52,764 nucleotides of DNA from Gemmatimonadales bacterium (GCA_025928645.1 JAICJD010000005.1:1-52764), one strand, 5' to 3'. Numbered from the stretch's first letter, positions 1 to 52,764 are shown. Numbers and translations: made by a program. Notes: generated by a model not told the origin, from the letters alone.

Positions 1-585
1 CCGCCCCGCGAGCCGGCGGAACGCCAGCCGGAAGAACCTGAACAAGTGCCAGATGAGCAGCACGGCCAGCACCACCAGCACGACGACGACGGCGGCGGTG
101 ATGAGCGGGTGGGTTGCCGCAAGCCATGACAGGAAGACCGCGATCGAGTCCTCGGCGAAGCTCAGCGTCCAGTTGCTGACCGGCTCGGGACTCACGTTGG
201 CGGCCGTGCGCGTCGTGGCCTTGGCGCCGTGCGACGTGAGCGCCACGCTGCCCGCCAGCAGCGCCGCGCCGATCTTCCACTCTTCGGGGACGCTGCCCGC
301 GAACGCGCTGTAAGAGAGGAAAGCCGCCGCCGGCGGCCGGATGAAGGTGTGCACCGCATCCCACACGCTGTCCACGTAGGGGATCTTGTCCGCGATGAAC
401 TCGACCACGAACAGTCCGAGCGCGAGTCCGAGCACGAGCGGGTTGGCGAGCACGTGCAGCGGCTCGGGCAGCTGCACGATGCCGAACCGCTGAAACAGCC
501 CGGCGGCCGCGACGGTGGCGTAGAGATTGAGCCCCGACGCGAACGAGGTGCCGAGCGCGAACCCGAGGGTCTCGAGCGGAGACAT
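1..585 (-). CDS. DUF4126-like multi-helix membrane protein (partial; runs off the left edge)
   Basis: Open minus frame from ATG (CAT at 583-585) to base 1, 195 codons without stop: MSPLETLGFALGTSFASGLNLYATVAAAGLFQRFG...; hydrophobic helices. Absent from the ORF track because it is truncated. Confidence 0.7.
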   Translation of the reverse strand, partial: MSPLETLGFALGTSFASGLNLYATVAAAGLFQRFGIVQLPEPLHVLANPLVLGLALGLFVVEFIADKIPYVDSVWDAVHTFIRPPAAAFLSYSAFAGSVPEEWKIGAALLAGSVALTSHGAKATTRTAANVSPEPVSNWTLSFAEDSIAVFLSWLAATHPLITAAVVVVLVVLAVLLIWHLFRFFRLAFRRLAGR

Positions 586-628
586 GGGGGAAAACTAAGC
601 CGGCGAGCGGGAAGGGGGAGAGAGGGTG

Positions 629-717
629 CTCCTCATCCCGAGCGCAGCGAGGGATCCAGGCGGGCCGAGCTCGAGCCATTCCCGCGCAAGGTCCCTCGCT
701 GCGCTCGGGATGAGGAG
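629..717. repeat. REP/MITE-like palindromic intergenic repeat, copy 1
   Basis: Arms CTCCTCATCCCGAGCGCAGCGAGGGATC (629-656) and its near-perfect reverse complement GGTCCCTCGCTGCGCTCGGGATGAGGAG (690-717); a related copy lies at 44915-45015. Confidence 0.85.
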
Positions 718-739
718 GGGGCCCGATGGTCCGTCCCGC

Positions 740-1603
740 CTACCGCCCGGTGCTTCCCGGCCCCTCCCACTCCACCGACACCCCCCCAACGGCCGTCGTC
801 ACGTCGATGTCCAGGTGCCGGGAGGCCTGGTCGTAGCCCGGCGAGAGGTAGCTCGTCCCCCGGCGCACCATGCCCTCCGGCTCGAAGCTCGCCAGGAACT
901 TGTCCAGGGTGAGCCGGACGCCGACCTGGCGCGGCAGGCGGAGCGTGACCTGCCCCAGCGCCATCTTCACGGACACCGCCGAGTTCGAAGTCCAGGCCCC
1001 GCCGAAATCCAGCGTCACCCGGCCGACGCCGCCCTCGAAGGCGATCCGATCGCACCGGCTGTTGCCCAGGCCGAGCACGGTGAGCTCCGCCGCGCCCGAG
1101 CTCATCGTGGCCGCGCGGCAGCGCGTGGCGTTGGGCTGGGAAAAGCGCACCGTCGCGCGGCTCGCGCCCGCCTCCAGCTCGAGGCTGGTGAGCCGGAGGC
1201 CGCCGAGCTCGAGATCGCCGTCGACCGCGCCGAGCGCTACCGCGAGCGCCAGATCGTTGCGCGGGGAGAACGTGACCGACGCCGTCTGCCGCAACTGATT
1301 GCGCGAGACGACGCGGAGGCCGCCGTCGCCCTCCGCGCGGAGCCCGAACGTGACGGCGCCGCGCGCGGCGTCGTAGTCGCTCAGCGGGGCATAGCGGTCG
1401 CCGTCGTACAGCACGTCCATCCGGTAGAGCTCGTTCGGCCGGCCGGCGGCGAGCCTGAGCGCTCCCGCCGCGAACTCGAGGCGGGCCTCCATGCTGGTTT
1501 CACCATGCCACTGCCGGTAGGTGCTGAAGGAGCGCAGCGTCTGCGCGGCCGCGCCGGGCGCGGCGAGCGTCAGCGCCAGCGCGGACAGCAGCAGCCCGCG
1601 CAT
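740..1603 (-). CDS. Secreted hypothetical protein, repetitive beta-strand (LiaF/toastrack-like) character
   Basis: Signal peptide MRGLLLSALALTLAAPGAAAQ; C-terminal beta-rich segment; abuts the next minus-strand gene. Confidence 0.6.
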   Translation of the reverse strand: MRGLLLSALALTLAAPGAAAQTLRSFSTYRQWHGETSMEARLEFAAGALRLAAGRPNELYRMDVLYDGDRYAPLSDYDAARGAVTFGLRAEGDGGLRVVSRNQLRQTASVTFSPRNDLALAVALGAVDGDLELGGLRLTSLELEAGASRATVRFSQPNATRCRAATMSSGAAELTVLGLGNSRCDRIAFEGGVGRVTLDFGGAWTSNSAVSVKMALGQVTLRLPRQVGVRLTLDKFLASFEPEGMVRRGTSYLSPGYDQASRHLDIDVTTAVGGVSVEWEGPGSTGR

Positions 1604-2886
1604 CAGAGCCCTCGCGTCGGCGTCCGGGAGCCGGGCCGCTTGGCGGCGCTCACGCCGAACTGTGGAGTGGCCCAGAGGTACTCGTCGGTCAGCGCCTCCG
1701 GCGGGATGAGCCGACCCGCGAAGTTCTCCCGGATGCCGGCCCGGCTGAGTAGCGCGGCGCCGAACCCCGCCGTGGCGAGCAGCCAGGTGACCAGAATCGC
1801 GGCGCCGCGGATCAGGTTGCCCGCGATGGGCACCCAGCCGAACACCGACCAGGCCATCCAGAAGGCGGCCAGCGCCCCGAGACCCACGAGGACATAGCGA
1901 TAGCTGTTGGGTGAGATCATCGCCCCGAGCGCGAGCCGCCGGCGGGTGTACGTCTCGCCCATCGCGTGCGCCACGGCGAGGTAGCCGCCGAGCGCGGCCA
2001 CGATCACCAGCAGCGCGTATACCACCACCGCGAACGGCAGCAGCACGATCCCGACCACGCTCAGGATGAGCCCCACCACCAGCATGCCGAACGTCGGCAG
2101 CAGCAGCAGCTGGCCGAGCAGTCCGGTGGCGAACGCGCGGCCGAACGAATGCGACACCGTGTCCGAGACGACTTCCAGGTTCGGGCGCCCGAACATCACG
2201 AGCCCGAAGCCCAGCGCGCCCAGGGTCAGGAACACGCCCGCCACGCCCGCGATGCGGCGGAAGACGGTCTCGAGCGCGCCCGGCGCCTCCGCCCGCGCGG
2301 CCACCGGCGCCGCCAGCACGGTGGCCGTGCGGAAGGTGCGGACCTCGCCGCCGATCTCGCCGCCCTCGTCGCGGACTTCGCCGCCGAGCGTGAGCACGTC
2401 GCCGGAGATGACCCCGCCCGGGTGCAGCACCACGTCGCCGTCGACCGTGACCAGGTTGCCCAGCAGCTTGCCGTAGACGTCGGCCGTCCCCTGCACCACG
2501 AGCAGATGGCCGCCGACGCTCTCGTTGGACGCGATGCTGTAGTCGCCCAGGCGGGCCGTGCCATTGGGAACGGTGACCCGCACCCCGCCGTCTTCGGGGC
2601 GGAGCGCGGTGCGAAGGGCGGCCTCCACGGAGCTGGGATTGCTGAGATCGTCGAGCCGGACGGGAGGACGGTCGGACGGAGCGGGGGGAATGGCTCTGGG
2701 CGCGGGGTGCGGCGTCTGCCCATCCTGGCCGGGGCCCGTGACGTCGGACACGAGCGACCAGAACCCATGGACCAGCTTGACCGTCCTGGCGCCGGTCGGG
2801 TCCAGGCGTGGGGCCGCCCAGCCGAGGCGCGGCACCAGCAGGGCCGCGGTGGCCAGCAGCGCGAGTACCGCTCTAGACGGCCGCAT
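1603..2886 (-). CDS. Membrane protein with bactofilin/polymer-forming-like beta repeat segment and several TM helices
   Basis: Signal peptide; ADVYGKLLGNLVTVDGDVVLHPGGVISGDVLTLGGEV repeat; hydrophobic C-terminal half. Confidence 0.65.
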   Translation of the reverse strand: MRPSRAVLALLATAALLVPRLGWAAPRLDPTGARTVKLVHGFWSLVSDVTGPGQDGQTPHPAPRAIPPAPSDRPPVRLDDLSNPSSVEAALRTALRPEDGGVRVTVPNGTARLGDYSIASNESVGGHLLVVQGTADVYGKLLGNLVTVDGDVVLHPGGVISGDVLTLGGEVRDEGGEIGGEVRTFRTATVLAAPVAARAEAPGALETVFRRIAGVAGVFLTLGALGFGLVMFGRPNLEVVSDTVSHSFGRAFATGLLGQLLLLPTFGMLVVGLILSVVGIVLLPFAVVVYALLVIVAALGGYLAVAHAMGETYTRRRLALGAMISPNSYRYVLVGLGALAAFWMAWSVFGWVPIAGNLIRGAAILVTWLLATAGFGAALLSRAGIRENFAGRLIPPEALTDEYLWATPQFGVSAAKRPGSRTPTRGL

Positions 2887-3481
2887 GCGCCACCCGCTGC
2901 GTCGGCAGAGCGAGGAGGCGCCGGAGCGCCAGCACTCCGCTCAGGTAGGCGACGAGGGCGAGCGCGGCAGCGATGCCGAGACGCCCGGGGCTCGCCGCCA
3001 GCGTCCTGACGTCGGCGAACCAGGGCTGCTCGATGAAATTCGATGCGACCCAGCGCAGGCCGAGCCAGGCGGCCTGCCCGGCCTGGGTGCCGAGCCAGCC
3101 GCCGAGCGCCGCGAGGGTGGCCTGGTGACCGAGCGTCCAGATGACGCTGGCCGCCATCGACGCCGCCACCAGCACGAGCAGGCTCGCCGCGACGGCCATG
3201 GAGCGGCGGCTGGCGAGCGCCCGGCGCCGGAGCAGCTCGAGCGTGCTCACGCGGAGCGGCTGCGCCACGGCGACTCGGGCCATGACCCGGTCGGTGAAGC
3301 CCGCGGCCGGACTCATGAGCGGCAGGCCTTCGATCAGGGCGATGATTTCCCGCTCGGTGTCCACGCGCTCCTGGCACGCCGGGCACCCGGCGAGATGCGT
3401 CTGCGCCGCCGGGGCGAGAGCGCCGGCGAGCCACGCATCCAAATCCTCGGGCGTGAGATGGGGGCCGGGAACAGGGGTCAT
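2873..3481 (-). CDS. Anti-sigma factor, zinc-finger type, single TM
   Basis: N-terminal HLAGCPACQERVDTE (HxxxCxxC) followed by a TM helix; directly downstream of an ECF sigma gene. Confidence 0.8.
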   Translation of the reverse strand: MTPVPGPHLTPEDLDAWLAGALAPAAQTHLAGCPACQERVDTEREIIALIEGLPLMSPAAGFTDRVMARVAVAQPLRVSTLELLRRRALASRRSMAVAASLLVLVAASMAASVIWTLGHQATLAALGGWLGTQAGQAAWLGLRWVASNFIEQPWFADVRTLAASPGRLGIAAALALVAYLSGVLALRRLLALPTQRVAHAAV

Positions 3482-3518
3482 AAGTGGACCCTCCTACGGT
3501 CCGGGAAGGAGTAGGGTT

Positions 3519-4124
3519 TCACGCTTCTCTCAGATGGGCCAGGGCCAGGCGAAGCTCGTTGCGGGCCCGATGGATGTAGGTCTTCACCGTGCCGAGCGGC
3601 AGGTCGAGAATCTCGGCGATCTCCTCGTAGGCCCGGCCTTCGACGTGGCGCAGTAGAATGCACGAGCGGTACTCGGGCCGGAGCCGGCCGATGGCCGCCT
3701 CGATCGCGCCGCCGAGCTCCTTGGCCTCGACCGCATCGAGGGGGGATTCCTGCCGCGCGCCGATCTGGAGCGCCGTGGCCTGCATGGCCTCGGGAGTCTC
3801 CGCGTGCGGCGAGCCGTCGAGCGAGAGCGTATCGAGCTCCCGCCGCCGCAGGTGATCGATGGCCGCATTGTTCGCGATCTTGAAGATCCACGAGGAGAAC
3901 TTGAACTCGGGGCGGTAGGACTCGATGGCGTTGAGCGCCTTGATGAAGGTCTCCTGCGCCAGGTCCTCCGCCAGTTCCCGGTCGCGCACCATTCGGAACA
4001 GGAGCGCGAAGATGGGGCGCTCGTAGCGGCGGATCAGCTCGCGGTAGGCGGCTTCCCGGCCCGCCCGCGCCGCCAGCACGACCTCCTGGTCGCTGAGCCG
4101 AACCCACTCGGGCGTGTCAGCCAC
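3519..4124 (-). CDS. RNA polymerase sigma factor, ECF/RpoE family
   Basis: Region 2 (RELAEDLAQETFIKALNAIESYRPEFKFSSWIFKIANNAAIDHLRRR) and region 4 (YEEIAEILDLPLGTVKTYIHRARNELR). Confidence 0.93.
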   Translation of the reverse strand: MADTPEWVRLSDQEVVLAARAGREAAYRELIRRYERPIFALLFRMVRDRELAEDLAQETFIKALNAIESYRPEFKFSSWIFKIANNAAIDHLRRRELDTLSLDGSPHAETPEAMQATALQIGARQESPLDAVEAKELGGAIEAAIGRLRPEYRSCILLRHVEGRAYEEIAEILDLPLGTVKTYIHRARNELRLALAHLREA

Positions 4125-4174
4125 CCGCGGTGCGCCTTGCGAAGGGTCTCGTCGCCGGACTACATTGAGCGCCT

Positions 4175-4915
4175 ATGTTAGCCTCGGATCGTGAGTTACC
4201 CGTCTCGGGCGGGCCCGAGAAGCGGGCCTATGTCCGGGACATCTTCACCGCGATTGCTCCCACCTACGATCGGCTCAACCGAATCATCAGCCTCCGCTTT
4301 GATCAGGGCTGGCGGCGGCACGCGATCGAGCACTTGGGGTGGGAGCGGAAGCCGGACGGAATCTACCTCGACCTGTGCGCCGGCACGCTCGACTTCGGGG
4401 CCGCGCTCGCGTCCACGGCGGGATTCCGCGGGCGCGTGGTCGGCGCCGATTTCGTCACCGCCATGCTCAGGCTGGGCCGGTCGAAGGCGGCCGGCCTCGC
4501 GCCCGTGACGGCCGACGCGCTCGAGCTGCCGTTCCCGGACGCCTCGTTCGATGGTGCCATGGTCGGATGGGGAGTGCGGAACCTGGTGGATCTCGAGGGC
4601 GGGCTCGCCGAAGCGGCGCGCGTCCTCAGGCCCGGCGGCCGCCTGGTGATCCTCGAGATGGCGCTGCCGCCGCGCCCCCTGCTGCGCCGGCTGTACCTGC
4701 TCTACTTCCGGCGGGTGCTCCCGTGGATCGGCCGAAGAATCTCCAAACATACGACCGCCTATACCTGGTTACCAGCGTCCACGGCCGCTTTTCCCGGCCC
4801 GGACGAGCTCGCGCGGCGGCTCGCGGCGCAGGGCTTCCGCGACGTCGCGTACGAGCTGTTCATGGGTGGCGTCTGCGCGATGCACGTGGGGACGCGGGAC
4901 GGGACGACATCGTGA
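4175..4915 (+). CDS. ubiE: UbiE/MenG-type quinone C-methyltransferase
   Basis: IAPTYDRLNRIISLRFDQGWRR, LDLCAGTLDFGAAL, GWGVRNLVDLEGGLAEAARVLRPGGRLVILEM. Confidence 0.92.
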   Translation: MLASDRELPVSGGPEKRAYVRDIFTAIAPTYDRLNRIISLRFDQGWRRHAIEHLGWERKPDGIYLDLCAGTLDFGAALASTAGFRGRVVGADFVTAMLRLGRSKAAGLAPVTADALELPFPDASFDGAMVGWGVRNLVDLEGGLAEAARVLRPGGRLVILEMALPPRPLLRRLYLLYFRRVLPWIGRRISKHTTAYTWLPASTAAFPGPDELARRLAAQGFRDVAYELFMGGVCAMHVGTRDGTTS

Positions 4916-6390
4916 CCCTCGACAGCCTTCGCAGTTTCATTCTCGAGATCGAACGCCTCGGCGAGCTCGTGCGGGTCGCGACGCCCGTGCGCGCGCGGCT
5001 CGAGATCGCGGAGATCGCCGACCGGTGCATGAAGAGTCCCGGCGGCGGTCCGGCCCTGGTGTTCGAGCACGTGCTGCTCGACGATGGACGGCGGAGCGCG
5101 CAGCCGGTGGCGATCAACCTGTTCGGGTCCATGCGCCGGATGTGCCTCGCGCTCGGCGTGGACGAGCTCGACGCGGTCGGCGCGCGCATCTCGGACCTGC
5201 TCAACCTGAAGGTGCCGGAGGGATTGTTCGGCAAGCTGGCGATGCTGCCCAAGCTCGCCGAGATGGGCAAGTTTCCGCCTCGGGTAAAAGGCGGCCGGGC
5301 ACCCTGCCAGGAGGTGGTCCTCCGGAACGAGGCCGTCAACCTCGACGAGCTTCCCTGTCTCACCACCTGGCCCGGCGACGCCGGCCGCTACATCACGCTC
5401 CCGATGGTGATCACGGCGGACCCGTCGCGCGGCATCCGCAACGTCGGCATGTACCGGATCCAGCTGCTGGACCGGAACCGGCTCGCCATGCACTGGCAGC
5501 GGCACAAGGTGGGCGCGGCCCACTGGCGCGAGATGGCGGAGAAGGGCGAGCGGATGCCGGTCGCCATCGCGCTTGGCGGCGATCCGGCCAGCATCTACGC
5601 CGCGTCCGCGCCGCTCCCGCCCACCATCGACGAGTTCCTCTTCGCGGGGTTCCTCCGGCGCGAGCCGGTCGAGCTGGTCCGCGCCGTCACCTGCGACCTC
5701 GAGGTGCCGGCCGAAGCCGAGCTCGTGCTCGAGGGCTACATCGATCCCGCGGAGCCGCTCGCGCTCGAGGGGCCCTTCGGCGACCACACCGGCTACTACT
5801 CGCTCGCGGACTACTATCCGATCGTCCACGTCACCGCCGTCACCGCCCGGCGTGATCCGATCTACCCCGCCACGCTCGTAGGCCGCCCGCCGATGGAGGA
5901 CTACTACCTGGGCCACGCCACCGAGCGGATCTTCCTGCCCCTGCTCAGGCTCACCGTCCCCGAGATCGTGGACTACCACATGCCTGCGGCGGGCATCTTC
6001 CACAACCTCGTGTTCGTCGCGATCGACAAGCAGTATCCCGGGCAGGCGTACAAGGTGATGAACGCCCTGTGGGGCCAGGGCCTGATGTCGCTCGCCAAGG
6101 TGCTCGTGATCGTGGACAAGCACGTGAACGTCCGCGATCCCGACGAGGCCTGGTGGATCGCGCTCAACAACATCGACCCGGAGCGGGACGTGCGCTTCAC
6201 GATGGGCCCGGTCGACGTGCTCGACCACGCGAGCCGCGCCTTCACCTTCGGGAGCAAGATGGGCATCGACGCGACCAGGAAGTGGAAAGAGGAAGGGTTC
6301 ACCCGGGAATGGCCCGATCTCATTCGGATGGACGACGAGACGAAGCGGCGAGTGGACGAGCTCTGGCCCCGGCTCGGGATCCGGCGGTGA
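4912..6390 (+). CDS. ubiD: UbiD-family decarboxylase
   Basis: GTG start overlapping the ubiE stop (GTGA); MVITADPSRGIRNVGMYRIQLLDRNRLAMHWQRHK..., EGPFGDHTGYYS. Confidence 0.93.
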   Translation: MTLDSLRSFILEIERLGELVRVATPVRARLEIAEIADRCMKSPGGGPALVFEHVLLDDGRRSAQPVAINLFGSMRRMCLALGVDELDAVGARISDLLNLKVPEGLFGKLAMLPKLAEMGKFPPRVKGGRAPCQEVVLRNEAVNLDELPCLTTWPGDAGRYITLPMVITADPSRGIRNVGMYRIQLLDRNRLAMHWQRHKVGAAHWREMAEKGERMPVAIALGGDPASIYAASAPLPPTIDEFLFAGFLRREPVELVRAVTCDLEVPAEAELVLEGYIDPAEPLALEGPFGDHTGYYSLADYYPIVHVTAVTARRDPIYPATLVGRPPMEDYYLGHATERIFLPLLRLTVPEIVDYHMPAAGIFHNLVFVAIDKQYPGQAYKVMNALWGQGLMSLAKVLVIVDKHVNVRDPDEAWWIALNNIDPERDVRFTMGPVDVLDHASRAFTFGSKMGIDATRKWKEEGFTREWPDLIRMDDETKRRVDELWPRLGIRR

Positions 6391-7295
6391 CGGCCCCGGG
6401 GCGCGAGGGGCAGACGTTCGGGGGCGAGTCGCTGCTCGTGCGCTACGTCAACTTCGTCAAGCTGCCTCATACGCTCTTCGCGCTGCCGTTCGCGCTCCTG
6501 GGCGTGCTCGCCGCCTCGCGGGTCGAGCGGGTCACGGCCCGCACCGTGCTCCTCGTCGTCGTGGCGTTCTCGGCGGCGCGCTGGGCCGCCATGGGGTTCA
6601 ATCGGGTCGCCGATCTCCGGTACGATGCGGCGAACCCGCGCACCCGCGGGCGCGAGCTGCCGCGCGGCGCGCTCTCCCTGGCCCAGGCGTGGGGATCCAT
6701 CGTCATGGCGGCCCTGCTGTTCCTGGCGGCAGCGGCGCTGCTCAATCCGCTGTGCCTTCGCCTCGGCCCGCTCGCTCTGGCGTGGGTCCTGGCTTACAGC
6801 CTGGCCAAGCGCTTCACCTGGTGGCCCCATCTCTGGCTGGGCCTGAGCCTGGCGATCGCGCCGGTCGGCGGCTACCTCGCGGTCACGGGGCGATGGAGCC
6901 ATCCCGCGTGGCTGCTCTTGGCGGTGACGCTCGCGGTGGCCACCTGGGTCGCCGGGTTCGACATCTTCTACGCCTTGCCCGACGCTGGCTTCGACCGCGC
7001 CCACGGCCTCCGGAGCGCCGTGGTGCGGCTGGGCGAGTCGCGCGCGATCCTCCTCGCCAAGGTCCTCCACGGCCTCACCATTCCCGCGCTCGCCCTGTTC
7101 GGCTGGGGGGCGGGCTTCGGCCTGTGGTACGTGCTCGGGCTGGTCGTGGCGGCCGGGATTCTCCTCTACGAGCACCGGCTCGTCCGCCCCGGCGACCTGA
7201 GCCGGCTCGACGCGGCATTCTTCACCATGAACGGCGTGATGTCCGTGACGGTGTTCGCCTTCGCGCTGGTGGACCGGCTGGCGGCCTCGGCGTGA
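6387..7295 (+). CDS. ubiA: UbiA-family prenyltransferase (MqnP/UbiA-like)
   Basis: GTG start overlapping the ubiD stop; NRVADLRYDAANPRTRGRELPRG, DIFYALPDAGFDRAHGLRSAVVRLG; polytopic. Confidence 0.92.
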   Translation: MTAPGREGQTFGGESLLVRYVNFVKLPHTLFALPFALLGVLAASRVERVTARTVLLVVVAFSAARWAAMGFNRVADLRYDAANPRTRGRELPRGALSLAQAWGSIVMAALLFLAAAALLNPLCLRLGPLALAWVLAYSLAKRFTWWPHLWLGLSLAIAPVGGYLAVTGRWSHPAWLLLAVTLAVATWVAGFDIFYALPDAGFDRAHGLRSAVVRLGESRAILLAKVLHGLTIPALALFGWGAGFGLWYVLGLVVAAGILLYEHRLVRPGDLSRLDAAFFTMNGVMSVTVFAFALVDRLAASA

Positions 7296-7885
7296 TCCGG
7301 CATCCCGTCGTGCTCGCGATCACCGGCGCGTCGGGCGCCGCGTACGGCGTGCGACTGCTCGAGGTGCTCGCGACCCGCGCGGTGCCGGTCTGGCTCATCG
7401 TGTCGAGCCACGGCATGCGGCTGCTCGAGGCGGAACGGGGCATTCGCTCGCTGGACGAGCTGCGCGCCGCGACCGGCGGCGACTGGCGCACCGTGACGTC
7501 GTTCCCCGACGGCGATCGTGGCGCGCTCCCAGCCTCCGGCTCGCAGCGCACCCACGGCATGGTGGTGTGCCCCTGCTCCATGGGCACCGTGTCCGCCATC
7601 GCGCTCGGCACGAGCCGCTCGCTGGTGGAGCGCGCCGCCGACGTGACGCTCAAGGAGCGGCGCCGCCTCGTCCTGGTGCCGCGCGAGACGCCGCTCTCGC
7701 TGGTGCACCTGCGCAACCTCGTGGCCGTGACCGAGGCCGGCGCCATCGTCGTGCCGGCGGCCCCGGGTTTCTATCATCGGCCGGCCACCGTGGCCGAGCT
7801 CGTGGATTTCATCGTGCAGCGCGTGCTGGATCAGCTCGATCTCGACATCGAGATCGCGCGCCGCTGGACGGGAGACGATACATGA
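7292..7885 (+). CDS. ubiX: UbiX-type flavin prenyltransferase
   Basis: GTG start overlapping the ubiA stop; LAITGASGAAYGVRLLE, MVVCPCSMGTVSAIALGTSRSLVERAADVTLKERRRLVLVPRETPLSLVHLRNL. Confidence 0.95.
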   Translation: MIRHPVVLAITGASGAAYGVRLLEVLATRAVPVWLIVSSHGMRLLEAERGIRSLDELRAATGGDWRTVTSFPDGDRGALPASGSQRTHGMVVCPCSMGTVSAIALGTSRSLVERAADVTLKERRRLVLVPRETPLSLVHLRNLVAVTEAGAIVVPAAPGFYHRPATVAELVDFIVQRVLDQLDLDIEIARRWTGDDT

Positions 7886-9054
7886 AGGTGCGGACGCTTC
7901 GAGTCGCCTGGGGCCTGGCGGTCCTGGGAGTGGCCGCCTGCGGAGGCGACGATGCCACGGCGCCTCCGGCAGGACAGGAGGAGCCGGCCACCGCCGGGTG
8001 CCGCGACGGGACCCTCGAGGAGACCGCCGCCTTGTACCGGGTCTGCTTCCCGCCGTCGTGGAGCGGCGACCTGGTGGTTTATGCCCATGGCTACGTCAAC
8101 GCCGACCAGCCGCTCGCGATCCCCGACGACCAGGTCGAGGGCCAGTCGGTGCAGGACATCGTCACCGGCCTCGGCGACGCCTACGCCACGACGAGCTACC
8201 GCGCCAACGGGCTCGTCGCCGACCAGGGCGCCGAAGACGTGGCAGACCTGGTCGAGGCGGTGCGGGGACGCTTCCAGCCGGATCCCGCCCGGGTGTTCGT
8301 CGTGGGTGTGTCCGAGGGCGGGCTCGTAGCCGCGCTCGCCGCCGAGCAGCGGCCCGAGCTGTTCGCCGGAGCGCTGGCGGCCTGCGGGCCGGTCGGCGAC
8401 TTCCGCGCGCAGATCGACTATTTCGGCGACTTCCGCGTGCTGTTCGACTACTACTTCCCCGGCGTGATTCCCGGCTCCCCCGTGGACGTTCCGGACTCGG
8501 TGCGCGCGCAGTGGCAGACGGTGTTCGTGCCGAAGATCGCGGCGGCGCTGCTCACGCATCCCTCCTCGGCGCTCGAGCTGCTCCAGGTCACCGGCGCGCC
8601 GTTCGATCCGGCCGATCCGACGACGGTCGGCGCCACGGTCCTCGGCGTGCTCGACTACGACATCTTCGCCCTGCCGGATGCGCGGGCCCGGCTCGGCGGG
8701 GAGCCGTTCGACAACAGCGGGCGGGTCTACGCCGGCTCATCGGACGACGCGGCGCTCAACGCCGGCGTCGCACGCGTCGCCGCCGACCCGGCGGCCCGGG
8801 CGGCGCTCGACCGGTTCGAAACGTCTGGCCGGCTGACCGGCCCGGTCAGCACGATCTACACCACCGGCGATCCCATCGTTCCCGCCTCGCAGTCCACCAC
8901 GTATGCCGACAAGGCCGCCGCGGAGGGCGCTGCCGGACTCCTGCAGGCGTTCCCGGTCACCCGCTACGGACACTGCACGTTCACCCGCTCCGAGCTGCTC
9001 GACGCGTTCGCCTCGCTCGTGGGGCGGGTGACGGTGGCGGCAAGGATCGACTGA
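7882..9054 (+). CDS. Secreted alpha/beta-hydrolase-like lipoprotein
   Basis: ATG overlaps the ubiX stop (ATGA); lipobox GVAACGGDD; nucleophile-elbow-like GVSEGGLVAAL; C-terminal GHCTF. Confidence 0.7.
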   Translation: MKVRTLRVAWGLAVLGVAACGGDDATAPPAGQEEPATAGCRDGTLEETAALYRVCFPPSWSGDLVVYAHGYVNADQPLAIPDDQVEGQSVQDIVTGLGDAYATTSYRANGLVADQGAEDVADLVEAVRGRFQPDPARVFVVGVSEGGLVAALAAEQRPELFAGALAACGPVGDFRAQIDYFGDFRVLFDYYFPGVIPGSPVDVPDSVRAQWQTVFVPKIAAALLTHPSSALELLQVTGAPFDPADPTTVGATVLGVLDYDIFALPDARARLGGEPFDNSGRVYAGSSDDAALNAGVARVAADPAARAALDRFETSGRLTGPVSTIYTTGDPIVPASQSTTYADKAAAEGAAGLLQAFPVTRYGHCTFTRSELLDAFASLVGRVTVAARID

Positions 9055-9060
9055 GCCGCA

Positions 9061-9551
9061 TGCGGATCGGCGTCCTCTCGGACACGCACGGCCTGCTCCG
9101 TCCCGAGGTGTTCGAGGTCTTCGAGCAGGTCGACCACATCCTCCACGGCGGCGACGTGGGGCCGATCGGCCTGCTCGATGAGCTGGCCGCGCTCGCCCCG
9201 GTGACGGCGGTGTACGGCAACACCGACGGCTCGGCGGTACGGAGCCGTCTCGCGCAGGTGGCCCGCGTCGAGCTCGACGGCTTCACGATCGTCGTCACCC
9301 ACGGCGACCAGTTCGGCTCGCCGACGCCCGAGCGCCTGCAGCGCGAGTTTCCGGACGCTGAGATCATCATCTTCGGCCACACCCATCGACCGGTGCTCAC
9401 GCTGGTGGACACGGTGGTGACCGTCATGAACCCCGGCGGCGCCGGCCCGCGGAGATTCGATCTGCCCGCCTCGGTCGGCATCCTCGAGCTCGAGCCCGGC
9501 ATCCCGCCGCGCGGCCGGCTGGTGCCGCTGACGCCACTCGATCCGGCCTGA
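9061..9551 (+). CDS. YfcE/MJ0936-type metallophosphoesterase
   Basis: MRIGVLSDTHGLLRPE, HGGDVG, YGNTDG, VTHGDQFG, FGHTHRP motifs. Confidence 0.92.
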
Positions 9552-9554
9552 CCT

Positions 9555-10223
9555 ACGTCACCTCGCATCCTTGCGGCGCTGCTGCTGTCGTTCGCCTCGG
9601 CGGGGCGCGCGGCCGGGCAGGGGGACACGCTTCTGGTTCGCGAGATCGCCGCGCCGCCGGCGGCTGCCGCGGCGCCCGGCGCCGGCTGGGGCGAGCCGCA
9701 GGTGGTCATCGAGACCCGCCAGGGACTCGCATCCGTCTGGCTGCTCCGCGCCGCCGACACGGTGTTCGTGGCCGCGCACATCCCCGACCGGAGCCGCGCG
9801 TGGTCGGATGCGTTCGTGGTGTGTCTCGATCCCGACGGCGCGGGCGAGGCCGCGCCGGGCCACGATGACTTCGAGTGGTCGCTCCGTCGGAGCCTCGACA
9901 GCAGCGTCGTGTATCGCGGCCGCGACGGCCGGTGGCAGCCGCCGCTCAACGATCCCGACTGGCGGATCCGGACCAATCACGCGGGCGGCGGCTGGGAGGC
10001 CGGTGCGGCGGAGCAGGGGTCCGGCTGGACCGTCGTGCTCCGGCTCGACCCGGCGTGGTTCGCCGGCGCGTCGGGGCTCGAGCCGCGGATGGCGTTCCAG
10101 GTGCACGACGACGACCCCGATGCCTGGTACGCCTGGCCTCGCCGCGTGCACGGCGACGCGGGCAGCAGTGCGCGGACGCTCGACGGCCGCCCCGCGGAAT
10201 GGGTTCCGGTGCGCCACGACTGA
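9555..10223 (+). CDS. Secreted protein with CBM9/DOMON-like domain (start codon uncertain, apparent ACG)
   Basis: The ORF track starts at 9702, but the frame is open from 9552 and encodes signal-peptide-like TSPRILAALLLSFASAGRAAGQ; VFVAAHIPDRSRAWSDAFVVCLDPDG resembles CBM9-like folds. Confidence 0.55.
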   Translation, partial: TSPRILAALLLSFASAGRAAGQGDTLLVREIAAPPAAAAAPGAGWGEPQVVIETRQGLASVWLLRAADTVFVAAHIPDRSRAWSDAFVVCLDPDGAGEAAPGHDDFEWSLRRSLDSSVVYRGRDGRWQPPLNDPDWRIRTNHAGGGWEAGAAEQGSGWTVVLRLDPAWFAGASGLEPRMAFQVHDDDPDAWYAWPRRVHGDAGSSARTLDGRPAEWVPVRHD

Positions 10224-10270
10224 GCGCAGGCGAAGCCTCCGGGGACGATCGCTCGGGGCCGAACGCGAAC

Positions 10271-10294
10271 GGGGCACGCCTTCTCGCGTGCCCC
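10271..10294. terminator. Stem-loop, probable bidirectional terminator between convergent genes
   Basis: GGGGCACGC-CTTCTC-GCGTGCCCC perfect 9-bp stem between convergent CDS ends (10223 + and 10328 -). Confidence 0.7.
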
Positions 10295-10327
10295 CTCACG
10301 ATCTCATGCGGGTCAGCCTGATGCCGG

Positions 10328-10948
10328 TTAGAGCCCCAGCCGAAGTCCCGCGCTGAGCGCCCAGTTGTGCGACGTCTTGGTATCCAGGTTGATCGCGGTC
10401 GCCTCCCGTGCGTCGAACTTGCCGATGTAGTCCTTGACCATCAGCTGAAGGCCGAGCCGCGGGGCCAGCGCGACGTCCGCGCCGGCGCCCACGTTATAGG
10501 CGAAGTTGGTCGAGTGCGTGGAGGCCGGCCCGAGATCGACCGACTGCCGGATCGCGCCGGCGCCACCCTGGACAAACGGCGAGATCGGGAGCCCCGCGGT
10601 GACCGGCACTCGGAGACGAAGCGCCGCGTCGTAGAGGAGCACCGAGCTGCGGCCCACGGACACGCCGCCGATGAGCGGCGCCCCGATCTCGAGGTCCGGC
10701 TGCGAGTACGCCACGTTCCCGACCAGCGAGATGGCGCTATTGAAGCCGAGCTGCGCCTCGGCGCCGTAGACGCCGGAGGCTCCGTTCCGGATGCTGGTGC
10801 CGAGCGGACCCGAGACGAGATTCCCGAACTTGATGTAACCGGCGTACGGAGTGATGCCGAACGATGGACCGGAGGACCGCTGGGCGGCCAACGGCGTCGT
10901 GAGCGCCAGGCCGGCGGCCGCACCGGCGATCAGGAACTTGCGGATCAT
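10328..10948 (-). CDS. Outer-membrane beta-barrel protein (OmpA/OmpX-like)
   Basis: Signal peptide MIRKFLIAGAAAGLALTTPLAAQ; alternating strands; terminal LSAGLRLGL. Confidence 0.75.
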   Translation of the reverse strand: MIRKFLIAGAAAGLALTTPLAAQRSSGPSFGITPYAGYIKFGNLVSGPLGTSIRNGASGVYGAEAQLGFNSAISLVGNVAYSQPDLEIGAPLIGGVSVGRSSVLLYDAALRLRVPVTAGLPISPFVQGGAGAIRQSVDLGPASTHSTNFAYNVGAGADVALAPRLGLQLMVKDYIGKFDAREATAINLDTKTSHNWALSAGLRLGL

Positions 10949-11168
10949 GTTGACCTCCCGAGCGTAAGTGGATCTGCGTGAGCGGCGGGAGGTAGAGCAG
11001 CTTTAGTGCCAGAATATGCAGCGCGCTAAGTGGTTGTCAATTATTGGGTTGCGAAAAGTGGCGGTCGGAGGAATCGCCCTCTGGAGAAGGATCGACGGTG
11101 ATCCGCGCTCTCGAATCAGGTACGGCGCCCTGGCTGAAGCCCAAGCTGGGTGGAATTCGGTACAGGAG

Positions 11169-11420
11169 GTTCACCACGGAACCACGGAAGACACGGACAA
11201 CGGCCACGGAAACAGCTTTTGGGTGGACGGCACACCGACCATCACCACCAACTTGATGTTGTCCGGGTCCGGGGTGCCTTCCCTTGCCAGGAGCCCTCCG
11301 AGCCTCCGTGCTCTCCGTGGTTGCTTTTCACCTAGCGGCGGACCCTACGGGTGTGCTGTTCACCCAAGAAGCTGTTTCCGTGGCCGGTGTCCGTGCCCTC
11401 CGTGGTTCCGTGGTGAACTT
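11169..11420. repeat. Long imperfect inverted repeat, MITE-like, rich in CCACGGA/TCCGTGG units
   Basis: Left arm 11169-11236 and right arm 11351-11420 are near-complete reverse complements: ggttcaccacggaaccacggaagacacggacaacggccacggaaacagctt..cacacc vs ggtgtg..aagctgtttccgtggccggtgtccgtgccctccgtggttccgtggtgaact. Confidence 0.85.
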
Positions 11421-11515
11421 TCGCGGACCAGGAACTCAACGGGTGTGCGGTCGCGAGTCGAGCTTGCCGCGGCGCGGTGAGTCACATCGGATAGATCGAA
11501 GCACAGTGGCGTCGC

Positions 11516-12637
11516 CTAGGCCGGCACCTGCTCCCCGGCCCAGTCCGCGTAGGCCGAGGTCCGGCGGAGCGCCTCGGGATGGGCCCGGAACCACGACATG
11601 AGCAGGAGGATCTCGTCCAGCGATTCGAGCGGCAGCGGCCCGGATGGCGGCTGCGGCCGCGCCGCTTCCTCGGCGACCACCCCGCGGAAGGCCTCGAGCT
11701 CGATCGGAGTCGAGGGGTAGGGGAACGAGGCCCGGACCACGCCCTGCCGCACGAGATACACCCGATCGTCGCCGAACTCGCCCGGATCGCGGTACACGAA
11801 GGTGAGGAGGTCGCGGGCCGAGCGGGCTCGGCTGGTCGCCGCGAGGAGCCACTCGAGCTGCTCGAACCGCTCGCGCCACCGCGCCGCCAGCTCGAATCGC
11901 GCCTCGGCGGCCGCCTCCTGCATCGACCGCACCACTCGGTCCATGGGCTGGATCGTCCGGCCCTCGAGAAAAGCGCGCGCCGTGTCGACCCGCCGCCGGT
12001 ACTCCAGCTCCGCCACGAACCCCGCGCACGGGCCGGTGCACGAGCCGAGCTCGTATCGCATGCAGCCGGCCTGGCGCGGCTGGCCGAACAGGTCGCCCTG
12101 GCCGGTGAACGCCGCCGGCATCTCCTGGGTGCAGTCGCGCAGGCCAAGCAGGTCGTTCAACGTCCGCACCGCCTCGAGCGTCCGGCCAAGCGAATGGAAG
12201 GGGCCGTAGCACCAGGCGTCGCTCTTCGCCACGGTGGCGCCCGCGTAGACCCGCGGCGCGGGCTCCGCCGAGATCTTGATCAGCACCGAGCGGCGCGTCA
12301 CGTTGCCGCGATAGTTGAAGTGAGGCCGGTACAGCCGGATCTGCCGCAGCTCGCCGAGATAGGCGGCGAACTCGCTCGGCACGTAGTCCCACGTGATGTT
12401 GCTCGCGGCGTAGAGGATGCGGGCTGCCTTGTCGTCCGGATACTCGGCGCGGAAATAGGTGAGGAGCCGCGTCCGGAGCCGCTTCGCCTTCCCCACGTAG
12501 ATGACGCGGCCCAGCGCGTCGGTCATGCGGTAGATCGCGGGCCGGTTCTCGGCCAGCGCCCGGACCCGCTGGCGAAGCTGCTCGAGATCGGTCGAAGGGA
12601 GCCGCGCCGCGCGTTGCGCCCGGCGGGCTCGGCTCAC
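11516..12637 (-). CDS. UvrC-like protein: GIY-YIG nuclease + Cys motif + UVR domain, lacking the C-terminal endonuclease region
   Basis: AIYRMTDALGRVIYVGKAKRLRTRLLTYF, ELGSCTGPCAGF, MQEAAAEARFELAARWRERFEQLEWL; GTG at 12637 overlaps the mutM stop. Confidence 0.85.
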   Translation of the reverse strand: MSRARRAQRAARLPSTDLEQLRQRVRALAENRPAIYRMTDALGRVIYVGKAKRLRTRLLTYFRAEYPDDKAARILYAASNITWDYVPSEFAAYLGELRQIRLYRPHFNYRGNVTRRSVLIKISAEPAPRVYAGATVAKSDAWCYGPFHSLGRTLEAVRTLNDLLGLRDCTQEMPAAFTGQGDLFGQPRQAGCMRYELGSCTGPCAGFVAELEYRRRVDTARAFLEGRTIQPMDRVVRSMQEAAAEARFELAARWRERFEQLEWLLAATSRARSARDLLTFVYRDPGEFGDDRVYLVRQGVVRASFPYPSTPIELEAFRGVVAEEAARPQPPSGPLPLESLDEILLLMSWFRAHPEALRRTSAYADWAGEQVPA

Positions 12638-13458
12638 GATTGGCACCGGTGGCAGAAGACCGTGATGCGGCCATCGATCGCGTGCGTGCCGATAAGGCGC
12701 GTGCCGCAGCGCCGGCACGGCTCGCCCTCGCGCCCGTAGACCAGCAGCTCGAGCTGGAAGTTGCCGGGCTCGCCGGTGCCCGTCCGGTAGTCGCGGACCG
12801 TGGTGCCGCTCGACGCGATCGCCGCCTGAAGAATCCGGACGAGCTCGCGGTGCAGGCGGCGGTGGTCCTCCGGCGCGAGGCGGTTCGCCGGCTTGGAGGG
12901 ATCGATGCCCGCGGCGAACAGGGCCTCGTTCGCGTAGATGTTGCCGACGCCGGCGAGATGATGCTGGTCCATCAGCACCTTCTTCACGGCTTGGCGCGAG
13001 CTCCCGAGCGCCTCACCGAGTCGCTCGGGGGTGAAGTCTGGCGCGAGCGGCTCCGGGCCGATCGCGTCGGTGTAGCGGCGCCAGGCCCGGTCGTCGAGCA
13101 GCAGCAGCTTGCCGATCCGGCGCACGTCCCGGTAGACCAGCTCCCGGCCATCGTCCAGCGGTGCGCGCAGCACGGCGTAGCGGGCCTCCTCCCGGCTGAG
13201 CGGTCGGTCGTACACGATGAGCGATCCCGTCATCCCCGGCTGCACGACGAGCCGCCGCGGTCCGAAATCGAGCACGGCGTGCTTGGCGCGGCGGAAAACC
13301 GACTGCACGGTGGCGCCCCGCAGATCGCGCAGCAGCCGCCGCCGGCTCACGCCGCGCAGGATGTCATCGTGACTCAGCGAGGGCCGGCCGAGCTGGCGGC
13401 CGACGAGGGCGGGACGGATGTCTCGGACGATGGTTTCGACTTCGGGTAACTCGGGCAT
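12634..13458 (-). CDS. mutM: Formamidopyrimidine-DNA glycosylase
   Basis: N-terminal MPELPEVETIVRDIRP, VGNIYANEALFAAGI, C-terminal zinc finger CRRCGTRLIGTHAIDGRITVFCHRCQ. Confidence 0.97.
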   Translation of the reverse strand: MPELPEVETIVRDIRPALVGRQLGRPSLSHDDILRGVSRRRLLRDLRGATVQSVFRRAKHAVLDFGPRRLVVQPGMTGSLIVYDRPLSREEARYAVLRAPLDDGRELVYRDVRRIGKLLLLDDRAWRRYTDAIGPEPLAPDFTPERLGEALGSSRQAVKKVLMDQHHLAGVGNIYANEALFAAGIDPSKPANRLAPEDHRRLHRELVRILQAAIASSGTTVRDYRTGTGEPGNFQLELLVYGREGEPCRRCGTRLIGTHAIDGRITVFCHRCQS

Positions 13459-13482
13459 GACACCGAAACTTAACCGCAGCCT

Positions 13483-14763
13483 TCAGCGCGCCACCCGCTC
13501 CGCCTCGCGCCAGCCGATGTCCCGGCGGTAGATCTTCCCCTCGAATCGCACCGCCTCGGCGACGTGCCGGCTGAGCCGCTGGGCCTCGGCGAAGCTCGGG
13601 GCCACGGCGGTCACGTTGAGCACCCGGCCGCCTTTGACCGTGAGCCGGCCGTCCGCGTCGCGCGCGGTGCCTGCGTGGAAGATCGTGACGCCGTCGGGGA
13701 GCGTGGAAGGCAGCTCGATCTCCGCGCCCGACTCCGGGCGGTCGGGATAGCCGCGCGAGGCCAGCACGGTGGTGACGGAGCACCGGTCGCTATGGCGCGC
13801 GATCGGGGAGACCTGCTCGCCCAGCGCCACGTGCCAGAGCGACTCGGTAAAGCCGCCCGACAGCACCGGCAGCACTACCTGGGTCTCGGGGTCACCCAGA
13901 CGGCAATTGAACTCCACCACCCACGGCGTGCCCGCCGCGTCCACCATGAGCCCGGCGTAGAGCACGCCGGTGAAGGGTGCACCGCGCCGGCGAAGCTCCA
14001 CGAGCGCCGGTTCGAGCACCTCACGCCGCGCCCGCTCGAGGACCGCAGGAGTCGCGACCGCCACCGGGCTGTACGCGCCCATGCCGCCGGTGTTGGGGCC
14101 GGCATCGCCTTCGAGCAGGCGCTTGTGATCCTGCGACACGGGGAGCAGCTCGACGTCGCGCCCGTCGGTCACGGCCAGGACCGAGATCTCCTCGCCCACC
14201 AGGAAATCCTCGATCACCACGGTCGTTCCCGCCGCCCCGAAGGCACGGTCGCCGAGCATCGACCGCACCGCGGACGCCGCCTCGGCTCGCGTGGCGCACA
14301 CCACCGCGCCCTTGCCCGCGGCCAGGCCCGACGCCTTCACCACCAGCGGCTCGGCGTGCCGGTCCACATAGGCCAGCGCGGGCCCGAGCGCCTGAAAGGT
14401 CCGGCTGGCCGCCGTGGGAATGCCGGCCGAGGCCATGACGTCCTTGGCGAACGCCTTCGAGGCCTCGATCTGTGCGGCCGCCGCGCCGGGCCCGAACACC
14501 GCCCGTCCTTCGGCTCTCAGCCGATCGGCCAGCCCACGCGCGAGCGGCACCTCCGGCCCGACCACGGTGAGGTCGACGCCGTGCATGTCGGCGGCGTCGG
14601 CGATGCGATCGAGGTCGTCGGCGGGGATCGGAAGGTTGGTAGCCAACTCGGCCGTGCCGGGATTGCCCGGCGCGCAGAACAGGTCGGCGTCGGGGTTCTC
14701 GCGGCGGAAGGTCCAGCAGAGGGCGTGCTCCCGGCCGCCGCCCCCGACGACCAGCAGCCTCAC
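13483..14763 (-). CDS. purD: Phosphoribosylamine--glycine ligase
   Basis: VRLLVVGGGGREHALCWTFRRE, CAPGNPGTAEL, GLAAGKGAVV, GGMGAYSPV, EFNCRLGDPETQVVLP; GTG at 14763 overlaps the M48 stop. Confidence 0.97.
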   Translation of the reverse strand: MRLLVVGGGGREHALCWTFRRENPDADLFCAPGNPGTAELATNLPIPADDLDRIADAADMHGVDLTVVGPEVPLARGLADRLRAEGRAVFGPGAAAAQIEASKAFAKDVMASAGIPTAASRTFQALGPALAYVDRHAEPLVVKASGLAAGKGAVVCATRAEAASAVRSMLGDRAFGAAGTTVVIEDFLVGEEISVLAVTDGRDVELLPVSQDHKRLLEGDAGPNTGGMGAYSPVAVATPAVLERARREVLEPALVELRRRGAPFTGVLYAGLMVDAAGTPWVVEFNCRLGDPETQVVLPVLSGGFTESLWHVALGEQVSPIARHSDRCSVTTVLASRGYPDRPESGAEIELPSTLPDGVTIFHAGTARDADGRLTVKGGRVLNVTAVAPSFAEAQRLSRHVAEAVRFEGKIYRRDIGWREAERVAR

Positions 14764-15776
14764 GACTTCTGCGCGTTCCGGAAAGCCTCGCGGGCCCGTT
14801 CGGCGGCGCGTTTGGCCGCGTCCGCGACATGCCCGGCGAATTCCCGCGCTTCGGCGGCGTAGTAGTTGCCCGCCGCGCTCAGGTCGTCGCCCAGCGGCCG
14901 GTCGGAGGTGTCGGGGCCGCGACGCGCGTACTCGCCGCGAAGGATCCGATCGTACTCTCCGCTCGACAACCACCGCTGCAGCTCGGCCGCGCGCACCGTG
15001 TGCATCGGATGGGTGAGCGCCAGCGTGCTGAGGACCTTGTAGACCACGTCGAGGCCTTCGCCGCTCGCGGCGTACTCGTGCGCCTGCTGCATGAAGGCGT
15101 CGGCGTTGAGCTGTCCGGCGAAGGCGCCGCCCCGGCCGCCGCCCGCCATCTTCATCGCCAGGCGCTGCGCGGCCACGCTGTCCTGCGCGCCGAGCAGCCC
15201 GGCGCGATCCGCGGAGAGCTCGGATTTGCGCGACCACTCGAGGAAGGCGAGCCGGATCGGCAGGACCGCGAGCCCCGCCAGCGTGGGCAGCGCGCCGAGG
15301 CTGATGAGCGCGAGTACCGCGGCGATGGTCCGGTACAGCGCGTGCCCGCTCATCACGTGCCCCAGCTCGTGGGCGAGCAACACGCGCAGCTCGTCGTCGT
15401 CCAGCAGCTCGACCGCCGCGGAGTGCACCACGATGAACGGCCGGTCGATGCCATACGCGCCGGCGTTGAAGAACGGCGTCTGGGACAGGTACAGCTCGGG
15501 CACGTTGGGCCAGTCGAAGGTAGTCGTGACCTCATTGTGCAGGTGCCAGAGCTTGGGAAACTGCGCCGGGCCGATCCGGACCGCGTTGCCCTGGAACAAC
15601 AGCCGGACGCCGCGCTCGCCGCCAAGCAGGGCCAGCGTCTTTCGGATGACCTCGTCCACGCCAGGGATCGCGCGCAGCGCCTGGAGGGCGGCCCGGTCGG
15701 CCGGATGTTCCCAGGAGACGGCCCCGATCTCGGGAAAGCTCTGACGAGGGCGCTGGGCGGGAAGGCTCGTGCTCAT
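14760..15776 (-). CDS. M48-family metallopeptidase
   Basis: LLAHELGHVMSGHALYRTIAA (HExxH), ELSADRAGLLGAQD. Confidence 0.92.
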   Translation of the reverse strand: MSTSLPAQRPRQSFPEIGAVSWEHPADRAALQALRAIPGVDEVIRKTLALLGGERGVRLLFQGNAVRIGPAQFPKLWHLHNEVTTTFDWPNVPELYLSQTPFFNAGAYGIDRPFIVVHSAAVELLDDDELRVLLAHELGHVMSGHALYRTIAAVLALISLGALPTLAGLAVLPIRLAFLEWSRKSELSADRAGLLGAQDSVAAQRLAMKMAGGGRGGAFAGQLNADAFMQQAHEYAASGEGLDVVYKVLSTLALTHPMHTVRAAELQRWLSSGEYDRILRGEYARRGPDTSDRPLGDDLSAAGNYYAAEAREFAGHVADAAKRAAERAREAFRNAQKS

Positions 15777-15828
15777 GGGCGGCTCGGGTTGGAGTCGGCT
15801 GCCCCTACGCGGCCGAATCGCGAAGGTT

Positions 15829-17022
15829 TCAAACTGCGACGGCCGTGGGCTGCATACTCGCGGCGAACGCGCGGTCCAGGTCTTCGATCAGGTCGTCCGC
15901 GTCCTCGATGCCGCAGCTCAGCCGGACGAGGCTGTCGGTGAGCCCCATGGCCTGACGCATGGCGGGAGGGACGGACGCGTGCGTCATCGAGGCCGGGTGT
16001 CCGATGAGGCTCTCGACCCCGCCGAGCGATTCGGCGAGCGCGAAGATGCGGGTGGACTCGACGAACCGGCGCGCGCGCTGCGCGTCGCCCAGGTCGAGCG
16101 AGATCATGCCGCCGAATCCGCTCATCTGGCGGCAGGCGAGCTCATGCTGGGGATGCGACGGAAGGCCGGGATAGTACAGCTTGCTCACATCCTTGCGCCG
16201 CGCGAGCCAGTCGGCCACCCGCCGGCCGTTGGCGTCGTGCTGCCGCATGCGGAGCGGCAGAGTCTTGATCCCGCGCAGTGCGAGCCAGCAGTCCATCGGC
16301 CCGGGCACGCCGCCGGCCGCGTTCTGAATGAAGCCAATGCGCTCGGCGAGATCGTCGCGCCTCGTCACCAGCAGGCCGCCGACCATGTCACTGTGGCCGT
16401 TCAGGTACTTGGTCGTGGAGTGCAGGACCAGGTCCGCGCCCAGCTCGAGCGGCCGCTGGAAGAACGGCGTAGCGAAAGTGTTGTCCACCACGGCCAGCAG
16501 CCCGCGGGCCTGCGTCAGGTCGGTGACTGCGGCCAGGTCCACCAGGTTCATCATCGGGTTGGTGGGCGTCTCGCAGTACACCACTCGCGTCGCCGGGATG
16601 ATCGCGCGCTCCACGTTGGCGACGTCGCGCATGTCCACGAAGGTGAATGTGAGGCCGAGTTGCGCGTACACGCGCTCCATGAGGCGATGGCTCCCGCCGT
16701 ACACGTTCTCGCCGCATACGACGTGGTCGCCGCTCCGGAGCAGCTTGAGCAGCGCGTCCAGCGCGGCCAGTCCGGACCCGAACGCGAAGCCGTACGTGCC
16801 CCCCTCGAGCGCGGCCACGTTGCGCTCGAGCGCCTCGCGGGTGGGGTTCTGCGTCCGCGCGTACTCGTAGCCCTTGTGCCGGCCGAGCCCTTCCTGCACG
16901 TAGGTCGAGGTCTGATAGATCGGCGTCATGACCGCGCCGGCGAGCGGGTCGGGCTGCTGCCCCGCGTGCACCGACCGGGTGCCGAAACGGTGTTCGTGAT
17001 CGTGGGGAAGGATACGGGTCAT
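15829..17022 (-). CDS. Cys/Met metabolism PLP-dependent transferase (cystathionine gamma-synthase/lyase family)
   Basis: MTRILPHDHEHRFGTRSVHAGQQPDPLAGAVMTPIYQTSTYVQ, EYARTQNPTREALERNVAALE, LVLHSTTKYLNGHSDMVGG. Confidence 0.95.
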   Translation of the reverse strand: MTRILPHDHEHRFGTRSVHAGQQPDPLAGAVMTPIYQTSTYVQEGLGRHKGYEYARTQNPTREALERNVAALEGGTYGFAFGSGLAALDALLKLLRSGDHVVCGENVYGGSHRLMERVYAQLGLTFTFVDMRDVANVERAIIPATRVVYCETPTNPMMNLVDLAAVTDLTQARGLLAVVDNTFATPFFQRPLELGADLVLHSTTKYLNGHSDMVGGLLVTRRDDLAERIGFIQNAAGGVPGPMDCWLALRGIKTLPLRMRQHDANGRRVADWLARRKDVSKLYYPGLPSHPQHELACRQMSGFGGMISLDLGDAQRARRFVESTRIFALAESLGGVESLIGHPASMTHASVPPAMRQAMGLTDSLVRLSCGIEDADDLIEDLDRAFAASMQPTAVAV

Positions 17023-17111
17023 CGTGGCCGGCGCAGGTGTGGGGTCGCAGAAGCGTAATGCCAATGCGCGCACGGTTGTAGAGGGGGGCGGCAGGCGGTT
17101 ACCTTCGTGGC

Positions 17112-18158
17112 GTGCCGTCCCCATCCCCCGGATCTGTCGCCGCGCGCTGCTTGGTCGTCGACGACGACGCGCAAGTGCGCCATTCACTCGCGCGCGTCAT
17201 CGAAACCCACGGGCTCGCCACCACCGAGGCCGGCTCGGGGACCGAGGCCCTCGCCATCCTGGAGCGCGACGGCGAGGTCCCGCTGGTGATCTCCGACATC
17301 TACATGCCCGAGATGGACGGCGTCACCTTCCTGCGCGAAGCGCTGAGCCGCTATCCCGACATGGCGATCGTGATGCTCACCGGCGTGGCCGAGGTGGCGA
17401 CGGCCGTCGAGTGCCTCAAGCTGGGCGCGCTGGACTACATCTCGAAGCCCGTGCTCATCGAGGAAGTGCGGGCCCGGGTGGACAAGGCGCTCGAGAAGCG
17501 CGACCTGGTGCTCCAGAACCGCTTCTATCAGCAGCACCTCGAGAGCCGGGTACGCGAGCTCGACCGGCGCAACAAGGAATCCTTGATCAACGGCGTGCAG
17601 ACCCTGGTGCACGCGCTCGAAGCCAAGGACGCCTACACCAGCGGCCACTCCGCGCGGGTCTCCCGCTACGCGGTGAAGACGGCCGTCCACCTGGGCTACA
17701 CCGGCGACCGGCTCGAGCAGATCCGCCTGGGCGGCGAGCTGCACGACATCGGCAAGATCGGAACCCGGGAGGACATCCTCAACAAGCCGGGCACGCTCAC
17801 CGCCGAGGAGTTCCAGCACATCAAGGGGCACGCCGCGCTCGGCGAGCGCATCCTCGCGCCCTTCATGGGCGAGTCCCCCAGCGTGCTCCGCATCGTGCGC
17901 TCGCACCACGAGCGGCTGGACGGGGCCGGATTTCCCGACGGACTCGCCGGCGACGCCATCCCGCACGAGGCCCGCATCGTGTCGGTGGTGGACGCATTCG
18001 ACGCCATGACGACGAACCGCGCCTATCGGCCGCCGCGCACGCCGCTCGACGCAGTCGACGAGCTGCGCCGCTGCGCCGGCACCCACTTCGACGCGGGCGT
18101 CGTCGAGGCGTTCCTGCGCGCGTTTCCCGATCCCGCCGCCCTGCTCATCTCCGTCTGA
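17112..18158 (+). CDS. Response regulator with HD-GYP output domain
   Basis: REC: LVVDDDAQVRHSLARVIE, ISDIYMPEMDG; HD-GYP: HSARVSRYAV, LGGELHDIGKIGTREDILNKPGTL, HHERLDGAGFPDGLAG. Confidence 0.94.
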   Translation: MPSPSPGSVAARCLVVDDDAQVRHSLARVIETHGLATTEAGSGTEALAILERDGEVPLVISDIYMPEMDGVTFLREALSRYPDMAIVMLTGVAEVATAVECLKLGALDYISKPVLIEEVRARVDKALEKRDLVLQNRFYQQHLESRVRELDRRNKESLINGVQTLVHALEAKDAYTSGHSARVSRYAVKTAVHLGYTGDRLEQIRLGGELHDIGKIGTREDILNKPGTLTAEEFQHIKGHAALGERILAPFMGESPSVLRIVRSHHERLDGAGFPDGLAGDAIPHEARIVSVVDAFDAMTTNRAYRPPRTPLDAVDELRRCAGTHFDAGVVEAFLRAFPDPAALLISV

Positions 18159-18178
18159 CTCCTCCGGAATCATCGCCG

Positions 18179-19576
18179 ATGTCCGACACGCTCATGATCA
18201 GCGTCTCCGGGATCCGGGGGCACGTAGGAATCGATCTTACCCCGGAGCTGGTGACCCGCTACGCGGCCGCGCTCGGCGCCTGGATCCGCACGTCGGCGAC
18301 CGGGCAAACGGCCGCGACCGCGCGTGACGCTCGTCCGGCGGTGGTGCTGGGCCGCGACTCTCGAACCAGCGGGCCGATGTTCGCCGACGCGGCGGCCGCG
18401 GGCTTCATGTCGGTCGGGGTCGACGTCATCGACGTGGGGATGGTGCCCACGCCGACGGTGCAGCTCGCGGTGGAGCACCACCAGGCGGGTGCCGGACTCA
18501 TCCTCACCGCGAGCCACAATCCCATCGAGTGGAACGCGCTCAAGTTCGTCGGCCCCGACGGGATTTTTCTCGACGCGGCCGATGGCGAGCGGGTCCGCGA
18601 GCTCGCCGACGCCGGGCCGCCTCGACTCGGCTGGGACGGCCTCGGGGTTCGGCGGACCGACCCCGACGCCGTCGCGCGCCATCTGGACGCGATCCTGGCG
18701 CTTCCTATGATCGACGTCACGGCCATCCGCAAGCGGCGTTTCCACATTGGGCTGGATTGCGTGCGTGGCGCGGGCAGCCAGGCCATTCCCCAGTTGCTCG
18801 AGCGCCTGGGTTGCCGGATGAGCGGCATCAACCTCGAGCCCGACGGCCGGTTTCCCCGGCCGCCCGAGCCGGTGCCCGAGAACCTGGGTGAGCTGGGCGA
18901 TCTGGTCCGCCGCGTCGGCGCCGACCTCGGGCTCGCGGTCGATCCCGACGTGGACCGGCTGGCGCTGGTGGACGAGCGCGGAGCCCCGATCGGAGAGGAC
19001 TATACGCTGGCCTTCGCCGTGCGTGCTGTGTTGGATCGACGCACCACTGACGCGCCCGCGCCGACTGTGGTCGCGAACCTTTCGACCAGCCTCGTCGTGG
19101 AAGACGCGGCCCGCGCGGCGGGCGGCCGCATGGTGCGCGCACCGGTCGGCGAGGCCAACGTCGCTCGCGCCATTCGGGACGAGGGCGCGGTGATCGGCGG
19201 CGAGGGGAACGGTGGCGTGATGCTGCCGGCACTGCATATCGGACGCGACGCACCCCTGGGCGTGGCCTTGATCTTGCATCTCCTTGCCACAAATGGCGTA
19301 ACAGTGTCCGAGCTGGTCGCCGCGTCACCCCGATACACCATCGTCAAGGCCAAGGGCCCCCGAGGCCAGAATCTGGAACAGTGGTACCACCGGCTGCGCG
19401 CGCACTTCTCCGACGCCGCCCCGGATGAGCGAGACGGCTTGCGGTTGGCCTGGGCCGACCGATGGCTCCACGTGAGACCGTCGGGCACCGAGCCGATCGT
19501 CCGATTCATCGCCGAGGCGCCGACGGCCGCCGAGGCCGACGCGCTGATCGCCACGGCGCGCGAACTCTTGCAGTGA
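18179..19576 (+). CDS. glmM: Phosphoglucosamine mutase / phosphohexomutase family
   Basis: MISVSGIRGHVGIDLTPEL, VVLGRDSRTSGPMFADA, LTASHNPIEWNALKFVG, VDPDVDRLALVDE, RPSGTEPIVRFIAEAP. Confidence 0.92.
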   Translation: MSDTLMISVSGIRGHVGIDLTPELVTRYAAALGAWIRTSATGQTAATARDARPAVVLGRDSRTSGPMFADAAAAGFMSVGVDVIDVGMVPTPTVQLAVEHHQAGAGLILTASHNPIEWNALKFVGPDGIFLDAADGERVRELADAGPPRLGWDGLGVRRTDPDAVARHLDAILALPMIDVTAIRKRRFHIGLDCVRGAGSQAIPQLLERLGCRMSGINLEPDGRFPRPPEPVPENLGELGDLVRRVGADLGLAVDPDVDRLALVDERGAPIGEDYTLAFAVRAVLDRRTTDAPAPTVVANLSTSLVVEDAARAAGGRMVRAPVGEANVARAIRDEGAVIGGEGNGGVMLPALHIGRDAPLGVALILHLLATNGVTVSELVAASPRYTIVKAKGPRGQNLEQWYHRLRAHFSDAAPDERDGLRLAWADRWLHVRPSGTEPIVRFIAEAPTAAEADALIATARELLQ

Positions 19577-19589
19577 GGACTATGTCCTG

Positions 19590-21405
<1,816 letters not shown>

Positions 21406-21419
<14 letters not shown>

Positions 21420-21885
21420 GCCGTTCCTGGCGCGCGAGCTCGAGCAGCCCGGCAAGCTGCTCGAGCTCGTTTCGCGTCATGTGCCGGAGCTGGCGCGCAT
21501 GCATCTCCGCCACGGGCCGGTCGAGCGCCTTGAGCACCCTGAGCCCCTCCCGCGTGATGCGCACCGTGACGAACCGCCGATTGTCCTCCTGCCGCTCGCG
21601 GGTCACGAGCCCCCGCTGCTCCATCCGGACCAGCAGGCGGGTGACGTCCGGCTCGCGACTCGCCACCATCCGATCGCCCACCTCCCCGGTCGGCAAGCCG
21701 GCGGCGCCGGCTCCGCGCAGGATCCGGAGCACGTTGTACTGCGGCTGGGTCAGCCGATACGGCCGGAGCACCTCGACCAGGTCCTGCGCCAGCGCGTGGC
21801 CGGTACGGAGCACCTCGAGGAAGACTTCCTGCTGAATGCTGTCGAACGGCTTCCGCTGCTTGATCGCCTGACGCAAGAGGCGCAT
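21406..21885 (-). CDS. MarR-family transcriptional regulator
   Basis: LTQPQYNVLRILRGAGAAGLPTGEVGDRMVASREPDVTRLLVRMEQRGLVTRERQEDNRRFVTVRITREG; the upstream extension in the ORF track is not needed. Confidence 0.9.
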
Positions 21886-21948
21886 GATCACCGCCGGATG
21901 GTGGGCAGGTGCAGAATGGAACGGCGGGACGAGGTGGCCCCGCTGACG

Positions 21949-21991
21949 TCTGTGACCACAGATATCTTGACGATATCTGTGATAACAGATA
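21949..21991. promoter_or_regulatory. Overlapping palindromes, candidate MarR operator cluster
   Basis: TCTGTG-AC-CACAGA (21949-21962), ACAGATATC-TTGAC-GATATCTGT (21958-21980), TATCTGT-GATA-ACAGATA (21974-21991), between divergent MarR and cupredoxin genes. Confidence 0.75.
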
Positions 21992-22064
21992 AGGTGCGCA
22001 CGTCTCCTGATGCGGGCAAGCGGCGCTTCCGCCGCTGGCCCGCTCCCTAGCATGAGGAGGACGC

Positions 22065-22478
22065 ATGCGTATCATCCGGACCTGGATGCTGGCCGGCGCG
22101 GTCGCCGCAGTGGTCGGATGCTCCAGCGACAGCAGCACCCCGACCGGCGCCGGGGACGGCGGCGGCAACGGTGGCGGCGGCCCGGTGGGCGCGGTCACGG
22201 TCGGCAACGATTTCTTCCAGAGCGCCCACAACGGCACCCGCAACCCGGCGCAGGACACGGTGGCGGTGGGCCAGACGGTCACCTGGACCTGGACCAATAC
22301 CGGCGGCACCTCGCACAGCGTGGAGGCGCTTCCCGTCGCCAGTCCGAGCTTTACGAGCAGCGACATCCTGACCGGCAGCGGCATGACCTACACCTTCACC
22401 TTCACCGCGCCCGGCACGTACCACTATCAGTGCGCCGTGCACGGCTCTCTCATGTCCGGCATCGTGGTGGTGCAGTAG
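22065..22478 (+). CDS. Cupredoxin/plastocyanin-like lipoprotein
   Basis: Lipobox AVVGCSSDSS; VGQTVTWTWTNTGGTSHSVE ... YHYQCAVHGSLMSGIVVVQ (H..C..H..M). Confidence 0.88.
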   Translation: MRIIRTWMLAGAVAAVVGCSSDSSTPTGAGDGGGNGGGGPVGAVTVGNDFFQSAHNGTRNPAQDTVAVGQTVTWTWTNTGGTSHSVEALPVASPSFTSSDILTGSGMTYTFTFTAPGTYHYQCAVHGSLMSGIVVVQ

Positions 22479-22481
22479 CCG

Positions 22482-22835
22482 ATGCGGACCCGGCGGCGGG
22501 CGATCTCGCTGGTCATGCTCGTGGGCGGCCTTGCCGCCTGCGTGAGCGAGCGTCCGACCACCGCGCCAGAACCGCCCACGGACGGCAACAGCGTCGCGAT
22601 CAAGAACTTCGCGTTCGTGCCGCCCAACCTCAGCATGGCGAGCGGGGCCACGGTCACCTGGACCAATCAGGACGACGTGGCCCACACCGTGTCGGCCGAC
22701 GACGACAAGACCTTCGATGCCGGCGTCGAGCCTGGCCAGACCTTCCAGTTCACGGCCGGCGCGCCCGGCACCTACACCTACTTCTGCCGGTTTCATCCCT
22801 TCATGAAGGGCACGCTCACGGTGACCGCGCCGTGA
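22482..22835 (+). CDS. Second cupredoxin-like lipoprotein
   Basis: Lipobox GLAACVSE; SGATVTWTNQDDVAHTVSADDDKTF ... YTYFCRFHPFMKGTLTV. Confidence 0.88.
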   Translation: MRTRRRAISLVMLVGGLAACVSERPTTAPEPPTDGNSVAIKNFAFVPPNLSMASGATVTWTNQDDVAHTVSADDDKTFDAGVEPGQTFQFTAGAPGTYTYFCRFHPFMKGTLTVTAP

Positions 22836-23914
22836 GCCGCCGCGCCGTTTTCGCCGGCCTCTTCCTCCTGCTCGGGCTCGCCGCGCCGGTCGCCGCCCAG
22901 GGGGTCGTGGACCGGACGCCGAACCTCGACGACGGGTGGACGGTGCGGCCCGGGGTCATCCAGTTCAATTTCCTCCACCGGTTCGAGGTCAGTCCGCCCC
23001 CGGCCCGCAAGGTCACGAGCTTCCCCAACTTCCGGCTCGCCACCGGGCTGCCGTACGGGTTCAACGTCGATCTCGACTACGCGACGAACTCGACCGTCTT
23101 CACCGGAATTCCCAACGAGTACCAGCTCGCGCTCCGCCGCCCCATCCTCCGACAGGGGAGCGGGGCGCCGCTCGACCTGAGCGCCACCGCCGGGTACGCC
23201 TTCGCCCCCAAGAGCGTGGACGGCGAGCTGAGCCTGGCGCGCCGTCTCGGACCGGTGAAGCTGCTCGGCACGGTGCGCGGCATCTCCTCGGGCTATGACG
23301 TGCAACGCTCGTTGTGGGGCGTCGGGTCCGGCGCGGTGATTCGGGTGACGAGCTGGCTCAGCCTGGCGGGCGATGTGTTCGGCCTGCTCAACACGCCCGA
23401 TGGGGCCGGGCTCGGGACCGCGTGGGGCGCGGGGGCGCAGCTCAGGATTCCCTACAGCCCGCACACGTTCTCGATTCAGGTGACCAACACGCAGAGTGCG
23501 TCCATCGAGGGGTCGTCGCGCGGGGTGAGGGGGGCGCACATGGCGGGCTTCGAGTTCACCATCCCCTTCACGCTGTCACGCTACTTCGGGCGGCGCGGGG
23601 CGACCGCCGCGCCGGCGGCACGTCCGGCTCCGGCGCCCGGGGTCGGTGCGGACACCATCGGCGGGGCCGCGGTGGTCCACATGGCGAATCTGTCGTTCGA
23701 CGCGAAGGTGATCCGGGTGCGCGCCGGTGCGACGGTACGGTGGGTCAACCAGGACCAGCTTCAGCATACGGTGACCGGGGACGACGGCGGGTTCGATTCG
23801 GGGCTCATCGACCCCGGCCACGCCTACGAGCGCGTCTTCAGCCGGCCCGGCGACTACGCCTACCACTGCACACCCCATCCGTTCATGACAGGGCACGTGA
23901 TCGTCGAGCCGTAG
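22832..23914 (+). CDS. Outer-membrane beta-barrel protein with C-terminal cupredoxin domain
   Basis: GTG overlaps the previous stop; signal peptide MSRRAVFAGLFLLLGLAAPVAAQ; barrel-like LATGLPYGFNVDLDYATNSTVFTG...; C-terminal VRAGATVRWVNQDQLQHTVTGDDGGFDSGLI...YAYHCTPHPFMTGHVIVEP. Confidence 0.85.
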   Translation: MSRRAVFAGLFLLLGLAAPVAAQGVVDRTPNLDDGWTVRPGVIQFNFLHRFEVSPPPARKVTSFPNFRLATGLPYGFNVDLDYATNSTVFTGIPNEYQLALRRPILRQGSGAPLDLSATAGYAFAPKSVDGELSLARRLGPVKLLGTVRGISSGYDVQRSLWGVGSGAVIRVTSWLSLAGDVFGLLNTPDGAGLGTAWGAGAQLRIPYSPHTFSIQVTNTQSASIEGSSRGVRGAHMAGFEFTIPFTLSRYFGRRGATAAPAARPAPAPGVGADTIGGAAVVHMANLSFDAKVIRVRAGATVRWVNQDQLQHTVTGDDGGFDSGLIDPGHAYERVFSRPGDYAYHCTPHPFMTGHVIVEP

Positions 23915-23932
23915 CGCCGGTTCCGCTTCCGC

Positions 23933-25081
23933 TCACCCGCCGAGCGCGGCCGGCGCGAGCGCGCGGGCGGAGGTTCGTGATTCCAGCAGCTCGCGGTAGA
24001 TCGCCTCGACCTGGCCGGTGAACCGGTCGCGACCGTAGAGCCGCCGGACCCGCTCGGCGGCCGTTCGGCGCAGGCGCTCGGCCAGGCCGGGCTGCTCCAG
24101 GAGGCTACGCACGGCAAGGGCGAGCGCCGGCGCGTCGGCATAGGGAACCAGCAGGCCGGTGGTGCCGGCGTCGACCGCATCCTCGCTGCCGATCACGCGC
24201 GTGCCCACGACAGGCACCCCCATCGCCATGGCCTCGAGGAACACCAGGCCGAATCCCTCGTCCCGCGACGGCAGGACGAACACGTCCATGGCCGCGTAAG
24301 CCGACACCACGTCTTCCTGATACCCCGCGAAGGTCACCGCATCCGCGATGCCGAGGGCCCGCGCCCGTGCCTCGAGCGCGGCCCGGAGCGGCCCATCGCC
24401 CACGATCAGCACCCGCGTGCCGGGGTCCGCGCGAAGCAGGACGGGGGTCGCGTCCAGCAGGACGTGCATCGCCTTCTGCGGCACGAGGCGGCCGATCGTG
24501 CCCACGACGCGCGCGGCGCCGCGCCGATATTCGGCGACGCGACCGGCGTCGGCCCGGGCGGGCTCGAAGCGGCGAAGATCGATGCCCAGGCTCACGCACT
24601 CGACCCGCCGGGGACGTCCGCCGTACGCCCGCCACACGGCCTCTTCGATGCCGCCCGAGTGGGTGATGTGCGCGCTGAACGCCGGGGCGAGCCGCCGGCC
24701 GATGAGACGATGGAGCGCCGTCTGGCGGTAGGGATCGTTGGCGACGGAGGCAACCAGCACCGGCCAGGGCGGCCGCAACGACTGCACGGCGAGCGCGCCG
24801 ACCAGGGTGCTGTACTCCAGGTGCACGTGGACGAGGTCCGGCCGGAGGGCGAGAAGCTGGCGGCGGAGGCCGGCGGCCGCGAAGAACGCCGTGCGGGAAA
24901 AGCCCATCGTGCGGTAGACCACGCCGGCCTCCGCCAGGCGCTCCGCGACCCCGGGCAACTGATGATTCCTGAGAGACCAGACCTCCACGGCCACGTCGGG
25001 GGCGCGCATGACGGCGAGGTCCTGGACGACCCTCTGCTCGCCGCCCAGCCCCATATGGTCGATGACGTGGAGTACCTTCAC
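23933..25081 (-). CDS. GT4-family glycosyltransferase
   Basis: VKVLHVIDHMGLGGEQRVVQDLA, VGTIGRLVPQKAMHVLLDA, VFVLPSRDEGFGLVFLEAMAMGVPVVGTRVIGSED. Confidence 0.92.
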   Translation of the reverse strand: MKVLHVIDHMGLGGEQRVVQDLAVMRAPDVAVEVWSLRNHQLPGVAERLAEAGVVYRTMGFSRTAFFAAAGLRRQLLALRPDLVHVHLEYSTLVGALAVQSLRPPWPVLVASVANDPYRQTALHRLIGRRLAPAFSAHITHSGGIEEAVWRAYGGRPRRVECVSLGIDLRRFEPARADAGRVAEYRRGAARVVGTIGRLVPQKAMHVLLDATPVLLRADPGTRVLIVGDGPLRAALEARARALGIADAVTFAGYQEDVVSAYAAMDVFVLPSRDEGFGLVFLEAMAMGVPVVGTRVIGSEDAVDAGTTGLLVPYADAPALALAVRSLLEQPGLAERLRRTAAERVRRLYGRDRFTGQVEAIYRELLESRTSARALAPAALGG

Positions 25082-25276
25082 CTGTCGCGATCTCCCCTCA
25101 TTGCGGCATTCCGCCTTGAGCACTCACATCCGGACGCGACTCGTGTGTGGCATGGCCAACCCCTTGGGGGATCAGCCGCCCGCGCGAATTGACCGGTCTA
25201 TGGGTTCGTGGAACAGGGAGTGACACAAGGCAAGCGCCGTGCCTGCGCTGATGCTATCGGGCAATCGCCGAGAGCT

Positions 25277-26218
25277 TCATGGGTCCAGGGTCCAGGTCTG
25301 GCCGACCTCCGAGCCGACCACGCGCCAGCGCTCGTCGCCGGCCACCGCCAGGAGGCGCCGTATCGGCTCGTCCAGCGGCTCCCGGCTCAGCCGGAAGGTC
25401 GAGTGGTGGATCGGGAGGAGATACGCCGCGCCGAGGGCGCGGAACATCCGCCAGGTCTCCTCGGGCGAGGCGTGGCTCGTGACCCAGGGATCGTAGGCGC
25501 CGATGGGCAGGATGGCGAGATCGATCGGGCCGCGCTCGCGCAGGTGGTTGAACAGATCGGTGTACGCGGTATCGCCCCCGAACAGGACAGCGTGTCCCGC
25601 CTTGCGGAGCAGATAGCCACCCCAGCCCCGATGCCGGTCGGTCACCATCCGCGCTCCCCAATGGCGGGTCTCGACCGACTCCACCTCGAGCTCGCCGATC
25701 CGGGTCCGCTCGCCCCAGGCGAGCTCGTCCACGTCGTGGAACCGGCGCACCAGGTCGCGGTTGCCCGACTGGACGACGACGCGCACGCGCGGAGGAATGG
25801 CCCGGAGGGTACCGAGGTCGGTATGGTCCATGTGGGCGTGGGAGAGCAGCACCACGTCGAGGCCGGGCAGCTCGCGCTTCCGGAGCGCCGGCTCGACCAG
25901 CCGGCGGGGCCCGACCTTGACCGGGCCTCGGCCCAGTCCGATCCGCCGCTCGAGCACCGGGTCGGTCAGCACCTTCGTCCCGAAGACGCTGAGGAGCACG
26001 GTGGCGTGGCCCAGCCAGGCGGCGGTCAGCCGGTCATCGCGCCAGGTCGACGGGTCGGGGCGATGGGGAGCCGGAGCGACGCGGTCGGCGGCGCCCCGGC
26101 GGGAAGCATGCGGCACGGCGGTCTCCTCGGGATGACTCGCGACCGCAGGGCGGGCCCTGGCGGTCACGGCACGACCGAGAACAATAATCGTCCCTCTCCC
26201 GTTCCTGGCGGAGTCCAT
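25277..26218 (-). CDS. UlaG/RomA-like MBL-fold metallohydrolase (start uncertain)
   Basis: AAWLGHATVLLSVFGTKVLTDPV, LLSHAHMDHTDLGTL, FGGDTAYTDLF; an internal start is plausible. Confidence 0.85.
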   Translation of the reverse strand: MDSARNGRGTIIVLGRAVTARARPAVASHPEETAVPHASRRGAADRVAPAPHRPDPSTWRDDRLTAAWLGHATVLLSVFGTKVLTDPVLERRIGLGRGPVKVGPRRLVEPALRKRELPGLDVVLLSHAHMDHTDLGTLRAIPPRVRVVVQSGNRDLVRRFHDVDELAWGERTRIGELEVESVETRHWGARMVTDRHRGWGGYLLRKAGHAVLFGGDTAYTDLFNHLRERGPIDLAILPIGAYDPWVTSHASPEETWRMFRALGAAYLLPIHHSTFRLSREPLDEPIRRLLAVAGDERWRVVGSEVGQTWTLDP

Positions 26219-26657
26219 GCGCGTGGTGCTGCAGCGTGTGTCGCGGGCGTCCGTGACCATCGAAGGCCGGGTCGCCGGCGCGATCGGTAAGGGGTTCTGC
26301 GTGCTGGTCGGTTTCACTCACGGCGATGGCGAGGCGCAGGTAGATTGGATGGCCGACAAGGTGGCGGGCCTCCGTCTCTTCGCCGACGCCGAGGGGAAGA
26401 TGAACGTCGGGCTCGCCGAGGCCGATGGCGCGGTGCTCGTCATCAGCCAGTTCACGCTCTATGGCGACGCTAGCAAGGGCCGCCGCCCTTCCTTCATCGA
26501 CGCGGCCCGTCCGGAGGCGGCCATTCCTCTGTACGAACGGTTCCTGGCCGCGCTCCGCGAGCGGGGCCTCGAAGTGGCGAGCGGCGAGTTCGGCGCCGAC
26601 ATGCAGGTCGAGATCCACAACGACGGCCCCGTCACCCTCATCCTGGATCGCGCATGA
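26217..26657 (+). CDS. dtd: D-aminoacyl-tRNA deacylase
   Basis: MRVVLQRVSRASVTIEGRVAGAIGKGFCVLVGF, LVISQFTLYGDASKGRRPSF, NDGPVTLILD. Confidence 0.97.
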   Translation: MRVVLQRVSRASVTIEGRVAGAIGKGFCVLVGFTHGDGEAQVDWMADKVAGLRLFADAEGKMNVGLAEADGAVLVISQFTLYGDASKGRRPSFIDAARPEAAIPLYERFLAALRERGLEVASGEFGADMQVEIHNDGPVTLILDRA

Positions 26658-27259
26658 CCGCCGAATCGCTCACCCTCGCCTCGTCCTCTCCCCGCCGGCG
26701 ACAGCTGCTCGAGATGCTGGGCATTCCGGTGCGGGCCGTGTCGCCCGACATTCCCGAGGTGCGGCGACCGGTGGAGACGCCGGTGGATTACGTGGAGCGG
26801 CTGGCGCGGGAGAAGGCGTTGTCGGTCGGGGGGCGCCTCGTGCTGGGGGCCGATACGACCGTCGTGGTGCGCGACGAGGTGCTGGAGAAGCCGACCGACG
26901 CCGCGGATGCGCTCCGTATGCTCAACAAGCTGCAGGGCCGGACCCACCAGGTGGTCACTTCGGTCGCCCTCGTGACCGACGAGACCATCCATCAGGCCAC
27001 CGACGTCACCAACGTGGTGTTCCGCCGGATGGACCCGGCGTTTCTCGAGGCCTACGTGGCGACGGGGGAGCCGATGGACAAGGCGGGGGCCTACGGCATT
27101 CAGGGGTACGGCGCGGCGCTGGTCGAGCGCATCGACGGCGACTTCTTCGGGGTGATGGGCCTGCCGATCCGGCTGGTGCTGTCGCTGCTGGAGCGGGCCG
27201 GCCGCCCCTACCGATTCGGCGACCGGAGCGGGACGGCCGCGGTCACGGAGGTGCGCTGA
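26654..27259 (+). CDS. maf: Maf-family nucleoside triphosphate pyrophosphatase
   Basis: LTLASSSPRRRQLLEMLGI, VLGADTTVVV, MLNKLQGRTHQVVTSVAL, KAGAYGIQGYGAALVERIDGDFFGVMGLPI. Confidence 0.95.
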   Translation: MTAESLTLASSSPRRRQLLEMLGIPVRAVSPDIPEVRRPVETPVDYVERLAREKALSVGGRLVLGADTTVVVRDEVLEKPTDAADALRMLNKLQGRTHQVVTSVALVTDETIHQATDVTNVVFRRMDPAFLEAYVATGEPMDKAGAYGIQGYGAALVERIDGDFFGVMGLPIRLVLSLLERAGRPYRFGDRSGTAAVTEVR

Positions 27260-28866
27260 GGCTGCAGCTCGCGCAGCCGATACACCTGCACCACCTGCGC
27301 CTTGCCCTTGAGCGCCATCTCCGGCAGATACTCGCACGAAAGCTGGTCCCGCACCACCCGCAGGACCTGCTCGCTCACCAGAATCTCGCCCGGCGCGGCC
27401 TCGGCGCAGAGCCGTGCCGCGATGTTGACCGGGTCGCCGAGCACGGTGTACTCCAGCCGCCGATGGCTCCCGATGTTCCCGGCGAACACCTCGCCGTGGT
27501 TGATCCCGATGCCGACGCCGATCTCGGGACGCCCCTGGCTCGCCCAGCGCTCGTTGAGCCGGGCGACGGCGCGCTGCATGCTGAGCGCGGCGCGAATGGC
27601 GCGGTCGGGGTCGTCGGTGTGGGCGATCGGCGCGCCCCACAGCGCCATGATGGCGTCGCCGATGAACTTGTCGAGCGTGCCGCCGTGCTCGAAGATCACC
27701 TCCACCATCTCGGTGAAGTATTCGCTGAGGAACTGCGCGATGGCGTCGGGGCCCATGCCCTCGGCGATGGCGGTGAAGCCGCGGATGTCGCTGAAGAGCA
27801 CCGTCGTGGGGCGGCGCTCGCCGCCCTGCCGGATGGCCTCGGCCTGCTGGGCGATGTCGGCGGCGACGTTGGGCGCGAAGTAGCGCTCGAAGTTCGAGCG
27901 CACGGTGGCCTCGCGCCGAAGCTGCTCGGCGTAGCGCGAGTTCTTGATGCCGACGGCGGCCAGGCCGCTGAACGCCACGAGGAACTGCAGGTCTTCGTCG
28001 GTGAAGGTGTTGGTCGTGGTCAGGTTGTCGACGTAGAGCAGGCCGAGCACGCGGTCGGCGTTGTCCATGAGCGGCGAGCACATCGCGCTGCGCACGTTCT
28101 GGAGCAGGATCGACTGTCCGCGGAAGCGGGTGTCGGCCGGCGCGTTCTGGGAGACGACCGCGACCCGCTCCTCGAGGACCTTGTCCGCGATGGAGCGAGG
28201 GATCTGTACCGGCTGGGCGTCGCCCGAGCGGCTGCGGGCGATCGTGGGAACCAGCTCGCCGGTCTCGTCGTTGCACAGGACGACCGTCACCCGATCCACG
28301 CTCATGATCTCGAACGTCGTGTCCACGAGAGTGCGGAGCAGGCGCTCGAGATCCAGCTCGGCCGAAAGCTTCCGGGAGACCTCGAGCAGCATCTGGAGCT
28401 TCATGGCCTGCCGGGCCTCGCCGCGGTCGGCGGCCAGTTTGAGCTGGCCGGCCGGCGGACCGTCCCGGCTGGTGATGCCGGGCGGGCCTCCGCCGCTCAC
28501 CACGAGCTGGCGGACGATCTTCCCACCGTGGAGCCCCTCCGCCGCGATGGCGGGCCGCTGGATAGGCCCGGCGGGCATCGTCCGTGCGGTCACGCGGAAG
28601 GTGACCTTCCCGAACGTCAGCGTGTCCTCCGGCTGGAGCCGGCCTTCCTCGACGCGCGCGCCGTTGATGCAGGTGCCGTTGGAGCTGCCGAGGTCTTTCA
28701 CCAGCACGCCGTCGGGAGTCACGGTGAGCTCGGCGTGGCGGCGGGAGATGGTCGGATCGTAGATCGCGATGTCGCTGGCGACGCCCCGGCCCACGACGAG
28801 CGGACGGCCCTCCGGGAGCTCGAACGTCTGATCTCCGGAGCTGCTGACGAGGCGGAGCGGGGGCAT
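27208..28866 (-). CDS. FHA-GAF-class III adenylate/guanylate cyclase
   Basis: FHA: VVGRGVASDIAIYDPTISRRHAEL; GAF: FEIMSVDRVTVVLCND...; cyclase: TTVLFSDIRGFTAIAEGMGPD, FIGDAIMALWGAP, GIGINHGEVFAGNIGS. Confidence 0.94.
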   Translation of the reverse strand: MPPLRLVSSSGDQTFELPEGRPLVVGRGVASDIAIYDPTISRRHAELTVTPDGVLVKDLGSSNGTCINGARVEEGRLQPEDTLTFGKVTFRVTARTMPAGPIQRPAIAAEGLHGGKIVRQLVVSGGGPPGITSRDGPPAGQLKLAADRGEARQAMKLQMLLEVSRKLSAELDLERLLRTLVDTTFEIMSVDRVTVVLCNDETGELVPTIARSRSGDAQPVQIPRSIADKVLEERVAVVSQNAPADTRFRGQSILLQNVRSAMCSPLMDNADRVLGLLYVDNLTTTNTFTDEDLQFLVAFSGLAAVGIKNSRYAEQLRREATVRSNFERYFAPNVAADIAQQAEAIRQGGERRPTTVLFSDIRGFTAIAEGMGPDAIAQFLSEYFTEMVEVIFEHGGTLDKFIGDAIMALWGAPIAHTDDPDRAIRAALSMQRAVARLNERWASQGRPEIGVGIGINHGEVFAGNIGSHRRLEYTVLGDPVNIAARLCAEAAPGEILVSEQVLRVVRDQLSCEYLPEMALKGKAQVVQVYRLRELQPQRTSVTAAVPLRSPNR

Positions 28867-28902
28867 ACGGTAATATAGGACGTGGGAGACGGCGAAGAGT
28901 TG

Positions 28903-30411
28903 TCACTGCCGCCGGCGCTCGGTCCGCTCGGCCTCGCTCGCCAGCGCCAGAGCCAGCAAGACGGCTCGGGCCTTCGCCTCCGTCTCCCGCCACTCGGCGG
29001 CGGGGTCGGAATCCGCGACGATGCCGGCGCCGGCCTGTACCCACGCCCGCCCGCCGCGCATGACGCAGGTACGGATCGTGATGGCGGTGTCCATCGTGCG
29101 GCCGCCCCAGCCGATGTAGCCTACCGCGCCGGCGTAGGGACCGCGGCGCACCGGCTCGAGCTCGTCGATGATCTGCATCGCGCGCACCTTGGGCGCGCCG
29201 GATACCGTGCCGGCCGGGAACGACGCCGTGAGCGCGGCGACCGCGTCGAGCCCCTCGCGCAGCCGGCCGCGCACCTCGCTCACCAGGTGCATCACGTGGG
29301 AGTACCGTTCGATCGTCATGAACGCGGTGAGGCGCACCGAGCCGAACTCGGCCACGCGCCCGACGTCGTTCCGCCCCAGGTCCACCAACATCAGGTGCTC
29401 CGCGCGCTCCTTCGGGTCGGCGGTGAGCTCGGCGGCCAGCGCGGCGTCTTCCTCGCCGTTCGCGCCGCGGGGCCGGGTGCCGGCGATGGGCCGCACGGTC
29501 ACCTCGCCGTCCTCCACGCGCACGAGAATCTCGGGCGAGCTCCCGATGATCTGGAGGTCGTCGCAGTGGAGATAGTAGAGATACGGCGCCGGGTTGAGCG
29601 CGCGGAGGTAGCGGTAGGTCAGGAACGGATCGGGCGCCGCCACCTCCAGCCGGCGGGACAGCACCGTCTGGAAGGTGTCGCCCGCGGCGATGTACTCCTT
29701 GATCCGGTCGACGTCGGCCTGGAATCGGTCGTCGGCGTAGGGCGACGCGGCGGGCGGCAGGCGCGCGGGCGGCTCGATGGCGAGCGGACGCACAGCGCCC
29801 GGCGCGCCGAGGCGCCTCACCCACTCGTCGATGCGCGCGGAGGCGGCGGCATAGAGGCGCCGCAGCTCCTCGTCGTCCGCCTCCGGGTCGACCTCCACGT
29901 TCGCGATGACCGTGGCGCGGTTGTACAGGTTGTCGAGCACGAGCAGCGTGTCGGTCACCATCATGAGGGCGTCGGGCAGGCCGCGGTCGTCCGGCGGCGC
30001 GTCGGGCAGCGTCTCGATGGTCCGCACGATGTCGTAGCCCAGGTAGCCCACCGCGCCGCCGGTGAAGCGCGGGAGGCCGGGCACGTCCACCGGCGGATGG
30101 CGCCGCAGCAGCGTTCCCAGGTGCTCGAGTGGCGCCACATCCTCGCCGACGAGCTGCCAGCCCTGTTCCCGCGTCCACCGCTCGGCGCGGCGGCCCTGGT
30201 AGCGGTACACCTCGCGCGGATCGGTGGACAGGAACGTGTAGCGCGCCCACCGCTCGCCGCCCTCCAGCGACTCGAGCAGGAAGCCGTAGGGCCCGCGGTG
30301 CAGCTTGGTGAAGGCCGAGACCGGCGTGTCGCCGTCGAGGACGACCTCGCGGGTCACCGGCACCATGGCGCCGCCCTGACGGGCGCGCGCCGCGAAGGCG
30401 TCGAAGCTCAT
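28903..30411 (-). CDS. trpE: Anthranilate synthase component I
   Basis: LYYLHCDDLQIIGSSPEILVRVEDGEVTVRPIAGTRPRG, LVDLGRNDVGRVAEFGSV, FPAGTVSGAPKVRAMQIIDELEP, GAVGYIGWGG. Confidence 0.96.
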   Translation of the reverse strand: MSFDAFAARARQGGAMVPVTREVVLDGDTPVSAFTKLHRGPYGFLLESLEGGERWARYTFLSTDPREVYRYQGRRAERWTREQGWQLVGEDVAPLEHLGTLLRRHPPVDVPGLPRFTGGAVGYLGYDIVRTIETLPDAPPDDRGLPDALMMVTDTLLVLDNLYNRATVIANVEVDPEADDEELRRLYAAASARIDEWVRRLGAPGAVRPLAIEPPARLPPAASPYADDRFQADVDRIKEYIAAGDTFQTVLSRRLEVAAPDPFLTYRYLRALNPAPYLYYLHCDDLQIIGSSPEILVRVEDGEVTVRPIAGTRPRGANGEEDAALAAELTADPKERAEHLMLVDLGRNDVGRVAEFGSVRLTAFMTIERYSHVMHLVSEVRGRLREGLDAVAALTASFPAGTVSGAPKVRAMQIIDELEPVRRGPYAGAVGYIGWGGRTMDTAITIRTCVMRGGRAWVQAGAGIVADSDPAAEWRETEAKARAVLLALALASEAERTERRRQ

Positions 30412-31007
30412 GGGGCGGCGGGCGCGGCCACCAGGTAGGTGCCCGGCGAGCCGATCGCCGCCTGCAGGTTGTCGGTGGCCGGGCGGGTGGTCGGAAGCAG
30501 GGACAGCGACTGGCCGGCGGCCTGGACCTCGCCGACCGAGAGCGCGCGCTCGTACAGCGCGTCGCTGCCATAGACGCTGCGCGCCCTGGCCGACGCCGAG
30601 AAGTAGCGGGGGTACTTGAAGACGACCGACGCGCCGCTCCGGAACGGCCGGCTCGTGACCAGCGCCAGCCCGTACACGCCCGGAAGCGGCCGGATGTCGA
30701 CCCGCACCGGCAGCCCGCTGTCGGCCCGGAACGCCGCCGGCGCGAAGCTGACCTCGGCGAAGACGACGTTCTCCGGCGGCCCGTGCCGGAGCACTACGAC
30801 GCGAGGCGTGCCGCCGGTGAAGGTGACCGACGTGTCGGACGGCGGCGGTCCCGCGGTCTCGAGCACGATCGCCGAGGCGAGCGGGATGACGCGGGTGGCG
30901 CTCGGCGCGACACCTCTCGCGCCGTTGCCCGGCCGGCCGCCGCATGCGGCCAGCGCGAGACAGAAGCTGCTTGCCCGGCTCCAGGACCTCCGGGATATTC
31001 CCGTCAT
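30408..31007 (-). CDS. Hypothetical lipoprotein
   Basis: Lipobox CLALAACGGRPG; start ATG at 31007; 4-nt overlap with trpE. Confidence 0.65.
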   Translation of the reverse strand: MTGISRRSWSRASSFCLALAACGGRPGNGARGVAPSATRVIPLASAIVLETAGPPPSDTSVTFTGGTPRVVVLRHGPPENVVFAEVSFAPAAFRADSGLPVRVDIRPLPGVYGLALVTSRPFRSGASVVFKYPRYFSASARARSVYGSDALYERALSVGEVQAAGQSLSLLPTTRPATDNLQAAIGSPGTYLVAAPAAP

Positions 31008-31030
31008 CGACTCCCCGTGAGAGGTGCGCA

Positions 31031-33073
31031 GTGCGACGTGCGGTCGGTGTGGCCATGCTGCTCGCCCTGGGCCACGCGTTCCCGCTCGTCGCCCAGGCGT
31101 GGAACGCGCCGGCGGCGCGCGCGCTCGCGCAGCGCGCCACGGCACGGCGGCTCGCGACGCAGACCGACTCGACGCTCACGAGCTACCGGACCCGCGCGCA
31201 CGGCTTCGTGTTCTTCCTGGCGCAGGTGGGTGAGGGGCTGACCGAGCCGCCCCGGCTGGTCAAGGCCGACGAGCTCCGGGTGGAAGTGTATTGGCGGGCC
31301 CCGGACCGGAGCAAGCAGGTGATTCTCGGCTGGCGCGACGGCGCCTTCCTGCCGACCGACATCCACTACCACCGCGATCACCTCGGCATCGTCACCAACA
31401 ACTTCGGCAACGTCATCCGCATCGGCGAGGGCGACGAGGTGCGCGACGTCCCCCACCCGCTCAGCCCCGCGGGGCGCGAGGCGTACGACTTCGCGCTGGG
31501 CGACTCGCTGGCGATCCGCACGGCCGCGGGCGAGACCACCGTGCGCGAGCTCATGGTGCGTCCCCGCTCGTTCGCGCGTCCGCTCGTGGTCGGGACGCTC
31601 TACCTCGACGTCGCGACCGCGGAGCTGGTGCGCTTCCGCTTCAGCTTTACGTCCGCCGCCTATCTCGATCCGCAGCTCGAGGACATCAGCATCGTGCTCG
31701 AGAACTCGCTGTTCGAGCAACGCTACTGGCTCCCCTACCGCCAGGAAGTCGAGATCCGGCGCCGCACCAGCTGGCTCGACTTTCCGGCGCGCGGCATCAT
31801 CCGCGGCCGCTGGGAGATCGAGGGCTACGACCTCAACGTCCCGCTACCCGACGGGGTGTTCGAGGGCCCGGCCATCGGCGGGCTCGCCCGGCCCGCTCCG
31901 GCCGATTCGAGCTGGGGCGAGCCGCTGAGCCGGGCGATCGCGGGCGTCGCGCCGCCGGTCAACCGGCAGGACATGGACGCTCTGCGGGTCGAGGTGGAGC
32001 GGATCGCCGGCGCGCGGGCGCTGAGCGGCCTGCCCGCGAGCCGGCTCGCGGCCGGCTCCATCAGCGACATGGTGCACGTGAACCGGGTGCAGGGCCTCGC
32101 GCTCGGCTTCGCGGGCATTGTCGGGCTGCGGGAGCGGCGCGTCCAGGTGAGGCCCTCGATCGGGTACGGGACCTCGGACCACCGCGTGACCGGGGGACTC
32201 GAGGTGGATGCCGGGCTCGGCGCGACCCGACTTCGGCTCACGGGCGGCCGCCGGCTGGGGGACCTGAGCGATGTGCCGGTCATCTCTCCCGCGCTCAACA
32301 CGCTGCTCGCCCAGGAAGGCGGCCGCGACCACGGCGACTACGTGCTGCTCACCGGCGCATGGGCCGGCGTCCGGCATCGGCTGAGCGGCCGCACCTCGGC
32401 CGACCTGTCGGTCGGAGTGGAGGAGTCGCGCTCGGTCGCCACGCGGGCGACCCCCGCGACCGGCCGCTACGCGCCGAACCCCGCCCTCGGGTCGGGGACG
32501 CGGGGCGTCGCCCGGCTCGAACTCGAGCGCGCGAGCGGCGGCATTGCCGTGCGTCAGGACCTCCAGGGGCGCCTCCGGCTCGAGGCGGGCACCGGTCCGC
32601 GGAGTTATGCCCGGGCGACGCTGGAAGGCCGCTGGCTCACGACCCTGGCCGGGCACGAGCTGGTCTCCCGGGCGTACCTGGGGACGGGCACCGGCGGGCT
32701 CCCGGCTCACCGCAGCTTCGTGCTCGGCGGCCGTGGCACGCTGCCGGGCGAGCCGTTCCGCGCCTACGGCGGGCGTGACATGGCACTGGCGCAGGTGGAG
32801 TGGCGGTTCGAGGCGCCGATTCCCGCGCTGCCGCTCGGGTCGTTCGCTTCTACCGGCCGACGCATGACCCTGGCGCCGTTCGTGGCGGCGGGAATCGCGG
32901 GGCGGTCGCTCGCGGGGTTGCCGTGGGGCGGCTCGGACGGGGTCCGGCCAGTGGCGGGCCTCGCGCTGGAGTGGTTCATGCGCCTGATCCGGGTCGAGGC
33001 GGGCGTTGGGCTTCGGGACGGCGATTTCGGGCTCACGGTCGACGTCAATCGGGACTGGTGGGGTCTGTTGTAG
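31031..33073 (+). CDS. Large secreted protein with C-terminal beta-barrel character
   Basis: Signal peptide VRRAVGVAMLLALGHAFPLVAQ; C-terminal strand-rich half with LPAHRSFVLGGRGTLPGEPFRAYGGRDMALAQVEWRFE. Confidence 0.7.
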   Translation: MRRAVGVAMLLALGHAFPLVAQAWNAPAARALAQRATARRLATQTDSTLTSYRTRAHGFVFFLAQVGEGLTEPPRLVKADELRVEVYWRAPDRSKQVILGWRDGAFLPTDIHYHRDHLGIVTNNFGNVIRIGEGDEVRDVPHPLSPAGREAYDFALGDSLAIRTAAGETTVRELMVRPRSFARPLVVGTLYLDVATAELVRFRFSFTSAAYLDPQLEDISIVLENSLFEQRYWLPYRQEVEIRRRTSWLDFPARGIIRGRWEIEGYDLNVPLPDGVFEGPAIGGLARPAPADSSWGEPLSRAIAGVAPPVNRQDMDALRVEVERIAGARALSGLPASRLAAGSISDMVHVNRVQGLALGFAGIVGLRERRVQVRPSIGYGTSDHRVTGGLEVDAGLGATRLRLTGGRRLGDLSDVPVISPALNTLLAQEGGRDHGDYVLLTGAWAGVRHRLSGRTSADLSVGVEESRSVATRATPATGRYAPNPALGSGTRGVARLELERASGGIAVRQDLQGRLRLEAGTGPRSYARATLEGRWLTTLAGHELVSRAYLGTGTGGLPAHRSFVLGGRGTLPGEPFRAYGGRDMALAQVEWRFEAPIPALPLGSFASTGRRMTLAPFVAAGIAGRSLAGLPWGGSDGVRPVAGLALEWFMRLIRVEAGVGLRDGDFGLTVDVNRDWWGLL

Positions 33074-33143
33074 CCCTCTTATCTTCAGCTTACGGCGTAC
33101 CCCGCTGCCAACCCGCCGTCCCCACAAGCGCCAGAGCCGATCG

Positions 33144-35402
33144 ATGCAGTTCACCGACGAATGGCTGGTTCATACCATCGAGCCCTTGCTGCCCGATGGC
33201 ACCGTCGCGGCCATCCGGCAGGAGCCCGCGCCGGCGCCCGGGTCGCTCTGGGAAATCCTGGTGCAGCGGAAGCTGGCCGGCGACGACCAGATCGTGCAGG
33301 CGCTCGCCAAGCGCTTTCGGATCCCGGTGGCCGATCTGAGCCGGACCGACGCCAAGCTGCAGCAGACGGTCCCCGAGCAGGTCGCCCGGCGGTTCAACGT
33401 CGTGCCGGTCCGGCAGACCGATTCGTACCTCGAGGTCGCCACCGCCAACCCGTTCGACATCGACGCGGAGAAGATGCTGGCCTTCGCCACCGGCCGCGAA
33501 GTTCGCATGCTGCTCGCGTCGCCCGCCATGATCCGCCATCGGCTGGACGAGATGTACCGCGGCGAGGACGCGGTCAATCGGCTGCTCGAGGGCCTCGGCG
33601 GCAACTTCGAGGTGAAGGAGCTCGTCGAGGAGGAAGAGGAGGCCGCGGCCAGCGCGGAGGAGGCCAGCCAGCGCCCGATCATCCGGCTGGTGGACGTCAT
33701 GCTGGCCGACGGCGTGACGAGCCGCGCCAGCGACATCCACGTCGAGCCCATCGAAGGCGGAGTCGTGGTGCGCTACCGGATCGACGGCGTGCTGCGGCAG
33801 GTCATGAAGATCCCGCGGAACGCCGGCCTGCCGCTCATCTCGCGCATCAAGATCATGTCCGGGCTCGACATCGCCGACCGGCTCCGGCCGCAGGACGGTC
33901 GCGCGCGCGTCAGCGTGAACGGCGAGGCGGTGGACCTCCGGGTCTCGACGCTCCCGGCCTCGCTCGGCGAGAAGGTCGTGATCCGCATCCTGAGCCAGCG
34001 CGCCACGGTGCTGAGCCTCGAGGCGCTGGGCATGCATCAGAACGAGCAGGAGGCCATCCGCAACCTGCTCGCGTTCAAGGAGGGCATCCTGCTCGTCACC
34101 GGCCCCACGGGGTCGGGCAAGACGACGACGCTCTACTCCGCCATCCGGCTGATCCAGGGCGAGGGCGTCAACATCGTCACCGTGGAGGATCCGGTCGAGT
34201 ACCGGCTGGGCGAGAACATCGTCCAGGTCCAGGTGCACGAGAAGGCGGGCCTGACGTTCGCCTCCGCGCTGCGCTCGATCCTCCGCCAGGATCCCGACGT
34301 GGTGCTGATCGGCGAGATCCGCGACCAGGAGACCGCGCAGATCGCGCTGCAGGCCTCGTTGACCGGTCACCTGGTCCTCTCGACGCTCCATACCAACGAC
34401 GCGCCCAACGCGGTCACCCGGCTCGTCGACATGGGGATGGAGCCGTACAAGATCGCCTCCGCGCTCCGCGGCGTCGTCGCGCAGCGGCTCATGCGGCGGC
34501 TGTGCCTCGCCTGCCGCCAGGCGGCGGCCGACGCCGTCCCCGAGCGCGCGGCCCGATTCATCCCCGCCGGCACGGTGCTCTACCAGGCCATCGGGTGTCC
34601 CGAGTGCTCGCAGACCGGCTACCGCGGGCGGTTCAGCATCATGGAGGTGCTCACGGTCAACGGCGAAATCGAGCGGCGCATCGGCCAGGGGGCCACCGCC
34701 GACCAGATCGCCGAGGCGGCGCGGCAGGGCGGCATGCGCTCGCTGTGGGAGAGCGGGCTCCGCCACGTGCTCGCGGGCGAGTCGACGCTCGACGAGTTGC
34801 TCCGGGTCACCGACGTCCCGCTCGAGACGCCCCGTTCCCCGGCGCCCGCGCCGGAGGCCGTGCCCGACGCTCGACCCGGTCGAGGCGCGCCCCGGGCCCA
34901 GGCCCAGGCGGCACCACCGCCGGCGCCCGCGGCGCCGCCCGCCGGTTTTCCGGCGCTCGATTTCATGGACCTCGAGCTGGTGGACGAGCCCGGCACACCG
35001 GAAACGGGAGCGCCCGCGCGCCCTCAGGGCACCAAGGTTCTTCTGGTCGAGGACGAGGAACAGCTCCGGCGGGTCATGAAGGACCTGCTCGAGCGCGAGG
35101 GATACATCGTCTCGGAGGCGCGCGACGGCGTGCAGGCGCTCGACCAGGTCGACCGCCACGCGCCCGACATCATCGTGCTCGACCTCAACCTGCCGGGCCT
35201 CGACGGCTACAGCGTGCTGAAGCAGCTGCGCTCCCGGCCGGCCACCCGCGGCATCCCGGTCATGGTGCTCACGGCCAAGGGCGACGAGGACAACGAGGTG
35301 CGCGTGTTCGAGCTCGGGGCCGACGACTTCATCACCAAGCCATTCCGCGCCCGCGCCCTGTCGGCGCGGCTCGAGGCCGTCCTCGGCCGCCACCGCGCTT
35401 GA
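33144..35402 (+). CDS. GspE/PilB-type secretion/pilus ATPase with C-terminal receiver domain
   Basis: MshEN-like N-terminus; Walker A LVTGPTGSGKTTTLYSAI; Walker B DPDVVLIGEIRD; CxxC pairs LCLACRQ/GCPECSQTGYRGR; then KVLLVEDEEQLRRVMKDLL...IIVLDLNLPGLDGYSVL...VLTAKGD...FITKPF. Confidence 0.95.
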   Translation: MQFTDEWLVHTIEPLLPDGTVAAIRQEPAPAPGSLWEILVQRKLAGDDQIVQALAKRFRIPVADLSRTDAKLQQTVPEQVARRFNVVPVRQTDSYLEVATANPFDIDAEKMLAFATGREVRMLLASPAMIRHRLDEMYRGEDAVNRLLEGLGGNFEVKELVEEEEEAAASAEEASQRPIIRLVDVMLADGVTSRASDIHVEPIEGGVVVRYRIDGVLRQVMKIPRNAGLPLISRIKIMSGLDIADRLRPQDGRARVSVNGEAVDLRVSTLPASLGEKVVIRILSQRATVLSLEALGMHQNEQEAIRNLLAFKEGILLVTGPTGSGKTTTLYSAIRLIQGEGVNIVTVEDPVEYRLGENIVQVQVHEKAGLTFASALRSILRQDPDVVLIGEIRDQETAQIALQASLTGHLVLSTLHTNDAPNAVTRLVDMGMEPYKIASALRGVVAQRLMRRLCLACRQAAADAVPERAARFIPAGTVLYQAIGCPECSQTGYRGRFSIMEVLTVNGEIERRIGQGATADQIAEAARQGGMRSLWESGLRHVLAGESTLDELLRVTDVPLETPRSPAPAPEAVPDARPGRGAPRAQAQAAPPPAPAAPPAGFPALDFMDLELVDEPGTPETGAPARPQGTKVLLVEDEEQLRRVMKDLLEREGYIVSEARDGVQALDQVDRHAPDIIVLDLNLPGLDGYSVLKQLRSRPATRGIPVMVLTAKGDEDNEVRVFELGADDFITKPFRARALSARLEAVLGRHRA

Positions 35403-35497
35403 GCCGGCCGCCGACCTCTCCGCCCGAATCGCCTCCCGCCCGACCGACCAGCAGCCCACCGCCCGGACCGGCGGCGGACTGGCGCGCCGCGGACGGC

Positions 35498-36589
35498 GTG
35501 CCTGACGACGTGGAGGGGCTCGCCCTCATCAAGCCGGCGGTTCGTGCCCAGGCGGGGTACACGCTGAGCGCGCCCGCGGCCCCGCGGAAGCTCAACCAGA
35601 ACGAGAGCCCGTGGGACGTTCCGCCCGCGCTCAAGCGCGAGATCCTCGCCGCCGCGGAGGCGGCGCCGTGGCAGCGCTATCCGGAGTTCGCGCCGCCCGA
35701 GCTGCTCGCCGCGCTGGCCGACCGCTACGGCTGGACGCCCGAGGGTATCCTGGTGGGGAACGGCTCGAACGAGCTGATCCAGGCCACGCTCACCACGACG
35801 CTCGAGCCCGGCGACGTGGTGGTGGCGCCCTCGCCGACCTTCTCGCTGTACCGGCTTCTCAGCGGGGTCCTCGGCGGGCGCTACCGGCCGGTGCCGCTCG
35901 GCCGAAGCTTTGCGTACGACGTAGACGCGCTGATCGACGCGGCCGTGCGCGAGCGGGCGCGCGTCGTGGTGCTCAACTCGCCCAACAATCCGACCGGGAG
36001 CGCGCTCCCCGAGGGGGCGGTGGCGCGCGTGCTCGAGGAGACCGGCGCGCTCGTCGTCTGCGACGAGGCGTACCAGGAGTTCGGCGGGCCGACGGCGCTA
36101 CCGCTCCTCCGGACCAGCTCGCGGCTCGTCGTGCTCCGGACCTTCTCCAAGGCGCTCGGCCTCGCGGGACTACGGTTCGGGCTCGCCCTGGCGCACCCCT
36201 CGGTGGCGCGCGAGATCGCCAAGGCCAAGCTGCCTTACAACGTGAACGTGGTCACCCTCGCGGCGGCCGCGGCGGCGCTCCGGCACGGCGAGGCGTTGGC
36301 CGAGCGGACCCGGACCATCGTCGAGCAGCGAGCGCGCCTGGTGGCCCGGCTGTCCGCGCTGTCCGCGCTCGACGTCTTCCCCAGCGCGGCCAACTTCGTG
36401 CTGATCCGCTGTCGCAGGCATCCGGCGCGCGAGGTATTCCGCCGGCTGCTCGACGAGCACGGGATCCTGGTGCGGGACGTATCGGGCACCAGCGAGCTCG
36501 CGCAGTGCCTTCGGATCTCGGTCGGCACGGCGGAGGACGTGGATGCCGTGGCGGACGCGCTGGCCGGCATCCTGGAGGATGCTCCGTGA
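35498..36589 (+). CDS. hisC: Histidinol-phosphate aminotransferase (alternative in-frame TTG at 35399)
   Basis: LNQNESPWDVPPALKREIL, NGSNELIQATLTTTLEPGDVV, LNSPNNPTGSALP, RTFSKALGLAGLRFG. Confidence 0.94.
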   Translation: MPDDVEGLALIKPAVRAQAGYTLSAPAAPRKLNQNESPWDVPPALKREILAAAEAAPWQRYPEFAPPELLAALADRYGWTPEGILVGNGSNELIQATLTTTLEPGDVVVAPSPTFSLYRLLSGVLGGRYRPVPLGRSFAYDVDALIDAAVRERARVVVLNSPNNPTGSALPEGAVARVLEETGALVVCDEAYQEFGGPTALPLLRTSSRLVVLRTFSKALGLAGLRFGLALAHPSVAREIAKAKLPYNVNVVTLAAAAAALRHGEALAERTRTIVEQRARLVARLSALSALDVFPSAANFVLIRCRRHPAREVFRRLLDEHGILVRDVSGTSELAQCLRISVGTAEDVDAVADALAGILEDAP

Positions 36590-36614
36590 GCGGGCGCGCC
36601 GGGGCGAGGTGAGC

Positions 36615-37205
36615 ATGGGCCGCATCGGTGAGATCCGGCGAGCCACGAAGGAAACCGACCTCCACGTCGTGGTGGACCTGGACGGCCGCGGCTCCGCGAT
36701 GGTGCGCACCGGGATCGGCTTCTTCGACCACATGCTCGACGCGCTCGCCCGCCATGCATTGCTCGACCTGACCGTCGAGGCGCAGGGCGATCTGCACGTG
36801 GACGGGCATCACACCGTCGAGGATACGGGGATCGCGCTCGGCATGGCGATCGAGCGCGCCCTGGGTGACCGGGCGGGGATCCGGCGCTATGCCGACGCCA
36901 CGGTGCCGCTCGACGAGGCCCTGGTGCGGGCGGTCGTGGATGTGTCCGGGAGGCCCTACCTCGCGTACCAAGTGGATATCCCCAAGTGGCAGATGCTGGG
37001 CGACTACGACGTGTTCCTCACGCCGGAGTTCTTCCGCGCCATCGCGCTCAACGCCGGGCTCACGGTGCACATGGACCTGCTCCGCGGCGACAACCCGCAC
37101 CATATCGTCGAGGCGGCCTTCAAGGCGTTCGCCCGCGCGCTCGACGGCGCGACCGCTCTCGACCCGCGCGTGGTCGGCGTGCCGTCCACCAAGGGCGGGC
37201 TGTGA
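36615..37205 (+). CDS. hisB: Imidazoleglycerol-phosphate dehydratase
   Basis: GIGFFDHMLDALARHALLDLTVEAQGDLHVDGHHTVEDTGIALG; GDNPHHIVEAAFKAFARAL. Confidence 0.98.
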   Translation: MGRIGEIRRATKETDLHVVVDLDGRGSAMVRTGIGFFDHMLDALARHALLDLTVEAQGDLHVDGHHTVEDTGIALGMAIERALGDRAGIRRYADATVPLDEALVRAVVDVSGRPYLAYQVDIPKWQMLGDYDVFLTPEFFRAIALNAGLTVHMDLLRGDNPHHIVEAAFKAFARALDGATALDPRVVGVPSTKGGL

Positions 37206-37822
37206 TCGTCGTGGTGGACTACGGGGTCAACAACCTCGCCAGCGTCGTCCGGGCGCTCGCGGCGGGCGGACATCCGGCCGCGCTCACCACCGACCCGGAC
37301 GAGGTGCGGCGCGCGGATCACCTCGTGATGCCGGGCGTGGGCAACTTCGGGCAGGCCTCGCGCACGCTCGCCGCGACCGGTCTCGGCGACGCGGTGCGCG
37401 ACGTCGCCGCCCGCGGGCAGGCGGTCCTCGGCATCTGCCTCGGGCTCCAGCTCTTCTTCGCCGCGAGCGCGGAGGCGCCCGACGCGCGCGGCCTCGGCAT
37501 TCTCGACGGGACGGTGGTCCGCTTCGACGTCGCGCGGCCCGTGCCGCACGTCGGGTGGGCCCGCGTCGAGCCGACCGCCGCCGGACGCCGGCATCCCGCG
37601 CTCCAGCCGGTGTTCCGCGGGGAGCCGAGGTTCTTCTACCACGTGCACAGCTATCACCCGGCCGGCCTGCCGCCGGACGACGTGCTCGCGACCGGCGACT
37701 ACGACGCCGTGTTCCCGACGCTCGTCGGCCGCGACAACGTGCTCGGCGCGCAGTTCCACCCCGAGAAGTCCCAGCGCGCCGGGATCGAGCTGCTCGACGC
37801 GTTCGCGCGGTGGCGGCCATGA
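37202..37822 (+). CDS. hisH: Imidazole glycerol phosphate synthase subunit HisH
   Basis: [52 protein letters not shown]. Confidence 0.97.
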
Positions 37823-38286
37823 CCACGGTGCGCGTCTCGCTGGTGGACTGCTACGTGCTGCGGGGCGCCGGGGCCGCGCTCGAGTGCCTGGTGCTGCGCC
37901 GCGCGCCCGGCGGGCGCTGCGCCGGCTCGTGGGAAGCGGTCCACGGGCACATCGAGTCCGGGGAGGCCCCGCCCGACGCCGCGCGGCGCGAGCTGGCCGA
38001 GGAAACCGGGCTCGCGCCCCTGCGTCTGTACAACCTGAGCCGGGTGGAAACCTTCTACCAGCACCGGCTCGACGAGGTCGCCCTGGTGCCGGTGTTCGCC
38101 GCGTTCGTCGCCGCGGACGCGGAGGTGCGCACCGGCGCCGAGCACGACGCCTTCGAGTGGCTCGCGCCCGATGCGGCGCGCCTGCGGTTCGCCTGGCCCC
38201 GCGAGGCGCGGGCCCTCGAGGACGTGGTACGGCTGCTCGGCGCGGGGGCCGCCGGCGCGGTGGAGGACGTCCTTCGGGTATGCTAG
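37819..38286 (+). CDS. Nudix hydrolase
   Basis: Nudix box [26 protein letters not shown] overlaps the hisH stop, TAG overlaps the hisF start. Confidence 0.93.
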
Positions 38287-39032
38287 CCCGGCGCATCATC
38301 CCGTGTCTCGACGTGGCGGGCGGCAGAGTCGTGAAGGGAGTCCACTTCGCCGCCCTGCGCGACGCCGGCGATCCGGTCGAGCAGGCCGCGCGCTATGACG
38401 CCGAGGGGGCCGACGAGCTGGTGTTCCTCGACATCTCCGCGAGCCCCGAGGCGCGCCGCACCACGCTCGAGATGGTCGGCCGGGTGGCGGAGGCGATCTT
38501 CGTCCCGTTCACGGTGGGAGGCGGCATCCGCGCCGTCGCCGACGCGGGGGCCGCGCTCCGGGCCGGCGCCGATAAGATCGCGGTCAACACCGCGGCCGTG
38601 CGCGACCCGGATCTGGTGCCGCGGCTGGCGGAAAGCTTCGGCTCGCAGTGCGTCGTGGCGGCGGTCGACGTGAAGCGGAGCGACGGCCGGAGTACCGTGA
38701 TGGTCAACGGCGGGCGCGAGGCCACCCCGCTCGAGGCGGTGGAGTGGATCCGGCGCCTCGAGGCGCTCGGTGCGGGCGAGATCCTGCTCACCTCGATGGA
38801 CCGGGACGGCACCGGCGAGGGCTACGACCTGCCGCTGGTGCGCGCGGCGTCGGCCGCCGTCGGCATTCCGGTCATCGCCTCCGGCGGCGCGGGCCGGCTC
38901 GAGCACCTGGCCGAGGCCTTCGAGGCCGGGGCGCACGGCGTGCTCGCCGCCACCATTTTCCACTATCAGGGCTCGTCGCTGCCGGAGGCGCGTGCGTTTC
39001 TGCGCGCGCGCGGCTACCCGGTGCGGCCGTGA
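38280..39032 (+). CDS. hisF: Imidazole glycerol phosphate synthase subunit HisF
   Basis: [78 protein letters not shown]. Confidence 0.98.
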
Positions 39033-40465
39033 GACTCGCCGGTCCCCTGGCACTGGCCGCCGCGCTGGCGGCGCCGGCGGCCGGCGCCGCCGGACGGACC
39101 CACGGGGTCCCGTGCCTCCGGCCCACCCGCGCCGGCACGCAGGTCCAGGGCGACGTCCGCGTGTGCCCCGGGCGATATCGGATCGCCGACCCGAGCGAGC
39201 ACGGCGTGCTCATCGCCGCCGGGTCGGGCACGCGCATCGACCTGAGCGGCGTCACGCTCGAGAGCGGCGATTCGCTCCCCGAGCGCTACGTGGGCGTGGG
39301 CGTCGCGAGCCGCGGGGTCGACGCGGTGACCATCCTGGGTGGGACCGTGCGCGGCTACCGCTTCGGGATCCGGCTGGAGGGCGGCCGGGATCATCGCCTG
39401 AGCGGCATCGACGTGTCGGGGAGCCGCCGCCAGCTCCTGCGCTCGACCGAGACACGCGCCGACTCGGCCGATCGGCTCGACCTGACCGGGCTCGACGCGT
39501 CGGACCGTTACGGCGCCGGGGTGCTGCTTCGCGGGACCGTGTCGGCCGCCGTCACCGGCGTCATCGCGCACGCGGCGCAGAACGGCATCGGCCTGGTGGA
39601 CGCGACCGGCTCGTACGTCTCGGGCAACGATCTCTCGGCCAACAGTGGCTGGGCGGTGCACCTGTTCCGGTCGAGCCACAACACCATCCTGCGGAACGAC
39701 GCCTCGCGCACCGGGCGGTGCCCCGCGCCCGCCGACTGCGGCGCCGCCGCCATCCTGCTGCGTGAAGGCAGCGACTCCAACACGATCGCCGAAAACGACC
39801 TCACCGCCTCGGCCATGGGCGTGCTGGTGACCGGCCAGCGGCCGCTGACGCGGCCGTCGGTCGGGAACCTGGTGTACCGCAACGACGCCTCGCTCGCGGG
39901 CCTGGTCGCCTTTGCCGCGCGCGCCACCCTCGCCCTCAGCTTCATCGAGAATCGGGCCGACAGCACGGGAGTGGGTTTCGAGCTGATCGGTCTCCACGGC
40001 GGCCGGATACGGAGCAACACGATCATCGGCGCGCGGCGCGGTGGTGTGCTCGTGTCCCACGGCGGCGACACGAGCATCGAGGACAACGTGGTTCTGGGCG
40101 GGAGCGTCGGCATCGCGATCAGCGCCGACGGCGGCTCGGGGACGGCCGGCCGCGGATTCCGGATCGACGACAACCTGCTCAACGGAGTGGGCAAGGGGAT
40201 CGTGCTCCGCGGCATCACCGAGACCCGGGTCCGCGGCAACGTGTTCGACGGCGTGTCGGACGGGCTGGTGGTGGACGGGGCGGGGCACGCCACCGAGGTC
40301 AGCGGCAACGTCTTCGTCAAGGCCACCGGCTGGTTCATCGACGCGCCCGACCTCGCGGCCGGCGGCAACTACTGGGCGACCTCCGATGCCCAGTCCGCCG
40401 CCGGGCGGGTCCACGGCCGGATCAGCGTGCTGCCCTGGAAGCCGGCGAGCGCGGCGGGCTACTAG
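39029..40465 (+). CDS. Secreted right-handed parallel beta-helix (NosD-like) protein
   Basis: Signal peptide [22 protein letters not shown]; many N-x-I / G-N-x-F repeats ([50 protein letters not shown]). Confidence 0.85.
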
Positions 40466-42764
40466 CGAGGACCTGCGAGGCCAGCGCGTGGAGGTCGCGC
40501 AGGTTGAACGGCTTCCGGGCGCGGGGCACGGGATGGTCGGGCACCGGATCGGGCGGCTCCGACTGGCCGCTATAGGTCAGCACCAGCCGGTCCACCGACG
40601 CGGGCGACGCCGCGGCCAGCGCGTGCACGAACAGCTCCGCTGCCCCCGCGGTCGCCCGGGCGTCCGCGATGATCAGGTCGTAGTCCCGCTCGCCCGCCAG
40701 CCTGAGTCCCTGGTCCCCCGCGCGCACGGCTTCCACTTCGATGCCCTCGGGGGAGAGCAGCGCGTTCACCAGCCGGTGAACGCCGGGGTCCTCGTCGACC
40801 ACGAGCACGCGCCGCGCCTCGCGCGGAGGCGGAGCCGCGGCCGCCTCGCCGGGCGCGTCGTGCAGCGGGAGCACGACCCGGAACTCCGCGCCGCCGTCGG
40901 GCGGCGGCTCGTAGCTCAGCTCCCCTCCGTGCGACTTCACCAGTCCGTAGCTCAGGGACAGGCCCAGCCCGGTGCCCTGGCCGGCGGCCTTCGTGGTGAA
41001 GAACGGCGTGAACAGCGCGGACGCGTGCTGCGCCGGAACGCCGGGACCGGTGTCGCGCACCCGGAGGACGGCCTGGCCGTCGTCGCGCGCCGTCGCGATG
41101 GTGATCCGCCGCGGCGCGCCTGGCGCGAGACCGCTCACCGCCTGAACCGCGTTCGTGATGAGATTGAGCAGGACCTGCTGCAGCTCGTGGCGGTCGCCGA
41201 GCACGACGACCGCGTCGGCGCTCAGCGCCTGCTCCAGCTCGATGCCGTGCAGCTGCAGCTCGTACACGATGAGCAGCGCCGTGCGCGCCGCCACGTCGTT
41301 CAGGTCGACCGGGCTCTTCTCGGGGACGCCCTTCCGCGCGAACGTGAGCAGGTTGCGCACGATCCGCCCAGCACGTTCCGCCTGATCGTGGATCACGCGC
41401 AGGTGCTCGCGCGGCACGTCGGGGTGGAGCTCGCGCTCGAGCAGCAGCTCGGTGAGCCCGGCGATCGAGGTGAGCGGGTTGTTGAGCTCGTGCGCCACGC
41501 CCGAGACCAGCTGGCCGATCGACGCCATCTTGTCGTTCTGGATGAGCTGCGCCTCCAGCATGCGCTGCTCGGTCACATCCTCGACCAGCAGCACCACGCG
41601 CCCGGCACGCTCGGCGAACGGCGCCGCGGTGACCCGGAGGACCCGCCCCGAGTGGTCGAGCCGCGCCACCAGAGGGGCCGCGCGCTCGCCCAGATGGGCG
41701 GACGCGATGAGCGCCGCGACCGGCTCCGACCCGCCCAGGATGGCCTCGGTGAAGCTCCGTCCCACCAGCTCGCTCTCGGGCAGCTCCGCCATCGCCGCGA
41801 GCGCGCTGTTAGCCCGGAGGATCGCGTCGCCCGGCCCCACCAGCGCGATGCCTTCGGCCAGCGCGTTGAACGCGGTCTCCCACTCCTCCTTGCTGCGCCG
41901 CACGATGTCGTACAGCCGGCCGTTGGCCAGCACGACCGAGGCGTTGGTCGCGACCGTCGACAGCAGCCAGAGGTCCTCGGTCGTGAACGGGCCTCCCTGC
42001 CGGTCGGCGACCGCGAGCGCGCCCATCGTCACGCCCTGCGAGCGGAGCGGCGCCACGGCCGCCGACCGCACGGTCACCCCGCCGATCAGGTTGACGGTGG
42101 GGATGGCGACGCCCTGGGCCACCTCGATCCGCTCGCGCTCCATCGCGAAGCGCACCAGCGCCGTGTCGGGATCGTCGCTCACCTGCCCGATCAGCGGCTC
42201 GAGACTGCCCGCGGCGCCGGCCACCCGGAGCAGCCGGCCGTGCTCGTCGTCCGTCAGCACCACGATGGCACCGTCTGCCTGGAGGAACCGCCCCGCGTAC
42301 TTGGCCACCTGGTCCACGATGCGGTCGAGCTGGATGGACTCCGACAGGACGTAGCTCAGCTCCTGGAGCGAGAACAGCTCGCTGATGCGGCGGTCGAGCT
42401 GGCTCGCGAGCTGGTCGCACTTGGCCTCGGAGTCGCGGAGCCGCCGCCGCCCGCGGACGATGGCGATCCAGAAGCTGGCCGCGATCGTGACCACCGCGAC
42501 CAGGGCGAACCACCACATCCGGTCGTTGGCGAGCCAGGCGATGACGCCCAGCAGGGTGGCCGCGAAGGCGTGGAGCGGCACCTCCCACTCGCGCCGCCAG
42601 ACGGTGAGCAGCAGGATGAGACCGGCCGAGATGCCGATCACGATCGTGACCAGCCCCGTCATGCCGCCCACCAGCATGCCCAGCAGCGCGCTTGCGAGGA
42701 GGGCCCAGGCGACCAGGGCCGACGGCGACGTGTACCAGCGCTCCCGCCGGCGGCTCAGGATCAT
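40422..42764 (-). CDS. Hybrid sensor histidine kinase: TM, GAF, PAS, HisKA, HATPase, receiver
   Basis: VSGVAHELNNPLTSIAG, VLLNLITNAVQAV, GTGLGLSLSYGLVKSHGG; C-terminal VLVVDEDPGVHRLVNALL...LIIADARA. Confidence 0.93.
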   Translation of the reverse strand: MILSRRRERWYTSPSALVAWALLASALLGMLVGGMTGLVTIVIGISAGLILLLTVWRREWEVPLHAFAATLLGVIAWLANDRMWWFALVAVVTIAASFWIAIVRGRRRLRDSEAKCDQLASQLDRRISELFSLQELSYVLSESIQLDRIVDQVAKYAGRFLQADGAIVVLTDDEHGRLLRVAGAAGSLEPLIGQVSDDPDTALVRFAMERERIEVAQGVAIPTVNLIGGVTVRSAAVAPLRSQGVTMGALAVADRQGGPFTTEDLWLLSTVATNASVVLANGRLYDIVRRSKEEWETAFNALAEGIALVGPGDAILRANSALAAMAELPESELVGRSFTEAILGGSEPVAALIASAHLGERAAPLVARLDHSGRVLRVTAAPFAERAGRVVLLVEDVTEQRMLEAQLIQNDKMASIGQLVSGVAHELNNPLTSIAGLTELLLERELHPDVPREHLRVIHDQAERAGRIVRNLLTFARKGVPEKSPVDLNDVAARTALLIVYELQLHGIELEQALSADAVVVLGDRHELQQVLLNLITNAVQAVSGLAPGAPRRITIATARDDGQAVLRVRDTGPGVPAQHASALFTPFFTTKAAGQGTGLGLSLSYGLVKSHGGELSYEPPPDGGAEFRVVLPLHDAPGEAAAAPPPREARRVLVVDEDPGVHRLVNALLSPEGIEVEAVRAGDQGLRLAGERDYDLIIADARATAGAAELFVHALAAASPASVDRLVLTYSGQSEPPDPVPDHPVPRARKPFNLRDLHALASQVLASSPPRSPASRAAR

Positions 42765-43603
42765 GGCTCGGAATGCCGCTGCGCCACCCGCTCGGCGACA
42801 TACGCGTCGGGCGGCGCGTTGGGCTTGATGCGGATGGACTTGGCGGGGATGCCCACGTTCACGTGGTAGGGCCGCACGTTCTTCGTGGCGACGGCCACCG
42901 CGCCCACCATCGCGTTGCGGCCGATCCGCACGCCCGCCAGCACCGTCGCGTGGTAGGTGATCCGCACGTCGTCCTCGAGCACGGTGCGCGCGTTGGTGAC
43001 GTCCTTCTGGTCCACGATGCTGTGGGTGTGGCTGTAGATGTTGGCGTAGTCCGAGATGCTCACCCGGTCACCGAGCGTGATCCCGCCGCGGTCGTCCAGC
43101 AGGACGTGGCGGTGGATCACGCAGTCGTCGCCCACCTCCAGGTTGTACCCGTAGGAGAACTCCACGAAGTGGAAGCACTTGAAATTGCGGCCTACGCGGG
43201 CGAACAGGTGCTTCGCGAGCACGCGACGGAAGCGCACGCCCAGGTGCACGTTGCCGCCGCCCGGAGGCGAGCGGTCGAAGCTCTGCCATAGCCAGTGCAG
43301 CGGCTTGACCCGCGCGTACCGCTCGGCGTCCACGTCGGCGTAGTACTCGGGCTCGAGCGTGACGTTGTGGGGATCGAGGCTCAACAGCGCGGCCCGGGCC
43401 GGGGCCGGAGTTGCGGGGTCGCTGACCCGCGCGTCGTAATCCGTGAGTCCCGGATACCAGAGCTGGACCAGCACGTCCCGCGTGATGCGGTACCAGTCGG
43501 CCCCCGGCTCAGCGAGACGCTCGTCCAGCTCGGCGAGCCAGGCATCGAACAGGCGCTCGGAGGGGTCGAGAACGGTGACGGTCCGGAGCGGGAGATAGGC
43601 CAT
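42761..43603 (-). CDS. Left-handed beta-helix acyltransferase (CysE/LacA/WbbJ superfamily)
   Basis: DDCVIHRHVLLDDRGGITLGDRVSISDYANIYSHTHSI, ITYHATVLAGVRIGRNAMVGAVAVATKNVRPYHVNVGIPAKSIR. Confidence 0.88.
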   Translation of the reverse strand: MAYLPLRTVTVLDPSERLFDAWLAELDERLAEPGADWYRITRDVLVQLWYPGLTDYDARVSDPATPAPARAALLSLDPHNVTLEPEYYADVDAERYARVKPLHWLWQSFDRSPPGGGNVHLGVRFRRVLAKHLFARVGRNFKCFHFVEFSYGYNLEVGDDCVIHRHVLLDDRGGITLGDRVSISDYANIYSHTHSIVDQKDVTNARTVLEDDVRITYHATVLAGVRIGRNAMVGAVAVATKNVRPYHVNVGIPAKSIRIKPNAPPDAYVAERVAQRHSEP

Positions 43604-43716
43604 CGAGGAGCCTCGCGGGGGCCGGGCGACGGGGTGGAAGCGGTGTGTGCTCAATGATGTGCGGGGTGTGCGGTTGACACCAGTGGGAATGGGGAATAGA
43701 GTAGTAGGGTTCCGCA

Positions 43717-43731
43717 TGAAAACCATTCTCA
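43717..43731. promoter_or_regulatory. Candidate Fur box
   Basis: TGAAAACCATTCTCA matches the 7-1-7 palindrome TGATAATnATTATCA at 11 of 14 positions, in an AT-rich patch 20 nt before the porin start. Confidence 0.6.
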
Positions 43732-43751
43732 ACTAGTTTGCTAAAGGTGAT

Positions 43752-44897
43752 ATGCGCTCCCTTCGCCCTCTGGCTGTCGCCCTGCTGGCCATTCCCCTCT
43801 TCCCCTTGACCGAGCTTCCGGGCACCTCCGTCGCCGCCCAAGAGGAGGAGCGCACCACCGTGGGCGGCTACGGCGAGGTGCACTACACCAACCTCTCCGG
43901 CGCTGAGACGCCCGGCAGCGTGAACGTCGCGCGGTTCGTCGCCTATCTCGCCCACAGCTTCAACGAGCGGCTCTCCCTGCGCTCCGAGCTCGAGGTCGAA
44001 GACGCCAAGATCGAAGGCGGGGAGGAGGGCGGCGAGGTTTCCGTGGAACAGGTCTACCTGGACTACATGCTGTCGCCGGCCGCGACCATTCGCGCCGGCC
44101 TGGTGCTCCCGCCGGTCGGCATCGTCAACGAGACTCACGAGCCCACCACCTTCAACGGCGTCGACCGGCCGGGCTTCGACCACGACGTGATCCCGACGAC
44201 CTGGCGCGACATCGGCGTGGGCCTCGTCGGCAGCCTGCCGGGCGGCTCGGGTCTCAGCTATCGCGTGTATCTGCTCAACGGCCTCGTGGCGAGCGGGTTC
44301 TCCGGGGAGGAGGGCATTCGCGAGGGACGCCAGGAAGGCTCGAATGCGACCTTCGCCAACCCGTCGCTCACGGGCCGGCTCGAGTGGACCCGTCCCGGGC
44401 TCACGGTGGGCGGATCCTTCTGGTACGGCGGAAGCGCGGCGCAGGATCCCGCGCTCGGCACCGGCACGTTCGACAACCCGGTCGCCGTCGTCTCGGCGGA
44501 CGCGCGGTACGATACCGGTCCCTTTATGTTCCGGGGCGTCGTCGCCAACGTGAGCATCTCCGACGCCGGCGCGATCAATCAGGCCTACGGCGGCCAGGTG
44601 GGGAGCCGGATCGCGGGCGGGTACGTCGAGGGCGCCTACAACCTGCTCTCCGCGCTGGCGCCGCAGTCCACCCAGCGGCTGCTGGGCTTCGTGCGCTACG
44701 AGCGGTACAACACGCAGGCGGGCGTGCCCGACGGCCTCGTGCGCGACGACGCGTTCGCGCGGCGCACGACCACCTTCGGGCTCACCTACAAGCCGGTCTA
44801 CAACGTGGTCTTCAAGGGCGACTACCAGCTGCGCCGGAACCGCGCGGGTGTCGGACAGGACGAGCAGCTGGCGCTGGGGGTGGGCTATCAGTTCTAG
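43752..44897 (+). CDS. Outer-membrane porin-like beta-barrel protein
   Basis: Signal peptide; VGGYGEVHYTNLSG...VNVARFVAYLAHSFNERLSLRSELEVEDAKIEG; terminal YQLRRNRAGVGQDEQLALGVGYQF. Confidence 0.82.
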   Translation: MRSLRPLAVALLAIPLFPLTELPGTSVAAQEEERTTVGGYGEVHYTNLSGAETPGSVNVARFVAYLAHSFNERLSLRSELEVEDAKIEGGEEGGEVSVEQVYLDYMLSPAATIRAGLVLPPVGIVNETHEPTTFNGVDRPGFDHDVIPTTWRDIGVGLVGSLPGGSGLSYRVYLLNGLVASGFSGEEGIREGRQEGSNATFANPSLTGRLEWTRPGLTVGGSFWYGGSAAQDPALGTGTFDNPVAVVSADARYDTGPFMFRGVVANVSISDAGAINQAYGGQVGSRIAGGYVEGAYNLLSALAPQSTQRLLGFVRYERYNTQAGVPDGLVRDDAFARRTTTFGLTYKPVYNVVFKGDYQLRRNRAGVGQDEQLALGVGYQF

Positions 44898-44914
44898 GCG
44901 CGGCGTGGGTGCAC

Positions 44915-45015
44915 CTTCATCCCGAGCGGAGCGAGAGACCTGCTTGTCAGGATCGGGACTTCACCGCGAGCGCACGAGAAGGCGGAGCAGGTCCCTCGCT
45001 CCGCTCGGGATGAAG
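44915..45015. repeat. REP/MITE-like palindromic repeat, copy 2
   Basis: CTTCATCCCGAGCGGAGCGAGAGACC (44915-44940) vs GGTCCCTCGCTCCGCTCGGGATGAAG (44990-45015). Confidence 0.85.
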
Positions 45016-45063
45016 TGGGCCCCCGGGATGCAGTGGGCCCCCGGGATGAGGAGGGCGCTCGGC
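45010..45063 (+). repeat. 18-nt tandem repeat at the 5' end of the FMN-binding CDS
   Basis: ATGAAGTGGGCCCCCGGG / ATGCAGTGGGCCCCCGGG / ATGAGGAGGGCGCTCGGC / ATGGCC; each unit supplies an in-frame ATG. Confidence 0.85.
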
Positions 45064-45540
45064 ATGGCCTGCGTGCTCGCCGCTGCGCTCATCGCAACCG
45101 CCGCCGCGCAGTCCGCCCCGCCCGACAAGCTGGCCAAATCGATCGAGCGGATCTACGGCCCGGGTACCCGGGTCGACACGCTGCACGTGGACACCAGCAC
45201 GGTCTACCGTCTCTCGCGCGGCGGCGCCCTGCTCGGATTCGCCCAGGTCCGAAACGTCAAGGGAAAGGACCAGCCCATCACGTATCTGGTGGCGATCGAC
45301 TCCGCCGACGCGCTGCGCGACGTCGACATCCTGGTCTACCGCGAGCCACACGGCGGCGAGGTGGCCTACGAGCCGTGGCGGAAGCAGTTCCGCGGCAAGA
45401 AGAGCGACGCGCCGCTCCAGGTGGGCAAGGACATCAAGAACATCTCGGGCGCCACCATCAGCTCCAACTCGGTGACCCGCGGCGTTCGCCAGACGCTGGC
45501 GGACCTGACCGCCTGGCACGCCGCCGGAAAGATCCGGTGA
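45064..45540 (+). CDS. Secreted FMN-binding domain protein (flavinylation substrate); start may be 45010, 45028 or 45046
   Basis: Signal peptide MACVLAAALIATAAAQ; flavinylation motif SGATISS in VGKDIKNISGATISSNSVTRGVRQTL. Confidence 0.85.
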   Translation: MACVLAAALIATAAAQSAPPDKLAKSIERIYGPGTRVDTLHVDTSTVYRLSRGGALLGFAQVRNVKGKDQPITYLVAIDSADALRDVDILVYREPHGGEVAYEPWRKQFRGKKSDAPLQVGKDIKNISGATISSNSVTRGVRQTLADLTAWHAAGKIR

Positions 45541-46061
45541 GCAAGGCCGGGCCGAGCTGGCGGACGCTGTCGCCCAGCCTTCGCGCGCTCGGCCTCTGGG
45601 TCACGATCGTCCAGGTCGTAGGCTACACCACGAGCCTCCTGTTCATCCACCACACGACGGGGATGACGCTAGCTGGCGTCGCCGAGCAGTACCGCGGCGG
45701 CGACTCCACCGCCGCGACCGGCGCGGCGATGAAGTTCCCCAAGTCGTACGCGGAGATGCTCACGATCACGCACACGCACCTGTTCAGCATGGCCGCCATC
45801 TTCGTGTTCAGCGGCCTGGCGCTCGCGCTCTGCGAGCGGCCGGGGCCGCGCTGGCGCACGGTGCTCATCGTCGAGCCGTTCGCGGCGCTGCTCGTTTCGT
45901 TTTCGTCCATGTGGCTCATGTGGGGCGTCGACCCGCGCTTCAGCTGGCTGCTCACGCTCTCGAGCGGCCTCATGGCGCTCACGTTCTACGCCCAGTCGTT
46001 CTGGACCTTCCGCGAGCTGATCGGGCTGCGCCGCGCCGGGCGGGTCGGGAGCGGCGGGTGA
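45537..46061 (+). CDS. Four-TM membrane protein of unknown function with His-rich TM edges
   Basis: LLFIHHTTGMTL, MLTITHTHLFSMAAIFVFSGLALAL, LLVSFSSMWLMWG; GTGA overlap with both neighbours. Confidence 0.8.
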   Translation: MSKAGPSWRTLSPSLRALGLWVTIVQVVGYTTSLLFIHHTTGMTLAGVAEQYRGGDSTAATGAAMKFPKSYAEMLTITHTHLFSMAAIFVFSGLALALCERPGPRWRTVLIVEPFAALLVSFSSMWLMWGVDPRFSWLLTLSSGLMALTFYAQSFWTFRELIGLRRAGRVGSGG

Positions 46062-47017
46062 ACCGGCGCGAGTTCGTCGGGGCGCTGGGTGGTCTGGTGG
46101 CCGGCGTCACCGTGCCCGAGCAACTGCTCGCTGCGCGCGCGGGCCGGAGTGCGGCCGGCGACGTCCTCGTGGAGCGCTGGTCGTGGGCGATGGGACAGCC
46201 GGTGCACCTGCGGCTCTTCGCCGCGTCCGAGGCCCGCGGCTACGAGATCGCGCAGGCCGCACTGGCCGAGATCCGGCGGGTCGAAACGGTGCTCACGCGG
46301 TTCGACGAGGCCAGCGACCTTTCCGCCCTGAATCGCGCCGCCGGCGCCGGCCCGCGCGAGGTCGGGCCCGACCTCGCGGCGGTGCTTGCGGCCGGCGAGC
46401 GGTTCCGCGCCGATACCGGAGGCGCCTTCGACCCCGCGATCGAGCCGCTGATGCGGGCCTGGGGCTTCCACGCCGCCCGCACGGTCGCGCCGAGCCCGGC
46501 GGAGCTGGCCGAAGCGCGCGCCGCGGTGCGCGCCGCGACGGTGCGGGTCGCGGGCCGGACCGTGGCGCTCGGCAGCACGACGACGCAGCTCGATCTCGGC
46601 GGAATCGGGGTGGGCTACGGGCTCGACCGGATGGCCGGGGTGCTCCGGCGGGCCGGCATCCGTCGCGCGTTCATCGATGTGAGCGGGGATTGTCTGGCGC
46701 TCGGCGCGCCGCCGGGCGCGCGCGGATGGCTGGTCGAGGTCGCCGACCCGGCCGAGCCGCGGCGGGTGATCGGCGGGCTCAGGCTGCGCGATGCGGCGCT
46801 CGCCACATCATCCAACACGGAGTCGGTGGTGCGGTGGGGGCGCGCGCTCCGGGGGCACGTGATGGACCCGTCGACCGGCTATCCGGCGTCCGCGCTGGTG
46901 CAGGCCACCGTGGTGGCATGGTCCGGCATCGAGGCCGACGCGCTGTCCACGGCGATGCTCGTATCGGGCCGGGCTCCGGCGGCGGCGTTGCAAACGTTCC
47001 CGGTGGCGGGGCGGTAG
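46058..47017 (+). CDS. apbE: FAD:protein FMN transferase
   Basis: MGQPVHLRLFA, RRVETVLTRFDEASDLSALNRAAG, TQLDLGGIGVGYGLDRM, TSSNTESVVRW...HVMDPSTGYPA, EADALSTAMLV; NRREFVG Tat-like N-terminus. Confidence 0.93.
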   Translation: MNRREFVGALGGLVAGVTVPEQLLAARAGRSAAGDVLVERWSWAMGQPVHLRLFAASEARGYEIAQAALAEIRRVETVLTRFDEASDLSALNRAAGAGPREVGPDLAAVLAAGERFRADTGGAFDPAIEPLMRAWGFHAARTVAPSPAELAEARAAVRAATVRVAGRTVALGSTTTQLDLGGIGVGYGLDRMAGVLRRAGIRRAFIDVSGDCLALGAPPGARGWLVEVADPAEPRRVIGGLRLRDAALATSSNTESVVRWGRALRGHVMDPSTGYPASALVQATVVAWSGIEADALSTAMLVSGRAPAAALQTFPVAGR

Positions 47018-47130
47018 TCGCTGGGATGGCGGCCGGGGGTCACCCAGCGCGAAGCGGAAGGGGGGCTGGGGTGGGGCAAGGCCCCATTAGCTTAGCGCAG
47101 GGTGACTCCAACGGTCGACGTGTCCCGTGT

Positions 47131-47778
47131 CTAGCGCGCGCTGTCCCGCGCCGTCGAGTCCATCGCCTTCCCGCGCTCGCGCGAGGCCACCCGCGCGCGC
47201 TCGCGGTCGAGCGTCCGCTGCTTCCCCTGCCAGTCGTCCGAGGTGAGTCCCGCGTACAGCACCGTGAACGAATCGTTCACCGGCAGATCTTCCTCGAACA
47301 GGAAGATGGCGCTCACCTGCTCTCGCACGTTGAGCTGCTGCGACGTGAAGCGGCCGCTGAACGGGACGATGCCCAGCGGACGGAACTCGCGGTTCCGCAC
47401 CATGACCGTGAGGGTCTGCGGGTCGAACCGCGCGTTGGGCCGCTGCCCGAAGAAGGTCACCAGCGCGAGGCCCGGCCGGGAGACACCGGCGGAGTTGGCG
47501 ACCGAGTCGATGGCGGCCCGGCGGGACTCGACCAGCGAGCGGAGCGACGACCAGCTGTCCGGCGCGAGCAGCCGGGTCACCCGAGCGTCGAGCGGCACGA
47601 ACCGGACCTCGATGTCTGGCGTGCGGAGCCGGAGCGAGAGGTCGTTCTGGGTGAGCGAGCCGTACCCCGCGGGCATCGTGGCCAGGGCGCCGCTCGTGGC
47701 CTGAGCGGAGGCGGCCCGGCCGGCGCACAGCGCGGCCGGGACGAACAGCAGGGACCACATCCTGCGCGAGACCTTCAT
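47131..47778 (-). CDS. Secreted hypothetical protein
   Basis: Signal peptide [26 protein letters not shown]; 4-nt overlap with engB. Confidence 0.65.
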   Translation of the reverse strand: MKVSRRMWSLLFVPAALCAGRAASAQATSGALATMPAGYGSLTQNDLSLRLRTPDIEVRFVPLDARVTRLLAPDSWSSLRSLVESRRAAIDSVANSAGVSRPGLALVTFFGQRPNARFDPQTLTVMVRNREFRPLGIVPFSGRFTSQQLNVREQVSAIFLFEEDLPVNDSFTVLYAGLTSDDWQGKQRTLDRERARVASRERGKAMDSTARDSAR

Positions 47779-48469
47779 GCGGTGCCTCCCACGGCGACGA
47801 CGATGCTGTCGGCGAGCTCGGCGAGGCCGAGGCGCGACGTGCTGCTGGTGAGCTGGATCTGGTCCTCTTGCAAGCCCAGGGCCACGGCGAGCTCCCGCGG
47901 CCGGGATGCCTGGGCCGAGCGGGTGAGCTTGTCGGCCTTGGTCAGGGCCACGAGCACGGGCCGGCCGCTCCGCGCCAGCAGGTCCTGCATGGCCCGGTCG
48001 TCCCGCGAGGGCCCGTGGCGGACGTCCAGCAGCCAGACCACGCCCGCGAGCTTCGCCCGTTCGAGCAGGTACCGCTCCACCAGCCGGCGGTAGCCGGCGC
48101 GGGCCGTCTTGCCGGCCCGGGCGAAGCCGTAGCCCGGCAGGTCCACCAGATAGAAGTCCGGCAGCCGGAACGCGTTGAGCAGCGTGGTCTTGCCCGGTGT
48201 CCCGCTCACCCGGGCGAGCCCGGGGCGGCCGGTCAGAGCATTGAGCAGGCTGGACTTGCCGACGTTGGAGCGGCCGATCAGCGCGACTTCGGGCAGCGGC
48301 GGCGCGAGCGGAATCAGGGGATCGGGAAACGAGCCGACGAACTCGATGGGGAGGGCGGCAAGAGCGGTTGGACGGTGGGACGGTCGGACGGTCGGCTGAT
48401 CGCTCGTATGTTCGGTGCTCCGGCGTGACTTCCTGACCGTCCGACCGTCCGACCGTCCGACCGTCCTCC

Positions 48470-48473
<4 letters not shown>
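47775..48473 (-). CDS. engB: Ribosome biogenesis GTPase EngB/YsxC/YihA
   Basis: [65 protein letters not shown] at 48473 overlaps the clpX stop. Confidence 0.94.
48370..48466. repeat. Inverted cluster of GGACGGTC / GACCGTCC octamers
   Basis: ggacggtgggacggtcggacggtc (48370-48393) and four tandem gaccgtcc units (48435-48466), inside the 5' end of the engB frame. Confidence 0.85.
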
Positions 48474-49717
<1,244 letters not shown>

Positions 49718-49778
49718 GGAGCCCGCGTCGCGATGGAGGTGAGGGGTGCCGGAAAGGTGATCCCCGGCACCGGGGGCG

Positions 49779-50408
49779 TCAAGTCTGACCCTGTTTGCCG
49801 TCGGTGTGCGGGACCAGCTCCTTGCGCGGCGTGAACACGCTGTCGATCAGCCCGTAGGCCTTGGCCTCCTCGGCCGACATGAACCGGTCGCGGTCCATGT
49901 CGCGCTCGATGGTCTCGATCGGCTGGCCGGTGTGCTGGCTGTAGAGCGCGTTCATCTTGCTGCGCAGGTAGAGGATCTCACGGGCCTGGATCTCGATGTC
50001 CGCCGCCGTGCCCTGGGCCCCGCCCGAGGGCTGGTGGATCATGATGCGCGAGTGGGGCAGGGCGCTCCGCTTGCCCTTGGTGCCCGCCGCGAGCAGGAAC
50101 GAGCCCATCGACGCGGCCATGCCCATGCAGATCGTGTTCACCGGCGCGCGCAGGTGCTGCATGGTGTCGTAGATCGCCATGCCGGCCGAGACCACGCCGC
50201 CCGGCGAGTTGATGTACAGGTAGATGTCCTTGTCGGGGTTGTCGGCCTCGAGGAACAGCAGCTGGGCGATGATGATGTTGGCGACGTCGTCGTTGATCGG
50301 GGCTCCCAGGAACACGATCCGGTCCATGAGGAGCCGCGAGAAGATGTCGTAGGTCCGCTCGCCCCGGCTGGAGCGCTCGATGATGTAGGGCGGATAGAGC
50401 GTGGCCAT
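49779..50408 (-). CDS. clpP: ATP-dependent Clp protease proteolytic subunit
   Basis: [69 protein letters not shown]. Confidence 0.98.
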
Positions 50409-50410
50409 CG

Positions 50411-51667
50411 TCAGGGCTTCACCTCGTCGATTGTGGACTGCTGGAGGAGCCAGGCGTACACCTTCTCCTCGGTGATGGCGCGCTCGAGCTCGGGGAGCCG
50501 GTTGGCCTTCTGCAGGCTACCGTAGAGCTCGCCCGCGGACACGCCGCGTGCCCCCGCGAGCTGGGCCACGCGCTGGTCGAGATCACCTTCGGTGGCGCGG
50601 AGGTTCTGCGACTCGACCACCGCGTCGAGCACCAGGTCGCGCCGGACCTGGGCGGCGGCCACTTCGTGGAACTGCTGCTCGAACTGCTCGAGCTGGGCCG
50701 GCGGCACCTGATACATCTCCGCGTAGCCGTGCATCAGCCGGTGCACCAGCGACTCGGGCGCGGGCACGTTGTTGGCCTCGACGATCTGCTGCACGAGGGC
50801 CTGGCGGACCTGCGCGTCGGCCTCGCGGCCCGCCTCGCGCTCGAGGTCCTGCCGCACCGCGGCGCGCAGCGCGTCGAGGTGCTCGAAGTCACCCACCTCG
50901 CGCGCGAACGCGTCGTCCAGCGCCGGCAGCTCCTGGCGTTTCACGTCGTGCAGCGTGACCCGGACCCGCCGGGTCTGCCCGCGCCGGCTTTCGTCGGGGT
51001 GATCGTCGGGGAACTTCACTTCCGAGTCGGCCTGCTCGCCGGGGCGGAGCGTCATGATCCGCTCCTCGAGATCCGGGATCGCCTGGTTCTGTCCCAGCAC
51101 CAGGTCGTACGGCTGGGACGCGCCGGCGGCGCCGGCCTCGTCGAGCGGCGCCACCTCCACCCGCACCATCTGGCCGGGCGCGGGCACCGCGCCCTCGACC
51201 GGAATCCAGGCGGCCTTCTGCTCCTGCAGCCGGGCGAGCTGCTCGTCCACCATCGCGTCCGTCACCGGCGGCACCTGCCGCTCGAGCCGGAACCCGCCGG
51301 TGCGCTCGAGGGTGATGTCGGGCCGCACCTCGACCAGCAGCTCGAACTCGATCGGGCTGCCGTCCTCGAACTTGAGATTGCGGATGGACGGGTCGGTGAT
51401 GGGCTTGAGCGATTCGGCGGTGCGCGCGGTCTCCCACCCTTCGCGGACCACCTCCTCCAGCACCGATTGCCGGATGGCGTCGCCGAACCGCTTGCGGACC
51501 ACTGCGGCGGGCGCCTTGCCGGGCCGGAAGCCGGGCAGGCGGGCGCGCTGCACGTAGTACTTGAGCGCCTTGGCCTCGGCCTCGCGCACCCGGTCGACCG
51601 GCACGGTCACCCGGAGCGACTTCGAGGCGGGATCCTCGGCGGTTTTCTCGACGGTAATCTCGGTCAT
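50411..51667 (-). CDS. tig: Trigger factor
   Basis: [32 protein letters not shown]; PPIase-like and C-terminal chaperone regions; upstream of clpP-clpX. Confidence 0.95.
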
Positions 51668-51776
51668 CGTGCGGGGAATTTACCCTGGGCTCAGGGCGGG
51701 GGCAAACGAGGGGCGGAGGGGGATGAACGGCGGGAGTCGAGCCGGAGGCCGACGGATTCATTCAACGATCGCCAAT

Positions 51777-51857
51777 GCGAACGGCGGGAGTCGAACCCGC
51801 ACCCCTCACGGGACAGGATCCTAAGTCCTGCGCGTCTGCCGGTTCCGCCACGTTCGC
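51777..51857 (-). tRNA. tRNA-Leu (anticodon UAG)
   Basis: Reverse complement GCGAACGTGGCGGAACCGGCAGACGCGCAGGACTTAGGATCCTGTCCCGTGAGGGGTGCGGGTTCGACTCCCGCCGTTCGC: 7-bp acceptor, anticodon loop CTTAGGA, variable arm, GGTTCGACTC T-loop; no encoded CCA. Confidence 0.95.
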
Positions 51858-51880
51858 GACCGACCCAATCTAACCCCCGG

Positions 51881-52609
51881 TCATCCGACTCGTACCCCCA
51901 GCAGGCGGTCGAATTCCTCGCGCACGATCCGGTAGCATTCGCAGGACGCGGCCTCCAGCCGGTCGCGACGGACGATCGTCACGACGCCCCGGCGGTAGCG
52001 GATCATGCCCCGGCGCTGGAGGTCTCCCGCCGTCTCGGTGACGGTGGCGCGCCGGACGCCGAGCATGTGCGCGAGGGACTCGTGGGTGATCGGCAGGTCG
52101 TCCCGGCTCAGCCGGTCGCGGCAGATGAGGAGCCAGCGCGCCAGCCGGCACTCGGCCGAATGGAGCCGGTTGCAGGCCGTGCTCTGCGCGAGCTGCGCGA
52201 GAAAGCCCTGGGTGTAGAGCAGGAGGAGACGGCGGAATACCGGCTGCCGCTCGACCTCGCGCCGAAACGCGCCGGCCTCCATCCGCTCCGCCTCGCCACC
52301 CATCTGCACGTGCAGCAGCCCGGCAGAGCGGTCGCTGCCGAGCAGCACCGGCAGGCCCGCCATCCCCTCGCATCCGATGCTGCCCACCTCGACGACACCG
52401 CCGTGCTCGTCGGTGGCCGAGAGGGAGATCACCCCTCCGAGGGGGAAGTACACGGCGTCCATCGGGGCGCCGGGCTCCGCGAGACGGCGCTTGGCGGGCA
52501 GTCGGACGGTCTCGAGTGACGGGCGCAACACGGCGTACTCGTCCACCGGCAATCGGCCCAGGAGATGGTTCCGGCTCTGCGGAGGCGCTTCTGCGGAGGC
52601 AACCGTCAT
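51881..52609 (-). CDS. Crp/Fnr-family transcriptional regulator
   Basis: cNMP-binding-like VYFPLGGVISLSATDEHGGVVEVGSIGCEGMAGLPVLLG; HTH LPITHESLAHMLGVRRATVTETAGDLQRRGMIRYRRG. Confidence 0.9.
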   Translation of the reverse strand: MTVASAEAPPQSRNHLLGRLPVDEYAVLRPSLETVRLPAKRRLAEPGAPMDAVYFPLGGVISLSATDEHGGVVEVGSIGCEGMAGLPVLLGSDRSAGLLHVQMGGEAERMEAGAFRREVERQPVFRRLLLLYTQGFLAQLAQSTACNRLHSAECRLARWLLICRDRLSRDDLPITHESLAHMLGVRRATVTETAGDLQRRGMIRYRRGVVTIVRRDRLEAASCECYRIVREEFDRLLGVRVG

Positions 52610-52764
52610 CTTTCGCTCCGAATGAACGGCCGCGCATGTCTCTCGGTAAGCGTTGCAGCAACAGCACTGCTGGAATGTACTGTTCGGCGGGAACGCCCGT
52701 GAGGGGGAACCGGCGGGCGCCGCTAGGTACGATAACGCACCGTGGTCAGGCGACGCGCTCGCGG

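Follow-up and report, generated by a model that had tools for sequence, protein, structure and literature searches.

A Fur-box-preceded porin, FMN_bind, four-helix membrane protein and ApbE operon in a Gemmatimonadales bacterium: a candidate extracytosolic iron(III) reductase

Results

Structure of the locus

The DNA analysed here (the window) is a 52,764-nt stretch from a Gemmatimonadales bacterium whose draft genome is 97% complete; all evidence given below is computational. Region 43674–47017 of the window contains a sigma-70-like promoter and a Fur-like palindrome, followed by four genes on the plus strand, the third of which encodes a protein with four transmembrane helices (4-TM). The features are as follows.

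43674–43702, plus strand: sigma-70-like promoter TTGACA-17-TAGAGT, the sole promoter-like site in 43300–47400
43717–43731, strand not assigned: Fur-box-like operator TGAAAACCATTCTCA, a palindrome match that recurs in relatives
43752–44897, plus strand: predicted outer-membrane porin, 381 aa, with signal peptide and a 16-strand barrel model (AlphaFold2 and fold matches)
44917–45013, strand not assigned: dispersed palindromic (REP-like) repeat between the porin and FMN_bind genes (hairpin and genome copies)
45010–45540, plus strand: secreted FMN_bind protein, predicted ApbE substrate (PF04205, 1.5e-9); the start is possibly the ATG at 45046
45445–45456, plus strand: SGAT motif, residues 146–149, with Thr149 as the predicted FMN attachment residue (alignment)
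45537–46061, plus strand: 4-TM inner-membrane protein, 174 aa, of an unnamed family (no family match)
45771–45779, plus strand: HxH motif (His79 and His81) of the 4-TM protein (homologue alignment)
46058–47017, plus strand: ApbE, FAD:protein FMN transferase, with a Tat-like N-terminus (NRREF) (PF02424, 1.2e-63)

An earlier note on this DNA had described four same-strand genes behind a Fur-like palindrome, and every part of that description was found in place. The 4-nt stop/start overlaps that it reported among the last three genes are real, both the FMN_bind/4-TM and the 4-TM/ApbE junctions being GTGA overlaps. An independent promoter parting the porin from the later genes was looked for in 43300–47400, and none was found besides the one sigma-70-like site ahead of the palindrome. 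A TTGACA-like −35 element and an AT-rich −10 element also lie upstream of the cassette in close relatives (e.g., loci L017, L018 and L019).

The spacer between the porin and FMN_bind genes contains a dispersed palindromic repeat that was absent from the earlier note. Its hairpin has a z-score of −5.6, its 19-nt arm TCATCCCGAGCGGAGCGAG is present in 24 genomic copies, many of them in inverted pairs 62–78 nt apart, and the element ends at the alternative ATG starts of the FMN_bind gene.

Porin, flavoprotein and ApbE

The porin had no Pfam match. Its AlphaFold2 model (pLDDT 82) has 16 strands, the best fold matches in the PDB are porins of the OmpF/OmpC type (E about 2e-13), and the sequence combines a signal peptide with the C-terminus GVGYQF, ending in Phe, so that the model agrees with the outer-membrane barrel proposed before and with the features predicted for a general outer-membrane porin. 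The segment after strand 5 (about residues 119–152) is long and highly conserved, which suggests a selective constriction.

The second gene product was expected to be a secreted FMN-binding protein with a flavinylation motif, served by ApbE, and the domain matches bear this out. It has, besides PF04205, weak similarity to rnfG/nqrC, and its SGAT motif lies behind a signal-like N-terminus, as in exported substrates of ApbE. The GAT core of the motif is invariant across 13 aligned FMN_bind proteins, and [STD]GA[ST] is present in 27 of the 31 Bacteroidota homologues. ApbE is encoded beside this predicted substrate, next to the FMN_bind and 4-TM genes, and the cassette carries the sole FMN_bind protein and the sole ApbE of the host genome, which agrees with a dedicated set. 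On the motif and its context, the FMN_bind protein is predicted to receive FMN from ApbE on Thr149.

In two relatives (L029, 550–1635, and L030, 5120–6169) FMN_bind carries a second 4-TM domain as an N-terminal fusion. As read from the sequence, this fusion supports the view that a 4-TM domain and the flavoprotein are direct partners. In L028 the second 4-TM-like domain is a separate gene (positions 6360–7000 of the reverse complement), suggesting a pair of 4-TM proteins in some lineages.

Conservation of the gene set

The search with the 4-TM protein gave matches in 15 of 298 Gemmatimonadota genomes. The window, the loci from this search and four more loci from genome contigs make up 19 cassettes, and the neighbourhood conservation expected across the phylum was borne out: the porin, FMN_bind, 4-TM and ApbE genes are kept in all 19 (the contig of L029 ends before ApbE), in the same order even in distant families at 25–35% identity. 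In L025 and L026 (also in L042 and L044; two draft genomes) the reading frame of the 4-TM gene is interrupted at G-rich runs, and these breaks are probably assembly errors.

In L043, a Bacteroidetes MAG, the porin is divergently transcribed and the remaining genes are intact. When the phylum of this MAG was searched with a profile, 33 of 346 genomes proved to encode the 4-TM family. Of the 31 loci that the 4-TM protein retrieved from Bacteroidota, all 31 have FMN_bind alongside, 29 contain the porin, and 13 carry ApbE within the cluster; in the genomes whose cluster has none, ApbE may be encoded elsewhere. Roughly one in ten of the Bacteroidota and Gemmatimonadota genomes sampled carries the family, where the Gemmatimonadota figure counts distant paralogues. 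No 4-TM homologue was found in plasmid records.

These counts bear on the simplest alternative, that the palindrome and the porin are chance neighbours unrelated to the FMN_bind, 4-TM and ApbE genes. The repeat that parts the porin from FMN_bind in the host genome and the divergent porin of L043 would fit such a reading, but the porin is linked in 19/19 Gemmatimonadota and 29/31 Bacteroidota loci, and its gene nearly touches FMN_bind in several relatives (a gap of about 1–4 nt). We consider a chance arrangement highly improbable.

Fur-like operator and putative iron regulon

The operator TGAAAACCATTCTCA is one mismatch from TGANAATNATTNTCA, and 0.03 matches with at most two mismatches are expected in the 52,764-nt window. 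It starts 15 nt past the −10 hexamer of the promoter. A Fur box precedes 15 of the 19 Gemmatimonadota cassettes, distant families included, roughly 20–80 nt before the porin start, and in the 14 cassettes that the first scan recovered, none of the shuffled versions of that region scored as high.

Species genomes were scanned with strict DNA patterns, the genome scans being sampled from two phyla. The pattern TGANAANNNTTNTCA has two sites in the host genome, and the reversed control pattern has none. The second site overlaps the start of a gene for a 717-aa fusion of cytochrome c and the FTR1 iron permease (PF03239, 6e-25; L112:2318–4471, contig C125 of host genome G000). Since it overlaps the FTR1 start codon, this box is in part coding sequence. 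The FTR1 homologue again has a Fur-like site at its start in five relatives (G227, G008, G154, G261 and G103), the last of which has a further site directly before feoB. The host genome encodes one Fur protein above the family cut-off.

The earlier note had proposed iron control and had looked to further copies of the palindrome as a sign of a Fur regulon. Both points gain from these data, as the box recurs in 15 of the 19 cassettes and its only other copy in the host genome is at an iron permease gene. At the level of sequence, the operon has a 7-1-7 Fur-like operator at its promoter that is common to other iron genes, as expected of a member of a Fur regulon.

No convincing FeoB was found among the PF02421 matches of the 97% complete host genome. 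The best of these matches scored 40 bits against about 170–200 bits for true FeoB and was rejected; the weak matches look like generic GTPases, one being an EngB-like gene within the window. In Bacteroidota, the cassette has FeoB as a neighbour in three loci (L093, L107 and L108); a FUR gene adjoins it in L079 and ferritin does so in L103. A link to ferrous-iron uptake is supported, with FTR1 in the host and FeoB, FUR or ferritin genes in relatives. Upstream of the Bacteroidota cassettes, footprinting for a Fur box gave no signal that exceeded shuffled sequence; the A+T-rich composition of these regions or a different Fur consensus may account for this result, and we counted it neither way.

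The recurrence of the FTR1-shared operator and of the FeoB, FUR and ferritin neighbours in two phyla also weighs against an iron-induced redox system with a periplasmic or extracellular acceptor other than iron(III) for uptake, such as a respiratory substitute, thiol or methionine-sulfoxide repair, or oxygen detoxification. Flavinylated systems do serve many acceptors (PMC8238504), and a protein with a SelR (MsrB) domain was confirmed near the cassette in L080, with similar ones clustering in L081–L083, an arrangement that recalls MsrPQ. The MsrB link is limited to these four similar loci, and we regard another acceptor as quite unlikely.

As to the MsrB (SelR)-like genes of L080–L083 themselves, several are apparently exported, and their products are a possible alternative electron acceptor there; a common MsrB role was set aside, given this restriction.

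The 4-TM protein and its paralogues

The 4-TM protein was described at the outset as unassigned, and it has stayed so: the search with 37 members of the family matched no Pfam or NCBIfam family above cut-off, no relative was found among PDB sequences, and the AlphaFold2 model (pLDDT 88) had no fold match in the PDB. Pfam scans of the 37 homologues gave no match to MsrQ, PepSY or DUF4405. A sub-threshold match of the b561 type was obtained for two members, the best at 0.00038 (cytochrome b561, L030). Matches of single members to DUF998, DUF5336 and TruB_C were below cut-off and were dismissed.

The picture for the histidines proposed at the membrane edges is mixed. His79 and His81 in helix 2 are the sole invariant residues of the family, in 44 of 44 homologues and also in the 37-member alignment, while His38 and His39 near the end of helix 1 are not conserved. 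The charge distribution suggests that both ends of the protein are cytoplasmic, and we therefore infer that HxH lies at the periplasmic edge of helix 2.

A deeper search revealed a distant 4-TM homologue in the host genome (contig C120) and others elsewhere. In the host it forms a pair with a BBP2 porin (L178:7147–9141), keeps HxH and is accompanied by no ApbE; no strict-pattern Fur box was found upstream of this pair.

The distant paralogues lie behind a porin-like gene in five of the five loci examined, and the three porins scanned match PF07642. In three loci (L179, L181 and L182) the paralogue is followed by a periplasmic protein without an SGAT site that is related to FMN_bind (hhalign 95.8%, E 8e-9); in the host genome and in G008 an FMN_bind-like gene is absent downstream. 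The earlier note would have counted 4-TM homologues without ApbE/FMN_bind neighbours against its reading, and to a degree these exist: distant paralogues occur without ApbE, the host one beside a porin only; elsewhere an FMN_bind-like neighbour is kept, though without SGAT. Because these paralogues stand beside a porin without ApbE, the pairing of porin and 4-TM protein is independent of flavinylation. This weakens a strict reading of the 4-TM protein as electron donor to FMN, and not the module as such.

Such paralogues, found with a porin and without a flavinylated partner, would also suit a 4-TM protein that is an inner-membrane metal (Fe2+) permease or an anchor for the porin and flavoprotein, with the electrons of the flavin coming from another carrier. 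HxH at the periplasmic edge could hold a metal ion, and no match to a heme-protein family was above cut-off. Yet iron permeases are encoded separately, with FTR1 in the regulon and FeoB adjacent in three loci, and the cassettes encode no other membrane electron carrier. On this balance we think a permease or anchor unlikely.

Discussion

We favour, as moderately probable, a reading of the operon as a Fur-repressed extracytosolic iron(III) reductase whose flavoprotein provides Fe(II) to the co-regulated cytochrome c-FTR1 permease. The gene set, the operon, the flavinylation motif, the operator, the FTR1 co-regulation site and the conservation from which it starts are established at the level of sequence.

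The steps can be pictured as follows. At low iron, Fur, as the presumed repressor, would leave the operator. The porin would pass small ferric complexes or a small redox partner across the outer membrane, and Thr149 of the FMN_bind protein in the periplasm would receive its FMN from ApbE. The 4-TM protein would draw electrons, most likely from menaquinol at the periplasmic face, and a heme or metal on the invariant HxH may relay them to the flavin. The reduced flavoprotein would then yield Fe(II), with iron(III) as the putative acceptor, and Fe(II) would be imported by the cytochrome c-FTR1 permease encoded elsewhere.

Several observations speak against the reductase reading. The distant 4-TM paralogues beside a porin without ApbE, one of them in the host genome, mean that the role of the 4-TM protein may not be tied to flavin. 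The two histidines of HxH are two residues apart in one helix, and a single chain cannot easily ligate one heme with them. No Fur box was detected before the Bacteroidota cassettes, and the Pfam scans gave no match to known flavinylation-associated cytochromes (DUF4405, MsrQ, PepSY). The FTR1 box of the host genome, moreover, is in part coding sequence.

The closest published relatives of the operon are the flavinylated extracytosolic systems, with MsrQ-like, PepSY-like, DUF4405, NapH-like, DsbD and NQR/RNF-like classes (PMC8238504, PMC11334425), of which DUF4405, MsrQ-like and PepSY-like membrane partners are named in PMC11334425. They share with it ApbE, a secreted SGAT FMN_bind protein, a membrane protein in the same operon and an iron-assimilation context. 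The operon differs in its 4-TM HxH family, which had no Pfam match above cut-off and is none of the membrane classes that the two papers name in their main text, and in the dedicated 16-strand porin of the conserved set; the word porin is absent from both main texts, and their supplementary tables may list such a cluster. Literature searches on systems that combine porin, ApbE and iron, or on ApbE under iron limitation, returned no description of the four-gene set.

FMN_bind proteins have been linked with the FTR1/P19 and VIT1 iron transporters (PMC8238504). As in the P19/FTR1 clusters, FMN_bind is here paired with an FTR1 iron permease, and a periplasmic redox step likely precedes uptake. The pairing here is through a shared Fur-like operator and not within one cluster, FTR1 is fused to cytochrome c, and the published clusters are mostly Gram-positive (PMC8238504).

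The DUF4405 and FezC cytochromes (PMC11334425) are likewise small membrane proteins tied to flavinylation or iron, and the heme sites of FezC are proposed to form by homodimerisation (PMC11334425); by analogy, the 4-TM HxH protein would need homodimerisation for heme sites. It differs in having no sequence match in the Pfam scans, and its heme binding is putative. With RnfG/NqrC the flavoprotein shares the FMN_bind fold, the covalent FMN motif and weak profile matches, which are far below the family cut-offs; the host genome has no other FMN_bind protein.

A broader proposal, which we put forward tentatively and hold to be possible, is that the HxH 4-TM protein represents a new transmembrane redox family, carrying electrons from quinol to periplasmic flavin and widespread in Bacteroidota and Gemmatimonadota. 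Together with the dedicated porin it would form an unrecognised envelope-spanning iron-reduction module with two branches, one flavinylated and Fur-controlled, the other a porin/4-TM pair without flavinylation.

In published surveys, no characterized electron-transfer system was found in about half of the genomes that carry ApbE machinery (PMC11334425). To this field the operon contributes a candidate membrane family, which has one motif open to test, and an outer-membrane component that is conserved. The four-gene set, which recurs unnamed in many other bacteria, most likely turns ferric into absorbable ferrous iron outside the cell, and the Fur/FTR1 link gives it a concrete role to test, the supply of ferrous iron in soil Gram-negatives apparently without FeoB.
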